From assembly GCF_001592045.1 (NCBI RefSeq), contig NZ_BCWB01000042.1, forward strand, positions 1-64,000: a stretch of DNA of 64,000 nucleotides. The letters run 5' to 3'. Shown here piece by piece: positions 1-64,000 of this stretch (the stretch's first letter is position 1; every line of letters begins with the position of its first letter). The stretch comes from Thermobifida fusca NBRC 14071 = JCM 3263 (GTDB lineage: Bacteria; Actinomycetota; Actinomycetes; Streptosporangiales; Streptosporangiaceae). The notes under the pieces were generated by a model, which made no database searches, was not told the DNA's origin, and was given only the letters and a program-made list of their open reading frames with translations. Made by a program: the position numbers and the translations under genes.

Positions 1-308
1 ACCCCGTTGGCGTGGCCGTGGGTGAGGCTGGACTCGCAGAAGCCGCCGTTGCGGCCGGACGCCGCCCATCCCACGGTGCGTGCTTCCAGCAGCACGACGT
101 CCCGGTCAGGGTCGCGTTCTTTGGCGAGCAGCGCAGTCCACAGGCCGCTGTAGCCGCCGCCGACCACAGCCAGATCGGTGGTGATGTGTCCCCGCAGCTC
201 CGGTTCCGGTTCGGGAACCGTGTGGCCCGCGACCTGGGGGTCCTGCCAGAACACCGTGGGTTTGGCGTCGGCGAGTGCGGCAGCGGCCAGACGTGCGAGA
301 GCGGACAC
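1..308 (-). CDS. FAD-dependent oxidoreductase, N-terminal part (C-terminus beyond window)
   Basis: Only about 102 N-terminal residues lie inside the window; the gene runs off the left edge. Translation starts at a GTG (position 308) and gives MSALARLAAAALADAKPTVF. About 45 residues in there is a Rossmann FAD-binding motif, AVVGGGYSGLWTALLA, followed by an acidic strand end (VVLLEA) and the GWAASGRNGGF segment typical of DAO-type (D-amino-acid oxidase or gamma-glutamylputrescine oxidase-like) flavoproteins. The gene is last in the minus-strand run that carries a polyamine ABC transporter and an aldehyde dehydrogenase. Oxidation of a putrescine-type amine is therefore the likely role (inference). 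The substrate cannot be fixed from the visible part. Confidence 0.85.
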   Translation of the reverse strand, partial: MSALARLAAAALADAKPTVFWQDPQVAGHTVPEPEPELRGHITTDLAVVGGGYSGLWTALLAKERDPDRDVVLLEARTVGWAASGRNGGFCESSLTHGHANG

Positions 309-347
309 GGGATATCCCTCTTCTCGTCGGGAGGGTCGGCGCCCAGG

Positions 348-1172
348 TCAGGAGCGCCGCCGGGCGAGGATGATGTTGGTGATGGCGAGCAGCACACCCA
401 CCACGAAGATCAGCGTGCCCATCACGTTGACCTGCGGGGGGATGCCGACACGGGTGGAACCCCAGATCCACAGCGGGAAGGTGGTGAGGTCGCCGCTGAC
501 GAAGCTGGTGATGATGAAGTCGTCCACTGACAGCGCGAACGCCAGCAGGCCGCCCGCCATGATTGCGGGGAACAGCATGGGGAAGGTCACCAGCCGGAAC
601 GTGGTCCAACTGTCCGCGCCGAGGTCGCGCGCGGCTTCCTCAATGCTGGGGTCCATGGTCATGACCCGGGCCCGCACGGTGATCGCCACGAACGAGATGC
701 TGAACATGACGTGCGCGATGATCACGGTGGTCATGCCCAGGGTCAGGTTGAGGGCGATGAACAGCGACAGCAGTGACGCGCCGATGACGACTTCGGGTGC
801 GGAGATCGCGGCGAACATCACCAGGTTGCTGGCCTGCTGCCCGCGGAACCGGTAGCGGCCCATCGCCAAGCCGAGCAGGGTGCCGGTGATTCCGGCGATG
901 AGCATGGTGGCGAACCCGATGAGCAGGGTGTTGAACAGCGCCTGGTTGAGGTCCGGGTAGACGAACGCCTTGCCGTACCACTTGAGCGTGAAGCCCTGCC
1001 AGGTGACGTTGTGGCGTCCGCTGATGTCGTTGAAGCTGAAGGCGATCATGCCCGCGATGGGCAGGAACAGCCAGACCAGGACGGCCCAGGTGAACACTTT
1101 GCCCAGTGTGATCCTGGGCCGCCGCTGGCGACGGGACACGGTTGCTTCGGCCTTGGTGGCTGTGGCGCTCAT
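348..1172 (-). CDS. Spermidine/putrescine-type ABC transporter permease (PotC-like)
   Basis: This 274-residue integral membrane protein has about six hydrophobic segments. The BPD permease (EAA) loop EEAARDLGADSWTTFRLVTF lies near residue 180 and contacts the ATPase. The length and the FSFNDISG-type first periplasmic loop fit PotC-family permeases. Its start ATG overlaps the end of the PotB-like gene by 4 bases, indicating translational coupling. It would form the heteromeric channel with the neighbouring permease, be energised by the PotA-like ATPase, and be fed by the PotD-like lipoprotein. Polyamine specificity is inferred from family resemblance and the adjacent catabolic enzymes. Confidence 0.93.
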   Translation of the reverse strand: MSATATKAEATVSRRQRRPRITLGKVFTWAVLVWLFLPIAGMIAFSFNDISGRHNVTWQGFTLKWYGKAFVYPDLNQALFNTLLIGFATMLIAGITGTLLGLAMGRYRFRGQQASNLVMFAAISAPEVVIGASLLSLFIALNLTLGMTTVIIAHVMFSISFVAITVRARVMTMDPSIEEAARDLGADSWTTFRLVTFPMLFPAIMAGGLLAFALSVDDFIITSFVSGDLTTFPLWIWGSTRVGIPPQVNVMGTLIFVVGVLLAITNIILARRRS

Positions 1173-2032
1173 CCCGCCTGCACCTCCATCACCCGTTCAG
1201 TCCCCAGCGCCTTGGCGTAGCTGAAGATCCCGATGAGCAGGACCGACATCAGCACGAAGGTAATGGCCGCGGCGGTCGGGTACGCGTTGTTGACCAAGTA
1301 CTGCGACTGGATGACGTTGCCGATCATGGTGTTGTGCGTGCCGCCGAGCACCCATGCGGTGACGTAGTCGGCGCTGCTAGGCACGAAGACCAGCAGGACG
1401 CCGGCGAAGACACCGGGCAGGGACATCGGCAGGATCACGTGGACGAACGCGTGGAATCGGGACGCGTACAGGTCGTAGGCGGCTTCCACGACCCTGTGGT
1501 CCACCTGTTCCAGCACCGCGTAGATCGGCAGGACCATGAACGGCAGGAAGGTGTATGCCAGTCCGAAGATGACCGCGATCGAGGTGCTGAGGACGCGCGC
1601 ATCCTGCGGCAGCAGGTGGATGGCTTTGAGCGTCCCCAGGATCAGGCCGTCGTCGGCAAGCAGGAACTTCCAGGAGATGGTGCGCAGCACCTGGGTCACG
1701 AAGAACGGAAGTAGGAGGAGGAGAAGGTAGGTGGACTTGTGGGCGCCACCGTGGAAGGCGATCCAGTAGGCCACCGGGTAGCCGATGGCGATGCACAGTA
1801 GGGTGGCGGCCAGTCCATACCCGAGGGAGCGCAGGATGTGCTCCCAGTAGGTGGTGATCACTTCCGGGTAGATGCCGACGTTGAAGGTCTGCTGGAACCC
1901 CACGATGATGTTTCCGGTCATCAGGGACATCCACAGCAGGCCGACGATCGGCACTACGAAGAAGAGACCTAGCCAGATCCAGGCGGGCAGCGCCAGCAGG
2001 TAGGGGGCGGCCCTGTTCAGCAACCGTGTCAT
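1169..2032 (-). CDS. Spermidine/putrescine-type ABC transporter permease (PotB-like)
   Basis: This 287-residue polytopic membrane protein begins MTRLLNRAAPYLLALPAWIW and has six predicted membrane spans. The EAA cytoplasmic loop (VVEAAYDLYASRFHAFVHV) is near residue 180. It matches the PotB half of polyamine importers. The gene lies 6 bases after the binding-protein gene and overlaps the PotC-like gene by 4 bases, so the three are almost certainly one transcript. No unusual residues were seen. Confidence 0.93.
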   Translation of the reverse strand: MTRLLNRAAPYLLALPAWIWLGLFFVVPIVGLLWMSLMTGNIIVGFQQTFNVGIYPEVITTYWEHILRSLGYGLAATLLCIAIGYPVAYWIAFHGGAHKSTYLLLLLLPFFVTQVLRTISWKFLLADDGLILGTLKAIHLLPQDARVLSTSIAVIFGLAYTFLPFMVLPIYAVLEQVDHRVVEAAYDLYASRFHAFVHVILPMSLPGVFAGVLLVFVPSSADYVTAWVLGGTHNTMIGNVIQSQYLVNNAYPTAAAITFVLMSVLLIGIFSYAKALGTERVMEVQAG

Positions 2033-2038
2033 GGTTCC

Positions 2039-3277
2039 CTAAGCGTGGGTCACCGCTTGGAAGATGGAGTTGAATTCTTCGTCTTCCCCGGCTTCCACGT
2101 CCAACACCACGTAGTTGTGGAGTCTGGCGTAGTCGCTCTCGGAGGGGAAGACGAGGGGGCTGTTCGCCAGCTCTTCGAGGGCTTCTCTGTCTTCGCCGTC
2201 GAGTTCCGCGGCCCGGTCGAGCAGTACTTCCTTCGCGTGCGGCACCGGGCAGATGTAGTTGATGTACTCGGTGAGGCTCGCGGCGATGTCCGGGTCGTAG
2301 AAGAAGTCGATGAGCATGAGGGCGTCGACCGGGTTCTGCGCCGTGATCGGGATCGTCAGGTTGTCCGTCCACAGCGTGGCGCCCTCTTCGGGGATAACGA
2401 ACTTGAGGTTGGTGCCTTCTTCGGCGTTGACCTGGTAGATGTCACCGGACCAGGCCATGGTGATCCAGATGTCGCCGTTGGTGAGCGGCTGGATGTAGTC
2501 CTGCTCGTAGTAGGCACGCACGATCCCGTCGTCGCGCTGCTTCTTCAGGACTTCGGCAGCGGCTTCCCAGTCCTCGGGGGTGGAGTCTTCCGGAGCGACA
2601 CCGTTGTAGAGCAGCGCGAAGTTGGAGATCTCCTGCGGGTCGCGCATCATGCCGACCCGTCCCTTGAACTCGGGGTCCCACAGGTCCTTGATGGAGGTGA
2701 TTTCGCGTCCGACCCGTTCGGGGTCGTAGGCGATGCCGGTGATCCCCGAGGCGTAGGGAACGGTGTACTGGTTGCCGTAGTCGTAGGCCGACATCGTGTA
2801 GAACTCGTCGGCGAACTCGGCAAAGTTCGTCAACTGGTCGCGCTTCAGCGGGGCGAGGTAGCCCAGTGCGATGAGCTTGGTGAGCTCCTGCCCGTTGCTG
2901 ATGACCATGAGGTCGGCGCCGATGTCGTCGCCGTTGGCCAGGAGCGGCTGGATCTCTCCGAACCACGACGGCATGTCCTGGATGGCCTCGCTGTATTCGA
3001 CCTCGATGCCGGTCTGCTCGGTGAACCGCTTGAGCTCCGGCTTTTCGGGGTCCATGTAGAGCGGCCAGTTGACGAAGCGGACTTTGCCGTTGCTTTCCTT
3101 CCCGTTCCAGAAGTTCTCCGAGGTGGTGGACTGCTGGCCCTGTCCCTCGATACCGCAGCCGGCGAGCGCCAGGGCGGCAGCGGAAAGACCAGCGAGTTTG
3201 AAGGTGTCGCGGCGGCTCACACGACGCTGGGTGAAGCCACGCAGCACAGCAGGATTGATGGTGTGTTTTCTACGCAC
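2039..3277 (-). CDS. Polyamine ABC transporter substrate-binding lipoprotein (PotD-like)
   Basis: This 412-residue exported binding protein has a twin-arginine motif at residues 22-23 (RRDTFK), a hydrophobic stretch, and a lipobox LAGC with the lipidated Cys at 41. This indicates Tat export followed by lipid anchoring, a common actinomycete route. The mature part has the PotD/PotF layout (NWPLYMDP near the start, later YAPYASGITGIAYD-like and WSGDIYQV segments). It captures putrescine or spermidine outside the membrane and delivers it to the PotBC permease. It is the first of the three co-linear transport genes and lies about 50 bases downstream of the ATPase gene. Confidence 0.92.
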   Translation of the reverse strand: MRRKHTINPAVLRGFTQRRVSRRDTFKLAGLSAAALALAGCGIEGQGQQSTTSENFWNGKESNGKVRFVNWPLYMDPEKPELKRFTEQTGIEVEYSEAIQDMPSWFGEIQPLLANGDDIGADLMVISNGQELTKLIALGYLAPLKRDQLTNFAEFADEFYTMSAYDYGNQYTVPYASGITGIAYDPERVGREITSIKDLWDPEFKGRVGMMRDPQEISNFALLYNGVAPEDSTPEDWEAAAEVLKKQRDDGIVRAYYEQDYIQPLTNGDIWITMAWSGDIYQVNAEEGTNLKFVIPEEGATLWTDNLTIPITAQNPVDALMLIDFFYDPDIAASLTEYINYICPVPHAKEVLLDRAAELDGEDREALEELANSPLVFPSESDYARLHNYVVLDVEAGEDEEFNSIFQAVTHA

Positions 3278-3330
3278 GGTGCCGTCGTTCCTGAGTTAGG
3301 GGGGATGGTGCAGAGGAACGGCTGAACTGT

Positions 3331-4485
3331 TCAGCCTGGAAGCACGTAAGAGTGCTCGGGACGCCAGGACAGCCACACGGTGTCTCCGTGATCTGCGAGG
3401 TTGCTGGCGTCGGAGGAGTTCTGTTGAAACACCACGATGTCGGTGTCGTCAACCGTTCGCACAGTGTAGTGCGTCGTTGCTCCCAAATAGACAACCTCAC
3501 GCACCGTACCGCGAATGCGACTTACATTGGCATCCGGCACATCTTTCCCAAGTCGGATCTTTTCAGGACGAACGGTAATTACGAGTCCCGAATCCGACAT
3601 TTGTTGCGGGGTGTTCGCGAGGACGTGCTGGTCGCCGCCGTAGTCAATGCGGACGAGAGTGTCAGAGACCCGCTGCGCGGTCCCGGTGAGGATGTTGGAG
3701 GTGCCGATGAACCCGGCCACGAACCGGGTCGCGGGGGTCTCGTAGATCTGCGCTGGCGTGCCGAGCTGTTCGATCCGGCCCTTGTTCATGACGGCGATGC
3801 GGTCGGACATGGTCAACGCTTCACTCTGGTCGTGAGTGACGTAGACGAAGGTGATGCCGACCTCGCGTTGGATGCGTTTGAGCTCCAACTGCATGGCCTG
3901 GCGCAGTTTCAGGTCAAGAGCACCGAGAGGTTCGTCGAGCAGGAGTGCGCTCGGCCGGTTGACGAGGGCGCGGGCCAGTGCGACACGCTGCTGCTGACCC
4001 CCAGAAAGCTGCCTGGGCTTGTACTTGGCCCGGTCCCCCAACTCGACGAGTTCGAGCATTTCAGCGACCCGAGTGCGGATCTCGGCCGCGGGGACTTTCT
4101 TGCGTTTCAGTCCGAAGGCCACGTTCTCCGCGACGGTCATGTGCGGGAACAGGGCGTAGCTTTGGAAGACCATGTTGACGTCGCGGCGGTTCGGGGGAAC
4201 CCCGGTGACGTCTTTACCGGACAGGCGCACGACTCCTGAAGTGGGCTCCTCGAAGCCGGCGATCATCCGCATGGTGGTGGTCTTGCCGCAACCGGAAGGC
4301 CCGAGCAGGGAGAAGAACTCCCCTTGACGGATCTCCAAGTCGATGGATTCGACCGCGGTGGTGGTGACCTGCCCGGATCGGTAGGTCTTGCTGACTTTTT
4401 CCAGACTGATGGCGGGGACTGCCTGGTTGCTCTCTGTCGCTACTACGCCAGGCGCGGCCGGTGTTTTTTCCGTCGTGGTCGCCAT
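3331..4485 (-). CDS. Polyamine ABC transporter ATP-binding protein (PotA-like)
   Basis: This 384-residue ATPase has Walker [10 protein letters not shown] at 62-70, a Q-loop FQSYALFPH near 108, signature LSGGQQQRV at 160-168, Walker B LLLDEP at 181-186, and an H-loop in VTHDQSEAL. The C-terminal third is a TOBE-type domain, as in PotA/MalK-class importers. The roughly 25-residue N-terminal extension, low in complexity, is longer than in E. coli PotA. It heads the transporter genes. A GC-rich hairpin at 4519-4540 separates it from the aldehyde dehydrogenase gene upstream. Confidence 0.94.
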
Positions 4486-4518
4486 AGTCGGGGGTCCTTT
4501 GGTGGGGGTCGTACTCTG

Positions 4519-4540
4519 CGGCGGGCCCGAAGGCCCGCCG
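4519..4540 (-). terminator. GC-rich hairpin between aldehyde dehydrogenase and PotA-like genes
   Basis: A 9-bp perfect inverted repeat (CGGCGGGCC/GGCCCGCCG) encloses a CGAA tetraloop in the gap between the aldehyde dehydrogenase and the ATPase. There is no U-tract, so it may be an attenuator or an RNA processing site that sets the enzyme-to-transporter ratio rather than a full terminator. Confidence 0.5.
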
Positions 4541-4578
4541 ACCTCAATCCTGGTCCACGGCGTGGACCTGCCTCATGA

Positions 4579-6033
4579 TCAGTCCCTGCCGATGTAGCTC
4601 ATCACGTGCTTGATGCGCGTGTACTCTTCCAGGCTGTAAAGGGACAGGTCCTTACCGTATCCGGAGTGCTTGAAGCCTCCGTGCGGCATCTCCGCGATGA
4701 TCGGGATGTGCGTGTTGATCCACACGCATCCGAAGTCGAGGCGACGGGAGACCCGCAGAGCGCGCGCGTGGTCCTTGGTCCACACACTGGATGCCAGTCC
4801 GTACTTTACTGAGTTGGCCCACGCGACCGCCGTGTCCTCGTCGTCGAAGCGCTGGACCGTGATGACCGGCCCGAAGATCTCTTCGGAGACCATCTCGTCG
4901 CCTTGGCGCAGGTTGGACACGACCGTGGGCGAGAAGAAGTAGCCGGGACGGTCCACGGCGGAACCGCCGGTGAGCACTTCGGCGTGGTCGGGGAGGCGCT
5001 CGAAGAAGCCGCTGACCCGGTCCAACTGGTTGGGGTTGTTCAGCGGACCGTAGTAAGCGTCGGTCTCGTCCGGGCCGGCGGTCTTGGTCTTCTTCGCCTG
5101 TTCAGCAAGTGCCGCGGCCAGGTCGTCGTGGATGCCGGGGGCGGCCAGCACGCGGGTGGCAGCAGTGCAGTCCTGTCCCGCGTTGAAGTACCCGGCTCCG
5201 GCGATGCCTTCGGCGGCCTTCTCGACGTCCGCGTCGTCGAAGACGATCACCGGGGCTTTGCCGCCCAGCTCCAGGTGGAGCCGCTTGAGGTCGCGGGATG
5301 CGGACTGGGCGACCTCGTATCCGGCGCGGGTGGACCCGGTGAGCGAGACGAGCCGCGGGATCGGGTGGTCGACGAGGGCGCGCCCGGTGTCGCGGTCACC
5401 AGTGACGACGTTGAACACGCCGGGCGGCAGGAATTCTGCGGCGATCTCGGCGAGCAGCAGAGTGGAGACGGGCGTGGTGTCGGACGGCTTGAGGACGATG
5501 GTGTTGCCCGCAGCGAGCGCCGGTCCGATCTTCCACGCGGCCATCGCCATCGGATAGTTCCAGGGAGTGATCTGGCCGACGACGCCGATGGGTTCGCGGC
5601 GGATCCAGGAGGTGTGGTCGGCCATGTACTCGCCGGCCGCCTTGCCCTCCAGCACCCGTGCCGCACCAGCGAAGAACCGCAGCGCGTCGGTGACCTGCCA
5701 GATCTCTTCCTCGCGCGTGGCCTTGACAGGCTTTCCGCAGTTCTCGACTTCGGCGGCGACAAGCTCGTCGGCGCGTTCCTCCACTGCGTCGGCGATCTTG
5801 TTCAGGATGATCTGCCGTTCGGCGGGGGTGGAGTCGCGCCACCCGTTCTCGAAGGCGTCGGCGGCGGCACGGAAGGCCCGGTCCACGTCTTCTGCCGTGG
5901 ACACCGGTGCTTCGGCGTAGGCCTCACCCGTGGCTGGGTTGACGACCGGTGCGGTTCGGCCGTCGACGGAGTCTACGTACTCACCATTGATGAAGTTACG
6001 CAGGCGGCGCAGGCCGTCGGAGTGGCTGGTCAC
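4579..6033 (-). CDS. Aldehyde dehydrogenase, gamma-aminobutyraldehyde dehydrogenase-like
   Basis: This 484-residue NAD(P)-dependent aldehyde dehydrogenase has catalytic Cys289 (NAGQDCT), general base Glu255 (LELGGKAP), Asn159 in PWNYPM and Lys182 in LKPSD. Length and motifs match the PatD/PuuC/betaine-aldehyde group. In putrescine breakdown this class oxidises 4-aminobutyraldehyde to GABA. It lies upstream of the polyamine transporter and divergent from a class III aminotransferase that could supply the aldehyde, so the context supports that role. The exact substrate remains inferred. No key residue is missing. Confidence 0.92.
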   Translation of the reverse strand: MTSHSDGLRRLRNFINGEYVDSVDGRTAPVVNPATGEAYAEAPVSTAEDVDRAFRAAADAFENGWRDSTPAERQIILNKIADAVEERADELVAAEVENCGKPVKATREEEIWQVTDALRFFAGAARVLEGKAAGEYMADHTSWIRREPIGVVGQITPWNYPMAMAAWKIGPALAAGNTIVLKPSDTTPVSTLLLAEIAAEFLPPGVFNVVTGDRDTGRALVDHPIPRLVSLTGSTRAGYEVAQSASRDLKRLHLELGGKAPVIVFDDADVEKAAEGIAGAGYFNAGQDCTAATRVLAAPGIHDDLAAALAEQAKKTKTAGPDETDAYYGPLNNPNQLDRVSGFFERLPDHAEVLTGGSAVDRPGYFFSPTVVSNLRQGDEMVSEEIFGPVITVQRFDDEDTAVAWANSVKYGLASSVWTKDHARALRVSRRLDFGCVWINTHIPIIAEMPHGGFKHSGYGKDLSLYSLEEYTRIKHVMSYIGRD

Positions 6034-6274
6034 TTTCTACTCCTTGGTCAACTGCGTCACGGCAAACGCAGGGTTGTTATGCATACCCTGACAGAACCAA
6101 CGACACAAAACAAGGGATTCCGTTGTAAATATCGCGTTTCACGACTAATACTTGACATGTCTGCTTTTGATGCAACTATTTTCATCGGGAGCACCGCGTG
6201 TTCCCACACTCTCTGTACGGAGGACGCCACAGCCCGGCCACCCCTCCGCTAGAACGCAGCTCTGGGGGAACCAA
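6034..6274. promoter_or_regulatory. Divergent promoter region of the polyamine catabolic genes
   Basis: This 241-base gap, AT-richer than its surroundings, separates the divergent aldehyde dehydrogenase and aminotransferase genes. On the plus strand a perfect -35 TTGACA (6152-6157) is followed, 17 bases later, by a weak -10 ACTATT (6175-6180), about 95 bases before the aminotransferase start. A shared operator for both directions is expected, but I could not identify one. Confidence 0.45.
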
Positions 6275-7663
6275 GTGACAGTGCGGTCAGGTAGTGGACT
6301 CGCGGCGAACGACTTTCAACAGGCGGCAAAAGACCACCTGTGGATGCACTTCACCGAGCTCGCGGCATACCAGGACACCGACGTCCCGGTCATCACGCGA
6401 GGTGAAGGGCCCTACGTCTACGACACTAACGGCAAACGGTACCTGGACGGTCTCGCCGGCCTGTTCGTCTCTCAAGTCGGCCACGGCCGCACCGAGATCG
6501 CCGAGGCGATCGCGGAACAGTCCCGGAAACTGGCCTACTTCCCGATCTGGACTTACGCCCACCCGACCGCCATCGAGCTGGCTGACCGCCTCGCCGACCT
6601 GGCGCCGGGAGACCTCAACCGGGTCTTTTTCACCACCAGCGGTTCCGAAGCCGTGGAGTCGGCCTGGAAGCTGGCCCGCCAGTACTTCAAACTCATCGGC
6701 CAGCCCACCCGGCACAAGGTGATCAGCCGCCGTATCGCCTACCACGGCACGACCATGGGCGCCCTGTCGATCACCGGCCTCCAAGCGATCAAAACCCCGT
6801 TCGAGCCGCTGGTGCCGAGCACGATCCAGGTGCCCAACACCAACATCTACCGGGCCCCGGTCCACGGCGACGACCCCGAAGCGTTCGGCCGCTGGGCTGC
6901 TGACCAGGTGGAAGAAGCCATCCTGCAGAACGACCCGGAGAGCATCGCAGCGGTCTACGTCGAGCCGGTGCAGAACTCGGGCGGCTGCTTCCCGCCACCT
7001 CCCGGCTACTTCCAGCGGCTCCGTGAGATCTGCGACCGCTACGGTGTCCTTCTCGTCTCTGACGAGGTCATCTGCGCGTTCGGCCGGGTCGGCGCGTACT
7101 TCGGCGCCCAGCGGTTCGACTACCTGCCGGACATCATCACCTTCGCCAAGGGTGTGACCTCGGGTTATGTGCCGATGGGCGGTCTTATCGCCCGGGAGCA
7201 CCTGGTGGAACCGTTCCGGGAGGCGGGCAACACCTTCCTGCACGGCAGCACCTTCGCTGGCCACCCGGTGGCGGCCGCGGCCGCCCTGGCCAACCTGGAC
7301 ATCTTCGAACGCGAAGGCCTCATCGACCACGTGCAGGCCAACGCGCCGGCGTTCCGTGCGACCCTGGAGAAGCTGCTCGACCTGCCGATCGTGGGCGACG
7401 TGCGCGGCGAGGGCTACTTCTACGGGATCGAACTGGTCAAGGACAAGGAGACCAAGGAGACCTTCACCGACGAGGAAGCGCACCGCCTCCTCAAGGGCTT
7501 CCTCTCCCCCGCACTGTTCGACGCCGGCCTGGTGTGCCGCGCCGATGACCGCGGAGAGCCCGTCGTCCAGCTCTCCCCGCCCCTGATCTGCGGCCCCGAG
7601 CACTTCGCTGAGATGGAGAGCATCCTGCGCGAGGTCCTCACTGAGGCCTGGCAGCGGATCTGA
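6275..7663 (+). CDS. Class III aminotransferase (putrescine/omega-amine:pyruvate type)
   Basis: This 462-residue PLP enzyme has the catalytic Lys292 in ITFAKGVTSGYVP and Asp263 in SDEVICAFGR. The YHGTTMGALS and TSGSEAVE motifs bind cofactor phosphate. The GTG at 6275 is chosen because GGGGGA lies 5-9 bases upstream and MTVRSGSGLAANDFQQAAKD fits family N-termini; an upstream in-frame extension overlaps the promoter. The SpuC-like sequence and the divergent aldehyde dehydrogenase suggest that it deaminates putrescine or a related diamine to an aminoaldehyde. Beta-alanine or other omega-amines are alternative substrates. Confidence 0.9.
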   Translation: MTVRSGSGLAANDFQQAAKDHLWMHFTELAAYQDTDVPVITRGEGPYVYDTNGKRYLDGLAGLFVSQVGHGRTEIAEAIAEQSRKLAYFPIWTYAHPTAIELADRLADLAPGDLNRVFFTTSGSEAVESAWKLARQYFKLIGQPTRHKVISRRIAYHGTTMGALSITGLQAIKTPFEPLVPSTIQVPNTNIYRAPVHGDDPEAFGRWAADQVEEAILQNDPESIAAVYVEPVQNSGGCFPPPPGYFQRLREICDRYGVLLVSDEVICAFGRVGAYFGAQRFDYLPDIITFAKGVTSGYVPMGGLIAREHLVEPFREAGNTFLHGSTFAGHPVAAAAALANLDIFEREGLIDHVQANAPAFRATLEKLLDLPIVGDVRGEGYFYGIELVKDKETKETFTDEEAHRLLKGFLSPALFDAGLVCRADDRGEPVVQLSPPLICGPEHFAEMESILREVLTEAWQRI

Positions 7664-7691
7664 CCCTGGTCTTTCCCACCCTCGTCTTTCC

Positions 7692-7724
7692 GGGACCGGA
7701 AGGTGCGACAGCCTTTCCGGTCCC
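7692..7724 (+). terminator. Terminator after the aminotransferase
   Basis: An inverted repeat GGGACCGGAAGG / CCTTTCCGGTCCC (12 pairs with a one-base bulge) lies 28 bases after the aminotransferase stop and is followed by TTGCTGTTGC. The rest of the gap to about 8000 shows nothing else recognisable. Confidence 0.7.
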
Positions 7725-8001
7725 TTGCTGTTGCAGCCTGTCTACTGCTTCACGGTCCCGGTGCACACCGCCGGAGAAAGCACCCCACCAGCCCTGACGT
7801 ACAGGAAACAGGAGACCACTCTCAGTTCATCAGCCATCGTTGTCACGATCATCTGCCGGTCAAAACTGGGTTGGCAGGGCCAATTGTTGACCAAGCGTAC
7901 CGCGTGGCGAGTTTCAGGATTCCCCCCGACGGATTGTTGTTTGGGTTGCGCACCCGAAGCCCTGGGTGCGGAATCGGCAGCGCTCACTCCTGGGGGGAAG
8001 G

Positions 8002-8820
8002 TTGAGTCTTCTGGTGAGGGGAATTGCGGCGTCCGGACTCTCGGCTGCCTTGACTTTCTCCGCGATATCGTTCCTGGCCTGGCACACTGCTGACCGTTCC
8101 GTAACCGAGCCCGAGGCTGATTCGGCGACGGTGCTGGTCCACGATGCTTCGGACATCTCCGTCTGGGAATGCTTCTCTCCCGGCTCCGGGGCGGCAGGCT
8201 GCTCCGAGCGGGAACACCACAACCTTCCTGCTGGTGTGACCCTCCCCCCGAATGCCGCAGATCCGCGGGATCTCGCTGCTTCGTGGCCGACGGAATGGCC
8301 GCCTCCCGCGGCGACCCGGCTGGGAGGGGAAGCCTTGAACTCAACCTCTGGGCAGCACCACCACTCCCACAAGCCCACGCACCACCACCCGACTCATCTG
8401 CCCACGCATTCGCCTACCCATCGGCCGCCCCGGCCTACGCATCACCACCCGACGCACCACCCAACCCACTCACACCATCCGACGCACCACCCAACTCACC
8501 ACCCGACCCACTCGCACAAGCCGACACACCACCCAACTCACCACCCGACCCACTCGCACAAGCCGACACACCATCCGACCCATTCGCACAAGCCGACGCA
8601 TAAGCCCACCCACCACCCCACGCACTCGCCCACGCACTCGCACTCGCCGTCACCGTCGGTGGCACCGACGGCGCCTTCGACTCCCGGCGGCGGAACCCTG
8701 CCGGTGACGGGCAGCGAGACCTCGGCGTTCACTGTGATCGCTGCGGCTGCAGCGTTCCTCGGTGCCGTGCTCATCGCGATGACCCGACGCCGCCGTCCAG
8801 CCAGGCACCGGCTGAAGTAA
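8002..8820 (+). CDS. Secreted His/Pro/Thr-repeat protein with LPVTG cell-wall sorting signal
   Basis: The product is about 272 residues. It has an N-terminal hydrophobic signal segment (RGIAASGLSAALTFSAISFL), a short linker with two Cys in ECFSPGSGAAGC, and roughly 100 residues built from HPTH, HKPTH and HHPTH units. The C-terminus is a classical sortase signal: LPVTG, a hydrophobic stretch (FTVIAAAAAFLGAVLIAMT) and a basic tail RRRRPARH. The start is uncertain. A strong purine run GGGGGGAAGG at 7992-8001 favours TTG 8002 or GTG 8014 over GTG 7966. A covalently anchored, metal-binding surface protein is inferred from the His density; no known family was recognised. Confidence 0.75.
   Translation: MSLLVRGIAASGLSAALTFSAISFLAWHTADRSVTEPEADSATVLVHDASDISVWECFSPGSGAAGCSEREHHNLPAGVTLPPNAADPRDLAASWPTEWPPPAATRLGGEALNSTSGQHHHSHKPTHHHPTHLPTHSPTHRPPRPTHHHPTHHPTHSHHPTHHPTHHPTHSHKPTHHPTHHPTHSHKPTHHPTHSHKPTHKPTHHPTHSPTHSHSPSPSVAPTAPSTPGGGTLPVTGSETSAFTVIAAAAAFLGAVLIAMTRRRRPARHRLK
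8350..8650 (+). repeat. Tandem low-complexity repeat encoding HPTH-type units
   Basis: This region is a degenerate array of 9-12 base units such as CACCCGACCCAC and CACAAGCCGACA. It includes a nearly exact direct duplication of about 42 bases around 8488-8571. Every unit stays in frame, so copy-number change would alter only the length of the surface protein. Confidence 0.85.
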
Positions 8821-8895
8821 CCGCATGACTGTGGCCGTGCCACGGCACGGAGCGCCGTCAGCCGTGGCACAGCCACACCAGCAACCGAAGAGGTC

Positions 8896-9660
8896 CTACT
8901 CTCCGGTCCAGACGGGCTTGCGCTTCTCCGCGAACGCCGCCGCCCCTTCTGCCGCGTCCCGGCTGGTGAAGACCGGGCCGGTGAGCTCATCCTGGCGCTG
9001 CCACCGCTCCGCAGCAGACCAGTCTGCGGACTCGACGATGACCTGCTTGGAGACCGCGACGGCCAGCGGCGCGTTCTCCGCGATCCGCGCGGCGAGCTCC
9101 CGAGCCCCGTCCAGCGCCTTCCCACTGGGGGTGATCCGGTTGACCAGCCCCAGTTCAGCGGCCCGCGGCGCATCCACGAAGTCGCCGGTCAGCGCGAACT
9201 CCATGGCGATATTGCGGGGGATGCGCTGCGGCAGGCGCAGCAGCCCGCCCGCGGCGGCCACCAGGCCCCGTTTGACCTCGGGGATGCCGAACTTCGCGTC
9301 TTCGGCGGCGACCACGAGGTCGCAGGCGAGCACCGCTTCAAACCCTCCGGCCAGCGCATAGCCTTCCACCGCCGCGATCAGCGGTTTACGCGGCGGACGC
9401 TGGGCGAAACCGCCGAACCCGCGCCCCTCGATGATCGGGACCTCCCCGGCGAGGAAGGCTTTGAGGTCCATTCCCGCGCAGAAGGTGCCGCCTGCCCCGG
9501 TGAGGATCCCGACCGTGAGGTCCTTGCGGGAGTCGAGGTCGTCCAAAGCCGCAGCGATCTGCTCGGCCACCGCGCGGTTCACCGCGTTCTTCGCCTGGGG
9601 CCGGTTGATGGTGATGACGGCGACCCCGTCTGCCGCTTCGTAGAGAACTTCGTCGGCCAT
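8896..9660 (-). CDS. Enoyl-CoA hydratase/isomerase family protein (crotonase)
   Basis: This 254-residue crotonase fold enzyme begins MADEVLYEAADGVAVITINR. The oxyanion-hole segments are TGAGGTFCAGMDLKAF and ALAGGFEAVLACD, and the second acidic residue position is in KFGIPEVKRG. The usual length is 250-290. It would hydrate or isomerise 2-enoyl-CoA esters. It lies 11 bases after the SDR dehydrogenase gene on the same strand, so the two probably form a beta-oxidation-like pair. The chain-length or branched-chain substrate is not determinable from sequence. Confidence 0.9.
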   Translation of the reverse strand: MADEVLYEAADGVAVITINRPQAKNAVNRAVAEQIAAALDDLDSRKDLTVGILTGAGGTFCAGMDLKAFLAGEVPIIEGRGFGGFAQRPPRKPLIAAVEGYALAGGFEAVLACDLVVAAEDAKFGIPEVKRGLVAAAGGLLRLPQRIPRNIAMEFALTGDFVDAPRAAELGLVNRITPSGKALDGARELAARIAENAPLAVAVSKQVIVESADWSAAERWQRQDELTGPVFTSRDAAEGAAAFAEKRKPVWTGE

Positions 9661-9671
9661 GCTTCCTTCCC

Positions 9672-10445
9672 CTACTTCGGCTGCATGCGCAGACCGCCAT
9701 CGATCCGCACCACTTCAGCGTTGATGTAGCTGATCTCCAGCAGTGCCCGGACCAGCTGGGCGAACTCCGCCGGGGTACCCAGGCGCTTGGGGAAAGGCAC
9801 CGGAGCAGCAAGCCGCTGCTTGAACTCCTCGGCTTCCGGCCCCTGGCCGTAGATCGGCGTATCAAGGATGCCGGGGGCGATCGTGTTGACGCGCACCCCG
9901 ACCGCGGCCAGGTCGCGGGCGGCGGGAACCGTCATCCCGATGATTCCGCCCTTGGACGAGGAGTAGGCGATCTGGCCGATCTGCCCCTCGATCCCGGCCA
10001 CGGAGGCGGTGTTGACGATCGCGCCGCGCTCACCGTCGTCGTTGATCGGCTCGGTTTTCGCCATCGCTGCTGCGGCTAGCCGCACCACGTTGAAGGTGCC
10101 GATCAGGTTGACGTCGATGATCTTGCGGAAGGAGGCGAGGTCATGCGGTGTACCGTCCCGGGCCACCGTGCGGGCCGCCCACGCGATGCCCGCACAAGAC
10201 ACCGCTGCTCGAAGCGGTTTCCCGGTGTCCACGGCGGCCTGGACCGCCGCCTGCACCTGGTCCTCGTCGGCGACGTCGGTGCGGACGAAGACACCGCCGA
10301 CTTCCTTTGCCAGGGCCTCACCGCGTTCCGTGTTGACGTCCGCGATGACGACGGTCGCTCCAGCCGCCGTCAACTCCCGGACCGTTGCTTCTCCCAGACC
10401 GCTTGCGCCGCCGGATACGAGGGCGGCAACTCCGTTCAGTTCCAT
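9672..10445 (-). CDS. SDR 3-hydroxyacyl-CoA dehydrogenase-like protein
   Basis: This 257-residue short-chain dehydrogenase has the NAD motif SGGASGLGEAT near the N-terminus, the NNAG-equivalent VSCAGIAW, and active-site YSSSKGG. It resembles the HSD17B10-like type II 3-hydroxyacyl-CoA dehydrogenases often paired with crotonases in actinomycetes. ATG 10445 (MELNGVAALV) is preferred over GTG 10454. The upstream gap carries an inverted repeat that is shared with the thiolase promoter at 33862. Confidence 0.88.
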   Translation of the reverse strand: MELNGVAALVSGGASGLGEATVRELTAAGATVVIADVNTERGEALAKEVGGVFVRTDVADEDQVQAAVQAAVDTGKPLRAAVSCAGIAWAARTVARDGTPHDLASFRKIIDVNLIGTFNVVRLAAAAMAKTEPINDDGERGAIVNTASVAGIEGQIGQIAYSSSKGGIIGMTVPAARDLAAVGVRVNTIAPGILDTPIYGQGPEAEEFKQRLAAPVPFPKRLGTPAEFAQLVRALLEISYINAEVVRIDGGLRMQPK

Positions 10446-10481
10446 GGGGCGCACTCTATTAAGCAGCCCACCAAAAAACTA

Positions 10482-10495
10482 GAACGACGTTCGGT
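10482..10495. promoter_or_regulatory. Candidate operator upstream of the SDR-crotonase pair
   Basis: GAACG-A-CGTTC is a perfect 11-base palindrome 37 bases upstream of the SDR start. Read on the minus strand, the site is ACCGAACGTCGTTC. The same ACCGAACG-N3-TTC core occurs at 33862-33878 in front of the thiolase gene. It resembles the half-sites of TetR-family fatty-acid regulators (inference). The rest of the divergent gap to 10772 shows only a ribosome binding site. Confidence 0.5.
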
Positions 10496-10772
10496 GTGGT
10501 GGGGAATTTCCCATCCCCCTACAGTGCTACTTCCGACATCCTGCACTCGCCCAGCCCGGGAAGTCCGCGACGGAACCGACCCCCATCGTGGAGGTTTTCA
10601 CCACCAATATGGATGTCCGCACAGAAGTGTCGCCCCTACACTTTCCTATTCACCCACCAGGGCGTTGGACCGGGCATGCCTCCCCGTCCGATCGACCCCC
10701 GGGTACTCCGTGCCGTCCCGGCACCCCTCTCCCCTGGTTGCGAGCGCGTCCGTCCGGGCGAAGGAGGCATCT

Positions 10773-11603
10773 GTGAGCGAGTGGTTCGCCGTCCACATCG
10801 TGGCCACTGGCCGCTTGCCGCTCTTCAGCTTCTTTGTCGCATTCGTCGCCGGTTTCCTGATGATCCGCTGCAGTGTGCGGATGATCCGTGCCCGAGTGCG
10901 GTGGTGGCCCGGAAACCTCACCCCGTTCGGACTCCACATCCACCACGTGGTCTTCGGAGTAGCGTTCATGCTGATCGGCGGGGTCGCCGGGCTGCTCATC
11001 ACCGACCGCGACGGCGCAGCCATGGCGACCGCCGCTGCCCTGTTCGGTTTCGGCGCCGCCCTCGTCCTCGACGAGTTCGCGCTGATCCTGCATCTGCGGG
11101 ACGTGTACTGGACCGAACAGGGGCGCACCTCGGTCGACGCGGTGTTCGTCGCCATCGCCCTCAGCGGCCTGCTCCTGACCGGGCTGCGCCCCGTGGGCTG
11201 GGGGCTGTGGGGGATCACCGTGGACACCACCATCACCCAGATCGGGATGGTCGCGCTCATCCTCATCAACTTCGCGGGCGCCGCGGTGAGCCTGCTCAAA
11301 GGCAAGATCTGGAGCGGCATCATCGGGATCTTCATCCCCGTGATCAGCATCATCACCGCGATCCGCCTCGCCGTGCCCGGCTCCCCGTGGGCGCGGTGGC
11401 GCTACCCGGAAGGATCCGCCAAACTCGCCGCCGCGATCCGCCGCGACCAGCGACTGCGCCGCCCGTTCATCCGCGCCAAAATCTGGTTCCAGGAACTCAT
11501 CGCCGGGCGCCACGACCTCATCCTGGAACCTTCCCCCGCGTTCCACCAGCAGCTCCCGACTGTTTCGGAGCGGTCAACCCCACCGGTCCGCCACGTCGAC
11601 TAG
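10773..11603 (+). CDS. Multi-spanning membrane protein of unknown function
   Basis: The product is 276 residues starting at GTG 10773, with a strong AAGGAGG (10761-10767) 5 bases upstream. It has about six or seven hydrophobic segments. One early segment contains a conspicuous GLHIHHVVFGVAFMLIGG stretch with three His, and a later one holds an LDEFALILHLRD stretch with Asp, Glu and His residues, which could bind metal. The soluble C-terminal tail (about 60 residues) is rich in Arg. I do not recognise the family. It is followed 9 bases later by a ROK kinase gene and may be cotranscribed with it. Confidence 0.75.
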   Translation: MSEWFAVHIVATGRLPLFSFFVAFVAGFLMIRCSVRMIRARVRWWPGNLTPFGLHIHHVVFGVAFMLIGGVAGLLITDRDGAAMATAAALFGFGAALVLDEFALILHLRDVYWTEQGRTSVDAVFVAIALSGLLLTGLRPVGWGLWGITVDTTITQIGMVALILINFAGAAVSLLKGKIWSGIIGIFIPVISIITAIRLAVPGSPWARWRYPEGSAKLAAAIRRDQRLRRPFIRAKIWFQELIAGRHDLILEPSPAFHQQLPTVSERSTPPVRHVD

Positions 11604-11612
11604 TGTCACCGC

Positions 11613-12698
11613 GTGGTCTTCACGCGAACAACTGGACGCCGCACACGCGGACTCGTCATCGGCATCGACATCGGAGGTACGAAAGTCGCGGGAGGTGTCG
11701 TCACCCCCGCCGGACACGTACTGGACCGGATACGCACAGAAACCCCAGACCGCAGCAAAAGCCCCAAAATCGTCGAAGACACCATCGTCGACGTCGTCGA
11801 ACAGTTACGCCGCGACCATCGCATCCAGGCAGTCGGCATCGGCGCCGCCGGATTCGTCGACGCACGGCGCTCCACTGTCCTCTTCGCCCCTCACCTGTCC
11901 TGGCGCGATGAACCGTTGCGGGAAGCGCTCCAGGACCGGCTCGGGCTTCCCGTCATCGTGGAGAACGACGCCAACGCCGCAGCATGGGCCGAAACCCGCT
12001 TCGGCGCTGGACGCGGCGTCCGCGATGCCGTCGTGGTGAACCTCGGCACCGGCATCGGCGGAGCCATCATCATCGACGGCGCACTGCGGCGCGGCCGCTA
12101 CGGGCTGGCTGGAGAGTTCGGCCACATGGTTGTCGTGCCCGACGGGCACCGCTGCGAATGCGGCAACCGGGGCTGCTGGGAACAGTACGCCAGCGGCAAC
12201 GCGCTGACCCGGGAGGCCCGGGAACTCGCCGCGGCGCATTCGCCCATGGCTTCCCGCCTGCTCGACGCGGCAGGCGGCGACCCCGCCCAGATCACTGGGC
12301 CGCTGGTCACCGCCCTCGCCCGTGAAGGCGACCGCGCCTGCATCGAACTCTTGGAAGACCTCGGCGCCTGGCTCGGCGCCGGACTAGCAAACCTCGCCGC
12401 GGCGTTCGACCCGGAACTGTTCATCATCGGCGGCGGGGTGTGCGAAGCCGACGAACTGCTGCTCGCTCCGGCGCGCGCCCACTTCCACCGCGCGCTCACC
12501 GGCCGCGGCCATCGGCCCGAAGCCCGGATCGTGCGGGCCGCTCTCGGCAACGACGCCGGGCTGATCGGCGCCGCTGACCTGGCCCGCAGCCTTCCCCTCC
12601 GCGGGCTCCGGCTGCCGGGAGGTGCGGCGCGGTCCCGGCTCTTCTTCCGCCCGCCGGGACCGCGACCGCGGCGGTCAGGGGTGCGGGGTGTCGACTAG
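11613..12698 (+). CDS. ROK family sugar kinase, glucokinase-like
   Basis: This 361-residue protein has the ATP-binding phosphate-1 motif IGIDIGGTKVAGGV at the N-terminus, sugar-binding VENDANAAAW with the catalytic Asp, NLGTGIGGAII, and the ROK zinc signature (GEFGHM, then CECGNRGCWEQ). These identify a ROK glucokinase or N-acyl-hexosamine kinase; glucokinase is the commonest function in actinomycetes. The Pro/Arg-rich 40-residue C-terminal tail is extra relative to the family core. Its last 24 bases overlap the convergent radical SAM gene. Confidence 0.87.
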   Translation: MVFTRTTGRRTRGLVIGIDIGGTKVAGGVVTPAGHVLDRIRTETPDRSKSPKIVEDTIVDVVEQLRRDHRIQAVGIGAAGFVDARRSTVLFAPHLSWRDEPLREALQDRLGLPVIVENDANAAAWAETRFGAGRGVRDAVVVNLGTGIGGAIIIDGALRRGRYGLAGEFGHMVVVPDGHRCECGNRGCWEQYASGNALTREARELAAAHSPMASRLLDAAGGDPAQITGPLVTALAREGDRACIELLEDLGAWLGAGLANLAAAFDPELFIIGGGVCEADELLLAPARAHFHRALTGRGHRPEARIVRAALGNDAGLIGAADLARSLPLRGLRLPGGAARSRLFFRPPGPRPRRSGVRGVD

Positions 12699-14036
12699 CG
12701 CACCAGGCTCGCTGGGCGCTTCCTCCTCGTAAGGGAAGCGGGTGGCGCCCAGCGCGGGCTTCAAATCGAACAGCCACACCGCCTTCTCGTCGTACTTGGC
12801 GAAGAACGGGCGGTTGACCAGCTCGGGGTTCCGGGCCTGGATGAAGTGGAGCATGAACACCTTCTCACCGTTGATCTCGGTGATGCCGTCCACGCACACC
12901 TTGCCCGGGGTCGCCGACATCGACGGGCCCCGCACCGTCCGCGCCAGACCCGACACGCTGTTGTAGGCCTTGCGGAAAATCTCGTAGGCCTGGGCGAGCG
13001 GCACCGCGAAGTAGTCCTGCGGCCCGGTGTCGCGCTCCACGAACATGTAGTAGGGGATCATGCCGAGCCGCACCTGGGTGCGCCACATGGTCGCCCAGGT
13101 CTCCGAGGAGTCGTTGATCGTGCGGATCAGCGGCGCCTGGGTGCGGATGACCGCGCCGGTGTCACGGATCCGCCGCACCGCCTCCCGCACGATGTCCGGC
13201 TCCAGCTCCCGCGGGTGCGAGAAGTGCGCCATGAACGCCAGGTTCTTGCCGGAGTTCACGACCTGTTCGAACAGGCGGAGCGTGTCATCGGCGTCCGGGT
13301 CGGTGACAAACCGCTGCGGCCAGTAGGCCAGCGCCTTGGTGCCGATACGGATCGACTCCAGCGTCTCCACCTCGAGCAGCGGCTCGATGTAGCGGCGCAG
13401 CACCGCCTCGCCCATGATCATCGGGTCACCGCCGGTCAGCAGGACACCGGTGACCTCGGGGTGCTGCCGCAGGTAGGCCACCAGGCGGTCGATCTCGTCG
13501 GAGGCCATCTTCAGGTCGGGCTCTCCCACGAACTGCGCCCAGCGGAAGCAGTAAGTGCAGTAGGAGTGGCAGGTCTGTCCCTGCTTGGGGAAGAACAGCA
13601 CAGTCTCCGGGTACTTGTGCTGCACGCCCGGCATGGGCTCGTCGTCCATCTTGGGTAGGTTGAGCTGCAGCTGCCCAGCCGGGTGGGGGTTGAGTCTGGC
13701 TCGCACCTCACTGGCGACCCGGTTGATCTCCTGGCGGGGCGCGTCCTTGCGCAGCAGGTCGGCAATGCGCGCCACATCCGCTTCGGGAAGCATGTCCGCC
13801 TGCGGGAAAGTCAGCCGGTAGATGGGGTCGTCGGGAGCAGCGTCCCAGTCGATGAGCTCGTCGATGACATACGAGTTGACCCGGAACGGCAGAACCGTGG
13901 CCACCGCGCGGATCGCGAGCCGCTCTTCTTCCCCGAATCCCGCACGGGCGGTCAATTCATCGAGGTGTTTCGACGTGTAGGCACGAAACCGGCGGCCAGC
14001 GGACGCCTGGGGTGCCATGTCGTGCGTCAAGCTCAC
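12675..14036 (-). CDS. KamA-family radical SAM protein (lysine 2,3-aminomutase-like)
   Basis: This 453-residue protein has the radical SAM cluster motif C156-x3-C160-x2-C163 (CHSYCTYCF) and the following LLTGGDPMI (SAM binding). This places it in the lysine 2,3-aminomutase (KamA) family. The canonical glycine-rich PLP segment (PGGGGK) is reduced here to SATPGKV, with Lys379 the only plausible PLP lysine. The aspartates that bind the lysine substrate are also not obvious. It may be a PLP-dependent aminomutase with altered substrate, or a radical SAM enzyme that no longer uses PLP. It stands alone and is convergent with the ROK kinase. Confidence 0.8.
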   Translation of the reverse strand: MSLTHDMAPQASAGRRFRAYTSKHLDELTARAGFGEEERLAIRAVATVLPFRVNSYVIDELIDWDAAPDDPIYRLTFPQADMLPEADVARIADLLRKDAPRQEINRVASEVRARLNPHPAGQLQLNLPKMDDEPMPGVQHKYPETVLFFPKQGQTCHSYCTYCFRWAQFVGEPDLKMASDEIDRLVAYLRQHPEVTGVLLTGGDPMIMGEAVLRRYIEPLLEVETLESIRIGTKALAYWPQRFVTDPDADDTLRLFEQVVNSGKNLAFMAHFSHPRELEPDIVREAVRRIRDTGAVIRTQAPLIRTINDSSETWATMWRTQVRLGMIPYYMFVERDTGPQDYFAVPLAQAYEIFRKAYNSVSGLARTVRGPSMSATPGKVCVDGITEINGEKVFMLHFIQARNPELVNRPFFAKYDEKAVWLFDLKPALGATRFPYEEEAPSEPGALVDTPHP

Positions 14037-14057
14037 GTCTCTCCTCTCGTATCACAT

Positions 14058-14092
14058 GTCACTCGGTCAACGGTTGGCCAACCATAAGTGAC
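14058..14092. promoter_or_regulatory. Nested palindromes upstream of the KamA-like gene
   Basis: A perfect 12-bp palindrome GGTTGGCCAACC (14072-14083) lies inside a wider inverted pair GTCACT (14058-14063) / AGTGAC (14087-14092), 22-56 bases upstream of the KamA-like start. The spacing suggests a dimeric repressor site. Beyond it, up to the plsX ribosome binding site at 14408, I see no gene. Confidence 0.5.
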
Positions 14093-14417
14093 ATTGCGGT
14101 CGCACTGTGTGCGCACATCGGACTCGTTGTTGACCTTGTTGGCGCGGTCCGGGGGTGACAGGGGCTGCGTCGCCCCCGTTCACATGCGAAGTCCGATTCC
14201 GGCAGGCTTTCTACCCTATTCATCCCCTTGTGGGGCGAGAATTCCGGATACGGCATTATCCAGAAAACACAGCAATTTCCCAGCTTCCCGACTGGATGAC
14301 GGTGCTCTGACACCCGGGTCCCCCCATAGTGCCCACTTGCCGACAAGGAGGAATACCCTGACGCCAGGGACGCATCGGTCTGGTCCGCTACCGCGTCCCA
14401 CCCGCACGAGGAGCCCC

Positions 14418-15500
14418 ATGAGCAGTCCAGTCACCGCCCAGCGGCCTCCGGCCGCCCCGCCCCTGATCGCGGTCGACGCGATGGGCGGGGACCACGCGCC
14501 TCGCGAGATCGTCGCCGGAGCGGTACGCGCTGTGCGCGAGCACGGACTGCGCCTCGCCCTGGTGGGACGCTCCTCCGAGCTCGCCCCCCTCGTCGCAGCG
14601 GAACAAGCAGCCCGGGAACTACCCATCGTGCACGCCGAGGAAGCCTTGGCCATGCACGAGGGGGCGCTCGCCGCCTGGCGGCGGGCTCGCTCCAGTGTCG
14701 CGGTGGGCTGCAAACTGGTCCGGCAGGGCACCGCCGCTGCCCTCGTCTCCGCCGGTTCTACCGGCGGAGTGGTCTCCACCGCCACGGTCCGCCTGCGTAC
14801 GCTCCCTGGCGTGCTCCGTCCCGCGCTTGCCCTTGTCCTCCCCACCACCCCCACACCGACGATCCTGCTCGACGCTGGCGCTAACGCCGACGCCAAGCCG
14901 GAAATGCTGGTGCAATTCGCCCATCTAGGAGCAGCCTACGCACGGGTCGGACACGGCATCGCCGAACCACGAGTAGGCATCCTCACTATCGGCTCTGAAC
15001 CGGGCAAAGGCAACAAACTAGCCCGACGAGCGGCGGAACTGCTCTCCGCGAACGCCACGGAAGACCGCCTGGACTTCCGCGGCAACATCGAAGGCCACGA
15101 CCTGCTCGCCGGCCTCGTGGACGTGGTCGTCACCGACGGCTTCACAGGCAATGTTGCCCTGAAATCGGTGGAAGGCGCGGTCCGTTTCGCGTTCGACGAA
15201 ATCCGCGCGGCACTCACCTCCAGCCCGCTGGCCCGGTTCGGCACCCTGTTCCAGCGCCGTGCGCTCCGAGAACTGCGGACCCGGTTCGACTCCGAAACCT
15301 ACGGCGGCGCAGTCCTGCTCGGCCTCAACGGCACCGTGGTCATCGCCCACGGCGCCAGCCGCGCCGAAGGCATCGCCCACGCCTGCCTGCTCGCCCACAA
15401 CCTGGTGGTGGGCCGCATCACCGACCAGATCCGCCGCGGCATCGCAGGCGTGAGCCGCACCCCTTCCTGGCTGCACCGGCTCAGCGCCCCCGAAGAGTAA
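14418..15500 (+). CDS. plsX: Phosphate acyltransferase PlsX
   Basis: The product is 360 residues from ATG 14418, with GAGGAG 5-10 bases upstream; the longer open frame upstream has no support. It shows the PlsX signature IAVDAMGGDHAPREIV, then SAGSTGG, DAGANADAKPEML and NIEGHDLL segments. PlsX makes acyl-phosphate from acyl-ACP, the donor for PlsY in phospholipid synthesis. The gene is not next to fabD, rpmF or rnc as it is in many bacteria. The slightly long N-terminus is Pro/Ala-rich. Confidence 0.93.
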   Translation: MSSPVTAQRPPAAPPLIAVDAMGGDHAPREIVAGAVRAVREHGLRLALVGRSSELAPLVAAEQAARELPIVHAEEALAMHEGALAAWRRARSSVAVGCKLVRQGTAAALVSAGSTGGVVSTATVRLRTLPGVLRPALALVLPTTPTPTILLDAGANADAKPEMLVQFAHLGAAYARVGHGIAEPRVGILTIGSEPGKGNKLARRAAELLSANATEDRLDFRGNIEGHDLLAGLVDVVVTDGFTGNVALKSVEGAVRFAFDEIRAALTSSPLARFGTLFQRRALRELRTRFDSETYGGAVLLGLNGTVVIAHGASRAEGIAHACLLAHNLVVGRITDQIRRGIAGVSRTPSWLHRLSAPEE

Positions 15501-15552
15501 CCACCACCACGCGCGGTTCCCCTCCCCGTTGCGCAACCGGCATTCTTGTCAA

Positions 15553-16878
15553 GTGACCGACGTGACCGACGAACCTCCCCACCGTTCCCCTGCCGGCACG
15601 ACAGCGGCAGTGCTCCTCACCGTGGCAGCCGTCATGGTCACCGGGGTAGTGACTTTGGCGACTGTCCGCTCCCACACCCCCTCCCCGCTGGAGCGCACCG
15701 ACGCCGACGTGGTCGCCGACGCGCTGCCCCGCCTCGAGTTCGTCCGGGAAGCACTGCACGAGGGAGCGGGCACGGCGATGCAGGAGCTGTTCCCCGAGGG
15801 GTACTTCTTCACGCACGCGCTGTACGGGCTGACGTGGCTGTCCGTGGCCCAGCGCGACCCCGACCTGCAGGACCGAGCGTTACGGGAGGCCCGCTGGTCC
15901 CTCAAACGGCTCTACTCCCCCGAAGGCACGGGACCGTTCTCCTCGGTTGCAGTCCCCGCCTACGGTGTATTCCACGCGGGCTGGAGCGCCTGGCTGCGCG
16001 GACAGATCGTGGCTGTCGCGGGCGGACCAGAGCAGGCTCCCGAGGAGATGGCCGCGCTCGACGCCGCCGCTGAAGAGATCGCCGAAGCGTTCGAAGCCTC
16101 CCTCGCCCACGGCACCCCCTACCTCACCTCCTATCCCGGCCAAGCGTGGCCGGTGGACAACGTCGTCGCCATGGCGGCCCTGCGACTCCGCGACCACCTG
16201 GCAGGCGAGGACCGCTACGCCGCACTGTTCCGCCTGTGGATGACCGAGGTGCGCGCCCGGCTCGACCCTGCCACCGGGCTCATCCCGCATCGGGTCGACC
16301 CCGTGACCGGACACCCGGTCGAAGGGGCGCGCGGCACTTCCCAGACACTGCTGCTGCGGTTCCTGTTCGAAATCGACCCAGAGTGGGCGGCCGCCGACTA
16401 CACCGTGTTCCGGGAGCTCTTCGCCTCCGAGCACGCGATGCTGCCGGGGGTGCGCGAATATCCGCGGGGCAACCGCTCCCCCGGGGACGTCGACTCCGGT
16501 CCGCTGATCTTCGGCCTGTCCGCTTCCGCGAGCACTGTTGCTCTCGCTGGAAGCATCCTCGCGCAGGACACCGCCACGGCCGACGCCCTCACCGGGTTCG
16601 CCGAGGCCACCGGCATGGCCGTGGAATGGCGGGGCAAACGCCGCTACCTCGGCGGGGTGCTCCCGGTCGGTGACGCGTTCCTCATGTGGGCACTGACCAC
16701 GGTCCCGACCGTGCCGGACCGGATCCCGGCCGCTCCCACCACCACCGTCTCCCCGTGGTGGCGGGTGCCGTGGTATGCGCTGACCCTGCTCCCCATCGCA
16801 GCCCTGTGGTGGATCGTCCTCGTCCGCTGGCGCTCCCTTCGCCCGCCCCGTCCCGTACCGGAGCGAAGTGACCCGTGA
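15553..16878 (+). CDS. Membrane-anchored protein of unknown function with helical-toroid-like domain
   Basis: The product is 441 residues from GTG 15553 (TTG 15529 is an alternative; neither has a strong ribosome binding site). One hydrophobic segment near residues 18-40 (AAVLLTVAAVMVTGVV) and another near the C-terminus (WYALTLLPIAALWWIVLV) flank a large extracellular domain. That domain is rich in amphipathic helices and contains YLTSYPGQAWPVDN, IPHRVDPVTGHPVEGARGTS and VDSGPLIFGLSASAS. These aromatic, Asp-rich blocks recall (alpha/alpha)6-toroid enzymes, but I cannot assign a family. The gene lies between plsX and argS on the same strand. Confidence 0.7.
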   Translation: MTDVTDEPPHRSPAGTTAAVLLTVAAVMVTGVVTLATVRSHTPSPLERTDADVVADALPRLEFVREALHEGAGTAMQELFPEGYFFTHALYGLTWLSVAQRDPDLQDRALREARWSLKRLYSPEGTGPFSSVAVPAYGVFHAGWSAWLRGQIVAVAGGPEQAPEEMAALDAAAEEIAEAFEASLAHGTPYLTSYPGQAWPVDNVVAMAALRLRDHLAGEDRYAALFRLWMTEVRARLDPATGLIPHRVDPVTGHPVEGARGTSQTLLLRFLFEIDPEWAAADYTVFRELFASEHAMLPGVREYPRGNRSPGDVDSGPLIFGLSASASTVALAGSILAQDTATADALTGFAEATGMAVEWRGKRRYLGGVLPVGDAFLMWALTTVPTVPDRIPAAPTTTVSPWWRVPWYALTLLPIAALWWIVLVRWRSLRPPRPVPERSDP

Positions 16879-16927
16879 TGACCTGCTCTTTCCGCGAAGT
16901 GGTCTCGCCACTCACTAAGCTGAGGAC

Positions 16928-18658
16928 ATGGCCGATCCGCAAACAGTTCTCGCTCGGCGGGTGCAGTCCGCGCTCGGTGCCGCTTTCGGCCCCGAGTACC
17001 GCGACACTGACCCCGTCATCCGTCCCTCGCAGTTCGCCGACTTCCAGGCCAACGTCGCGCTGGCCCTGGCCAAGCGGCTGCGACGTTCCCCACGCGACGT
17101 CGCCACTGCGATCACGGAGCACCTGGACATCTCTGATGTCTGCAGCAAAGTCGAGATCAGCGGACCGGGGTTCATCAACCTGACGCTGCGCGACGACTGG
17201 ATCGCCCACCAGGTCCACGATCTGCTCACAGACGAGCGGCTGGGCACGCCGGTGCAGGAGTCCCAGAACATCCCGATCGACTACTCCGCGCCGAACGTGG
17301 CCAAGGAGATGCACGTCGGACACTTGCGCACCACCGTGGTCGGCGACGCGCTCGCCCGCATCCTGGAGTTCCTCGGCCACCACGTCATCCGGCAGAACCA
17401 CATCGGCGACTGGGGCACCCCCTTCGGCATGCTCATCGAGCACCTGCTGGAGGTCGGCGAGGACTCCGCTGAAGCCGCCCAGCTCAAGAGCGACCCCAAC
17501 GCCTTCTACCAGGCCGCGCGCGCCAAGTTCGACAGCGATGAAGACTTCGCTGACCGGGCCCGGCGGCGCGTGGTCGCGTTGCAGAGCGGCGACGCCGAAA
17601 CGCTGCGGCTCTGGCGCGACCTCATCGAGCTGTCCAAGATCTACTTCAACCGGATCTACCGCAAGCTCGACGTCACGCTCACCGACGCCCACCTTGCCGG
17701 GGAGAGCACCTACAACGACATGCTCGGACCGGTCTGCGACGAACTGGCCGAGAAGGGCCTGGCGGTCGTCAGCGACGGCGCGCTGTGCGTGTTCCTTGAA
17801 GGCTTCACCGGCCGTGAAGGCAAACCGGTGCCGCTGATCATCCGGAAGAGCGACGGCGGATACGGTTACGCCACCACCGACTTGGCCACCATCAAGTACC
17901 GGGTGGAGCAGCTCAAAGCCGACCGGATCATCTACGTCGTCGGCGCCCCGCAGTCCCTGCACCTGCGCATGGTGTACGAGACTGCGCGCCAGGCCGGATG
18001 GCTGGGCAACGCCGAGCCGATCCACGTGCAGATCGGAAACGTGCTCGGTTCCGACGGCAAGATCCTGCGTACGCGCAGCGGCGCCCCGGTTCGGCTGATG
18101 GCGCTGCTGGACGAGGCTGTGGAGCGCGCCTCCGCGGTAGTCGCCCAGACCCGTCCCGACCTGGACGAGGAGACCCGCGCCGCGATCGCCCGCGATGTCG
18201 GTATCGGTGCGGTCAAGTACGCCGACCTGTCGATCGCGCACGACACCGAGTACGTGTTCGACTTCGACCGCATGCTGGCGCTCAACGGCAACACGGGCCC
18301 CTACCTGCAGTACGCGGTCGCGCGCATCCGCTCAATCTTCCGCAAGGGCGGCATCGACCCGGCGCAGGTCACCGGTCCAATCCAGGTCACCGAGCCTGCG
18401 GAGCGTGCTCTCGCGCTCAAACTGCTGGACTTCGGGGCCACCGTGGTCCAGGTGGGCGACACTCTGGAACCGCACCGGCTGTGCACCTACCTGTTCGACC
18501 TGGCCCAGACGTTCACCGCGTTCTACGAGGCCTGCCCGGTGCTCAAAGCCGACCGGGACGAGGTGCGCAACTCGCGGCTGGCGTTGACCGCGGTCACCCT
18601 GCACACGCTGGTCAAGGGCTTGGACCTGCTCGGAGTGCGGGCTCCCGAGCAGATGTAG
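16928..18658 (+). CDS. argS: Arginyl-tRNA synthetase
   Basis: This 576-residue class I synthetase has the ArgRS N-terminal additional domain in the first about 110 residues. The HIGH-type motif HVGH is at 129-132 (KEMHVGHLRT), followed by HIGDWGTPFGML, and a degenerate KMSKS loop occurs in GKILRTRSG, as is usual in many ArgRS. The C-terminal DALR anticodon-binding domain ends in LDLLGVRAPEQM. It charges tRNA-Arg. A hairpin terminator follows 17 bases after the stop. Confidence 0.96.
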   Translation: MADPQTVLARRVQSALGAAFGPEYRDTDPVIRPSQFADFQANVALALAKRLRRSPRDVATAITEHLDISDVCSKVEISGPGFINLTLRDDWIAHQVHDLLTDERLGTPVQESQNIPIDYSAPNVAKEMHVGHLRTTVVGDALARILEFLGHHVIRQNHIGDWGTPFGMLIEHLLEVGEDSAEAAQLKSDPNAFYQAARAKFDSDEDFADRARRRVVALQSGDAETLRLWRDLIELSKIYFNRIYRKLDVTLTDAHLAGESTYNDMLGPVCDELAEKGLAVVSDGALCVFLEGFTGREGKPVPLIIRKSDGGYGYATTDLATIKYRVEQLKADRIIYVVGAPQSLHLRMVYETARQAGWLGNAEPIHVQIGNVLGSDGKILRTRSGAPVRLMALLDEAVERASAVVAQTRPDLDEETRAAIARDVGIGAVKYADLSIAHDTEYVFDFDRMLALNGNTGPYLQYAVARIRSIFRKGGIDPAQVTGPIQVTEPAERALALKLLDFGATVVQVGDTLEPHRLCTYLFDLAQTFTAFYEACPVLKADRDEVRNSRLALTAVTLHTLVKGLDLLGVRAPEQM

Positions 18659-18675
18659 CCGTCTTCCGCTTCCCC

Positions 18676-18706
18676 GTGGGCCGTCCCGGTTTTTGGGGCG
18701 GCCCAC
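18676..18706 (+). terminator. Terminator after argS
   Basis: A 12-pair stem (GTGGGCCGTCCC / GGGGCGGCCCAC, one G-T wobble) with a GGTTTTT loop lies just after argS. It is followed by a GTGTGTTATGTG tail. Confidence 0.75.
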
Positions 18707-18805
18707 GTGTGTTATGTGAATTTTCTAACCCGATTCTCAGCTTCCTGTGGCCCCCGGCATACTCACATCAGTCTCCCTATTCACCCCGTGACCAGAGAGC
18801 AGGCC

Positions 18806-19405
18806 ATGACCGTACAGGAGGAGAAGGCGCAGCGGGTGGGCCCTCAGCCGGGGACGTGGTATCTGGACCCGCTGCACTCCAATCTGATCTTCGTCGCCCA
18901 CTATCTGAAGTTCGGCCGCGTCCAGGGCACGCTCAACCGAGCCCGCGGAAGAGTGTGGGTTGCGGAAGACCCCCGCGAATCCAAGGTGGAAGTGACCGTC
19001 AACACCGCAAGCCTCAACACGGGGGTCAAAGCCCGCGACACGCACCTGCGCTCCGCCGACTTCCTGGACGTGGAGCGGTACCCCGAGATGCGGTTCGTCA
19101 GCACCGGGATCGAAACGCCCACCGACCGCAAAGCCAACGCGTTCATCTTGCACGGGGAGCTGTCGCTGCACGGTGTGACGGCACCGGTCTCCTTGGACTG
19201 CCAGTGGGTTGGTGAAGCGCCGCACTATCTGGGCGCCGAGCACGGCTACGGCCACTTCTTCAGCGGAAGCACGGTGCTGCGCTTGTCGGATTTCGGCATC
19301 AGCGACGGCGGCGAGCTGCCCTGGGGCGGTCGCCTGATCGGCGACGAAGTGGACATCGTGCTGGAGATCCGGTTGCAGGACAGCGACCCCGGCGACGTGG
19401 AATAG
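18806..19405 (+). CDS. YceI family protein
   Basis: This 199-residue protein starts at ATG 18806 with a purine-rich AGAGAGCAGG just upstream. It matches the YceI lipocalin-like fold: GTWYLDPLHSNLIFVAHY, FGRVQGTL, HLRSADFLDVERYPEMRF and LHGVTAPVSLDC. YceI proteins bind isoprenoid-like lipids. Unlike E. coli YceI there is no signal peptide, so this one is probably cytoplasmic, as is common in actinomycetes. The physiological ligand is unknown. Confidence 0.9.
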   Translation: MTVQEEKAQRVGPQPGTWYLDPLHSNLIFVAHYLKFGRVQGTLNRARGRVWVAEDPRESKVEVTVNTASLNTGVKARDTHLRSADFLDVERYPEMRFVSTGIETPTDRKANAFILHGELSLHGVTAPVSLDCQWVGEAPHYLGAEHGYGHFFSGSTVLRLSDFGISDGGELPWGGRLIGDEVDIVLEIRLQDSDPGDVE

Positions 19406-19455
19406 TTTCCGGTCAATTTCCGGTCGGTTTCCGACCGTCTTTCCCGATCCCGCGG

Positions 19456-20370
19456 TCACCATCCCAGGTGGCCGCGGAGAAACACGAGCTGATCAGCGAC
19501 CACGCGCTCATACGACTCCCCGCCCCGGTAGACCTCCCAGTGGCGCCCCGGATAGCCGCGCAGCTCGATCCGCGGATTACGGGCCGCAACTTTCCGCACG
19601 TACTCGAAGGGAATCTCCTGGTCCTGCTCTGCCGCGCACACGAGGACAGGAACCGTGATCCGGTCCACCACCGACCCAGGGGCATAACGGGCAAGGGAGA
19701 ACACTGCGCGCGGAGCGAACTCGTTGCGCCACAGCGTGTCTTCGCTGTCGTTGACGTTGAGAGCCCGCCGCACAGACGGGTCAGTGAACATCGCAGCCTG
19801 CCCCGGCTGTCCCACGACTTTCACCAGCAGCGGTGCCCGACCGCGCCAGGCCCGCCAGGCGTCCCGCACCGCAGCCACCGCCAGCTTGCGGGTGCTCGGA
19901 TCAGCAAGGGAGCGGAGTTTGTCCCTGGTGGTGCGCCAGTCGCCGAGCCAGGGGATCTGCGCCACGGCTGCGGCAATCCGCTGGTCATCCGCTGCGACGG
20001 TAAGCACGTGGCCGCCGCCTAGGGACGACCCCCACAGGGCGATGCGGTCGGGGTCGATGTCGTCGCGGGAGCGGGCGAACCGGATCGCGGCGTGCCAGTC
20101 GGCTTGCTGTCCGGCGATGTCGACGAGTTGGCGGGGTTGTCCTCCGCTGGCCCCGAAGTTGCGGTAGTCGAAGGTGAGCACGGTGAGGCCTGCGTCTGCG
20201 AACCGCTGCGCGTAGTGGCTGAGGCGGTCCATGGTTCCGGTGAAACCGTGGGCCATCACCACGCACGGCTGCCTGCCGGGGGCGGGTTCCGCCGGGTGGT
20301 AGAGGATTCCGGCGCATGCGACGCCGGCAGAGTCGAAGCTCACCTGCTCTCGCCGGGTCTGTCCGGTCAC
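19456..20370 (-). CDS. Alpha/beta hydrolase
   Basis: The product is 304 residues from GTG 20370, chosen because CTGGAGG sits 5 bases upstream on that strand; the open frame continues upstream without a better start. Features include the oxyanion HGFTGTMDRL, nucleophile elbow GSSLGGGH, acid in VCAAEQDQEIP and catalytic His in YPGRHWEVY. The sequence resembles dienelactone hydrolase/acyl-peptidase-like serine hydrolases. No secretion signal is present. The substrate is unknown. Confidence 0.85.
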   Translation of the reverse strand: MTGQTRREQVSFDSAGVACAGILYHPAEPAPGRQPCVVMAHGFTGTMDRLSHYAQRFADAGLTVLTFDYRNFGASGGQPRQLVDIAGQQADWHAAIRFARSRDDIDPDRIALWGSSLGGGHVLTVAADDQRIAAAVAQIPWLGDWRTTRDKLRSLADPSTRKLAVAAVRDAWRAWRGRAPLLVKVVGQPGQAAMFTDPSVRRALNVNDSEDTLWRNEFAPRAVFSLARYAPGSVVDRITVPVLVCAAEQDQEIPFEYVRKVAARNPRIELRGYPGRHWEVYRGGESYERVVADQLVFLRGHLGW

Positions 20371-20657
20371 GGCAGCCTCCAGGTTGGGCGGGCCTCGAGT
20401 GCCGTGGTTCATGACACGCCAGGGCACTGAGGCGGCACTCGGGTTGTTCTGTGCCTTCCGTACCCGCTTTTCGACGCTGTGAGGCTTACGCTGCGCTCGC
20501 GAAGGAGTCAAAGCCTTCTGGCGGAGCGAGCATGGCAGGACCGTTTCGCGCAATGCCCATCCGTCCGGTTGGGGTCTCTACCGTCCTGCCTGCCGGGGTG
20601 ATCCGGCGGGGAAGGGCTCTTGGTGAGGCACTTCAGCCGCGCCGCCACCTGGAAAGT

Positions 20658-20981
20658 TCATAGCGGGCAGAAGGCTGTGAGCTGGGTGCAGGCGTGGAGC
20701 ACCGTGCTGGCCAGCAGAGCCGTGCTCGTGAGGAGCACAAGCGTCCGCAGTCCTAGGCAGGACTGGATACGTGGGCTGGTGCACCGCTGCTTGTTCAGGT
20801 GTTCTGCCTGATCGGCGGTGCTCGCCGTCCGAGAGTCGTCCGGATGGATGATGCGGTAGGGGAAGCGCGGTTCCCGGCGAGCGTACATCCACGCTGGCAG
20901 CACGGTTTCGGGCGGATCGTTGGGGATCCAGGGACGAGGGGGGCGTATTCGAGGCTGGGGGTGACGAATGGTTGTGGTCAT
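20658..20981 (-). CDS. Small membrane protein of unknown function
   Basis: This 107-residue protein starts at ATG 20981, and GAGGAAA lies 7 bases upstream on the minus strand. The N-terminal 70 residues are Pro/Arg-rich (MTTTIRHPQPRIRPPRPWIP). One C-terminal hydrophobic span (LRTLVLLTSTALLASTVLHA) follows. It has two Cys and no recognised domain. Codon use and the ribosome binding site favour a real gene. Between it and the hydrolase start at 20370 there is about 290 bases with nothing recognisable. Confidence 0.6.
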   Translation of the reverse strand: MTTTIRHPQPRIRPPRPWIPNDPPETVLPAWMYARREPRFPYRIIHPDDSRTASTADQAEHLNKQRCTSPRIQSCLGLRTLVLLTSTALLASTVLHACTQLTAFCPL

Positions 20982-21117
20982 GCGGGTTTCCTCGCGAGGC
21001 AGGGGGCGACAGCACTGTCGAGTGATGCGGTGGAGGCCGGTGTTTTCCGGCCTGCCGCTCGGCGGTGGAAAGAGGGTGGTGGTTAAGGTCAGCCCGTCGT
21101 TCCCTCAGAGACCGGGA

Positions 21118-21537
21118 TCAATCGGATGGCTCCCAAGCCAGGAGAAAGTAGACGCCGTTTTCCCGTGGGGAGAGTGTTCCCCACTGCGTTGCCCACTGGT
21201 CGACGAGAAACATGCCTCGGCCATGCTCGGAGAACGGATCCTCTGGCGGGACGACACGGGGCACGGAGCGCGGGCGGCGCGGGGGCAGGGTGCGCACTTC
21301 GACGTGGACACCGCGTTCATCCGTGCACACGTGAACGTGGAACTTCTGTCCGGGATCCCCGGAACGGGTGTGGCGGATCGCGTTGGTGCAGAGTTCGGAC
21401 ACGATCAGCTCTACCCGGTGCACGACTTCGTCGGGAGCACTGGTCTGGGGGCAGAGGCGGAGCATCCCGGTGACGAATCTGCGGGCGGCCGCCACACTGT
21501 CCGGAATTCCGGGGAAAGACGTGAGGGAAATCGTCAC
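21118..21537 (-). CDS. RsbW-like ATP-binding protein (anti-sigma factor kinase type)
   Basis: The product is 139 residues from GTG 21537, which has AGGAGG 7 bases upstream on the minus strand. It is a single HATPase_c domain: N-box IVSELCTNAIRHT, the loop VEVRTL (the usual D.G motif is weak) and HGRGMFLVDQWATQWG. Actinomycete genomes carry many such stand-alone ATPases beside XRE and DUF397 genes, and that is the arrangement here. It probably controls a sigma or anti-anti-sigma partner; the partner is not visible. Confidence 0.85.
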   Translation of the reverse strand: MTISLTSFPGIPDSVAAARRFVTGMLRLCPQTSAPDEVVHRVELIVSELCTNAIRHTRSGDPGQKFHVHVCTDERGVHVEVRTLPPRRPRSVPRVVPPEDPFSEHGRGMFLVDQWATQWGTLSPRENGVYFLLAWEPSD

Positions 21538-21688
21538 CGGGCCGCCTCCTGACCGAACGGTTCGAGAAAAGCGATCAGGATTAATGGGACAGAAAAGCAG
21601 ATATTGCACATTCGCTGCATCCTGCGCAGCGAGGAGGAATTAGCCTGGTCCATGAGTCACCACCTGGTTTGGGAAGGTTGGAGGCTAA

Positions 21689-21724
21689 GGCCCTGGTTCG
21701 GCGGTCGCGACGCCGGCCAGGGCC
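21689..21724 (+). terminator. Hairpin in the gap between the RsbW-like and XRE genes
   Basis: GGCCCTGG / CCAGGGCC (8 pairs) with an inner GGCG/CGCC pair is followed on the plus strand by GTTTGTTTGAC. No plus-strand gene precedes it, so it may terminate an unseen short transcript or protect the XRE promoter from read-through. Confidence 0.4.
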
Positions 21725-21883
21725 GTTTGTTTGACAGATCCATGCAGCTTCTCGAGGGGGCCTTAGACCGTCGCATCTAACACTCCCTCAACAAATCCAG
21801 AACATCCACTGATTCAACAGAACTGGTGTTTTTTGTCTTTCAGTGTTGTTAGATGTTGTGGACATGTGTTGAGGAGTGGAGGA

Positions 21884-22696
21884 ATGGCAGACAGGGTCAA
21901 CCCCCACTGGCTGAAGTTAGGTTCTCAAATCCGACTTCTCAGGGAGGCGCAAGGACTTTCTCAAGCCCAGCTCAGTCAAGCGCTCAACATCTCACAAGCG
22001 ATGCTCAGCGCTGTGGAGCGAGGAATCCGGAACTGCAAACCGGATCTCGCAGCACAAATCGACCACGTCCTTAACACAGGCGGGAAGGTCAGAAGGCTGT
22101 GGGAGATCAACCACACCAACAGCGCCTTCCCGCACTGGTTCCGGGACATCGTGCAGTTGCAGCGTGCCGCTTCCGAGATCTGGGAGTTCCAGATTGCTTT
22201 GATCCCCGGCCTGCTTCAGACCAAGGAGTATGCGCGCACGCGGATCCAGCTCGCCCAGCCCACTGCCAGCGTCGAGGAGATCGACCAGAAAGTCAGAGCT
22301 CGTCTGGACCGTCAGTCCACCTGACCTCAGCTCGTCCCCCGCTGCTGGTGGTCGTCCTCGACGAATCAGCACTGATCCGCCCAATCGGTGGGCGAGCAGT
22401 CATGGGACAACAGCTCGACCACCTCCTAGAGATCTCACAACTCCCGAAATGTCAGGATCTATGTAGTCCCGATGTCGACCGAGTTCCACCCGGAGCTTAT
22501 GGCGGGATTCCAGGTGATCACGGTGCCTGATCGAGGCCAAGTCCTCTATCTGGAAACACGGATCTCCGGCATGCTGGTCGACACCACAGACGAACTGCAT
22601 CACTATGCGCGTCGCTTCGGGGAGCTACGAGGAGCCGCTCTTCCACCCGATGCATCACGGAAACTGATCGAGAAGATCAGAGGAGAGTTCCTATGA
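21884..22696 (+). pseudogene. XRE-family regulator with C-terminal DUF5753-type domain, broken by two frameshifts
   Basis: From ATG 21884 (GGAGTGGAGGA upstream), the first 146 residues contain a helix-turn-helix (LREAQGLSQAQLSQALNISQ) and the start of a DUF5753-like ligand domain (WFRDIVQLQRAASEIWEFQ, IPGLLQTKEYAR). A TGA ends this frame at 22322. The sequence then continues in another frame (RPPLLVVVLDESALIRPIGG, about 22325-22450). It returns to the original frame with NVRIYVVPMSTEFHPELMAG up to the stop at 22696, which overlaps the DUF397 start. Intact homologues are about 270-290 residues in one frame. The two shifts compensate in net frame, but the middle lacks a continuous reading path, so the gene is probably inactive unless the sequence contains errors. 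Confidence 0.8.
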
Positions 22697-22881
22697 ACCA
22701 CCACACTGAATGGCGTAAGTCCAGCTACAGCAGCGACACCGGGGGAAACTGCCTGGAGATTGCTGAGGTTCCCGGATCGGTGCTAGTCCGTGACACCCAG
22801 CACCGGGAGCTGGGCCACCTGGACTTCACCCCGGAGGCATGGGCTGCTTTCCTCGCAGACGTCAAAGCAGGACGCCTGTAA
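22693..22881 (+). CDS. DUF397 domain protein
   Basis: This 62-residue protein matches DUF397: WRKSSYSSDTGGNCLEIAE, VLVRDT and a FTPEAWAAFLADVK end. Its ATG overlaps the stop of the broken XRE gene (ATGA). DUF397 proteins are almost confined to actinomycetes and pair with XRE/DUF5753 regulators as small antagonists. The pair together with the nearby RsbW-like ATPase forms the common trio. If the XRE gene is dead, this gene is orphaned and may lose its own translation coupling. Confidence 0.88.
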   Translation: MNHHTEWRKSSYSSDTGGNCLEIAEVPGSVLVRDTQHRELGHLDFTPEAWAAFLADVKAGRL

Positions 22882-22894
22882 CAAGGATGACTTC

Positions 22895-22923
22895 TGGCCC
22901 CCGGACTTTGGATTCGGGGGCCA
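22895..22923 (+). terminator. Terminator after the DUF397 gene
   Basis: A perfect 9-bp stem TGGCCCCCG / CGGGGGCCA with an 11-base loop starts 14 bases after the DUF397 stop. Confidence 0.7.
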
Positions 22924-23224
22924 CACCGGAGTAATTTCTCCCCCTGCCGTCTTCAGGACTATTGACCTAGCGATATTGTCCAGGAATTCTGCGAGGGGAA
23001 AGCAGCTCTTACCGTCCTGCCGCTCGTATGGACACCTGGATCCGTTACACGGACTGGAGCGTTCGAAACAGCAACCTCTCCTAGCTTCCTCGAAAGCACA
23101 AGGGCTTTCCCCAGTCTTCACATGCAGCAGCCATGGGACGGCCAGCCGCAGCGACCAGGCCGAGTACCGCAGACGCGTCCTTTCCGGACCCGGTGGGGCG
23201 GCCACGAGCATGGTGCGCTCCCTT

Positions 23225-23280
23225 CTGAATCCAATGAACCGCCCCGGCTGCGGGCAGCCACAGCGGTTCGTTGGATTCAG
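23225..23280. repeat. 18-bp inverted repeat with inner hairpin between convergent genes
   Basis: Two 18-base arms (23225-23242 and 23263-23280) are complementary at 17 of 18 positions. They enclose a second hairpin GGCTGC-GG-GCAGCC (23246-23259). The element lies in the 461-base gap between DUF397 and the convergent methylase gene, 63 bases from the methylase stop. It could be a bidirectional terminator or the remnant of a small mobile element. The remainder of this gap has no credible gene. Confidence 0.7.
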
Positions 23281-23342
23281 GCGCACCCACGCCCGGACTC
23301 CTTCGCGTCACGCACGTCCGATAGCACTCACGGCCTTTCAGT

Positions 23343-25385
23343 TCAGTCCTGTTCGGGGCGCAGAGTGCCCACTGCGAGCCCTTCGGTGAGCAGCCACCAC
23401 AAGCGGTCGCCGACCTCGGTGGTGCGACGCAGGGTGCGGCGGAACTCGTGGAGGCGACGAAACGCGTCCCCGTAGGCGCGCTGCTCAGCGATCGGCAGGC
23501 GGGGCACCTCCACTTTGCGGAGCTCGGCGATGCGGGTGACCCCGGGACGGCTGGTAGATGCGGCCGCCGCGCAGGCTCCTGAACCGGTGAGGAATCCCGC
23601 AAGGAACCACGGGTCGACCACTTCGGGATTGGGGCGCAGCAGGTAGATGCTGCTGTGCAGCGCAGCCTGCTCGTCGGTGATCACCCGTGCCACGGGCCGC
23701 CGGGCGATCCGCGGCAAGACCACGTCCCCGGCTTGGAGCTGGACCGTGTTGTTGTCCGAGCGGACCCTGCCGGACGGTGCGGTGTCGCGTTCGATGTCTT
23801 CCGCGGTGAGTGCGGGCAGGGACGGTTCGTCGTCCCCCGGATCCTCTCCGGAACGCCGGTACACGATGTCCAACCCGCCGATGCGGCTCAGTTCGCCCAG
23901 GGTGACCATCGCCTGGTAGAGGGTGCCGGTGGCGGGACGCAGCCCAGGCAGGGAAGTGACGAGGTCCTCGGAAAGCCGCATGAGGTCGCTGCGGGTCTCG
24001 TCCAGGTTGTCGGTGCCGGCGCTCAGCCGCTGCACGTAGCGCCCGGGGGCGACGTCCACTGCCTCGTCCAGCAGGTCGGCCAAGGGCACGGCCCGGTGGC
24101 GGCCCGGGGTCTTCGCCACCGCATCCGGATCGGTGAGGAATTCCCGGTAGGTGGCGGTGATGGCGTGGGCCACGGCCGACCAGGGCTGGGTGGAGCTTTC
24201 CGGGGAGTCGTCGACGCGCCCATCGGAGGCGTCGAACAGCAGCACCTTGCCGGGCAGGTCGGTGCTGTCTTCCGGGTTGCGGAGGATCCACAGGGTCAGT
24301 GGCGTGCCCATCGGGGTGGCGAGTCCGGTGGGCAGGGCGATGACCGCGCGCAGCGCGCCACGCCGGAGCAGTTCGCGCCGGACCCGCCGGCCGCTGCCGC
24401 GGGACGCCACGGCGGGGGGCAGCACAACGATCGCGGTACCGCCGGGCCGCACGTGGGCGAGGGCGTGCTGCACCCAGGCGAGTTCGGGCTCTTTGCGGGC
24501 AGGAGTGCCGTACCGCCACCGGGAGTCGAAGCTGAGCTCTTCGAACCCCCAGTCGGTCTGGTTGAACGGGGGGTGGAGGACCACCGTGTCGGCGGCGAGA
24601 CCGGGGAACGCGTCCGCGCGCAGCGAGTCGCCGACGCGGATGTCGGCGTCTGCTCCGGCGAGTTGCAGGCGGACTCTGGCGAGGCGGGCAGCCGCAGGGT
24701 CGATGTCCTGTCCGTAGAGGGTGACACCGGGGGCATGCCGTGCCATCGCGTGCAGCAGGGTTCCGCTGCCGCACGACGGGTCGAACACGGTGCCGGTCTG
24801 CAGGGCGGCGAGTTCCGCGATCAGGGCGCCGAGTTTCGGGGTGTCGGCGAAAAGCTGGCGGGAGGCTGAGGACAGGTAGCGCTGGTGGAGGTGTTCGAGG
24901 GCGTCCGGTGCGGGGCCGAGGACGCCGACGCGGGTGACTGCTTCGAGGAGGGGGCGGCGCCACACCGCGGGGTCGGGCAGCACCGGCGGATCAGGGTCTG
25001 GTCCGAGCTGGGCCAGGAGGTGGGCGCCCAGTGCGTCGTCGGAGAGTTCCGCCAGCTCGAAACCCTGGTCCCGGAGTGCCAGGGCGGCTCCGAGGAAGGC
25101 GACGGCGTCAGCCCCGTCCAGGTGCCTCCGGAGGGGGTCGAGCAGGCTCCACACCGCCTCCACCGCGGCTTCAGGGGTTTCTTTCTCGGCAAGCTTGTTC
25201 GTCTTGCGCAGCCACTCTTTCACTTCGGCGAGGTCGAAGAGCGGGCTGTTCTCGGTTCCGCCGACAGGAGCGGGAAAGTCCGGGTACCGCCGCCGCCAGT
25301 TGCTGACGGCTGCCCTTCCCACTCCGGCCAGGCGAGCGATTCCGACCGAGTTCACGGTGGCAGTCCCGGCTGGGGTGGATGGCAT
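23343..25385 (-). CDS. N6-adenine DNA methylase-like protein with N-terminal HTH, orphan
   Basis: The product is 680 residues. Residues 12-40 form a helix-turn-helix (IARLAGVGRAAVSNWRRRY). The methylase core has SAM motif I at 202-208 (DPSCGSG) and LYGQDIDP (motif II). At the catalytic position (271-274) it has HPPF, where HsdM-type enzymes carry NPPF or NPPY. The C-terminal about 200 residues resemble a type I specificity/target-recognition half domain (VQLQAGDVVLPRIARR, RLPIAEQRAYGDAFRRLHEF). No restriction or HsdS/HsdR gene is nearby. It could be an orphan methyltransferase, a regulator using the methylase fold, or part of an unlinked defence system. Confidence 0.8.
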   Translation of the reverse strand: MPSTPAGTATVNSVGIARLAGVGRAAVSNWRRRYPDFPAPVGGTENSPLFDLAEVKEWLRKTNKLAEKETPEAAVEAVWSLLDPLRRHLDGADAVAFLGAALALRDQGFELAELSDDALGAHLLAQLGPDPDPPVLPDPAVWRRPLLEAVTRVGVLGPAPDALEHLHQRYLSSASRQLFADTPKLGALIAELAALQTGTVFDPSCGSGTLLHAMARHAPGVTLYGQDIDPAAARLARVRLQLAGADADIRVGDSLRADAFPGLAADTVVLHPPFNQTDWGFEELSFDSRWRYGTPARKEPELAWVQHALAHVRPGGTAIVVLPPAVASRGSGRRVRRELLRRGALRAVIALPTGLATPMGTPLTLWILRNPEDSTDLPGKVLLFDASDGRVDDSPESSTQPWSAVAHAITATYREFLTDPDAVAKTPGRHRAVPLADLLDEAVDVAPGRYVQRLSAGTDNLDETRSDLMRLSEDLVTSLPGLRPATGTLYQAMVTLGELSRIGGLDIVYRRSGEDPGDDEPSLPALTAEDIERDTAPSGRVRSDNNTVQLQAGDVVLPRIARRPVARVITDEQAALHSSIYLLRPNPEVVDPWFLAGFLTGSGACAAAASTSRPGVTRIAELRKVEVPRLPIAEQRAYGDAFRRLHEFRRTLRRTTEVGDRLWWLLTEGLAVGTLRPEQD

Positions 25386-25473
25386 CGCGACTCCTGCGTG
25401 GTGAGGGCTTGCTGGGGGAACCCTACCGCGCAGTCAGTACACAAGCCACCACCACCCAAGAAGAATATGTATG

Positions 25474-25538
25474 TTGACTACGCACACAATCCATGTTTAC
25501 ATGTTTCTCGGTTTCCAGAAGGAATCACTGTGTAAACA
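25474..25538 (+). promoter_or_regulatory. Candidate promoter and inverted repeat before the DUF4352 gene
   Basis: A -35 TTGACT (25474-25479) is followed 17 bases later by a weak -10 TTACAT (25497-25502). TGTTTACA (25494-25501) and TGTAAACA (25531-25538) form an 8-bp inverted repeat that overlaps the -10 box, which suggests repression by a dimeric regulator. Confidence 0.4.
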
Positions 25539-25612
25539 ACTCGGCGCCGTCTGGCGTCGCGTGCCTGTCCACGTCGACCTGCCACCACTCCCACCAGCGA
25601 AGGGACACTGCC

Positions 25613-26236
25613 ATGACCCACCCCGTACCCCCAGTTCCCCAGCCTCAGCCGAAGAAGAGCCGCGGCTGCCTGTGGGCGACGCTGATCGGGCTAGGCCTCG
25701 TCGTACTCTTCGGCTTCGTCGGCTGTGTCGCGGTCATCGCCAGCGTGGGAAGCGACTCCTCCAGCTCGGGGCAGAGCGCCTCCTCCGGCGACAAGAAGGA
25801 CGACAAGGGCGACAGCGCGGAAAGCAGCGACGAAGAGAAGACCGCCGGCATCGGCGACACCGTCGAGGACGGGGCGTTCGCCTTCACGGTGACCGACATC
25901 GAGACCGGCGTATCCCGGATCGGCAACGACTTCCTGCACCACGACGCCCAGGGCCAGTTCGTCATCGTGCACGTCACCGTCGAGAACATCGGCGACCAGG
26001 CCGAGATGTTCCACGGATCCAGCGTGAAGCTCTACGACGCCGACGGCAAGGAGTACTCCAACGATGGCGAGGCGGAGATCTACCTGGAGGACTCCGAAGC
26101 GTTCCTCACCGATATCAACCCCGGCAACAAGGTCGACGCGAAGGTGGTCTTCGACCTTCCTGAAGGCGTGGAGCCCGTCTCGGTGAAACTCCACGGATCC
26201 CTCTTCAGCAGCGGGGTCACCGTCTCACTGTCCTGA
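25613..26236 (+). CDS. Membrane-anchored DUF4352-type (immunoglobulin-like) protein
   Basis: The product is 207 residues from ATG 25613 with AAGGGA upstream; the longer open frame is not needed. A Pro/Gln/Lys start is followed by one membrane segment (LWATLIGLGLVVLFGFVGCVAVIASV) and a Ser/Gly/Asp/Lys-rich linker of about 40 residues. The extracellular domain fits DUF4352 (telokin-like): VEDGAFAFTVTD, GQFVIVHVTVENIGDQ, FHGSSVKLYD, INPGNKVDAKVVFDLP. Such proteins sit on the outer face of the membrane and their function is unknown. A strong bidirectional terminator follows. Confidence 0.85.
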   Translation: MTHPVPPVPQPQPKKSRGCLWATLIGLGLVVLFGFVGCVAVIASVGSDSSSSGQSASSGDKKDDKGDSAESSDEEKTAGIGDTVEDGAFAFTVTDIETGVSRIGNDFLHHDAQGQFVIVHVTVENIGDQAEMFHGSSVKLYDADGKEYSNDGEAEIYLEDSEAFLTDINPGNKVDAKVVFDLPEGVEPVSVKLHGSLFSSGVTVSLS

Positions 26237-26262
26237 CCCGCTTGTCGGGAGACCGCACACCG

Positions 26263-26290
26263 GCCCTGCCCCGGTCTGCCGGGGCAGGGC
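26263..26290. terminator. Bidirectional terminator between the DUF4352 and ribokinase genes
   Basis: A perfect 12-bp stem GCCCTGCCCCGG / CCGGGGCAGGGC with a TCTG loop lies between two convergent genes. Confidence 0.85.
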
Positions 26291-26329
26291 TGTCTGCTGT
26301 CGGGCACAGCAGCATGTGCCCGGCGCCGC

Positions 26330-27229
26330 TCAGAACGCGTCGATCTCGGCCCGGGTAGGCATCGACGTGCTCGCCCCAGGAATCCGCACCGACAAAGCGG
26401 CCGCTTTCGCGGCGAACCGCAGCGCCGACTCCGGGTCCTGGCCCTCGGTCCGAGCCACCGCATACGCCCCGCAGAACGTGTCCCCTGCCCCGGTCGTGTC
26501 GACGGCCTCCACCTGGACCACCGGGACCCACAGGGGTTCGCGGTCCCGGGCCCCGTAGAGCGCACCCCTGCTGCCCAACGTGATGATCACCTCGGGCACG
26601 GTCTCCAAGAGCGCGGCCAGTGCCCGCTCCGGGGTGTCCTCGCCGGTGATCGTCGCCGCCTCGTACTGGTTGGGCAGGAGGACGTCGACGCACTCCAACA
26701 GCTCCTGGGGGAGCGGCTGCGCCGGGGCAGGCGTCAGTACCGTGGTCACCCCGAGTGAACGACCCGCCCGAGCCGCCGCAATCACCCCGGACAGCGGCGT
26801 CTCCAACTGCAGCAGCAGCGCCTGGGCGCCGTCCAGCAGCAGGGTGTCGTTCTCCCGCAGCCCGGTGACCGTGCCGTTAGCACCCGGGATGACGATGATC
26901 GAGTTGTTCCCCTCCCGGTCCACGACGATGTGGGCGATTCCGGAAGCGCCCCCGACTGTGCGCAGCCCGGAGACGTCGATGCCGTTGTCGACCAGGGTGG
27001 CGCGCAGTTGAGGGCCGAAAACGTCGTCGCCCACCGCGCCCAGGAAGACCACGTCCGCCCCGGCCCGTGCTGCGGCGATCGCCTGGTTGGCGCCCTTGCC
27101 GCCAGGAACCTGGCTGAACTGCCGTCCCTGGACGGTCTCCCCCCGGGCGGGCGGGGTGTCCACGTAGGCCACCAGGTCCATGTTGACGCTGCCGAAGACT
27201 GCGATCCGCGGTGCCACTCCTTGCTTCAC
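26330..27229 (-). CDS. rbsK: Ribokinase (PfkB family)
   Basis: The product is 299 residues. The N-terminal substrate motif is GSVNMDLVAYV, the lid GGKGANQA, and the second PfkB signature DTTGAGDTFCGAY holds the catalytic Asp and anion hole. It phosphorylates D-ribose to ribose-5-phosphate. It is not next to an rbsABC transporter here, so a related sugar or nucleoside cannot be excluded. The start is ambiguous: GTG 27229 has GGGAG too close, and a GTG four codons in is nearly as good. Confidence 0.9.
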   Translation of the reverse strand: MKQGVAPRIAVFGSVNMDLVAYVDTPPARGETVQGRQFSQVPGGKGANQAIAAARAGADVVFLGAVGDDVFGPQLRATLVDNGIDVSGLRTVGGASGIAHIVVDREGNNSIIVIPGANGTVTGLRENDTLLLDGAQALLLQLETPLSGVIAAARAGRSLGVTTVLTPAPAQPLPQELLECVDVLLPNQYEAATITGEDTPERALAALLETVPEVIITLGSRGALYGARDREPLWVPVVQVEAVDTTGAGDTFCGAYAVARTEGQDPESALRFAAKAAALSVRIPGASTSMPTRAEIDAF

Positions 27230-27253
27230 ACTCCCACGCTATCCAGGAAAGGC

Positions 27254-28048
27254 TCAGTCAAGCTGAAAATCAGCGATGACAGGGGCGTGATCGGACGCGC
27301 CTTTGCCTTTGCGTTCCTCGCGGTCGATCTTCGCGTCCGTGGCCCGCTCGGCGAGCGCGGGGGAGGCCAGGATGAAGTCGATGCGCATCCCTTTGCGCTT
27401 CGGGAACGCCAGTCCTTTGTAGTCCCAGTAGGTGTAGACCCCGGGGCCGGGCGCATGCGGCCGTACCACGTCGGTGAAACCGGCGTCCACTACGGCGTGG
27501 AAAGCGTCCCGCTCCGGCTTAGTGACATGGGTGCGGCCTTCGAACTCCGCCATGTCCCACACGTCCTCATCGTAGGGGGCGATGTTCCAGTCCCCGCACA
27601 GCGCGATCTGCGCTTTCGGGTCCTCGGAAAGCCACGCCTCCCCGGCTTCGCGGAGCCGGGCCAGCCACTGCAGTTTGTAGGTGTAGTGCGGGTGGTCGAT
27701 TTCCCGGCCGTTGGGCACGTACAGGCTCCACACCCGCACTCCCCCGCAGACGGCGCTGATCGCGCGGGCCTCCGCCTCCTCCGGTTCCCCCCACCCGGGC
27801 TGGCCGGGGAAGCCGATCTGCACGTCGCTGAGCCCCACCCGGGAGGCGATCGCCACACCGTTCCACTGGGACAGCCCGTGGTGGGCTACCTCATAGCCGA
27901 GCTCGGTGAAGACCGCGGTGGGGAACTGATCGTCCCGGCATTTCGTTTCCTGGAGAGCGACCACGTCCACGTCGCTCCTGCGCAGCCAGGCAGCGATCCG
28001 CTCACTACGCGCCCGAACGCTGTTCACATTCCACGTCGCCAATCGCAC
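27254..28048 (-). CDS. xth: Exodeoxyribonuclease III
   Basis: This 264-residue AP endonuclease/exonuclease of the EEP fold has the expected motifs: MRLATWNVNSVRAR, metal-binding LQETKC, SLYVPNGRE, CGDWNIAPYDEDV, RIDFILAS and SDHAPVIADF with the catalytic Asp-His. It cleaves 5' of abasic sites in base excision repair. It lies 24 bases after ribokinase's start on the same strand. The start is a GTG without an obvious ribosome binding site. Confidence 0.94.
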   Translation of the reverse strand: MRLATWNVNSVRARSERIAAWLRRSDVDVVALQETKCRDDQFPTAVFTELGYEVAHHGLSQWNGVAIASRVGLSDVQIGFPGQPGWGEPEEAEARAISAVCGGVRVWSLYVPNGREIDHPHYTYKLQWLARLREAGEAWLSEDPKAQIALCGDWNIAPYDEDVWDMAEFEGRTHVTKPERDAFHAVVDAGFTDVVRPHAPGPGVYTYWDYKGLAFPKRKGMRIDFILASPALAERATDAKIDREERKGKGASDHAPVIADFQLD

Positions 28049-28218
28049 ACCGCAAGGCTAGCGCTCATGCTCTGCGCCCCCGAACCCGCTCAGTCAGGGA
28101 GGAAAGCCCGCATCTCCAGTTCTCAGCGTTTTCCCAGCCTGTACCCGCCTATATCCCAGGAAGAGGAGGTTGGATGGTCGATGTCCCATGGACTCTCCAC
28201 CATGACCGGCGCGCGGCG

Positions 28219-28248
28219 GGTCCCGCCTCCGGGGACGGGGGCGGGACC
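28219..28248. repeat. GC-rich hairpin in the gap before the two-component system
   Basis: A 9-bp stem GGTCCCGCC / GGCGGGACC with a 12-base loop lies in the 323-base divergent gap between xth and the response regulator. It may be part of the 5' leader. I see no gene in the gap. Confidence 0.4.
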
Positions 28249-28371
28249 GCGTCGGACGCGGGGCCGCGCCGGCCGCTGGGCGAGCGCAGCCCGGAAAGTT
28301 CCCCGGTTCAGCCTTGAGACCGGCATGAATACCATGGCAGGAGCCCCCGAAGTCTCCCGCTAGGTGGATCG

Positions 28372-29097
28372 ATGACGGAATCAGAGACCACGGCGCGACC
28401 CCATGTCCTCGTAATCGACGACGAACCGAACATCCGGGACTTGGTCCAGGCGGCCCTCCGTTTCCACGGTTTCGAGGTCAGCACCGCCGGTTCCGGGGAG
28501 GAAGGACTCGCCCTTGCGCGTTCAGAACGGCCGGACCTGATTCTGCTGGACGTCCTACTGCCGGACATCAGCGGCTTCGACGTGTGCCGCCGACTGCGGG
28601 ACGAGGACGACGACGTCCCGGTGATCTACCTGACTGCTCGGGACACCCCTTCGGACACGGTGACCGGGCTTTCCCTGGGCGGCGACGACTACGTCACCAA
28701 GCCGTTCTCCGTCGAGGCCCTCATCGCCCGCGTGCGCGCCCTGCTGCGCCGGGTCAAACGCGACCCCAACTCCGCGCAGTCGTCCGACGGCGTCCTGCGG
28801 GTCGCCGACTTGGAGCTGGACGAGAAGACGTGGACGGTGCGCCGCGGCGGGGTGCCGATCGACCTGTCGCCCACCGAGTTCCGGCTGCTGGCCTACATGA
28901 TGCACAACGCCGGACGGGTGCTGACCCGGGCCCAGCTGCTGGAAAACGTGTGGGGATGGGACTACGCGGGCCAATCCCAGATCGTGGAGACCTACGTCAG
29001 CTACCTGCGGCGCAAACTGGATCCCTTCGGCCCCAACCTGATCCACACCCAGCGCGGTGTGGGCTACGCGCTCCGCGTTAAAGAAGACGACAAATGA
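28372..29097 (+). CDS. OmpR-family response regulator
   Basis: The product is 241 residues. The receiver domain (10-125) has the acidic pair DD at 16-17, phospho-acceptor Asp60 (LILLDVLLPD) and the conserved Lys in DDYVTKPF. The winged-helix domain (about 140-238) has SPTEFRLLAYMM and VWGWDYAGQSQIVETYVSYLRRKL. AGGTGG is 5 bases before the ATG. It is translationally coupled by a 4-base overlap to the histidine kinase downstream, forming a standard two-component system. The controlled genes are unknown. Confidence 0.94.
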   Translation: MTESETTARPHVLVIDDEPNIRDLVQAALRFHGFEVSTAGSGEEGLALARSERPDLILLDVLLPDISGFDVCRRLRDEDDDVPVIYLTARDTPSDTVTGLSLGGDDYVTKPFSVEALIARVRALLRRVKRDPNSAQSSDGVLRVADLELDEKTWTVRRGGVPIDLSPTEFRLLAYMMHNAGRVLTRAQLLENVWGWDYAGQSQIVETYVSYLRRKLDPFGPNLIHTQRGVGYALRVKEDDK

Positions 29098-30518
29098 TCA
29101 TCGGCGGGCTGTTCGCGCCTCCGGGAACACTGCGGTCCAGGCTGCTCGCTGGCCTTCTCATCGTCACCGGGGTGGGGCTGCTGGTCAGTTCGCTGGTCAG
29201 CGTGCTGACCCTGCGGTCGTTCATCACCGAGCGGCTCGAAGCCCAACTGCTCTTCACCACGGAGCGGGCCATGATCCGGTTGGACAACGACACTCCACCG
29301 GTGGGGGTCGACGCCCCCAGTCCGTCCCCCTACTTCGTGGTGCTGCTCAACCCGGAGACCGGGGAGGTCAACCAGATCTACGGTGACACGCTCCGCGAAG
29401 ACGTGGTGTTGAACCGGCTCGCCCACCTCTCCTTGACGGAGCTGCGCTCTTACGCCTCGTCGCAGGAGATCGTCGAACTGGACACCCCCGATGAAAGAGT
29501 TCCCCCGCACTTGATCACGGTGCGGATGCGCCCCAACGCGATCATGGTCAGCGGGGTGCCTACCGACGAGCGGGAAGACTATCCGCGCCAGTTGGTCACC
29601 GTGCAGCTGATCACCGCGGTGCTGCTGCTGGGCGGGCTGCTGCTGATCGGCGGCCGGCTGATTGTGCGGGCGCTGGCTCCGCTGGACCGGATGGCGACCA
29701 CCGCTGGACAGATCAGCACCGGGTCCGACCTGGGCGATCGAATGCCCGACGCCGACCCGTACAGCGAGGTGGGGCGGCTCGGGATGGCGATCAACACCAT
29801 GCTGGCCCGTTTGGAGAACGCGTTCCGCGCCAAGGCGGAGTCTGAGCGGCGGGTCCGTGATTTCGCTGCCGATGCGTCCCACGAGCTCCGCACCCCGCTC
29901 ACCACCATCCTCGGCTACGCCGAGCTGTACCGGCAGGGGGCGATCCCCGACGCGGAGCTCCCCGAGGCGATGCGGCGGGTCGAAGCGGAAGCGACCCGCA
30001 TGTCCAAGCTCGTGGGGGAGCTTTTGGAGCTGGCCCGGCTGGACCGCACCGGATCGCTGGAACTCGCCACCCGCGACGTGGCTGAGATCGTCCGGGACAT
30101 GACCGGGGACGCGGCGTCGCTGGAACCGGAGCGGGAGTTCACCCTGGACGTTCCCGACCGGCTCTTCTGGCGGATCGACGAGACCCGCTTCCGGCAAATC
30201 CTCGCGAACCTCCTGTCTAACGTGCGCGAACACACTCCGCCGGACACCCCGGTGACGGTGCGGCTGCACTCGGACGGCGATGAGGTCGTGCTCTCGGTGA
30301 CCGACGCGGGCCCGGGGATGTCCCCCGAGGACGCGTCCCGGGTGTTTGACCGCTTCTACCGGGCTGCTCGGGATCCCGGCGGGGGCAGTGGCCTGGGGCT
30401 GCCCATCGTGAAGGCGATCGCGGACGCCCACGGCGGCAGCGTCACCCTCGACACTCGGCCCGGCGAAGGGACAACGGTTACGGTGTGTATTCCTTCGGGG
30501 GATCACTCCACAGACTGA
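29094..30518 (+). CDS. Sensor histidine kinase
   Basis: The product is 474 residues. The first membrane span is near 17-40 and the second near 168-190, with an about 125-residue extracellular sensor between them. A HAMP domain follows (190-245). The dimerisation domain holds His263 (DASHELRTPLTT). The HATPase has the N-box NLLSNVREHTP, DAGPGM, FYRAARDPGGGSGLGLPIV. It partners the preceding response regulator. The extracellular sensor has no recognised domain. Confidence 0.94.
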   Translation: MIIGGLFAPPGTLRSRLLAGLLIVTGVGLLVSSLVSVLTLRSFITERLEAQLLFTTERAMIRLDNDTPPVGVDAPSPSPYFVVLLNPETGEVNQIYGDTLREDVVLNRLAHLSLTELRSYASSQEIVELDTPDERVPPHLITVRMRPNAIMVSGVPTDEREDYPRQLVTVQLITAVLLLGGLLLIGGRLIVRALAPLDRMATTAGQISTGSDLGDRMPDADPYSEVGRLGMAINTMLARLENAFRAKAESERRVRDFAADASHELRTPLTTILGYAELYRQGAIPDAELPEAMRRVEAEATRMSKLVGELLELARLDRTGSLELATRDVAEIVRDMTGDAASLEPEREFTLDVPDRLFWRIDETRFRQILANLLSNVREHTPPDTPVTVRLHSDGDEVVLSVTDAGPGMSPEDASRVFDRFYRAARDPGGGSGLGLPIVKAIADAHGGSVTLDTRPGEGTTVTVCIPSGDHSTD

Positions 30519-30825
30519 CGCGTATCACCACCTACCACGCCCGGGTCGTTGAAAGTGCCGGTCAACCTTGAGATTTCGCTGATGTAAGCCGCGATCCTAT
30601 GCCAGGATTGCCCATGGCGGCGAGCGCCGGAGAGGCGGTTTCACTCCCCATCTCCGTTACTGAGGGTAATAATCCCGACCTCTTCTCCGGAAAGCCGCGC
30701 ATTGACCCCCGCTCCAGGTCCCCGGCGGGATCTGGACTCGTCCGCAACGGACACCCCCTCTGTGTGGGTATGGGTGGGCAATCCCCCATTCCACTACATA
30801 GAGAAACTGTTTAGTTGCATAAAGT

Positions 30826-30831
30826 TATAAT
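30826..30831 (+). promoter_or_regulatory. Perfect -10 element before the small secreted protein gene
   Basis: TATAAT occurs 52 bases upstream of the ATG at 30883, in an AT-rich patch that stands out from the GC-rich surroundings. No good -35 is seen at 17 bases. The 300 bases before it, back to the kinase gene, show no supported gene. Confidence 0.45.
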
Positions 30832-30882
30832 CTGTGTTGTTGGGTGGTTTTCACCGTCACACTTGGGAGGAGACTCTTCTTC

Positions 30883-31401
30883 ATGCGCCTAGCCTTCTGC
30901 CGCCGGCCGGGCTGCCGACCCCGACACGCGCGTCCGCCGTGGATCGTGCGCGCCACCCGGGCGCGTTGGCTGGTGGCCTCCTTCGCCGTGCTCTCCCTCG
31001 GCGGTGCAGCCGGCCTCCTGTCGCCCCACGCTGAGGATTCGATCGCGCAGTCCACACCCGACGCTGAGATCCAGCCCGCCGCTGTCGCCTCGTACTTTGC
31101 ACCCCAGCACACCACACCCCCCGTGCCGGTGGTGCGCACCACTCCCCCGCAGACCCTGACGCGTGCCGCAGACCTGCAGCCCGTGACGCTGCCCCGCCCG
31201 TCGGAACCCACTCCCACACCCCCCGCGGAGACCGACGACCGCAGCAACGACCGACGGGAGATCGCTGAACTGTCCGGCCCCGACCACTGGTCCCCCCGCT
31301 CTGAAGCGCCGCACCGCTACTCCCCCTCGTCCAGTCCGGAAGCCACGTGCAGCGACTCCGTCTTCATGCTGTGGGAGGGCTGCGGTGAGGAAGATTTCTA
31401 A
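30883..31401 (+). CDS. Small secreted or membrane-anchored Pro/Thr-rich protein
   Basis: The product is 172 residues from ATG 30883 with GGGAGGAG about 10 bases upstream. The basic, Cys-containing N-terminus (MRLAFCRRPGCRPRHARPP) precedes one hydrophobic segment (WLVASFAVLSLGGAAGLL). A long Pro/Thr/Ser-rich region (TTPPVPVVRTTPP, PRPSEPTPTPPAETDD) follows, and the end has two Cys (EATCSDSVFMLWEGCGEED). A signal-anchored cell-envelope protein is likely. No family is recognised. Confidence 0.65.
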   Translation: MRLAFCRRPGCRPRHARPPWIVRATRARWLVASFAVLSLGGAAGLLSPHAEDSIAQSTPDAEIQPAAVASYFAPQHTTPPVPVVRTTPPQTLTRAADLQPVTLPRPSEPTPTPPAETDDRSNDRREIAELSGPDHWSPRSEAPHRYSPSSSPEATCSDSVFMLWEGCGEEDF

Positions 31402-31423
31402 CAGCGTCACCCCCCGCCGCTAA

Positions 31424-32644
<1,221 letters not shown>

Positions 32645-32680
32645 CCAGCCGGGCAGCCCACACGAGGGCCGCCCGGCTGG
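32645..32680. terminator. Bidirectional terminator between the glycosylase and thiolase genes
   Basis: A perfect 10-bp stem CCAGCCGGGC / GCCCGGCTGG with a 16-base loop fills the 40-base gap between convergent stops. Confidence 0.75.
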
Positions 32681-32684
32681 CAGG

Positions 32685-33827
32685 TCACACCCGTTCGATG
32701 ATGGTGACGTTGGCCTGTCCCCCGCCCTCGCACATGGTCTGCAGCCCGTAGCGGCCGCCCGTGCGGCGCAGTTCGTGGACGAGCTTGGTCATGAGCACGG
32801 CGCCGGTGGCCCCCAGCGGGTGGCCCAGGGCGATCGCACCGCCGTTGGGGTTGACCTTCGCCGGGTCGGCGCCGATTTCGTCGATCCACGCCATGGGGAC
32901 CGGGGCGAACGCCTCGTTGATCTCGACCACGTCGATGTCGTCGATGTCCAGCCCGGCCTTGCGCAGCGCGATCCGAGTGGCGGGGATCGGCGCGGTGAGC
33001 ATGTACACCGGGTCGTCCCCGGCCAAAGCCAGTTGCACGATCCGCGCCAAGGGGGTGAGCCCGTGCTCGGCCACGGCCCGCTCCGACGCGATGAGCAGGG
33101 CGCTCGCCCCCACCGAAATCTGGCTGGAGACGGCCGCGGTCAACGCCCAGCCTTCGCGGAGCGGTGCGAGCTCGGCCATCTTCTCCAGCGACGTGTCGGG
33201 GCGCACCCCCTCGTCGTGGGTGACCCCGGCCAGCGGGGCAGTCTCCGCGTCGAAGTAGCCCGCTTCGATCGCCGCGGCAGCCCGACGGTGGCTTTCCAGC
33301 GCGTACTTCTCCAAGTCCTCGCGGGTGTACCCCCACTTTTCACACATCAGTTGGGCCCCGCGGAACTGGGAGATCTCCTGGGTGCCGTACCGTTCGACCC
33401 AGCCCTGCCCGTAGACGGACAACCCGTTGTCCACGGCGAACTGCACGTTGGCGCCCATGGGGACCATGCCCATGTTCTCCACACCCGCCGCGATCACCAG
33501 GTCTTGGGTGCCGGACATGACCCCTTGCGCCGCAAAGTGCACGGCCTGCTGGGAGGAACCGCACTGGCGGTCGATGGTGACCCCCGGCGTACTCTCCGGG
33601 AGTCCGGCAGAAAGCCATGCGGTGCGGGCCAGGTCGAGTGCCTGCGGCCCCACCTGGGTGACGCAGCCCATGATCACGTCCTCGACCGCGGCCGGGTCGA
33701 TCCCGGTCCGGTTCACCAGTTCTTTGAGCACGTGGGCGCCCAGGTCGGCCGGGTGCACCGCAGCGAGCGCCCCCTTCCTGGTCCCGATCGGGGTGCGCAC
33801 CGCTCCGACGATGTATGCCTCGGCCAC
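32685..33827 (-). CDS. Acetyl-CoA acetyltransferase (thiolase)
   Basis: This 380-residue thiolase has nucleophile Cys in TIDRQCGSSQQAVHFA, His in GHPLGATGAVL, the NEAFAPV segment and the C-terminal CEGGGQAN (usually CGGGG). The start has GAAGGAGGA upstream. It either cleaves 3-ketoacyl-CoA or condenses acetyl-CoA. The operator-like ACCGAACG repeat in its promoter also precedes the SDR-crotonase pair at 10.4 kb, which suggests a common fatty-acid regulator and a beta-oxidation role. Confidence 0.93.
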   Translation of the reverse strand: MAEAYIVGAVRTPIGTRKGALAAVHPADLGAHVLKELVNRTGIDPAAVEDVIMGCVTQVGPQALDLARTAWLSAGLPESTPGVTIDRQCGSSQQAVHFAAQGVMSGTQDLVIAAGVENMGMVPMGANVQFAVDNGLSVYGQGWVERYGTQEISQFRGAQLMCEKWGYTREDLEKYALESHRRAAAAIEAGYFDAETAPLAGVTHDEGVRPDTSLEKMAELAPLREGWALTAAVSSQISVGASALLIASERAVAEHGLTPLARIVQLALAGDDPVYMLTAPIPATRIALRKAGLDIDDIDVVEINEAFAPVPMAWIDEIGADPAKVNPNGGAIALGHPLGATGAVLMTKLVHELRRTGGRYGLQTMCEGGGQANVTIIERV

Positions 33828-33861
33828 GGTTCCTCCTTCGGTCGCGTGAGCAAACCTCCAT

Positions 33862-33878
33862 ACCGAACGATATTCGGT
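33862..33878. promoter_or_regulatory. Candidate operator upstream of the thiolase gene
   Basis: ACCGAA-CGATA-TTCGGT (17 bases) is a perfect 6-bp inverted repeat, 35 bases upstream of the thiolase start. It shares the oriented core ACCGAACG-N3-TTC with the site at 10482-10495. It is probably bound by a TetR-type regulator encoded elsewhere. The rest of the gap to 34089 holds only the ribosome binding site of the next gene. Confidence 0.55.
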
Positions 33879-34089
33879 TGAGGGGCGGGGGCAACCCGTT
33901 GCACCCGCTCCTTTTCACGCCGTTGCCCGCCTTCGCCGCGTGGGTAGGAATCCGTGATGGACTTATCCCTGTCGCCGACACCCGGCAGTGCTCCGGTCGT
34001 GTCCTCCCCGCCTCCCGGGAGTCCCACGGCCGCGGGCCTGCCCGGCGTCCCTCCTCCCACCGACGGAAACTCAGCGGAAAGGTCTGCTC

Positions 34090-34260
34090 ATGAGCGGCGC
34101 ATACGACGGCGCGATCCTCCTCGGCCTGCTGGTCCTCTTCGTCGTCCTCGGAGTCCGCTGGCTCCGCAAACGGGTCCACGTGCCGTGGAGCACCAAAGGG
34201 ATCGCGGTGGTCTTCATCTTTGCTGTGCTGCTGCTGTGGGCGTATCAGACCACGACGTGA
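34090..34260 (+). CDS. Small membrane protein with two spans
   Basis: This 56-residue protein starts at ATG 34090 with GGAAAGG 7 bases upstream. It consists of two hydrophobic helices (AILLGLLVLFVVLGVRWL and GIAVVFIFAVLLLWAYQ) joined by a basic loop (RKRVHVPWSTK). It has no recognised family. It lies 82 bases upstream of the YihY/BrkB gene and may be part of its transcript. Confidence 0.65.
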   Translation: MSGAYDGAILLGLLVLFVVLGVRWLRKRVHVPWSTKGIAVVFIFAVLLLWAYQTTT

Positions 34261-34342
34261 CCGCGCTCCTCCCTACGCCACGATTCATCGCCGTCTCGTG
34301 GGGCAGTCGTGTCTCAAAGCCGACGACGACAAGGGGAGTGGG

Positions 34343-35344
34343 ATGAGCAAGCGCTCGGCCTCATCGAGTCGATCCCCGGCTGCTGGTACCGGTGCCGCGG
34401 TGCCCGAGTCTCCCGCCGAACTTCCCGCAACCTCATGGTGGGCGTCGCTGAAACGCACCGTCGTGGAATTCAAGGAAGACAACCTGACCGACCTGGCCGC
34501 CGGGCTTACCTACTACGCGGTGCTGTCGATCTTTCCGGCGCTCCTCGTCCTGGTGTCCCTGCTCGGCCTGGCCGGCCAGTCGGCCACCGACACGATCAGC
34601 GACCAACTGAGCGCGGTGGCCCCCGACGAGACCGTGGAGATCGTCACCGGAGTCCTGACCAACCTCCAAGCCAACCAGGCCACCGCCAGCCTGGTGGGGC
34701 TGCTCAGCCTCGCCTTGGCGGTGTGGTCGGCCTCCGCCTACGTCGCCGCGTTCATGCGGGCCGCCAACATCGTGTACGACATCCGGGAAGGCCGCCCGTT
34801 CTGGAAGACCCTGCCGGTCCGGGTCGGCATCACCCTGCTCCTGCTCACACTGGTAGCGATCAGCGCGCTCGCAGTCATCCTCAGCGGCGGGGTCGCCCAG
34901 TGGGTGGGGAACTTCATAGGGGCCGGTCCTACCGCCGTCACCCTGTGGAACATCGTCAAATGGCCGGTCCTCGTCCTGCTGATGATGTTCATGGTGTCGG
35001 TGCTGTACTGGGCGGCCCCCAACGTCAAACGACCTTTCCGCTGGGTGAGCCCCGGCGGCATCGTGGCGGTCCTCATCTGGCTCGGCGCCTCCGCGGCCTT
35101 CGCCTTCTACGTGGCGAACTTCGCCAACTACAACCGCACCTACGGTAGTCTCGCCGCGGTCGTCATCTTCCTGGTCTGGCTGTGGATCTCCAACATCGCG
35201 ATCCTGCTGGGCATCGAATACAACGCGGAGATCGAACGGAGCCGGGCCCTCCAGGCGGGGCAGCGCCTCACCGTGGAACCCTATGTGGAACCCCGGGACG
35301 TGCCGAAACCCCGGCCGTTCCACCACCGGCCGAAACCGGAGTGA
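34343..35344 (+). CDS. YihY/virulence factor BrkB family membrane protein
   Basis: This 333-residue protein has six predicted membrane spans. The start ATG 34343 has AAGGGGAG upstream. Family motifs include DNLTDLAAGLTYYAVLSIFPALLV, YRTYGSLAAVVIFLVWLWIS-type segments near the end (NYNRTYGSLAAVVIFL) and LLGIEYNAEIER. The family was once called RNase BN by mistake; its role is unsettled (envelope or transport). The Ser/Ala/Pro-rich first 40 residues and a basic C-terminal tail are variable parts. Confidence 0.9.
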   Translation: MSKRSASSSRSPAAGTGAAVPESPAELPATSWWASLKRTVVEFKEDNLTDLAAGLTYYAVLSIFPALLVLVSLLGLAGQSATDTISDQLSAVAPDETVEIVTGVLTNLQANQATASLVGLLSLALAVWSASAYVAAFMRAANIVYDIREGRPFWKTLPVRVGITLLLLTLVAISALAVILSGGVAQWVGNFIGAGPTAVTLWNIVKWPVLVLLMMFMVSVLYWAAPNVKRPFRWVSPGGIVAVLIWLGASAAFAFYVANFANYNRTYGSLAAVVIFLVWLWISNIAILLGIEYNAEIERSRALQAGQRLTVEPYVEPRDVPKPRPFHHRPKPE

Positions 35345-35403
35345 GGAAGGGTCGCCAACAACCGCCCTGGGAGAAGGGCTGTCTTACCGACCGTGGTGCG
35401 CCG

Positions 35404-37668
35404 TCACTCGCTGTCCGGCTGGTGCATGGGGATCTGGAACCACACGGCCTTGCCGTCGGGGGTGGGCCTGGACCCCCACCGCTCGGCCAGCTGGTCCACG
35501 AGGTAGAGGCCACGGCCGCCTTCGTCTTCCGCACCGGCAGTACGGATCCGCGGCAGCCGCAGGTCGTGGTCGAAGACCTCCACCCACACCGAGGAGGCGC
35601 CGCGGCGGAGCCGCAGCAGGAACTCGCGGCTGGTGGGCACCGGCTCCTCATCCTGCTCGGCCGCTTCCTCCAGCAGATCCGACCAGTCCTCGTCGAACTC
35701 GTCGAAACCGTCCAGCGGCAGCTGCTCGTCGGAGTCCTTGACCCCGTCGTCGGTGAACTCGCGGGTCACCGGGTGGGGAGTGGCGTGGATGACCACGTTG
35801 GTGACGATCTCCGAGACCAGCAGGCAGGCCAGCTCTGCCTGATCCCGGTCCATCCCCCACTCCTTGAACGTGTCCACGGCCAAGTGCCGGGCCTCCGCCA
35901 CCGTAGGCGCCTCGGCGGGGAACCACTCCTGCTTGAGCGCCAGCTCCTCCGGGTGGGAGCGAACCACGAGCAGCGCGGTGTCGTCGTCAGCCACTCCGGG
36001 GACCGCGCGCTTAGCCACCTCCAGGATCTGGTGGACGTCCTTGTCGGCGACCTCCCGGACCCGTGACCGAAGCTGCTCCAGTCCGGCCTCCATGTCGACG
36101 GTGCCGTCGTACGACCGGCGTGCGACCAGGCCGTCCGTGTACAGCAGCAGCGTCGCCCCCGGCGGCAGCGTGAGCTCCCCCTGCCGGTACACCGAGTCGC
36201 CGGGCACCCCCTTGGGTTTGACGCCCAGCAGTTTGTCGCGGATCGCCATGTCCAGGTCGTCGACCTTGCCGCCGCAGATCAGCAGTGGAGGCTGGTGGCC
36301 CGCGTTGGCGTACGTCAGCTCCCGAGACCAGGCGTCGTACGCCATGTACAAGCAACTGACGCTCGGTACCCAGGTGTTGCCTTCCCCGTCCGGGCGGCCC
36401 AACTGGCGGACCCACTCGTCGAGTTCGCGCAGGATCTCGGCGGGTTCCCGGTCAGCTTGGGCGAACGCCCGCAGCGCGGCCCGCAGTTGGCCCATGACCG
36501 CTGCTGCGTGGGGGCCTTTGCCTTCGACGTCGCCGATGACGATGCCGACCCGCCCCGCCGACAGCGGAATCACGTCATAGAAGTCCCCGCCGACCTGGGT
36601 CTGGATTCCTTGGCCGTGCGCCTCCAGCGGTTTGGCGGGAATGTAGTCGTGGGCGATGGACAGTCCGTCGAATTCGGGGAATTCCCGGGGCAGCAGGCTG
36701 TTCTGGAAGGCGAGTGCGGTGTCGCGTTCCTCTTCGAAAAGGCGGGCGTTGTCGATTGCTACGGCGACCCGGGACGCGATCGTGCCGACCAGGTCGCGGT
36801 CGAAACTGTCGTAGTCGGTCTTGTCGCGGGACGTGAGCCCGGACCGGGCCAGGGTGAGCACGCCTAAGGTGACACCGCGGGCGCGCAGCGGCGCCGCGAT
36901 CACCGACGTCACTCCGACCTGTTCGGAGACGCGCACGGAACGCCGGTTGGGGAACACTCCGGCCGTGGAGCCCGGGTTGGAGTAGTCGCTGACCACGACC
37001 GTCTCCATCCGGCGCAGTGCCTTGGAGACGAAGTGCTTCTCGGGGTAGTGCACCTCCTCGCCGACGTCAGGCCAGCTGCCCGGCGGCGGAGTCCACCCCT
37101 CGGCGTGCACGGAGACACGGCGGATCAGCCTGCCGTGGTCGTTGAGGTCGATGAAGCAGTGGTCGGCGAACTGGGGGACCAGGATCTCCGCGACAGCCTT
37201 CACGGTGGCTTCGAACTCGAGCGAACTGGCCAGTCGCCGTCCGATCCGGTCCAGCAGCCCGTACTGTTCCTCAATCCGGCCGCTTCGCAGCGCCTCGGTG
37301 ATGAAGAGGACCACGCCCTCCACGGCACCGGAGGACGGCCGGAGGGGAACCGCGCTGGCCCGCAGGTGCATCCAGGTGGAGTCCTTGCGCAGCACCGCAA
37401 AAGTGCCTTCCCAGGTGTCCCCACGCAGGACCCTGCGGGCGAGCTGGGCGAGCTGCTCGTGGTCGGCTTCGTGGATACCGATGTCTACGAGGGGGGTGCC
37501 GAGGTAGTCGCGCCCGTCATCGAGCCCGAAAAGCTGGGTGGCGTAAGAGTTCCAGTAGCGGAGGTTGCTGAAGCGGTCCGTCACCACCACGGCGATCTGC
37601 ACCTGTTCCAGGACTTCGGCTCCTGACAGTGCATCGTCGTAGAAGGCTTCCCCCCACCGCTTCATCAC
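35404..37668 (-). CDS. PAS-GAF-PP2C (RsbU-type) phosphatase fused to RsbW-like ATPase
   Basis: This 754-residue multidomain regulator has a PAS domain (about 15-130, AVVVTDRFSNLRYWNSYA), a GAF domain (about 150-320), and a SpoIIE/PP2C phosphatase domain (about 345-560, with QVGGDFYDVIPL, GDVEGKGPHAA and YTDGLVARR). A C-terminal HATPase domain of the RsbW type (about 590-754, LLVSEIVTNVVIHA, EGGRGLYLVDQLAERWG) completes it. The ATPase is split by an acidic insert of about 45 residues (DGFDEFDEDWSDLLEEAAEQ). The combination of opposing phosphatase and kinase-like modules typifies actinomycete partner-switching control of stress sigma factors. Confidence 0.92.
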   Translation of the reverse strand: MMKRWGEAFYDDALSGAEVLEQVQIAVVVTDRFSNLRYWNSYATQLFGLDDGRDYLGTPLVDIGIHEADHEQLAQLARRVLRGDTWEGTFAVLRKDSTWMHLRASAVPLRPSSGAVEGVVLFITEALRSGRIEEQYGLLDRIGRRLASSLEFEATVKAVAEILVPQFADHCFIDLNDHGRLIRRVSVHAEGWTPPPGSWPDVGEEVHYPEKHFVSKALRRMETVVVSDYSNPGSTAGVFPNRRSVRVSEQVGVTSVIAAPLRARGVTLGVLTLARSGLTSRDKTDYDSFDRDLVGTIASRVAVAIDNARLFEEERDTALAFQNSLLPREFPEFDGLSIAHDYIPAKPLEAHGQGIQTQVGGDFYDVIPLSAGRVGIVIGDVEGKGPHAAAVMGQLRAALRAFAQADREPAEILRELDEWVRQLGRPDGEGNTWVPSVSCLYMAYDAWSRELTYANAGHQPPLLICGGKVDDLDMAIRDKLLGVKPKGVPGDSVYRQGELTLPPGATLLLYTDGLVARRSYDGTVDMEAGLEQLRSRVREVADKDVHQILEVAKRAVPGVADDDTALLVVRSHPEELALKQEWFPAEAPTVAEARHLAVDTFKEWGMDRDQAELACLLVSEIVTNVVIHATPHPVTREFTDDGVKDSDEQLPLDGFDEFDEDWSDLLEEAAEQDEEPVPTSREFLLRLRRGASSVWVEVFDHDLRLPRIRTAGAEDEGGRGLYLVDQLAERWGSRPTPDGKAVWFQIPMHQPDSE

Positions 37669-37851
37669 ACAGCCACCTCGCCGTCACGGACCGTACTGAT
37701 GACCGACGAGCACCGCATCGGCCGCCCCAAGGCAGGCGCGCGCGGTTCCATTCGTTCCGGTCCACGCCATGTGGCGAGACTAGCAACTGTGAGGATGTGT
37801 GCGCAGAGCAACGGCTGATCTCGTGGGCTGGATGCGAGACCGACGCTCCGG

Positions 37852-38562
37852 TCAGACCCGGGTAACGAAGATAAGACTGGCGACCTGCCGGGGCAGTTCG
37901 ATCGACTCGCCATCCTCGCCGTTACCACCAATCACTCGCACACCGTCATCGCTCGCCTCGAGCGTCACTTCTTTGCCGGGTTGTACCCCGGTGCGTTTAA
38001 GAGCGAGCATGGTCTTGGTGTCGCTTTGGATTTGTTCGCTGATACGGCGAATCGTCACCCTGGTCGGCGTGTCAGAAAGCGCCTCGGGGATCGGCACGAT
38101 GGAGCTACTCGCGAACGGCTCCGGCTCGTAGCCTTCGACACCCAGCTCGTCCAGGCCGGGGATCGGGTTCCCGTGAGCACACGTCCACGGCTCTTTGAGC
38201 AGTCCGATCAGCCGTTCTTCCACTGCCTCGGAGATCACATGCTCCCACCGGCAGGCTTCGACGTGGACGTCCTCCCACGGCAGCCCGATGATGTCCACCA
38301 GCAGCCGTTCCGCCAGACGGTGCTTCCGCATGACCTGGGTGGCCAGACGACGTCCCTCTTCCGTCATCACCAGGTGGCGGTCGTTCTCCACCCGCACCAG
38401 GCCATCGCGTTCCATGCGCGCAACCGTCTGACTCACGGTGGGGCCGCTCTGGCGCAGACGCTCGGCGATACGGGCGCGGAGCGGGACGATCCCCTCTTCC
38501 TCAAGCTCGAAGATCGTACGGAGATACATCTCCGTAGTGTCAATAAGTCCCTGTGCGGTCAA
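37852..38562 (-). CDS. DtxR/IdeR-family metal-dependent repressor
   Basis: This 236-residue protein begins at a TTG (38562) with GGGGAGAGGGAG upstream. The winged-helix domain (MYLRTIFELEEEGIVPLRAR, SGPTVSQTVARMERDGLV) is followed by the dimerisation and metal domain (HRLAERLLVDIIGLPWEDVH, CRWEHVISEAVEERL, CAHGNPIPG) and a C-terminal SH3-like domain. DtxR-family members use Fe(II) or Mn(II) as corepressor. The lineage (iron IdeR versus manganese MntR) is not certain, but length and sequence favour the IdeR/DtxR side. No operator was found nearby. Confidence 0.92.
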   Translation of the reverse strand: MTAQGLIDTTEMYLRTIFELEEEGIVPLRARIAERLRQSGPTVSQTVARMERDGLVRVENDRHLVMTEEGRRLATQVMRKHRLAERLLVDIIGLPWEDVHVEACRWEHVISEAVEERLIGLLKEPWTCAHGNPIPGLDELGVEGYEPEPFASSSIVPIPEALSDTPTRVTIRRISEQIQSDTKTMLALKRTGVQPGKEVTLEASDDGVRVIGGNGEDGESIELPRQVASLIFVTRV

Positions 38563-38815
38563 GGCTCCCTCTCCCCTTCTGAGCCCGGTTGAGAGCGGCC
38601 AACGACAGTTGTCTCAACACAGATCAGTGCGCGCCTGTTCCGGGGTTGCACGCGTGGGTGAGGGTATTCGCCAGCCGTGAGTCTAAAACGCGCATCTGAC
38701 CGTGGAAACATCACCGTCCCCTCCGATCATAGCGTGACGGCGCGCAACTCTTTTTCCGAAAACGTGACCTATACCACTTAACAAATTGGTGAATCTCTTA
38801 ATACTGTCCGTTCTT

Positions 38816-39481
38816 TCATGGTGAAAGCCGGTCGATTTGCCACGCCCCTTCACTCGGCGTGCCGGAGACCAGCCGATAGCGGAACCGGTCGTGCATCCGG
38901 TCACTACGGCCCTGCCAAAACTCCACTTCCTGCGGGACCAGGAGAAACCCGCCCCAATACTCCGGGCGAGGCACCGGCGTGCCCGGCGGCCACTGCTCCG
39001 CGCAACGCGCATACGCCCGGTCCAGCTCTGCACGGTCCGCTACCGGCGCGGACTGGTACTCACTCGCCCACGCCCCCAATTGGGACCCGTGCGGCCGCTG
39101 CGCAAAATACGCGTCGTTCTCTTCGTCACTAAGCCGCTCAGCAAAGCCGTACACGATGACCTGGCGGCGGATCGCATGCCAGGGGAACACGACGCAAGCG
39201 CGCGGCTCGCGGGCGAGCGCCACCCCTTTGCGCGACCGGTAGTTCGTGAAAAACCGCAGGCCACGCCGGTCATACCCTTTCAGGAGCACGGTCCGGGCGC
39301 TCGGCGCACCATCGGGGTCCACCGTAGACAGCACCATCGCGTTGGGCTCCGACAGCTCCGCCTCGCAGGCCTCGGTAAACCAGGCGTGGAACTGGTCCAT
39401 CGGCTGCGGTGCCAGGCCACGGGGGTCTAACGGCGCTCCGTCATATGATTCACGCAGCTCAGCAGGGTCAGAATAGTCCAC
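38816..39481 (-). CDS. pdxH: Pyridoxamine 5'-phosphate oxidase
   Basis: This 221-residue FMN enzyme of the PdxH type has LSTVDPDGAPSARTVLLKGY, FFTNYRSRKG, SQLGAWASEYQS, PEYWGGFLLVPQEVEFWQG and the C-terminal RFRY...WQIDRLSP. It oxidises pyridoxamine or pyridoxine phosphate to pyridoxal phosphate. It is divergent from citrate synthase across about 140 bases. The GTG start is without a clear ribosome binding site. The 250-base gap to the DtxR gene has an AT-rich stretch (38760-38815) but no gene. Confidence 0.95.
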   Translation of the reverse strand: MDYSDPAELRESYDGAPLDPRGLAPQPMDQFHAWFTEACEAELSEPNAMVLSTVDPDGAPSARTVLLKGYDRRGLRFFTNYRSRKGVALAREPRACVVFPWHAIRRQVIVYGFAERLSDEENDAYFAQRPHGSQLGAWASEYQSAPVADRAELDRAYARCAEQWPPGTPVPRPEYWGGFLLVPQEVEFWQGRSDRMHDRFRYRLVSGTPSEGAWQIDRLSP

Positions 39482-39621
39482 AGTGGTGCATCCTCACACG
39501 ATCCGTGGGGTAGCCGCCAGCAGTGGGCGGGCCGTTAACGGCACCTCGCATGTCAGCAAAAGATCCTCGAACGGTTCAATGGATTACTAATCCGAGGACC
39601 GAGGAGACGGAGGAAGCCGGT

Positions 39622-40728
39622 ATGTCGGACTTCAAACCCGGGCTCGAAGGAGTCGTGGCGTTCGAGACCGAGATCGCCGAACCGGACAAAGAGGGCGGCG
39701 CCCTCCGGTACCGGGGTGTCGACATCGAGCAGCTCGTCGGCCACGTCACCTTCGGGCGCGTGTGGGGGCTGTTGGTAGACAACAGCTTCAACCCCGGACT
39801 TCCCTTCGCGGACCCGATCGACCTGCCGGTCTCGACCGGTGACGTGCGTGTCGACGTCCAAAGCGCGCTGGCGACCCTGGCACCACGGTGGGGCTTCAAG
39901 CCGCTGCTGGACATCGACGAGGCGGAAGCGCGCGACAACGTCGCCCGCGCTGCCTCCGCTGCCCTGTCGATCATCGCCCAGTCCGCCCGCGGGGACCAGC
40001 CCAAGGTTCCGCAGAGCCGGGTCGACGAAGGTAAGACCATCGTCGAACGGTTCATGATCCAACTGCGTGGCGAACCGGACCCCCTCCACGTCAAGGCCGT
40101 TGACGCCTACTGGACGTCCGCTGCCGAACACGGCATGAACGCCTCCACGTTCACTGCCCGGGTCATCGCCTCCACTGGTGCCGACGTGGCCGCCGCCCTC
40201 TCCGGAGCCGTGGGTGCCATGTCCGGTCCGCTGCACGGCGGCGCACCCGCCCGCGTGCTGCACATGCTCGACGAGACGGAACGCCTCGGTGACGCGCGCA
40301 AGTACGTCACCCAGGCCCTGGACCGGGGCGAGCGCCTGATGGGCTTCGGTCACCGTGTCTACCGCGCAGAAGACCCCCGGGCCCGGGTCCTGCGCCGTAC
40401 CGCCAAGGAACTGAACGCCCCCCGCTTCGAAGTCGCCAGCGCCCTGGAGAAGGCCGCCCTGGAAGAACTGCAGGCCCGCAAGCCCGACCGGGTGCTCGCC
40501 ACCAACGTGGAGTACTGGGCCGCGGTGGTGCTGGACTTCGCGCAGATCCCGGCGTCGATGTTCACGTCCATGTTCACCTGCGCCCGCACCGCGGGATGGT
40601 CCGCGCACATCCTGGAGCAGAAGCGCACCGGCCGCCTGGTCCGGCCCAGCGCCCGCTACGTCGGCCCCGCTGTGCGCGACATCAAGAGCGTCGAAGGCGC
40701 CGACGAAGCCCTCGCCCAGGGCATCTAA
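39622..40728 (+). CDS. Citrate synthase (type 2-like)
   Basis: The product is 368 residues from ATG 39622 with GGAGGA 6 bases upstream. Catalytic segments are HGMNASTFTAR (His), GPLHGGAPARV (His) and GFGHRVYRAEDPRA, with the Asp-containing VEYWAAVVLD later. The length is that of the short second citrate synthase or methylcitrate synthase of actinomycetes rather than the 430-residue GltA form. No prpB or prpD gene is nearby, so citrate synthesis is the simplest reading. Confidence 0.9.
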   Translation: MSDFKPGLEGVVAFETEIAEPDKEGGALRYRGVDIEQLVGHVTFGRVWGLLVDNSFNPGLPFADPIDLPVSTGDVRVDVQSALATLAPRWGFKPLLDIDEAEARDNVARAASAALSIIAQSARGDQPKVPQSRVDEGKTIVERFMIQLRGEPDPLHVKAVDAYWTSAAEHGMNASTFTARVIASTGADVAAALSGAVGAMSGPLHGGAPARVLHMLDETERLGDARKYVTQALDRGERLMGFGHRVYRAEDPRARVLRRTAKELNAPRFEVASALEKAALEELQARKPDRVLATNVEYWAAVVLDFAQIPASMFTSMFTCARTAGWSAHILEQKRTGRLVRPSARYVGPAVRDIKSVEGADEALAQGI

Positions 40729-40750
40729 AGCTGTCTGGTTTCGCACACTC

Positions 40751-40779
40751 GTGAACCCCGGTCACCGGCCGGGGTTCAC
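40751..40779 (+). terminator. Terminator after citrate synthase
   Basis: A perfect 11-bp stem GTGAACCCCGG / CCGGGGTTCAC with a 7-base loop begins 23 bases after the stop and is followed by TTCGTGTGT. Confidence 0.8.
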
Positions 40780-40876
40780 TTCGTGTGTCGCGCGCCTAGC
40801 CGTCCCCCCGCTCCGGTGCGGGGAATCACGCCGCAGGACGGCCCCTCTCCCGCGATCCAGCGGTCCACCGGAGTAG

Positions 40877-42007
<1,131 letters not shown>

Positions 42008-42040
42008 GCTGACACCACACACCCCTATCGCAAGTCCTTG

Positions 42041-42072
42041 TCGGCCGGTCCGGGGCTCTCCGGGCCGGCCGA
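42041..42072 (+). terminator. Hairpin after serC
   Basis: TCGGCCGG / CCGGCCGA (8 pairs), extended by an inner TCCGG/CCGG pairing, lies 34 bases after the serC stop and 36 bases before the phosphodiesterase start. Confidence 0.6.
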
Positions 42073-42107
42073 CGCGTCCGCAGCACGGATCACGAACGGT
42101 CTCGGCC

Positions 42108-43106
42108 ATGCCCAAGAAGAAGCCGCAACCTCCGCACCTCAAGATCATTTCTCACCGGGGCGCGTCTGGACACCGTCCCGAGCACACTCTGGCCTCCTAC
42201 GAACTGGGAGCGCGCTACGGCGGCGACTTCATCGAGGTGGACTTGGTGGCCACCGCCGACGGGCATCTCATCGCCCGCCACGAACCGGAGATCGGGCAGA
42301 CCACGGACGTGGCGTCCCGTCCCGAGTTCGCCGACCGCCGCCGCACAGTGACCATCGACGGGCGCGAGGTCACCGGGTTCTTCGCGCACGACTTCACCCT
42401 GGCGGAGATCAAAACGCTGCGCGCGGTCGAACGGCTCCCGGACGTGCGCCCGTACAACGCGGAGCTCAACGGCAGGTACGAGATTCCCACCCTGGAAGAG
42501 ATCGTCGACCTGGCGGATGAGCTGACCAGGGAGCTGGGACGGCCGATCGGGGTCTACCCGGAGACCAAGCACCCCTCCTACCACGCCTCCCTGGGCCTGG
42601 ATCTGGAGCCGCCGCTGATCGCCCTGCTGCGGGAGCGCGGGCTGCACGGCCCCGAGCCGCGGCTCCCCGTGTTCCTCCAGTCGTTTGAGGCGGACAGTCT
42701 GCGCAAACTGCAGGAACTGGAGGTGCCGCTGGTGTTCCTCATGGGCACCGGCGAGCAGTGGCAGCGCTACACCACCCCGGAAGGGCTGGCAGAAGTGGCG
42801 TCCTTCGCGCAAGCGATCGGTCCGGAGAAGTCCCTCGTCATCCCGGTCACTGAGGAGGGCGGACTCGGCGAACCCACCTCGCTTGTCGCCGATGCCCACG
42901 AGGCCGGCCTGCTCGTGCACCCCTACACGTTCCGCAGCGAGAACCACTTCCTGCCGCCGAAGCTGCGCTCCGGGGACGACCCGACCGCCTACGGGTCGTT
43001 TGCCGCCGAATACGAGGCGTTCTTCGCAGCGGGGGTCGACGGGGTGTTCACCGACCACTCCCGGCACGCGTTCCTGGCCCGGGAGATGTTCCTGGCCCAG
43101 GCTTGA
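42108..43106 (+). CDS. Glycerophosphodiester phosphodiesterase
   Basis: This 332-residue TIM-barrel enzyme of the GDPD family has SHRGASGHRPEHTLASYELG (catalytic His and metal ligands), DFIEVDLVATADGHLIARHEP, PTLEEIVDLADEL and YPETKHPSYHASLGL. No signal peptide is visible, so it is likely cytoplasmic, whereas E. coli GlpQ is periplasmic. It hydrolyses glycerophosphodiesters to glycerol-3-phosphate and an alcohol. The insertion between the two metal motifs is as in GlpQ-type enzymes. Confidence 0.92.
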   Translation: MPKKKPQPPHLKIISHRGASGHRPEHTLASYELGARYGGDFIEVDLVATADGHLIARHEPEIGQTTDVASRPEFADRRRTVTIDGREVTGFFAHDFTLAEIKTLRAVERLPDVRPYNAELNGRYEIPTLEEIVDLADELTRELGRPIGVYPETKHPSYHASLGLDLEPPLIALLRERGLHGPEPRLPVFLQSFEADSLRKLQELEVPLVFLMGTGEQWQRYTTPEGLAEVASFAQAIGPEKSLVIPVTEEGGLGEPTSLVADAHEAGLLVHPYTFRSENHFLPPKLRSGDDPTAYGSFAAEYEAFFAAGVDGVFTDHSRHAFLAREMFLAQA

Positions 43107-43129
43107 CCTGCCCTGACTCTGTCTCGTCC

Positions 43130-43170
43130 CGGCTCAGGCCGCGCTGCGGCAACCGGCGCGTCCTGAGCCG
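43130..43170. terminator. Bidirectional hairpin between convergent genes
   Basis: A perfect 9-bp stem CGGCTCAGG / CCTGAGCCG with a 23-base loop lies between the phosphodiesterase stop and the stop of the beta-propeller-like gene. Confidence 0.6.
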
Positions 43171-43211
43171 TCGTTACCGGGGCCCCGGCGCCGCCGCCTG
43201 CGGGGCGCTCG

Positions 43212-44276
43212 CTAGCTGTTACGCGCAAGCCAGACGATGGCGAGAATCGCCACGGCCGCGATCCCGGCCCCGACGAGGATGAGGCCGCCCGCGCCGCCCC
43301 CGCCGGAAAGGTCGGCTTCCTCGGTCGCTTCCGGCGACGGCTCTTCATCCGCTGCCTCGGGAGGAGCGTCCAGAAACTCGTCCACAGGCACCCGCCACAC
43401 CGGGCTGTGCGTGCCTTCGCTACCGACGAGCAGGGCGCTCCCGTCGCGGGTGAAGGCGAGTGACTCGCCCTGATCGCTTTCCGGCAGGGTGACGGTAGCG
43501 ATCCGCCGTCCCGGCACCCCCTCGGAAGCGTCGTAGAGGGTCGCATTCCAGTAGGTGCGGATGGCGTAGTAGCTCCCGTCGGGGGAGAATGCCGCATCCG
43601 TGGCGAACAGCGGGGCGCTGCCCACCCGGGTCAGCGTGTTGACCCCGTCCGGGTCGAGCTGCTCAGGCGCGGCGTACACCCCACCCGTGAACTCTTTGGA
43701 CACGATGTAGAGGCGGTTGTCCCGCGGGTCGATGAGCAGTCCTTCCGCGTCCCGTCCCCCGTCCTCGTAGACGAAGGTGAACGTGGTCGCGGTCACGGTC
43801 TGGTCGACCAGCTCCCGCGGCTCAGGAATCCGGTAGACCCGGACGTTCGGCCACCCGCCCTGGTAGTTGTCTCCGATGTCGGCGACGTAGATCGCGGGTT
43901 CTCCATGCTCGTCGACACCGATCCCGATGGCTTCCCAGTCGCGGGCCTCCACCCCCTCCCCGGCGAGCCAGACGGTGGCCACCGTGTCGCCTTCCCCGTT
44001 GACGGCATACAGGGTGGGGCCGTAGTCGGGGCCGCTGTCGTTGTGGGTCCAGTAGATGTCTTCGTGGCGGTGGGAGACCGCCAGCCCGCTGGATTCGGCG
44101 ATCCGCGGATCGGTGAGGGTGAAGAGCTGCTCGGTCCCTTCCGGCACTGCTCTGCTCGGAGAGGTTGGGGAAGGCTCTGGTGTGGCCGGTGCGGGAGCGG
44201 CAGCCCCCGTGATACAGCACACTCCGAGCAGGACGACTACCCCCACGCCGCGGACGCCTCTGGTCATGGCGCCCAT
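43212..44276 (-). CDS. Secreted, membrane-anchored beta-propeller-like protein
   Basis: This 354-residue protein has an N-terminal signal (VRGVGVVVLLGVCCITGAAA) and a Pro/Thr linker. A domain with propeller-like repeats follows (ESSGLAVSHRHEDIYWTHND, LYAVNGEGDTVATVWL, AEGLLIDPRDNRLYIVSKEF, DAAFSPDGSYYAIRTYWNAT, SLAFTRDGSALLVGSEGTHS). The end has a Glu/Pro-rich segment, Gly-rich spacer and a membrane span (GGLILVGAGIAAVAILAIVWL) with a short basic tail. There is no LPxTG motif. It is probably displayed at the cell surface; function is unknown. Confidence 0.82.
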   Translation of the reverse strand: MGAMTRGVRGVGVVVLLGVCCITGAAAPAPATPEPSPTSPSRAVPEGTEQLFTLTDPRIAESSGLAVSHRHEDIYWTHNDSGPDYGPTLYAVNGEGDTVATVWLAGEGVEARDWEAIGIGVDEHGEPAIYVADIGDNYQGGWPNVRVYRIPEPRELVDQTVTATTFTFVYEDGGRDAEGLLIDPRDNRLYIVSKEFTGGVYAAPEQLDPDGVNTLTRVGSAPLFATDAAFSPDGSYYAIRTYWNATLYDASEGVPGRRIATVTLPESDQGESLAFTRDGSALLVGSEGTHSPVWRVPVDEFLDAPPEAADEEPSPEATEEADLSGGGGAGGLILVGAGIAAVAILAIVWLARNS

Positions 44277-44343
44277 CCTGCCATCCTGACCGGTCCGGGA
44301 GCGCGGCGGTTTCCTGCCTCCGCCGGGGTGGGTGCGGGCTCGC

Positions 44344-44439
44344 CTACACCAGCGACCCGATGATCACGATCAGCATGATCACCGCGAGCACCGTGGGCAG
44401 CAGCCAGCGTTGCTTCCGATTGTTGGTGAGCATGCTCAT
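44344..44439 (-). CDS. 31-residue single-span membrane peptide
   Basis: This short frame translates as MSMLTNNRKQRW followed by one hydrophobic helix (LLPTVLAVIMLIVIIGSLV). The ATG at 44439 has GGAG 7 bases upstream and AGGAGAAG slightly further out. The charge pattern (basic start, then helix reaching the C-terminus) fits small regulatory membrane peptides. It lies between the propeller-like gene and thpR on the same strand, 60 bases after thpR. No homologue is recognised. Confidence 0.55.
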   Translation of the reverse strand: MSMLTNNRKQRWLLPTVLAVIMLIVIIGSLV

Positions 44440-44499
44440 GGGTCGCTCCGTCTTCTCCTGATCACTGCCTGGCGGTCATCGGATCGGGCACCGGTGTTC

Positions 44500-45048
44500 T
44501 CAGGCTAGTTTCCAGGTGGCGATGGTCTGGTACCGGGGGACAGCGCCCAGCCGACTGTGCACGAGGTGCACTTCGGCGGCCTGCCACGGTTCGGTGGCGA
44601 GGGTTTCCAGGCGGGCGCAGGGCGCGGTCAGGTTGGTGGTGATGCGGGCCCGGGCCACGGTCACGTGGGGCACGTAGCGGCGGTTCTCCACGGGGATGCC
44701 CAGGGCGACAGCGGCCTCGCGCAGGTCGGTTGCGAGTGCGGTGAGGGCCGCCGTGTCCCCGTCCACACCCGCCCACAGTACCCGGGAGCGGACCGGTTGG
44801 GGAGGGAACGTCCCGCTTCCGCGCAGGCTGAGGGACATCGCGGGGTGGCGGGCCGCCACCCGTCCCAGTTCCCCGGCGACCGTGTCCACCTGGTCGTCAG
44901 GCACGTCGCCGAGGAACACCAGGGTCATGTGCCACTGCTCCCGGGCCACCCAGCGCAGTCCACGGGCCGTGGGTCGGGCGGACGCCACCGCCGCGTCCAA
45001 GGCGTCGAGCGCCGCGGCGGGGGGAGTGACAGCCGTGAAGAGACGCAT
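44500..45048 (-). CDS. thpR: RNA 2',3'-cyclic phosphodiesterase (2'-5' RNA ligase family)
   Basis: This 182-residue 2H phosphoesterase has the two HxTx motifs, HMTL (in QWHMTLVFLGDVP) and HVTV (in RYVPHVTVARARI). The start overlaps the stop of the MFS gene (TAATG), showing translational coupling. The family hydrolyses 2',3'-cyclic phosphates on RNA ends; the in vivo role in bacteria is unclear. It is the third gene of a marR-MFS-thpR set. Confidence 0.9.
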   Translation of the reverse strand: MRLFTAVTPPAAALDALDAAVASARPTARGLRWVAREQWHMTLVFLGDVPDDQVDTVAGELGRVAARHPAMSLSLRGSGTFPPQPVRSRVLWAGVDGDTAALTALATDLREAAVALGIPVENRRYVPHVTVARARITTNLTAPCARLETLATEPWQAAEVHLVHSRLGAVPRYQTIATWKLA

Positions 45049-46322
45049 TATTCCTCCAGCTCAGGGCGGCGCTCCGGGCCCTTGTCTCGGATGACGTCGA
45101 CGAAGGGGCGGCGGGCGCGGAGGCGCACCTTCACTCCGAGACTACGGCCCAGGAGCATGGCGGCGCTCACGGCGATGGTGACGCTCACCGTTCCGCCGAC
45201 GACCATGCTGACTGCGGGGCCGAACAGGTCGGCGAGCACACCGACGATAGGCGCGCCGATGGGGGCGACCCCCAGGAACACCAGCATGTACATCGCCATG
45301 ACGCGGCCGCGCATCTGCGGTTCCACGTTCAACTGGAAGTAGGCGTTCATAGAGGTGGTGAAGGTCATAAAGCAGATGCCCATGGGCACCAGGGCGACGA
45401 GCAGCGCCGTGTAGCCGGGCATGAGCCCGGCGACGACCTGGAGGACGCCGAACAGGAGCGCCCCGATGAGCACGGTGCGCAGCCGGGGTGCTTCGCGCCG
45501 CGCCGCGATGAGCGCGCCCGTGAAGGAGCCGAGGGCGAGGAATGTCGCGGCCAGCCCGAACGCCTCAGAGCCCGCCTGGAAGACGTTGTTGACCATGAGG
45601 GCGAGCTGGTTCTGCACGTTGGAGCCGAACAGTTGCACGAAGGCGACTGTGGCGAGCAGCAGGAGCAGGTCCCGGCGTCCGGCTACGTAGCGGATCCCTT
45701 GCCGGACTTGCCCCTTGGAGCGCGGCGCGAGCTCGCTGACGTGGAGTTCGCTGGGGCGCATCATGAGCAATCCAGTAATGACCCCGGCGAACGAGACCGC
45801 GTTGATGAGGAAGACCGGCCCGGTGCCGATAAGGCCGATGAGGATGCCTGCGGCGGCGGGGCCGACCACGCGGCCCAGTTGGAAGCTGGCACTGTTCAAC
45901 GCCACCGCATTGGGAAGATCCTCGCGTCCCACCATTTCGACCACGAAGCTCTGCCGGGCCGGGCTGTCCACGACGGTGACCAGGCCGAGTCCGAGGGCGA
46001 ACAGGTAGACGTGCCACACCTGGGCCGTGCCGAACGTCACCAGCAGGCCCAAGCCCAGGGAGAGCAGGCCCATCATGCTCTGGCTCGTGATAAGCAGCCG
46101 CCGCTTGGACATCCGGTCGGCGAGTGCACCGCCCCACAGGCCGAACAGGAGCGTGGGAAGGAATTGCAGGGCGGTGGCGACTCCGAGCGCGATCCCGCTA
46201 CCGCCGCTCAGTTGCAGGACCAGCCACTCTTGGGCGATGCGCTGCATCCAGGTGCCCGGGTTGGAGATCACCTGGCCCAGCGCGAAGAGGCGGTAGTTGC
46301 GGTTGGCCAGCGACCGGAACAT
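45048..46322 (-). CDS. MFS transporter (DHA3-like exporter); true start probably further upstream
   Basis: The product is 424 residues from ATG 46322, with about 12 membrane spans and the MFS loop GGALADRMSKRRLL. It resembles the enterobactin/macrolide exporter-like DHA3 group. This ATG lacks a ribosome binding site. The reading frame continues upstream without ATG, GTG or TTG for 32 codons, to an ATC at 46418 that sits 9 bases after a strong GGAGGAG (46434-46428). Translation may therefore begin at that ATC. The gene lies just downstream of a MarR-type regulator, implying efflux induced by a small molecule. Confidence 0.85.
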   Translation of the reverse strand: MFRSLANRNYRLFALGQVISNPGTWMQRIAQEWLVLQLSGGSGIALGVATALQFLPTLLFGLWGGALADRMSKRRLLITSQSMMGLLSLGLGLLVTFGTAQVWHVYLFALGLGLVTVVDSPARQSFVVEMVGREDLPNAVALNSASFQLGRVVGPAAAGILIGLIGTGPVFLINAVSFAGVITGLLMMRPSELHVSELAPRSKGQVRQGIRYVAGRRDLLLLLATVAFVQLFGSNVQNQLALMVNNVFQAGSEAFGLAATFLALGSFTGALIAARREAPRLRTVLIGALLFGVLQVVAGLMPGYTALLVALVPMGICFMTFTTSMNAYFQLNVEPQMRGRVMAMYMLVFLGVAPIGAPIVGVLADLFGPAVSMVVGGTVSVTIAVSAAMLLGRSLGVKVRLRARRPFVDVIRDKGPERRPELEE

Positions 46323-46460
46323 GCTGGGACGGTTTTTGGACTGTGCGGGTTCTGCCGAGTCTGCGGACTGCTCGTCCGCTGTTACGCGACGATCCGAACG
46401 CGGTGTTGTGCTGCTGATAGCGACTCGCTCCTCCGGGTTGTCACCCTCCCGCCGCCCAGG

Positions 46461-46916
46461 TCACGACTGGCTCAACCGGTCCATGATCTCCGCTGCCCGC
46501 CTGAGGACCTCCTTGTCCTCGTGGCTCAGTTCTGCAAGCTGCCGGGTGAGCCACGCTTCCCGGCGCTGGTGGTCGGCTTGGACGAGCTGGATGCCTTCCT
46601 CGGTGATCTCCACCAACTGCTGGCGGCCGTCGTCGGGGTGACGCCTACGGCGGACCAGGCCGCGCTCTTCAAGCGCGGCGATGATGCGGGTCATCGACGG
46701 CGGCTGCACTTTTTCGTGGTCGGCGAGCGCGCCAGGAGTCATCGTCCCGTGTCGCGCCAGCGTGAAGAGCGCTGATCCCTGTCCCAGGGACAGGGAGGAG
46801 TCGGGCCGTTGGGCACGGAGCCGTCGGGCGAGCCGCCCCACGGCCATACGGAGCGCTGCGGCCAGGCTCGCGTCAGTGCTGGCTGGCGTGGATGGGTGAG
46901 GCTGATTCATTAGCAT
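46461..46916 (-). CDS. MarR-family transcriptional regulator
   Basis: This 151-residue winged-helix regulator has LSLGQGSALFTLARHGTMTPGALAD, the recognition region VQPPSMTRIIAALEERGLV and the wing RRRHPDDGRQQLVEIT. It is the first gene of the operon with the MFS exporter and thpR. An inverted repeat overlaps its start codons, so it probably represses the operon and releases when a ligand binds. ATG 46910 is an alternative to 46916. Confidence 0.92.
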   Translation of the reverse strand: MLMNQPHPSTPASTDASLAAALRMAVGRLARRLRAQRPDSSLSLGQGSALFTLARHGTMTPGALADHEKVQPPSMTRIIAALEERGLVRRRRHPDDGRQQLVEITEEGIQLVQADHQRREAWLTRQLAELSHEDKEVLRRAAEIMDRLSQS

Positions 46917-46935
46917 GACTCATTACTCTTGCTAA
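46910..46935. promoter_or_regulatory. Candidate MarR operator over the marR start
   Basis: TTAGCA (46910-46915) and TGCTAA (46930-46935) form a 6-bp inverted repeat with 14 bases between, in an AT-rich patch that covers the marR translation start. The position fits autorepression. Confidence 0.55.
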
Positions 46936-47009
46936 CAATATCCCGGGAGGGAAGATTCCCTGGGATTTTCCCGGGTAACGCCACTCACACAAAGTGTGCG
47001 TACAAGTAC

Positions 47010-47038
47010 GGCGTCCCATCCCGACGGAATGGGACGCC
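47010..47038 (-). terminator. Terminator after the NCS2 permease gene
   Basis: A perfect 10-bp stem GGCGTCCCAT / ATGGGACGCC with a 9-base loop lies 18 bases beyond the permease stop on the minus strand. Confidence 0.7.
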
Positions 47039-47055
47039 GAAGCGGACTTGCGGGC

Positions 47056-48537
47056 TTAGCCGAGCAGCGCCTGGATGGGCGCCTCAGCGAAGTGGATCAG
47101 GAAGACGAGGGAGATCAGCAGCATGAGCGGGTGCACGTCACGCCACCGGCCCTGAGCCGTCCGCACGATGGTGTAGGCGATGAACGCGACCCCGATACCG
47201 TTGGCGATCGAATATGTGTAGGGCATGATCACGATGGCCAGGAAGGCCGGGATCCCGATCCCCAGGTCCGTGAAGTCGACCTTGGTGATCTGGGTCATCA
47301 TCAGGAAGCCCACCGCGACCAGCACCGGGGTGGCCGCCTCAGCCGGCACGAGGACCGCCAGCGGCGTAATGAACATCGCCCCGATGAACAGCAGGCCGGT
47401 GACGATCGGCGCGATACCGGTCCGCGCGCCTTCCCCGACACCCGCGGCAGACTCGGCGTAGGTGGTGGCCACCGACGCCGAAGCAGCACCACCCACGACA
47501 GTGCCGAGCGCGTCGGCGACGAGCACCCCCTGCGAGTTCGGCACGTTGCCGTCCTTGTCGGTGAGCCCCGCCTGGCCGGCGACACCGACCATCGTGCCCA
47601 TGGTGTCGAAGAAGTCCGCCAGCAGCAGGGTGAGCACCAGCATGAGCATGGTGGCGATCCCCACGCCCCGCCAGTCGGCGAGCAGGTTGAACTGGCCGAC
47701 CAGGCTGAGGTCCGGGAGCGACACCAGGTCGTCTGCCGACGTGGGCACCGTGGGGACGTTCAGCGCCCAGCCCAGATCGTTCACCTGGCCCGCCTCATCC
47801 ACCCGCGGCCCCACCTTGGCGAACAGCTCCACCACGATGCCCAGCACCGTGGCGAAGACGATGCCGATCAGCACCGCGCCCTTGACCTGGCGGACCATGA
47901 GGACGATGGTGACCACGAAACCGAGGACGAAGACCAGGATCGGCCACCCGTTCAGCGATCCGCCCACCCCCAACTGGACGGGGGTGCCGTCTCCGGGCCG
48001 CACGAAACCGGCGTTGACGAAACCGATCAGGGCGAGGAACAAGCCCACCCCGACACCGATCGCGCTCTTCAGCGAGGCGGGGACCGCGTTGAAGACCGCC
48101 TTCCGGAACCCGGAAAAGACGAGCAGCAGCATGATGACACCCTCGATCACCACCAGGCCCATAACGTCGGCCCAGGTCATCATGGGTGCCAGCACGTAGG
48201 CGACGATCGCGTTGAGGCCCATGCCCGAGGCGATCGCGAAGGGGTAGCGGCTGATGACACCCATCAGGATGGAGGAGACCGCGGCGACCAGTGCGGTGAC
48301 CGCCGCCACCCGTTCCAAGCCGAGGGTGTCGCCATTGATATCCGGAGCAGTACCGATGATCAGCGGGTTGACCACGACGATGTAGGCCATCGCGAAGAAC
48401 GTGGCCAGCCCGCCGCGGATCTCACGAGCAAAGTTCGAGCCGCGCGCGGTGACATGGAAATAGCGGTCGAGCGCGGCAGCAAAACCGGTGCGCTTCGTGG
48501 GCGGCACCGGCGCAACTGGGGTAGAGGACTCACTCAC
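47056..48537 (-). CDS. NCS2-family purine permease (AzgA-like)
   Basis: This 493-residue transporter has about 12-14 hydrophobic segments. AzgA-type motifs include LDRYFHVTARGSNFAREIRGGLATF at the start, AIASGMGLNAIVAYVLAP, FRKAVFNAVPASLKSAIGVGVGLF and TVVGGAASASVATTYAESAAGV. AzgA-type NCS2 proteins import adenine, guanine or hypoxanthine with protons. I looked for a purine riboswitch in the 128-base upstream gap and found none. The gene is divergent from DUF2530. Confidence 0.92.
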   Translation of the reverse strand: MSESSTPVAPVPPTKRTGFAAALDRYFHVTARGSNFAREIRGGLATFFAMAYIVVVNPLIIGTAPDINGDTLGLERVAAVTALVAAVSSILMGVISRYPFAIASGMGLNAIVAYVLAPMMTWADVMGLVVIEGVIMLLLVFSGFRKAVFNAVPASLKSAIGVGVGLFLALIGFVNAGFVRPGDGTPVQLGVGGSLNGWPILVFVLGFVVTIVLMVRQVKGAVLIGIVFATVLGIVVELFAKVGPRVDEAGQVNDLGWALNVPTVPTSADDLVSLPDLSLVGQFNLLADWRGVGIATMLMLVLTLLLADFFDTMGTMVGVAGQAGLTDKDGNVPNSQGVLVADALGTVVGGAASASVATTYAESAAGVGEGARTGIAPIVTGLLFIGAMFITPLAVLVPAEAATPVLVAVGFLMMTQITKVDFTDLGIGIPAFLAIVIMPYTYSIANGIGVAFIAYTIVRTAQGRWRDVHPLMLLISLVFLIHFAEAPIQALLG

Positions 48538-48665
48538 TCGGTCTAATTTGACAGAGCCTGATCACGGGCAAACATCAGATCCGTTCCGAGTTCTCACACG
48601 TCAGCAGGGTCACTGGACAGTCGGCGCTCGGCGGCCCCACCGCGCGGATCGTCTAGCCTGAAAGT

Positions 48666-49010
48666 GTGCGTAAACCCCGGCAGCCCGACCCTGAGGTCCA
48701 CGAATCCGACTACCGCATCCCCGCGGCGGTAGGCACCGCAGCATGGACCATCGCCTTGATCGTCCTTCTCCTCCAAGGGGACCGGATTCCTGAGGACAGC
48801 CGGTGGTGGATCTGGGTCTGCGTGACCGGGATCGCCCTGGGAGTGTTCGGTTTCTGGTACGTCCCCCGCCTGCTACGCAGCCGCGCCGAAGCCGAAGAGC
48901 GGCGCCGGGCCCAGCGCGCCGCGTCCGGTTCCGACCGTTCCTCCTCGCCCCCGTCTGACTCCGCGTCCGACCCGGCGACCGGGAAAGTTTCCCGACAGTC
49001 CCGCCCTTGA
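48666..49010 (+). CDS. DUF2530 family membrane protein
   Basis: This 114-residue protein from GTG 48666 has two membrane spans (AAVGTAAWTIALIVLLL and WWIWVCVTGIALGVFGFW) and a charged Ser/Arg-rich tail (RSRAEAEERRRAQRAASG). The topology and the PRLLRSRAEAEERRR segment match DUF2530, a small actinobacterial family of unknown function. It ends 38 bases before the methyltransferase gene. Confidence 0.8.
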   Translation: MRKPRQPDPEVHESDYRIPAAVGTAAWTIALIVLLLQGDRIPEDSRWWIWVCVTGIALGVFGFWYVPRLLRSRAEAEERRRAQRAASGSDRSSSPPSDSASDPATGKVSRQSRP

Positions 49011-49048
49011 GCCGCGCCGTTTCGGGGAATGTCCCCGATAATGAACGG

Positions 49049-50533
49049 GTGTCCGAAACGTTCCGCCCGTTTCCACCGCACCTCGCTGACCGGCTCCGCC
49101 ACGCCCTGCTCGACGCCGACTACACCGTCTCCGGTGTCCGCGACCGCCTCGGCGACATCGCGGCGCGAGCCCTCGCCCGGGAACAAGTGGTTCCCGCCCT
49201 GCGCGCTACCGGTGGAGAAGAACGGCTCGGCCTGCTGTTGCGCCTGTGGTGGCTCGGCGAAGCGGTACCGCAGACCGCGTTGCGCTCCCTGCCGCTCACC
49301 GACCTCGCTGAGGCGGGCCTGTTGACGATCCGCGACGGCCAAGCCCGCGCCCTCGTGCAGATCAAACCGTGGGAACTCGCCGACGGCCGCCCCTACTACA
49401 CCGTCTCCGACCTGACCGTGCGCCCCGGGGAGGGGCAGCCGCGCCCCGACCACGTCGTCGGCGCAGGCGGCGCCTCGGCAACCCTCGCCCAGCTCATCGT
49501 GGACGGTCCAGTCGAACGCGCCCTCGACCTGGGCTCCGGCTGCGGCGTGCAATCGCTGCACTTGGCGGAACGCGCCACCCGGGTCTGCGCCACCGACGTC
49601 AACCCGCGCGCCCTGTGGATGACCCGGCTGAGCTGCGCCCTCTCCGGGGTGGACAATGTCGAAACCCGGCAAGGGTCGCTGTACGAGCCGGTGCAGGGAG
49701 AACGGTTCGACCTCATCGTCTCCAACCCGCCGTTCGTGATCACCCCGGATACGGCCCGCTACACCTACCGGGAATCGGACCTGCCCGGCGACGCGGTGTG
49801 CGCCGCCCTCGTCTCCGCTGCCCCCGCGCACCTCACGGAAGGCGGCTGGTGCCAGTTGCTCGCCAACTGGCTGCACGTGGACGGAGAAGACTGGCGGGAC
49901 CGGGTCGGCGGCTGGGTCGAAGGGACCGGCTGCTCCGGCTGGGTGGTGCAGCGCGACGTCCAAGACCCTGCCGAATACGTGGAACTGTGGCTGCGCGACT
50001 CCTGCGAAGCGGGCAGCCCTGAATACGCCCAGCGCTACGACGCCTGGCTCGACTACTTCGAGCGGGAAGGCGTCAAAGGCATCGGCTTCGGGTGGATCTG
50101 CCTGCGCAACGACGCCGCCCAGGACGCCACCGTGCGCGTGGAGGAGCTGCGGCACGAAATCGACCAGCCGGTGGGCCCCTACCTGCCGGACGTGGTGGAC
50201 GGGGCGATGAGTGCGCACCGCCTCACCGACGCAGCCCTGCTGGCGGCCCGCGTCGCCCTTGCCCCCGGGGTGCGGGAGGAGCGGATCAGCGTCCCGGGTG
50301 CGCCCGACCCGGAACGGATCCTGCTCCGCCAGACTCAAGGCCTGCGCAGAGTAGCCCAAGTGGGGACGGTTGAGGCCGCGCTCGCTGGGGTATGCGACGG
50401 CACAATCCCGGTGGGACCGCTCCTGGACGCGATCGCGGAACTGATCGGTCAGGATCCAGCGGTGCTGCGGGAGCGGACCCCGGCGTCGTTGCGTGGGCTC
50501 ATCGCGGAAGGCTTTTTCCGAGTAGCCCGATGA
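49049..50533 (+). CDS. Class I SAM-dependent methyltransferase, RsmC/RlmG-like
   Basis: The product is 494 residues from GTG 49049 (MSETFRPFPPHLADRLR); the open frame continues to 49007 without a better start. The N-terminal 150 residues form a substrate domain. The methyltransferase core has motif I ALDLGSGCGVQSLHLAE, acidic strand end CATDVNPRA, and the NPPF motif in FDLIVSNPPFVITPDTARY. NPPF enzymes methylate exocyclic amines in RNA, DNA or protein glutamine. The C-terminal half is a second domain of unknown role. The target is probably rRNA or a ribosome-linked protein (inference). Confidence 0.85.
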   Translation: MSETFRPFPPHLADRLRHALLDADYTVSGVRDRLGDIAARALAREQVVPALRATGGEERLGLLLRLWWLGEAVPQTALRSLPLTDLAEAGLLTIRDGQARALVQIKPWELADGRPYYTVSDLTVRPGEGQPRPDHVVGAGGASATLAQLIVDGPVERALDLGSGCGVQSLHLAERATRVCATDVNPRALWMTRLSCALSGVDNVETRQGSLYEPVQGERFDLIVSNPPFVITPDTARYTYRESDLPGDAVCAALVSAAPAHLTEGGWCQLLANWLHVDGEDWRDRVGGWVEGTGCSGWVVQRDVQDPAEYVELWLRDSCEAGSPEYAQRYDAWLDYFEREGVKGIGFGWICLRNDAAQDATVRVEELRHEIDQPVGPYLPDVVDGAMSAHRLTDAALLAARVALAPGVREERISVPGAPDPERILLRQTQGLRRVAQVGTVEAALAGVCDGTIPVGPLLDAIAELIGQDPAVLRERTPASLRGLIAEGFFRVAR

Positions 50534-50576
50534 TCTTAGCTATTCCGGGCTCTCTCCCGCCTCCGGAGGCCCGAAG

Positions 50577-53500
50577 ATGTCACGATCGTCGCGGAGTGTT
50601 TCTGGGATGACGCACACTATGGCCGACCCGTTCGGCGTCGCCGACCTGCGCGCGCGGATCCTCGACAGCTGGGCTGCTTCCCCCGCGCGCTTCCGGGAAG
50701 ACGCCAACGCTGAAGACGACTACGCCCTCGGCGGCTACCGCAACCGTGTCGTCGTGGAACTGGCGCAGAACGCCGCGGACGCCGCCCAGCGCGCCGGCAG
50801 GCGGGGACGCCTCGTTCTGCGGCTCCGCGGCCGAGAGTTCACCGCCGCGAACACCGGTGCCCCGCTCACCGCCGAAGGCGTGGAGTCCCTGTCCACGCTG
50901 CGTGCCTCCGCGAAACGCGACGCCGCTGCGGTGGGCCGCTTCGGGGTCGGCTTCACCGCGGTCGCCTCGCTCAGCGACGACGTGGTATTTGCGTCCCGGG
51001 ACGGGGCAGTGCGGTGGAACCGCGACCGGGCCGCCGCCCTCGTCCACGACGAGCTCATCGCCACGGGCCGGGCCCACCCGAAACTCGCGGAAGAACTGGC
51101 CCGCCGCGACAACCGGGTGCCGCTGCTGCGGCTGCCGTTCGCCGACCGCACCCGCCCGCCCGACGGTTTCGACAGCGCAGTCATCCTGCAGCTCCGCGAC
51201 GCGGACGCTGGCGCCCGTCTGGCCCTGCAGCTCGCGGAGACCGGCCAAGCGCTGCTGTTGGCCCTCCCATGGCTCGCCGAAATCACCATCGACACGGACA
51301 GCCACGTCCGTTCTCTCCGCTCCACCTGGGAGCCCGACGGCACGGTCACCATCCGCAGCAGCGATGCCTCGGGGGACCACGTCACCCGCTGGTCCACGGT
51401 GACCAGGTCCGGACAGTTCACCGAGGCAGACCTCGCCGACCGGCCCGTCGAAGAACGCGAACGCCGCGACTGGTCGCTGACCTGGGCAGTGGCGCTCGAC
51501 CCGGCCAGCGGGGCAGCCGTGCTGCCCCCAGACGTGCCCCGGGTCGTGCACGCGCCCACTCCCAGCGACGACGAACTCCACGTCCCCGCCCTGCTGATCG
51601 GCACTTTCCCGCTGTCCCCCGACCGTCGCCGGATCGCTTTCGGCCCGGCCACCGACGTGCTGCTCGACGCGGCTGCCGACGCCTACACCGAGCTGCTGCG
51701 CCGCATAGCCGCCCCCGCCACCTGGGACCTGATTCCGCTGGAGCGGCTCAGCGGCGACGAATTCGACGCCCGGTTCCGGGCCCGGGTCGCGGCACTCCTG
51801 CCGGACCTTCCGTTCCTGCAGACCGTCACCGGAGTCTCCCTCAGCCCTCGCGACGCGGTGCTCGTCGAAGGAGGCGACACCCTGCTGGACGTGCTGGACG
51901 GCCTGGTGCCGAACGCGCTGCCCGGCGACACCGACCTGCACCACCCCGGGGTGCGCGCCCTGCAACTGCGCCGAGTCTCGCTTGCCGACCTGGCCGACCT
52001 GCTCACCGGGGTCGACCGGGAACCCGCCTGGTGGGCGCGCCTGTACGCGGCGCTGCGCGCGGTCGGACAGCGCGGCGCCGCCCTGGACAACCTGGGGGCG
52101 CTGCCGGTGCCGCTGTGGGACGGACGGCTGGTACGCGGGCCCCGGGGCCTGCTGCTGCCCACGGGGGAGGCGTTCACCTCAGGCATCCTGGACGCTACGG
52201 CCCTCGAACCGCTGGGCTTGCGGATCGTGCACCCGGAAGCGGTCGACCCGCTGCTCGTCCGCCTGGGAGCGGTAGAAGCCAACGAACGCGCCATCCTCAC
52301 CGACCCGATGACCCGGGCCGCCGTAGAGAACTCGCTGGACGCCAACGACCCGGACCTGATCGCCCGGGCCGTCCTCGAACTGGTCGCGGCCTCCGGGGTG
52401 ACGGTCGCTGACGAGCCGTGGCTGGCAGAGCTGGCGCTGCGGGACGCGGACGGCGACTATGCGCCCGCCGCCGAACTCCTGCACCCGGACAGCCCGCTCG
52501 TGGACATCTTCACCGACGACGCCCCCTTCGGGGTGCTCGCCGCCGACCTGGCGGAGGCGTACGACACGGAGACGCTGGAGTCGGTGGGGGTGATGCGGCT
52601 CTTCACTGTCCACCGCGCCCACGACGTGACCTTGGGCGCCGGGCTGGAAGACAGCCTCGACGACCTCCCACTCGACGGCGTGGACGAATGGGCGGCCGCC
52701 GTGTCGGCCCTGCTCGGCGACCCTGAACTCCCCCCGGTCGTCCCCGAGTTCGTGGGAGTCCGCGACTTGGAGTTCGTGCGGGAAGACCGCTGGCCCCAAG
52801 CCCTGGAACTCCTGTCCGCTCCCGGACCGCGCGCCGCCATCGTCGAACCCACCCGAGTGTTCACCGGGGACGGCCGGGTTGTGGACGTGCCCTCCTACAC
52901 GGCATGGTGGCTGCGCACCGGTGCGCTGCTCGGCGACCGCACCCCCAGCGAGCTGCGCACCGCCGACGCGGACCCCGCCCTCACCGGCCTCTACGACGAG
53001 CTCCCCGTGGACGTGGACCCGGAGTTCGCCCGCGCCCTGGGAGTGCGTTCCCGCCTAGACGACCTGCTCGCCGACCCGGACGGCCCTGACGACCTCCTGG
53101 AGCGCCTGGGCGATCCGGACCGCCACATCTCCCGCGCTGAGCTGCGCCGGCTGTGGGCGGCGCTGGCCGACGTCCCCCCGGACCGGGTCACGCCCCCGGA
53201 TCGGGTGCGCGCGGTGCACGGCGGCTCCGTGGTGGTAGCCGACGCCGAAGAAACCGTGGTCGTGGACGCCCCGGACCTGCTGCCGCTGCTCGCAGACCGT
53301 CCCGTAATCCTGGCCCCGGTCGACCGTGCCGTGGACCTCGCCGACGTTCTCGACCTCGACCTGGCCTCCGAAGTGGTGGCAGGCCGGGTCACCTCGACTG
53401 GGGAGGCCCGCCCTGTTCCTGAAGAGGTGCGGGCGTTCCTCGGCACAGTGCCGTTGACCTACCTGCACCACGGCGAGTTGCTGGTGGACGGGGCGGCCGT

Positions 53501-53666
53501 GGAGTGGCGCTGCACGTCCGGCCAACTGCACGCCGCCACGTCAGACGGGCTGGCCCGCGCCCTGTGCTGGGCGACCGGCCAGTGGCCGCGCCGCCACCTG
53601 GTCGCGGCGCTGCTGCGCGACCCGCAGTCTCTGCCGCTGCTGCACGCCGAAGCCGACCTGGAGTGA
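50577..53666 (+). CDS. Large sacsin-like GHKL ATPase domain protein
   Basis: The product is 1029 residues from ATG 50577, which has GGAGG 7 bases upstream; ATG 50607 and 50619 lie in frame but have poorer sites. The N-terminal about 300 residues are a GHKL ATPase of the Hsp90/sacsin type: N-box VVVELAQNAADAAQRAG, ANTGAPLTAEGVESL, and the lid GRFGVGFTAVASL. The remaining 700 residues are Asp/Leu/Val-rich with no recognised domain and probably repeat a helical or SIRPT-like fold. Such proteins are conserved in actinomycetes but lack an assigned role. Neighbours are a methyltransferase, AIM24, DUF3027 and a cold-shock protein. Confidence 0.88.
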   Translation: MSRSSRSVSGMTHTMADPFGVADLRARILDSWAASPARFREDANAEDDYALGGYRNRVVVELAQNAADAAQRAGRRGRLVLRLRGREFTAANTGAPLTAEGVESLSTLRASAKRDAAAVGRFGVGFTAVASLSDDVVFASRDGAVRWNRDRAAALVHDELIATGRAHPKLAEELARRDNRVPLLRLPFADRTRPPDGFDSAVILQLRDADAGARLALQLAETGQALLLALPWLAEITIDTDSHVRSLRSTWEPDGTVTIRSSDASGDHVTRWSTVTRSGQFTEADLADRPVEERERRDWSLTWAVALDPASGAAVLPPDVPRVVHAPTPSDDELHVPALLIGTFPLSPDRRRIAFGPATDVLLDAAADAYTELLRRIAAPATWDLIPLERLSGDEFDARFRARVAALLPDLPFLQTVTGVSLSPRDAVLVEGGDTLLDVLDGLVPNALPGDTDLHHPGVRALQLRRVSLADLADLLTGVDREPAWWARLYAALRAVGQRGAALDNLGALPVPLWDGRLVRGPRGLLLPTGEAFTSGILDATALEPLGLRIVHPEAVDPLLVRLGAVEANERAILTDPMTRAAVENSLDANDPDLIARAVLELVAASGVTVADEPWLAELALRDADGDYAPAAELLHPDSPLVDIFTDDAPFGVLAADLAEAYDTETLESVGVMRLFTVHRAHDVTLGAGLEDSLDDLPLDGVDEWAAAVSALLGDPELPPVVPEFVGVRDLEFVREDRWPQALELLSAPGPRAAIVEPTRVFTGDGRVVDVPSYTAWWLRTGALLGDRTPSELRTADADPALTGLYDELPVDVDPEFARALGVRSRLDDLLADPDGPDDLLERLGDPDRHISRAELRRLWAALADVPPDRVTPPDRVRAVHGGSVVVADAEETVVVDAPDLLPLLADRPVILAPVDRAVDLADVLDLDLASEVVAGRVTSTGEARPVPEEVRAFLGTVPLTYLHHGELLVDGAAVEWRCTSGQLHAATSDGLARALCWATGQWPRRHLVAALLRDPQSLPLLHAEADLE

Positions 53667-53671
53667 CCGGC

Positions 53672-54331
53672 TCACCCCTGCTGCATGGCCCGCACGCCTC
53701 CTTCCGAGGCTTGCACGAGGACGAACCCGCGGCCTTCCAAAGCGAGCTGGAACGCCTCCCCGCTGCCGCGGCCGATCAGCGCCCCCGCTTTGACGGTGCT
53801 GCGCAGGCTGGTGGTGAGCGACGTGGACCAGGCGACCGCGGCTTTGGTGTCCACGAAAGTCATCTGGTCGGCGTTGAGTAGCACCGGGGTGCCGTGGCAG
53901 GCGACCGCGACCCGGCCCCGGCCCCGGAACACCGTGTTGAACAGGCCGCCAGCGATGATGCCCATGCCCCGCACCCGGTGGATGTCCCACTCCAGGCCCG
54001 CTTCGAAAGCGAGCACGTTGTTCCCGTTGACGGTGATCGACTCGTCTTCCAAGTCGAGGATGTGGATCTCCCACGCGTCCCGGGCGAGGAAGACCGTGCC
54101 TTTCCCGAACACGCGCATGAGAGGCAGGCCTTCGCCGGTGAGCATCTTCTTGGTGAACCGGCCGAGCCCCGAGCCCTGGTGGGCGAAGTCGATGTCGCCC
54201 TGGTAGGCCACCATCGTGCCTTTGCGTGCGTAGAACTCCCCGTCGCAGACGACGCGGAGCATCCGGGGGTTCTGCAGCGACATCCCGGGTAGGTCGTTCT
54301 CCTGGGCCTGGTTGAACAGTTCACTCCGCAC
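53672..54331 (-). CDS. AIM24 family protein
   Basis: The product is 219 residues from GTG 54331, chosen because GGAGGAG lies 9 bases upstream; GTG 54349 would place that site inside the gene. The beta-sandwich of the AIM24 family is visible as FYARKGTMVAYQGDIDF, GKGTVFLARDAWEIHIL, GNNVLAFEAGLEWDI and GGLFNTVFRGRGRVAVACHG. In yeast AIM24 acts in mitochondrial organisation; the bacterial role is unknown. The gene converges on the sacsin-like gene with a 5-base gap, so the two share no terminator space. Confidence 0.9.
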   Translation of the reverse strand: MRSELFNQAQENDLPGMSLQNPRMLRVVCDGEFYARKGTMVAYQGDIDFAHQGSGLGRFTKKMLTGEGLPLMRVFGKGTVFLARDAWEIHILDLEDESITVNGNNVLAFEAGLEWDIHRVRGMGIIAGGLFNTVFRGRGRVAVACHGTPVLLNADQMTFVDTKAAVAWSTSLTTSLRSTVKAGALIGRGSGEAFQLALEGRGFVLVQASEGGVRAMQQG

Positions 54332-54577
54332 GCGCTTACTCTCCTCCACGATGGCGGCACCGCCCGCGGTGTTCGCCCTGCGGGCGGCGGCTGCCGGACA
54401 GCCGTCCTTTCCGGCCCGAAGGTAAGGGACACCACGGCCAGCACCGCGTGCCTGCTAGGCGTCCTGCTCCCCCGGACGGGGCCCGTAGCCCTAGTCCTCG
54501 GACGTCCGCGGGCCCGCGGCGGGTTCCCTTGCCTTCAAGGTGAGCGCTAGCGACACCGCGCTGCCGCCGCGGCAGGC

Positions 54578-54607
54578 GTGGGGCCCGGCGGTGCTGCCAG
54601 GCCCCAC
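54578..54607 (-). terminator. Hairpin after the DUF3027 gene
   Basis: A perfect 8-bp stem GTGGGGCC / GGCCCCAC with a 14-base loop abuts the DUF3027 stop on the minus strand. The remaining gap to the AIM24 start (54332-54577) shows no gene. Confidence 0.6.
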
Positions 54608-54608
54608 G

Positions 54609-55466
54609 TCACTGCCGGGCCTGCTTGTCAGAGGAGACCAGCTCCAGCTCGCTGGTGTCGTCGAACACGATGGTGTCGTAGCCCATCTCGTCAACCACCG
54701 GCGTGAGCCGTTCAGAGGTGCGCTCCGGCACCGCGGCCTCTGAATGCGCCCCGCAGCCGTGGTCCAGGGAGACCACCCGGCCATCGTCGGGCGCGTACTC
54801 GTTGGCGCACACCCCGAACATCTGCCGGAGCTTGCCCGCCAACGGGACAAGGAAACCGCAGGTAGCGCACTGGGCCGGGGCTGCAGTGGCGATCGGGCTC
54901 TTCGGACCGCCCGGGCCGGCGTACCAGCGTTTCGCCGCTGCCTGCCGTCCCACTTCGGAAAGCACGCGGGCCCGCCCCAGTCCCAGCTCCCACAGCATCT
55001 GCTGGTCTTCGCCGTCTGCGTCGGTCTCTTCGGTGGGGACTTGGGCGTAGCCCGGCATCAGCCGTTCGTCGTCTTCAGGGGTCGGCAGCAGGTCTCCCAC
55101 CCCGAGGTCGCCCGGGCGCAGGCGCTCCTTCCACGGCAGCCACTCGGGTGCGATGAGCGCATCCGGGCCGGGCAGCATCACCGACTCGTTGACGGTGACG
55201 TACTTGGCCCGGGCGGCACGCACCACCGTGACCGCGTAGTGCCACCCCGGGTAGGCGGGGTTCAGGCACTCGAAGAAGTGGGTGACCAGGCGGGTGTCCT
55301 CGACCTTGGTGCCGAGGTGTTCACCCACCCACTCCGGGCGCCCGATCTCCACGGCCGCTGCACGGGCGAGATCCTGCGCCTCAATGCACGCCTTGTCTGG
55401 TACGGGGGATCGACGGGTGCGTCTCACGTCTCCATTGTCACTGATGACCGCCACCGGCTTGACCAC
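54609..55466 (-). CDS. DUF3027 family protein
   Basis: The product is 285 residues from GTG 55466 (start uncertain). Features are EIGRPEWVGEHLGTKVED, THFFECLNPAYPGWHYAVTV and VNESVMLPGPDALIAPEWLPW. A zinc-ribbon-like set of cysteines sits in CATCGFLVP and later CANEYAPDDG, then DHGCGAHSE. This matches DUF3027, an actinobacterial family of unknown function, always near a cold-shock protein gene in the genomes I can recall. A nucleic-acid or ribosome role is plausible but not shown. Confidence 0.88.
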   Translation of the reverse strand: MVKPVAVISDNGDVRRTRRSPVPDKACIEAQDLARAAAVEIGRPEWVGEHLGTKVEDTRLVTHFFECLNPAYPGWHYAVTVVRAARAKYVTVNESVMLPGPDALIAPEWLPWKERLRPGDLGVGDLLPTPEDDERLMPGYAQVPTEETDADGEDQQMLWELGLGRARVLSEVGRQAAAKRWYAGPGGPKSPIATAAPAQCATCGFLVPLAGKLRQMFGVCANEYAPDDGRVVSLDHGCGAHSEAAVPERTSERLTPVVDEMGYDTIVFDDTSELELVSSDKQARQ

Positions 55467-55520
55467 GAAAGGGATCGATAACTGACCGTTACGCGCTTAT
55501 CGCGCCTGAGAAGTGTGGAC

Positions 55521-55548
55521 GCGCCCTGTGGCGTCCGCCACAGGGCGC
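55521..55548 (-). terminator. Terminator after the cold-shock gene
   Basis: Arms GCGCCCTGTGGCG / CGCCACAGGGCGC are perfectly complementary over 13 bases with only 2 bases between (so about 12 pairs and a 4-base loop). The hairpin is 16 bases beyond the stop of the cold-shock gene. Confidence 0.8.
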
Positions 55549-55563
55549 GTTGCGTGCGGGGTG

Positions 55564-55947
55564 TCAAAGTTCGATATCGTCGGCGAGTGCCCGAAGGACT
55601 TTGGCGATCTTGGTCGCTTCGCGACGGTCGGGATACTTGTTCCTGCGATAGGTGTTGGACACATTGTCAAGCAGCTTGATCAGGTCCTCGATGATGACCA
55701 CCATCTCGTCTGGCTTCTTGCGTAGCGCTTTGGCCACCGAGGGCGGCGTGTCGAGCAACCGGACCTGGAGCGCTTGAGTGCCCTTGCGCCCCTCCACAAT
55801 GCCGAACTCGACCCGTTGGCCGGGCCGTAGTGTGGTCGTGCCAGGCGGAAGCGCCGAGGCGTGCAGGAAGACCTCGCCGCCGTCATCTTTGGTGAGGAAG
55901 CCGAACCCCTTGCCCGCGTCGTACCACTTGACCTTGCCAGTGGGCAC
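55564..55947 (-). CDS. Cold-shock domain protein with C-terminal extension
   Basis: The product is 127 residues from GTG 55947 (AGAGGTC upstream). The cold-shock domain (1-65) has RNP1 GKGFGFLTKDDG and RNP2 EVFLHASAL. A C-terminal extension of about 60 helical, basic residues (VIIEDLIKLLDNVSNTYRRNKYPDRREATKIAK) follows, which is the 127-residue actinobacterial type rather than the 67-residue CspA type. It is an RNA chaperone. The extension is family-typical but has no assigned function. Confidence 0.92.
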   Translation of the reverse strand: MPTGKVKWYDAGKGFGFLTKDDGGEVFLHASALPPGTTTLRPGQRVEFGIVEGRKGTQALQVRLLDTPPSVAKALRKKPDEMVVIIEDLIKLLDNVSNTYRRNKYPDRREATKIAKVLRALADDIEL

Positions 55948-56191
55948 GTGTGACCTCTTCGCTTTCGCAGTCGAAACACCGGGACCCGTCACCCACTCCG
56001 GTCATACCGGATCAGTGGGGAACGGCCCCCGTCCTTCCAACAGTGGACGGGTCTTTCAGGCTAACCGCGGCTGTCCAGGACAGCCACTAGATAACTTCTT
56101 TAAAACGACCAAAAAGCAAGCTAATTCCCACTGTGGCCGGTCTGGGGCGAGTTTTCCACTCCTATCCGTAAGCTGCTAACGAAAACGGACG

Positions 56192-56225
56192 AGAGGCCCG
56201 GAAAAACTGTGTTCCGGGCCTCTCC
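56192..56225 (-). terminator. Strong hairpin inside the gene-free interval
   Basis: Arms GAGAGGCCCGGAA / TTCCGGGCCTCTC pair perfectly over 13 bases around an 8-base loop. On the minus strand the hairpin is followed by GTCCGTTTTCGTT, so it would end a transcript coming from the gene-free region. Confidence 0.65.
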
Positions 56226-56300
56226 GCTTGCGGCCGCCCGCGCGTACCACCGGTTGCGGAGTTGTGGGACGGGATCCGGCGATTCTCCGGGCTGCCGCCA

Positions 56301-56348
56301 CGGTTGCCGGCCGCTGCGGTGACGGGCTCCACCGGCGGCCGGCAACCG
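56301..56348. repeat. 14-bp inverted repeat hairpin with inner stem
   Basis: CGGTTGCCGGCCGC (56301-56314) pairs perfectly with GCGGCCGGCAACCG (56335-56348). Inside, CGGTG (56317-56321) pairs with CACCG (56330-56334), leaving a 2-base bulge and an 8-base loop. The structure is far stronger than most terminators in the window. Confidence 0.75.
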
Positions 56349-56898
56349 TCGTCCTCGGGCCTCGGCACTCGCAGGACAGACAGACCCACCGAGACAGCCA
56401 TGTTCTGGGCCGGGACGCAGGGCCATCGTCTCTCATCACTCCCGTAGCGCACGCCTGCCAACCGGGCATATGCGGTGATATTCCGGATCGTTTGCTTCTG
56501 GTTGATGCCGGACAGCCCGCTGCACGCCCGCGCCCTCGCACGCACCTCGCACACACCCCTGTGGCATTCCGCGACTCTGTCGTCACATGCCGCTACGCTA
56601 CCCGGTGACCGATCCGCAGCGGTCCCTGCAGCCCTTCCGAGCTGCCATGCCACTGCGGCCCGCACCCGCTCGCGGTGAACCGCTCCGGTCACCGGGGGAC
56701 AATCCCCATCGTGGTCATGACCGATCCCGCACGGTACTGCCGCGGGCAGGCGGGGCACGGCATCCCCCGGCCCCGTCGGCGGCGCGGGCCGCTCCCCGCA
56801 GCCCTCGGCAAGCCACGGGCTTGTTCGGCACTCCGCCGCAGATTCTGATGTGATGGGATCAACCCACTTCTGGTGTACGGAATCGAGGTTTCTCCCCC

Positions 56899-57306
56899 AT
56901 GAGCAACCCGCCGCTGCCCCCGGGAGCCGCCGACCCCCGCGACGAACCGTTGCCTCGGGCCCGCCGGACCGCAGGCACGCAGGACGGGGACCGCGCGGAG
57001 GGCGATGCGGCCTTCCGTCCCTCCGGTGCGAGCAGCTCCACGATGGCGCTCATCCTGCACGCACTCACCTTCCTGTGCTGCGGGAACTGGTTGTTCGGCA
57101 TCCTCGGCATCGTTTTCGCGGTGCGTGCCGCGCACAAGCGCGACCAAGGGCTCTACACTCAGGCCGAAACTCTGACCAGGTACTCCTGGTACTGCCTTGG
57201 AGCCGGCGCAGTGATGCTCCTGGTCATGCTCATCTCCTTCGGTGTTCTCCTCACCCAGGCAGGATCGTGGGTAGAGGAAGCAATCTCACCGGGGGTGAAC
57301 TACTGA
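56899..57306 (+). CDS. CD225/dispanin-like membrane protein
   Basis: This 135-residue protein has a disordered Pro/Arg-rich N-terminus (about 45 residues) followed by two membrane segments: LILHALTFLCCGNWLFGILGIVFAVRAAHK and WYCLGAGAVMLLVMLISFGVLL. The spacing, Cys pair and GLYTQAETLTR-like linker match the CD225/dispanin fold. Bacterial members have unknown roles in membrane organisation. It is followed by a second, related gene. Confidence 0.8.
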   Translation: MSNPPLPPGAADPRDEPLPRARRTAGTQDGDRAEGDAAFRPSGASSSTMALILHALTFLCCGNWLFGILGIVFAVRAAHKRDQGLYTQAETLTRYSWYCLGAGAVMLLVMLISFGVLLTQAGSWVEEAISPGVNY

Positions 57307-57367
57307 CCGCTATCGCAACCTGCGCTCCGCCATGTGGAGAACCTGGACTGAAGAGAGGGCGGAATCC

Positions 57368-57775
57368 ATGAACAGCCAGTGGCCCGGCCCGGGCAATCCC
57401 TGGGGCGACCGCACCGCCTCTCCTCCGCCGCACCACCCTGGAAGCGGCCCGCCCGGGGTTCCCGGCTTCTCCTGGCACGCTTCTCCCCCGCCCGGGTTTC
57501 CCCCGCCTCCCCCGGCGGGAGAGCCGTCGTTTCCCGGTCCCCCGCTGGCCAAAGGCAACGCGGTCCTCGCCCTGATCATCGCGATCATCCTCACGTTGAC
57601 CTGCGTAGGCATCACCGACGTGATCGGGATCGTGCTGGCCGCCGTCGCCCTCAGCAAGGACGAGGACCCGGAAGAGTTCGACCGCTACGTCCGCTGGGCA
57701 TGGTTGAGCAACTTCATCCACCTCGGCTTCCTCATCCTGCTGCTCGTGCTGTTCATCATGCTCAGCACGGTCTGA
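57368..57775 (+). CDS. Pro-rich two-span membrane protein, CD225-like
   Basis: The product is 135 residues from ATG 57368 with GGCGGA 5 bases upstream. The first 60 residues are extremely Pro/Gly-rich (PPPHHPGSGPPGVPG, PPPGFPPPPPAGEPS). Two spans follow (AVLALIIAIILTLTCVGITDVIGIVLAAVALSK and WLSNFIHLGFLILLLVLFIML) around DPEEFDRYVRWA. It has the same length and topology as the preceding gene and probably arose by duplication, but the sequences have diverged. Confidence 0.75.
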   Translation: MNSQWPGPGNPWGDRTASPPPHHPGSGPPGVPGFSWHASPPPGFPPPPPAGEPSFPGPPLAKGNAVLALIIAIILTLTCVGITDVIGIVLAAVALSKDEDPEEFDRYVRWAWLSNFIHLGFLILLLVLFIMLSTV

Positions 57776-57815
57776 GCCCGCCCCGCCGCGACGCGCAGGC
57801 CGGAGCAGCGCGTGC

Positions 57816-58127
57816 CTAGATCGCGGGCAGCCAGCCCATCAGCACGGTGCCTCCCGCGATCATCCAGGCCACCAGGGAGTAGCCGAGGGTCTGGGCGCGC
57901 AAGGCCGGCTTGGCCCGCAGGACCGGTGTAGTGAAGGCGGCCACCATGAGCGCCAAGGCGAGCACCGCGGGAATCAGTGAAGCCAAGGCGAACAGCTCCA
58001 TCTGGTCGACGCACTTCTGGTAGCCCTGCTCCAGCGGGTCACCGCAGAACACCTTGTCTCCTGAATCCGTGAAAGCCGACGCGGAGATACGGCCGCGGCC
58101 CACGTCCGCGGCCCATGCCGCCAGCAC
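57816..58127 (-). CDS. Small three-span membrane protein of unknown function
   Basis: The product is 103 residues from GTG 58127 with GGGAG 8 bases upstream on the minus strand. It begins MLAAWAADVGRGRIS, has two Cys in FCGDPLEQGYQKCVDQ (possible external disulfide), then hydrophobic segments (LFALASLIPAVLALALMVAAF, LGYSLVAWMIAGGTVLMGWL). It is convergent with the CD225-like pair and divergent from the Nudix gene. No family is recognised. Confidence 0.6.
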   Translation of the reverse strand: MLAAWAADVGRGRISASAFTDSGDKVFCGDPLEQGYQKCVDQMELFALASLIPAVLALALMVAAFTTPVLRAKPALRAQTLGYSLVAWMIAGGTVLMGWLPAI

Positions 58128-58259
58128 CGTGACGCTCCCAGACGCGGACGGTCCGAGTTGTCAAGGGCGACACACCTTGACGGTACCCCGGAAAGTCCGA
58201 CTCGTGCGCCCAGCTCCCAGCAAACCGGATGAACCGCCCCGGCGCTTAGGGTGGAGGCC

Positions 58260-58685
58260 ATGGGTGCTGTTGACTCCGCAACGCCTGCGGTCGTGGACGC
58301 GCTGGCCTGGGTGCACGTCCGCGACGGCCGGGTGCTCCAAGTACGTCCCAAGGGCAAGGACGTCTTCTACTTCCCGGGTGGGAAACGCGAACCGGGGGAA
58401 AACGACGCTGAAGCGCTGATCCGGGAAGTCGCCGAAGAGGTGTCCGTGCAACTGGACCCCGCCACGCTGCAACTGTTCACCGTGGTGGACGCGGCGGCGC
58501 ACGGCTATCCGGAAGGCACCCGGGTCCGGTTGACGTGCTATACCGCGGAGTGCACCGGGGATCTCGCCCCGCGTTCCGAGATCGCCGAGCTCGCCTGGTT
58601 CACTCAGGCGGACGCCGACCGGTGCGCCCCGGCCGGGGTGCGGGTCCTCGCCGAGCTTGCCCAGCGGGGCCTCGTCACCCGTTGA
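58260..58685 (+). CDS. Nudix hydrolase
   Basis: The product is 141 residues from ATG 58260 (GTG 58251 is in frame; a GGAGG sits just upstream). The Nudix box spans residues of FPGGKREPGENDAEALIRE followed by VAEEVSV, with all catalytic Glu and Arg present. The family hydrolyses nucleoside diphosphates linked to other groups (for example oxidised dNTPs or ADP-ribose). The exact substrate is unknown. Confidence 0.9.
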   Translation: MGAVDSATPAVVDALAWVHVRDGRVLQVRPKGKDVFYFPGGKREPGENDAEALIREVAEEVSVQLDPATLQLFTVVDAAAHGYPEGTRVRLTCYTAECTGDLAPRSEIAELAWFTQADADRCAPAGVRVLAELAQRGLVTR

Positions 58686-58721
58686 ACCGGCCCGCCCCGC
58701 GGCCGCCCACAGCACAAAAAA

Positions 58722-58748
58722 GGGGACGGTCCGGAAGGGACCGTCCCC
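58722..58748 (-). terminator. Rho-independent terminator of groEL
   Basis: A perfect 11-bp stem GGGGACGGTCC / GGACCGTCCCC with a 5-base loop is followed on the minus strand by a run of T (complement of AAAAAA at 58716-58721). It is the best classical terminator in the window. Confidence 0.9.
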
Positions 58749-58772
58749 AGTGGACGTGTAGTACCGGTCGGA

Positions 58773-60404
<1,632 letters not shown>

Positions 60405-60523
60405 CTAGTCCTCCCGAGACCGGGCTGATACGCGAGGGAACGAGCCGACGCCCGCGACGGATGGTCGCGCCGATCCGGCACCCGTCTGCCGGATGTCACG
60501 ACCTCATCGTCTCGATCCGCGAT

Positions 60524-60550
60524 TTAGCACTCGACTGCGGAGAGTGCTAA
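60524..60550. promoter_or_regulatory. CIRCE box 1 (HrcA operator) upstream of groEL
   Basis: TTAGCACTC-N9-GAGTGCTAA is a perfect match to the CIRCE consensus, 126 bases before the groEL start and just downstream of the predicted -10. Confidence 0.95.
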
Positions 60551-60557
60551 CGGTTAC

Positions 60558-60586
60558 TTTTTAGCACTCCCCTGGGGGGAGTGCAA
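60558..60586 (-). promoter_or_regulatory. Promoter of groEL with second CIRCE box
   Basis: On the minus strand, -35 TTGCAC (60586-60581) and -10 TAAAAA (60563-60558) are 17 bases apart. The spacer is filled by a second CIRCE, TTAGCACTC-N9-GAGTGCAAA at 60561-60587 (one mismatch in the second arm). HrcA bound here would block RNA polymerase directly, and at box 1 it would block the start of transcription. Confidence 0.8.
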
Positions 60587-60672
60587 ACGTCCGGAGCACC
60601 GCCGCCGCCCTCCCTACCCCCAGCTCAGAGCGGATTAACCACCCCTCAGGGACTTTTCCGCTCCCAGAAAAA

Positions 60673-60711
60673 CAGGTGTGGCCGGGGCGTGTCACACCCC
60701 GACCACACCTG
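60673..60711 (-). terminator. Terminator of the thrC-cysO operon
   Basis: CAGGTGTGG-C-CGGGG / CCCCG-A-CCACACCTG (14 pairs and one mismatch) with a 9-base loop is followed on the minus strand by TGTTTTTCTGG. Confidence 0.85.
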
Positions 60712-60728
60712 CACGACACGGGTCCCGG

Positions 60729-61007
60729 TCAGCAGCCTCCCGCCACCGCCGGGATAATCGACACTTGGACCCCGTCCGGGGTGGGCGTGTCCAGACCGCT
60801 GGCGAACCGGACGTCCTCGTCACCCACGTAGATGTTGACGAAACGGCGGATCGCGCCGTCGTCGCCGAGGATACGGGCCTGGATCCCCGAGTAGTTGGTC
60901 TCCAGGTCAGCCAGCACCTCCTTGAGGGTGGCCCCCTCGGCGGACACCTCGGCCTGCCCCTTGGTGTAGGTGCGCAGAATCGTCGGAATGCGGACGCTGA
61001 CACTCAT
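60729..61007 (-). CDS. CysO-like sulfur carrier protein (MoaD/ThiS family) with C-terminal Gly-Gly-Cys
   Basis: This 92-residue ubiquitin-fold protein begins MSVSVRIPTILRTYTKGQ. It is close to mycobacterial CysO through SGIQARILGDDGAIRRFVNIYVGDEDVRF and ends IIPAVAGGC. CysO ends in Gly-Gly, which is adenylated and thiocarboxylated to feed CysM cysteine synthesis. Here a Cys follows the Gly-Gly and would have to be removed, as Mec-type JAMM proteases do for related carriers (established for QbsE and CysO adducts). The gene follows thrC on the same strand after 69 bases. No mec or cysM gene is in the window. Confidence 0.88.
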   Translation of the reverse strand: MSVSVRIPTILRTYTKGQAEVSAEGATLKEVLADLETNYSGIQARILGDDGAIRRFVNIYVGDEDVRFASGLDTPTPDGVQVSIIPAVAGGC

Positions 61008-61076
61008 CGCTGTGGACTCCTTGATGGGTTCGGCTCTGCAAAGGGGGAAACAGACCAGCGAATAGACCAGCGGCGG

Positions 61077-62345
61077 TCAGAGCAGCCCGGCGTCTTTGAA
61101 CGCGCTCAGCGACGGCTTGATCGTCGCGGTGACACCGGTACCGGACACAGCGTTGAGCGTCTTCAAGCCGTCCCCGGTGTTGAGCACCACGGTCTCGGCC
61201 TCGGGGTCCAGCACTCCCTTGGCCAGCAGTTTGCGCAGCACACCAGTGGTGACCCCGCCCGCAGTCTCGGCGAAGATCCCCTCCGTGCGCGCCAGCAGGC
61301 GGATCGAATCCACGATCTCCTCGTCGCTGACGTGTTCGACCGCGCCTCCCGTGCGGCGGCAGACGTCGAGCACGTACGGGCCGTCCGCCGGGTTGCCGAT
61401 AGCCAGCGACTTAGCGATGGTGTCCGGCTTGACCGGCTGGACCACGGTGTAGCCCTTCTCCCAGGCACGGGCCACGGGCGCGCAGCCGGTCGCCTGCGCC
61501 CCGAAGATCCGGTACGGCTTGTCCTCGACCAGCCCCAGCGCGATCAACTCCTGGAATCCCTTGTCGATCTTGGTGAGTTGGGACCCGGAGGCAATGGGGA
61601 TCACGATCTGGTCGGGGACGCGCCACCCCAACTGCTCGGCGATCTCGTAGGCGAGCGTCTTCGACCCTTCGGCGTAGTAGGGGCGCAGGTTGACGTTGAC
61701 AAAACCCCAGTCCTCCCCCGCCGGGTCGCCGATCAGCTCGGAGCAGAACCGGTTGACGTCGTCATAGGTGCCCTCGATCGCCACAAGCTGGCCACCGTAG
61801 ACCGCGGCCATGACGACCTTGGCTTCCTCCAGCCCTGCCGGGATGAACACGCAGGAGCGGAACCCGGCGCGGGCCGCGGCAGCGCCCACCGCCCCGGCAA
61901 GGTTCCCTGTCGACGAGCAGGACAGGGTGGTGAAACCGAAGACCCGGGCAGCTTCCACTGCCATGGCCACGACCCGGTCCTTGAACGAATGCGTCGGGTT
62001 AGCGGAGTCGTCTTTGACGTACAGGGAGCGCAGCCCCAGTTCAGCGGCGAGCCGGTCGGCCTTGACCAGCGGGGTCAGGCCGGGGTTCATGTTCGGCAGC
62101 TTCTCGACGTCGACGGGAACCGGCAGCAGGGCCTTGTACCGCCAGATGTTCTTCGGCCCCTGCTCGATGGACTCACGGGTAACGGTTCCGAAGTCGTAGG
62201 CGACTTCCAGCGGGCCGAAACACTCGATGCAGGCGAAAATCGGACCGAGATCGTAGCGGGCGCCGCATTCGCGGCACGACAGTGCGGAAGCAGAACCGAA
62301 AGAGCCGGTGGCAGACGTGACTGATTCCGTGGCGGTCAGCGCCAT
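61077..62345 (-). CDS. thrC: Threonine synthase
   Basis: The product is 422 residues from ATG 62345 (GGGGAG 8 bases upstream); a longer frame would include the riboswitch. An N-terminal zinc-ribbon-like CxxC pair is at 24-27 (SCRECG) and 39-42 (CIEC). The fold-type II PLP core has Lys122 (NPTHSFKDR), the phosphate loop SSTGNLAGAVG and NTGDGLKTL. It converts O-phosphohomoserine to threonine. It is the first gene of an operon with the CysO-like gene and is controlled by a SAM-I riboswitch in its leader. A related role, such as use of the sulfur carrier, cannot be excluded. Confidence 0.93.
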   Translation of the reverse strand: MALTATESVTSATGSFGSASALSCRECGARYDLGPIFACIECFGPLEVAYDFGTVTRESIEQGPKNIWRYKALLPVPVDVEKLPNMNPGLTPLVKADRLAAELGLRSLYVKDDSANPTHSFKDRVVAMAVEAARVFGFTTLSCSSTGNLAGAVGAAAARAGFRSCVFIPAGLEEAKVVMAAVYGGQLVAIEGTYDDVNRFCSELIGDPAGEDWGFVNVNLRPYYAEGSKTLAYEIAEQLGWRVPDQIVIPIASGSQLTKIDKGFQELIALGLVEDKPYRIFGAQATGCAPVARAWEKGYTVVQPVKPDTIAKSLAIGNPADGPYVLDVCRRTGGAVEHVSDEEIVDSIRLLARTEGIFAETAGGVTTGVLRKLLAKGVLDPEAETVVLNTGDGLKTLNAVSGTGVTATIKPSLSAFKDAGLL

Positions 62346-62358
62346 GAGGCGTTCTCCC

Positions 62359-62495
62359 CTCATCTTCCCCACTGCCACCTTGACAGTGGGACGGAGTTGG
62401 CACCTGTCCCGGCCGCCTCGCACCTGACGAGCAACGTCCACCGGGATGGTTGCCGGGGCTTCACAGGGCCGTGTCCCTCCACCCCTCTGGATGAG
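62359..62495 (-). ncRNA. SAM-I (S-box) riboswitch in the thrC leader
   Basis: On the minus strand the leader has every conserved S-box block in order: P1 5' strand CTCATC (62495-62490), AGAGGGGTGGAGGGA, GGCCC, TGAAGCCCCGGCAACC, then GGTGCCAACTCC, a P4 hairpin CCCACTG/CAGTGGG, and P1 3' strand GATGAG (62364-62359). The P1 3' strand abuts the thrC ribosome binding site GGGGAG, and the ATG is 14 bases further on. There is no room for a terminator, so control must be translational. Bases ATGAGG (62363-62358) can alternatively pair with CCTCAT (62349-62344), which includes part of the start codon. A -10-like TAGAGT lies at 62546-62541. Confidence 0.93.
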
Positions 62496-62762
62496 CAATC
62501 TCAAGTTTTCCGCTCGGTTGTGTCCCGAGACCTGTCGGTCACTCTAACGGACCGCGTACCAGTTTTCCACGGGGGGCCATGTGCTCCCAGTTCTCCCCCT
62601 CCGTCCATGCTGTGACAGAGCTCTACCCGAAGGGCCGGTTTGCGTGGCAGCGCACCGGGCGAGACTAAACAGAACGCGAGACACGACCCGCCTCCCGTCG
62701 CCCCAAGGGCCATGTAGTCAAATGGGTCATCGGACTCCGACCGCTGAGAGGTGGACCAACAG

Positions 62763-64000
62763 GTGGACAAGGCACAGATCCTCGTCGCTTCCAACAGGGG
62801 ACCCGTGTCCTTCTCAATCGGGGACGACGGCGCCGTGAAATCCCGGCGCGGCGGTGGCGGCCTGGTTTCCGGACTGAGTTCGGTAGCCACCGAGATCGAA
62901 ACCCTGTGGGTGTGCGCCGCGTTGTCCGACGCTGACCGCAAAGCCGCCGCAGCAGCCCCCGAAGGGCGGCTGGACAAGGCCGGATACGACGTGGGCGGGG
63001 CGAGTGTACGCATGCTCAACATTCCCGCCGACGTCTTCAACAATGCCTACAACTCTGTGGCGAACTCCACACTGTGGTTTGTTCACCACATGCTCTACGA
63101 CACCCCCAACAAGCCGTCGTTCGGCTCCCGTTTCCGCGCCGAGTGGGAGGACTACCGGGCCTACAACTCTGCTTTCGCGGAAGCACTGCTGACCGGCGCG
63201 GACGAGGGGGCGAAGGTCGCCGTCCAGGACTACCACCTGGCGCTGGTACCGAAAATGCTCCGGGTACGCCGCCCCGACCTGCGCATCGCCCACTTCTCCC
63301 ACACCCCTTGGGCTCCCCCCGAGTACTTCCGGATGCTTCCCGCGGACATCGGCCGGGAACTCCTCGAAGGCATGCTCGGCGCCGACCACTTGGGCTTCCT
63401 CAGCGTGCGCTGGGCCGACGCGTTCCTGCGGTGCTGCGAAGTGTTCCTGCGCGCCCCGGTGAACTGGGGCACCCGCACGGTCGAGCATGGCGGCCGGGTC
63501 ATCCGTGTCGGAGTCCACGGCCTGGGCGCAGACGCCCAAGGGCTGCGGGAGCGGGCCGCCGCCGAAGATGTGGCGCGCTGGCGGGAACGGCTGCGGGAAC
63601 GGGTCGGCGACCGCAAGCTGATCGTGCGAGTGGACCGCACCGAACTGTCCAAGAACATCGTGCGCGGCCTGGAAGCCTTCGGTGAACTGCTGCGGAAGCG
63701 CCCCGAATGGCGGAACCGGGTCACCCACTTGGCGTTCGCATACCCCAGCCGCAGCGGTGTCGCGGAGTACCGCGCCTACACCGAGTCGGTGCGGGCCACG
63801 GCCGAAGCGATCAACGCCGAGTTCGGCACCGACGACTGGACCCCCGTGGTGCTGGAGGTCAACGACGACTACCCCCGCTCCCTCGCCTCCTACCAGATCG
63901 CTGACGTGCTGCTGGTCAACCCGATCCGCGACGGGATGAACCTGGTCGCAAAGGAAGGGCCGGTGCTGTCGCTCAACGGCGTAGCGCTCGTGCTGTCCAC
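62763..64000 (+). CDS. otsA: Trehalose-6-phosphate synthase, N-terminal part (C-terminus beyond window)
   Basis: About 412 residues are visible before the right edge. The start is GTG 62763 with AGAGGTGG about 9-16 bases upstream. It is a GT20 glycosyltransferase: ILVASNRGPVSFSIGDDG, GGGGLVSGL, VQDYHLALVPKMLR, HFSHTPWAPPEYFRMLP, GFLSVRWADAFLRC, RVDRTELSKNIVRGL and NPIRDGMNLVAKE. It makes trehalose-6-phosphate from UDP- or GDP-glucose and glucose-6-phosphate, for osmotic and heat protection. It is divergent from thrC; no phosphatase gene is visible in the window. Confidence 0.93.
   Translation, partial: MDKAQILVASNRGPVSFSIGDDGAVKSRRGGGGLVSGLSSVATEIETLWVCAALSDADRKAAAAAPEGRLDKAGYDVGGASVRMLNIPADVFNNAYNSVANSTLWFVHHMLYDTPNKPSFGSRFRAEWEDYRAYNSAFAEALLTGADEGAKVAVQDYHLALVPKMLRVRRPDLRIAHFSHTPWAPPEYFRMLPADIGRELLEGMLGADHLGFLSVRWADAFLRCCEVFLRAPVNWGTRTVEHGGRVIRVGVHGLGADAQGLRERAAAEDVARWRERLRERVGDRKLIVRVDRTELSKNIVRGLEAFGELLRKRPEWRNRVTHLAFAYPSRSGVAEYRAYTESVRATAEAINAEFGTDDWTPVVLEVNDDYPRSLASYQIADVLLVNPIRDGMNLVAKEGPVLSLNGVALVLS

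Follow-up and report, generated by a model that had tools for sequence, protein, structure and literature searches.

SAM-I riboswitches usually shut genes off when S-adenosylmethionine (SAM) is plentiful. In Thermobifida fusca NBRC 14071 = JCM 3263, such an element lies directly before a gene annotated as threonine synthase, which raises the question of which product is placed under SAM control, and in which direction. An initial annotation had proposed that SAM turns threonine synthesis on. Here, we report an analysis of the first 64,000 nucleotides of contig NZ_BCWB01000042.1 (the window), compared with orthologous loci from the same class (actinomycetes). We consider it likely that the riboswitch represses translation of a metM-metO unit at high SAM, with MetM making homocysteine, a reading that replaces a puzzling SAM-threonine link with a sensible SAM-homocysteine link.

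Aptamer and ribosome binding site

The covariance model RF00162 gave a full-length match (model positions 1-108; 78.3 bits; E value, 1e-16) on the minus strand at 62357-62497, above the gathering score of 44.4 bits, and so bore out the complete S-box (SAM-I) aptamer of the initial annotation. No other SAM-I was found in the 3.64-Mb T. fusca genome; the second genome-wide match (14.9 bits) was set aside as noise. The P1 helix is the one first described, pairing CUCAUC (62490-62495, minus strand; read as CTCATC at 62495-62490) with GAUGAG (62359-62364, minus strand; GATGAG at 62364-62359), as placed by the sequence and the Rfam structure line. Aptamer loci were collected across the class, 148 of them with a located aptamer, and in all 148 a metM ortholog (60-93% identity) stood directly downstream; relatives thus keep the element in the untranslated region before a gene of methionine/SAM metabolism. 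A start codon was assigned in 147 leaders (25 families, 59 genera), among which the 3' strand of P1 is near-invariant. From family match and conserved position, we take the element to be a genuine SAM-sensing RNA switch, with SAM binding predicted.

The start ATG of the downstream gene lies at 62345-62343 (minus strand), 13 nt past the end of P1, and pattern matching found no terminator between aptamer and gene, so control is most likely translational. The Shine-Dalgarno (SD) core GGAG (62354-62357, minus strand; from the sequence and the 16S duplex) begins one base past P1, and the best 16S duplex, UGAGGGGAGA, extends 4 nt into the 3' strand of P1. These positions agree with the initial description of a P1 strand touching the ribosome binding site, a platform of about 13 bases, and no separate terminator. 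In every one of the 147 leaders whose start codon was assigned, P1 ends 8-22 nt (median, 15) ahead of that codon and therefore lies over or right beside the ribosome binding site.

A P1 placed in this way is the published layout of direct attenuation by SAM-I; the source cautions that calling a mechanism "attenuation" is not enough to imply OFF logic (Barrick and Breaker 2007, PMC2258182). The T. fusca leader shares with that layout (PMC2258182) a ribosome binding site within or next to the 3' strand of P1, the lack of a terminator, and an actinobacterial host; it differs in that the GGAG core lies one base outside P1, so occlusion would be partly steric and not by pairing alone. When the P1 strand is left out of the SD:16S duplex, the loss is small in the window (-8.3 to -6.9 kcal/mol) but amounts to 4-6 kcal/mol in families f17, f20, f24, and f29. 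In these four families the SD is largely the 3' strand of P1 itself, and SAM can therefore only block it there. The 147 leaders form a natural series of spacings between P1 and the ribosome binding site for the study of direct attenuation by SAM-I. By sequence inspection, some leaders of family f14 (L016, L028) pair the P1 strand GAGCC with GGCUU, and L016 has an additional, separate CGAAAG/CUUUCG hairpin over the SD; these platforms look like the classical sequestor/anti-sequestor OFF type.

Downstream gene

The gene at 61077-62345 (minus strand; annotated thrC) encodes a 422-amino-acid fold-type II pyridoxal phosphate (PLP) enzyme that scores above the cut-off of TIGR00260, the NCBIfam model for threonine synthase (278.6 versus 167.1 bits). 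The initial annotation had taken it for the cell's threonine synthase, but three observations show that it does not have that role. A second threonine synthase gene (G000:C70; 35% identical) directly precedes a homoserine-kinase-like gene, recognized as thrB by sequence inspection, and thrC-thrB is the usual gene pairing. In a quick tree, the two proteins fall into separate clades (support, 100) with long branches, and they are told apart by 34 fixed differences, including NPTHSFKD and STGNL in place of NPTGSFKD and STGNT; neither tree nor motif comparison grouped the 422-amino-acid protein with thrB-linked ThrC. Its gene is followed not by thrB but by one for a ThiS/MoaD-like sulfur carrier (60729-61007, minus strand; 92 amino acids; PF02597, 8.7e-15) ending in IPAVAGGC. 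What ThrC and this homologue have in common is the PLP fold type II and the substrate O-phosphohomoserine, the latter taken for MetM from the literature.

All of these features, with the aptamer upstream, match metM and metO of Streptomyces. According to a 2025 paper on Microcystis ThrC (PMC12172450), which cites Hasebe et al. 2024 (AEM 90:e01247-24), MetM was identified by the latter as a Streptomyces homocysteine synthase, and metM of S. albulus has a SAM riboswitch upstream, as found here. The same source reports that Microcystis thrC adjoins a gene with a sulfur-carrier annotation that resembles metO of S. albulus, and that a Microcystis MetM homologue showed threonine synthase activity in vitro (PMC12172450). 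In a reannotation of S. lividans, RF00162 was placed before SLIV_16930-16925 under the label "threonine biosynthesis" (PMC8079986); this type of locus was therefore known already, but mislabelled. Streptomyces genomes sampled by us had one SAM-I each, before the metM ortholog in those examined. The Streptomyces orthologs compared, from species other than S. albulus, are about 73-79% identical to T. fusca MetM, and their loci resemble that of T. fusca in aptamer class, a downstream MetO, and a short translational platform. T. fusca belongs to another family, and in its genus the hairpin competing with P1 reaches into the start codon, whereas in Streptomyces the CCUC is located ahead of that codon. 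Taken with clade, motif, and partner gene, the gene is very probably metM, a predicted O-phosphohomoserine-dependent homocysteine synthase. Its N-terminal four-cysteine motif (C24, C27, C39, C42), invariant in four aligned orthologs, is possibly a zinc ribbon and perhaps docks MetO.

Occurrence across the class was gauged in 45 genomes drawn as a control; ThrC is encoded in every one of them and MetM, in addition, in 34. SAM-I was present in 33 of the 34 MetM-bearing genomes and lay directly upstream of metM, by coordinates or Rfam, in 28 of the 33; adjacency was compared in these 28, and the other five were counted on SAM-I presence in the genome. The 34th metM (G015) was discarded as a case of MetM without SAM-I, since a contig end cuts the gene. 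No SAM-I was found at the other threonine synthase paralogues checked. With a metM ortholog and SAM-I in 33/45 sampled actinomycete genomes, beside a separate ThrC, the "thrC" behind SAM-I is probably a class-wide misannotation, with consequences for automatic annotation and for models of metabolic pathways in Streptomyces, Nocardiopsis, and their relatives.

Direction of control

The proposal of an ON switch had been drawn from a hairpin at 62344-62363 (minus strand), which is present as described: ATGAGG (62363-62358) is complementary to CCTCAT (62349-62344), the 8-nt loop GGAGAACG holds GGAG, and hairpin and P1 are mutually exclusive. In ViennaRNA, when the folded RNA ran from the leader through 40 nt counted from the start codon, the ligand-free hairpin had a pair probability of 0.76-0.89 and P1 one of 0.10; when it ran through 15 nt instead, P1 rose to 0.92 without ligand, so the balance depends on the length of RNA folded. 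In the T. fusca leader, the AUG was unpaired with a probability of 0.05 ligand free and about 0.66 once the P1 strand was removed, and the opening cost was 11.8 versus 7.7 kcal/mol. Across families, folding gave no consistent change in SD and AUG accessibility upon P1 formation. Reading the sign from folding alone was rejected, given that the prediction flips with folded length and that accessibility has no trend at the family level.

Conservation of the start-codon pairing in relatives, a check named in the initial annotation, did not hold. The exact hairpin occurs in 3/147 orthologous leaders (T. fusca, its congener L040, and L052 from another genus of the family) and is confined to the T. 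fusca genus plus one neighbouring genus, whereas the 4-bp core GAGG/CCUC occurs in 74/147 leaders and 14/25 families. Support for the hairpin, whose 5' arm is the near-invariant 3' strand of P1, was assessed by shuffle tests. Family-averaged pairing of the P1 strand did not exceed that of composition-matched spacers shuffled downstream of the SD (25 families; 16/25 negative, P = 0.23; t test, P = 0.19). Pairing in the T. fusca genus was stronger than in shuffles (z = -2.4 for the whole spacer; -1.4 under the stricter null).

Four readings of the locus were weighed on this evidence. That SAM switches metM on in the T. fusca genus, the hairpin hiding the start without SAM and a locked P1 freeing CCUCAUG, draws on a hairpin that is real and excludes P1, on the change in AUG pairing (base pairing alone favours ON) and opening cost, and on the z score of the T. 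fusca leader against whole-spacer shuffles. It would require a genus-level rewiring with inverted logic inside a class-wide OFF family, and it meets the rarity of the hairpin, the lack of any systematic opening of SD or AUG with P1 formed at the family level, and the lineages that form their SD from the 3' strand of P1; the folding model also leaves out steric block by an aptamer folded 13 nt from the AUG, and SAM activating an enzyme that produces homocysteine would be positive feedback. We regard an ON switch of metM, and the rewiring it implies, as improbable. Slightly lower still do we place the reading in which the gene is an additional threonine synthase under OFF control, so that SAM would repress threonine formation and rebalance O-phosphohomoserine flux, with MetO incidental: the annotation, the TIGR00260 score, and the in vitro activity of a Microcystis homologue (PMC12172450) speak for it, but the dedicated thrC-thrB pair, the conserved metO partner, the distinct clade and active-site motif, and the published homocysteine synthase activity of MetM (as cited in PMC12172450) speak against it. 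The original model, SAM turning on a true threonine synthase, has leader geometry and the annotated name in its favour and is the least credible of all, both of its halves being contradicted, one by the thrC-thrB pair and the separate clade, the other by the leader comparison and the shuffles.

The riboswitch is very likely an OFF switch. The sign is read from the geometry of P1 over the ribosome binding site and from a product that is a SAM precursor: a methionine gene downstream predicts OFF, not ON. The initial annotation had allowed for this direction as an alternative, P1 partly hiding the ribosome binding site, and with P1 at that site in 147/147 leaders it now appears the better reading, the sign itself being deduced. 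Repression of metM-metO has points against it as well, namely, a GGAG just outside P1 with little duplex lost, a ligand-free hairpin that pairs the start codon, the passing TIGR00260 score, and the presence of MetX and MetY.

MetO thiocarboxylate is reportedly the sulfur source, and O-phosphohomoserine the substrate, of the Streptomyces enzyme. By analogy, T. fusca MetM would join O-phosphohomoserine with sulfur from MetO thiocarboxylate to give homocysteine. SAM would fold the aptamer and lock P1, which ends 13 nt short of the start codon; its 3' strand, lying over or beside the ribosome binding site, would block 30S loading. Without SAM, P1 would open and ribosomes initiate. Opening in the T. 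fusca genus may be aided by the AUGAGG/CCUCAU hairpin, which as a competitor of P1 would keep it open without SAM and display GGAG in its loop.

Neighbourhood and genome

MetO is encoded downstream of metM in most orthologous loci, with a C terminus of AGG or AGGC. The ending is AVAGGC in T. fusca and many relatives and AVAGG in others; the extra Cys after Gly-Gly means that trimming would be needed. A JAMM (Prok-JAB) protease gene adjoins CysO-like and CysM-like genes elsewhere in the genome (G000:C58), and its product might remove the last residue of MetO, the Cys, and so expose Gly-Gly. A CysO-like protein of the same genome (L161, 1489-1767) ends in AVAGGMR, two residues past Gly-Gly, which implies C-terminal processing. 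Sequence inspection also revealed adjacent metY-like and metX-like genes (L004), without SAM-I; MetM is therefore not the sole predicted route to homocysteine, and two such routes may coexist under different control.

Pattern matching placed an intrinsic terminator (19-bp stem, T tail) after metO at 60672-60712 (minus strand), the probable end of the metM-metO transcript. Two tandem CIRCE operators (60524-60587; one perfect, one with 1 mismatch; 0 expected by chance) follow closely on the metM-metO unit and precede groEL (58773-60398, minus strand), which is probably under HrcA control through them. On the plus strand, the divergent gene at 62751-63998 resembles, by eye from its translation, an OtsA-type trehalose-6-phosphate synthase.
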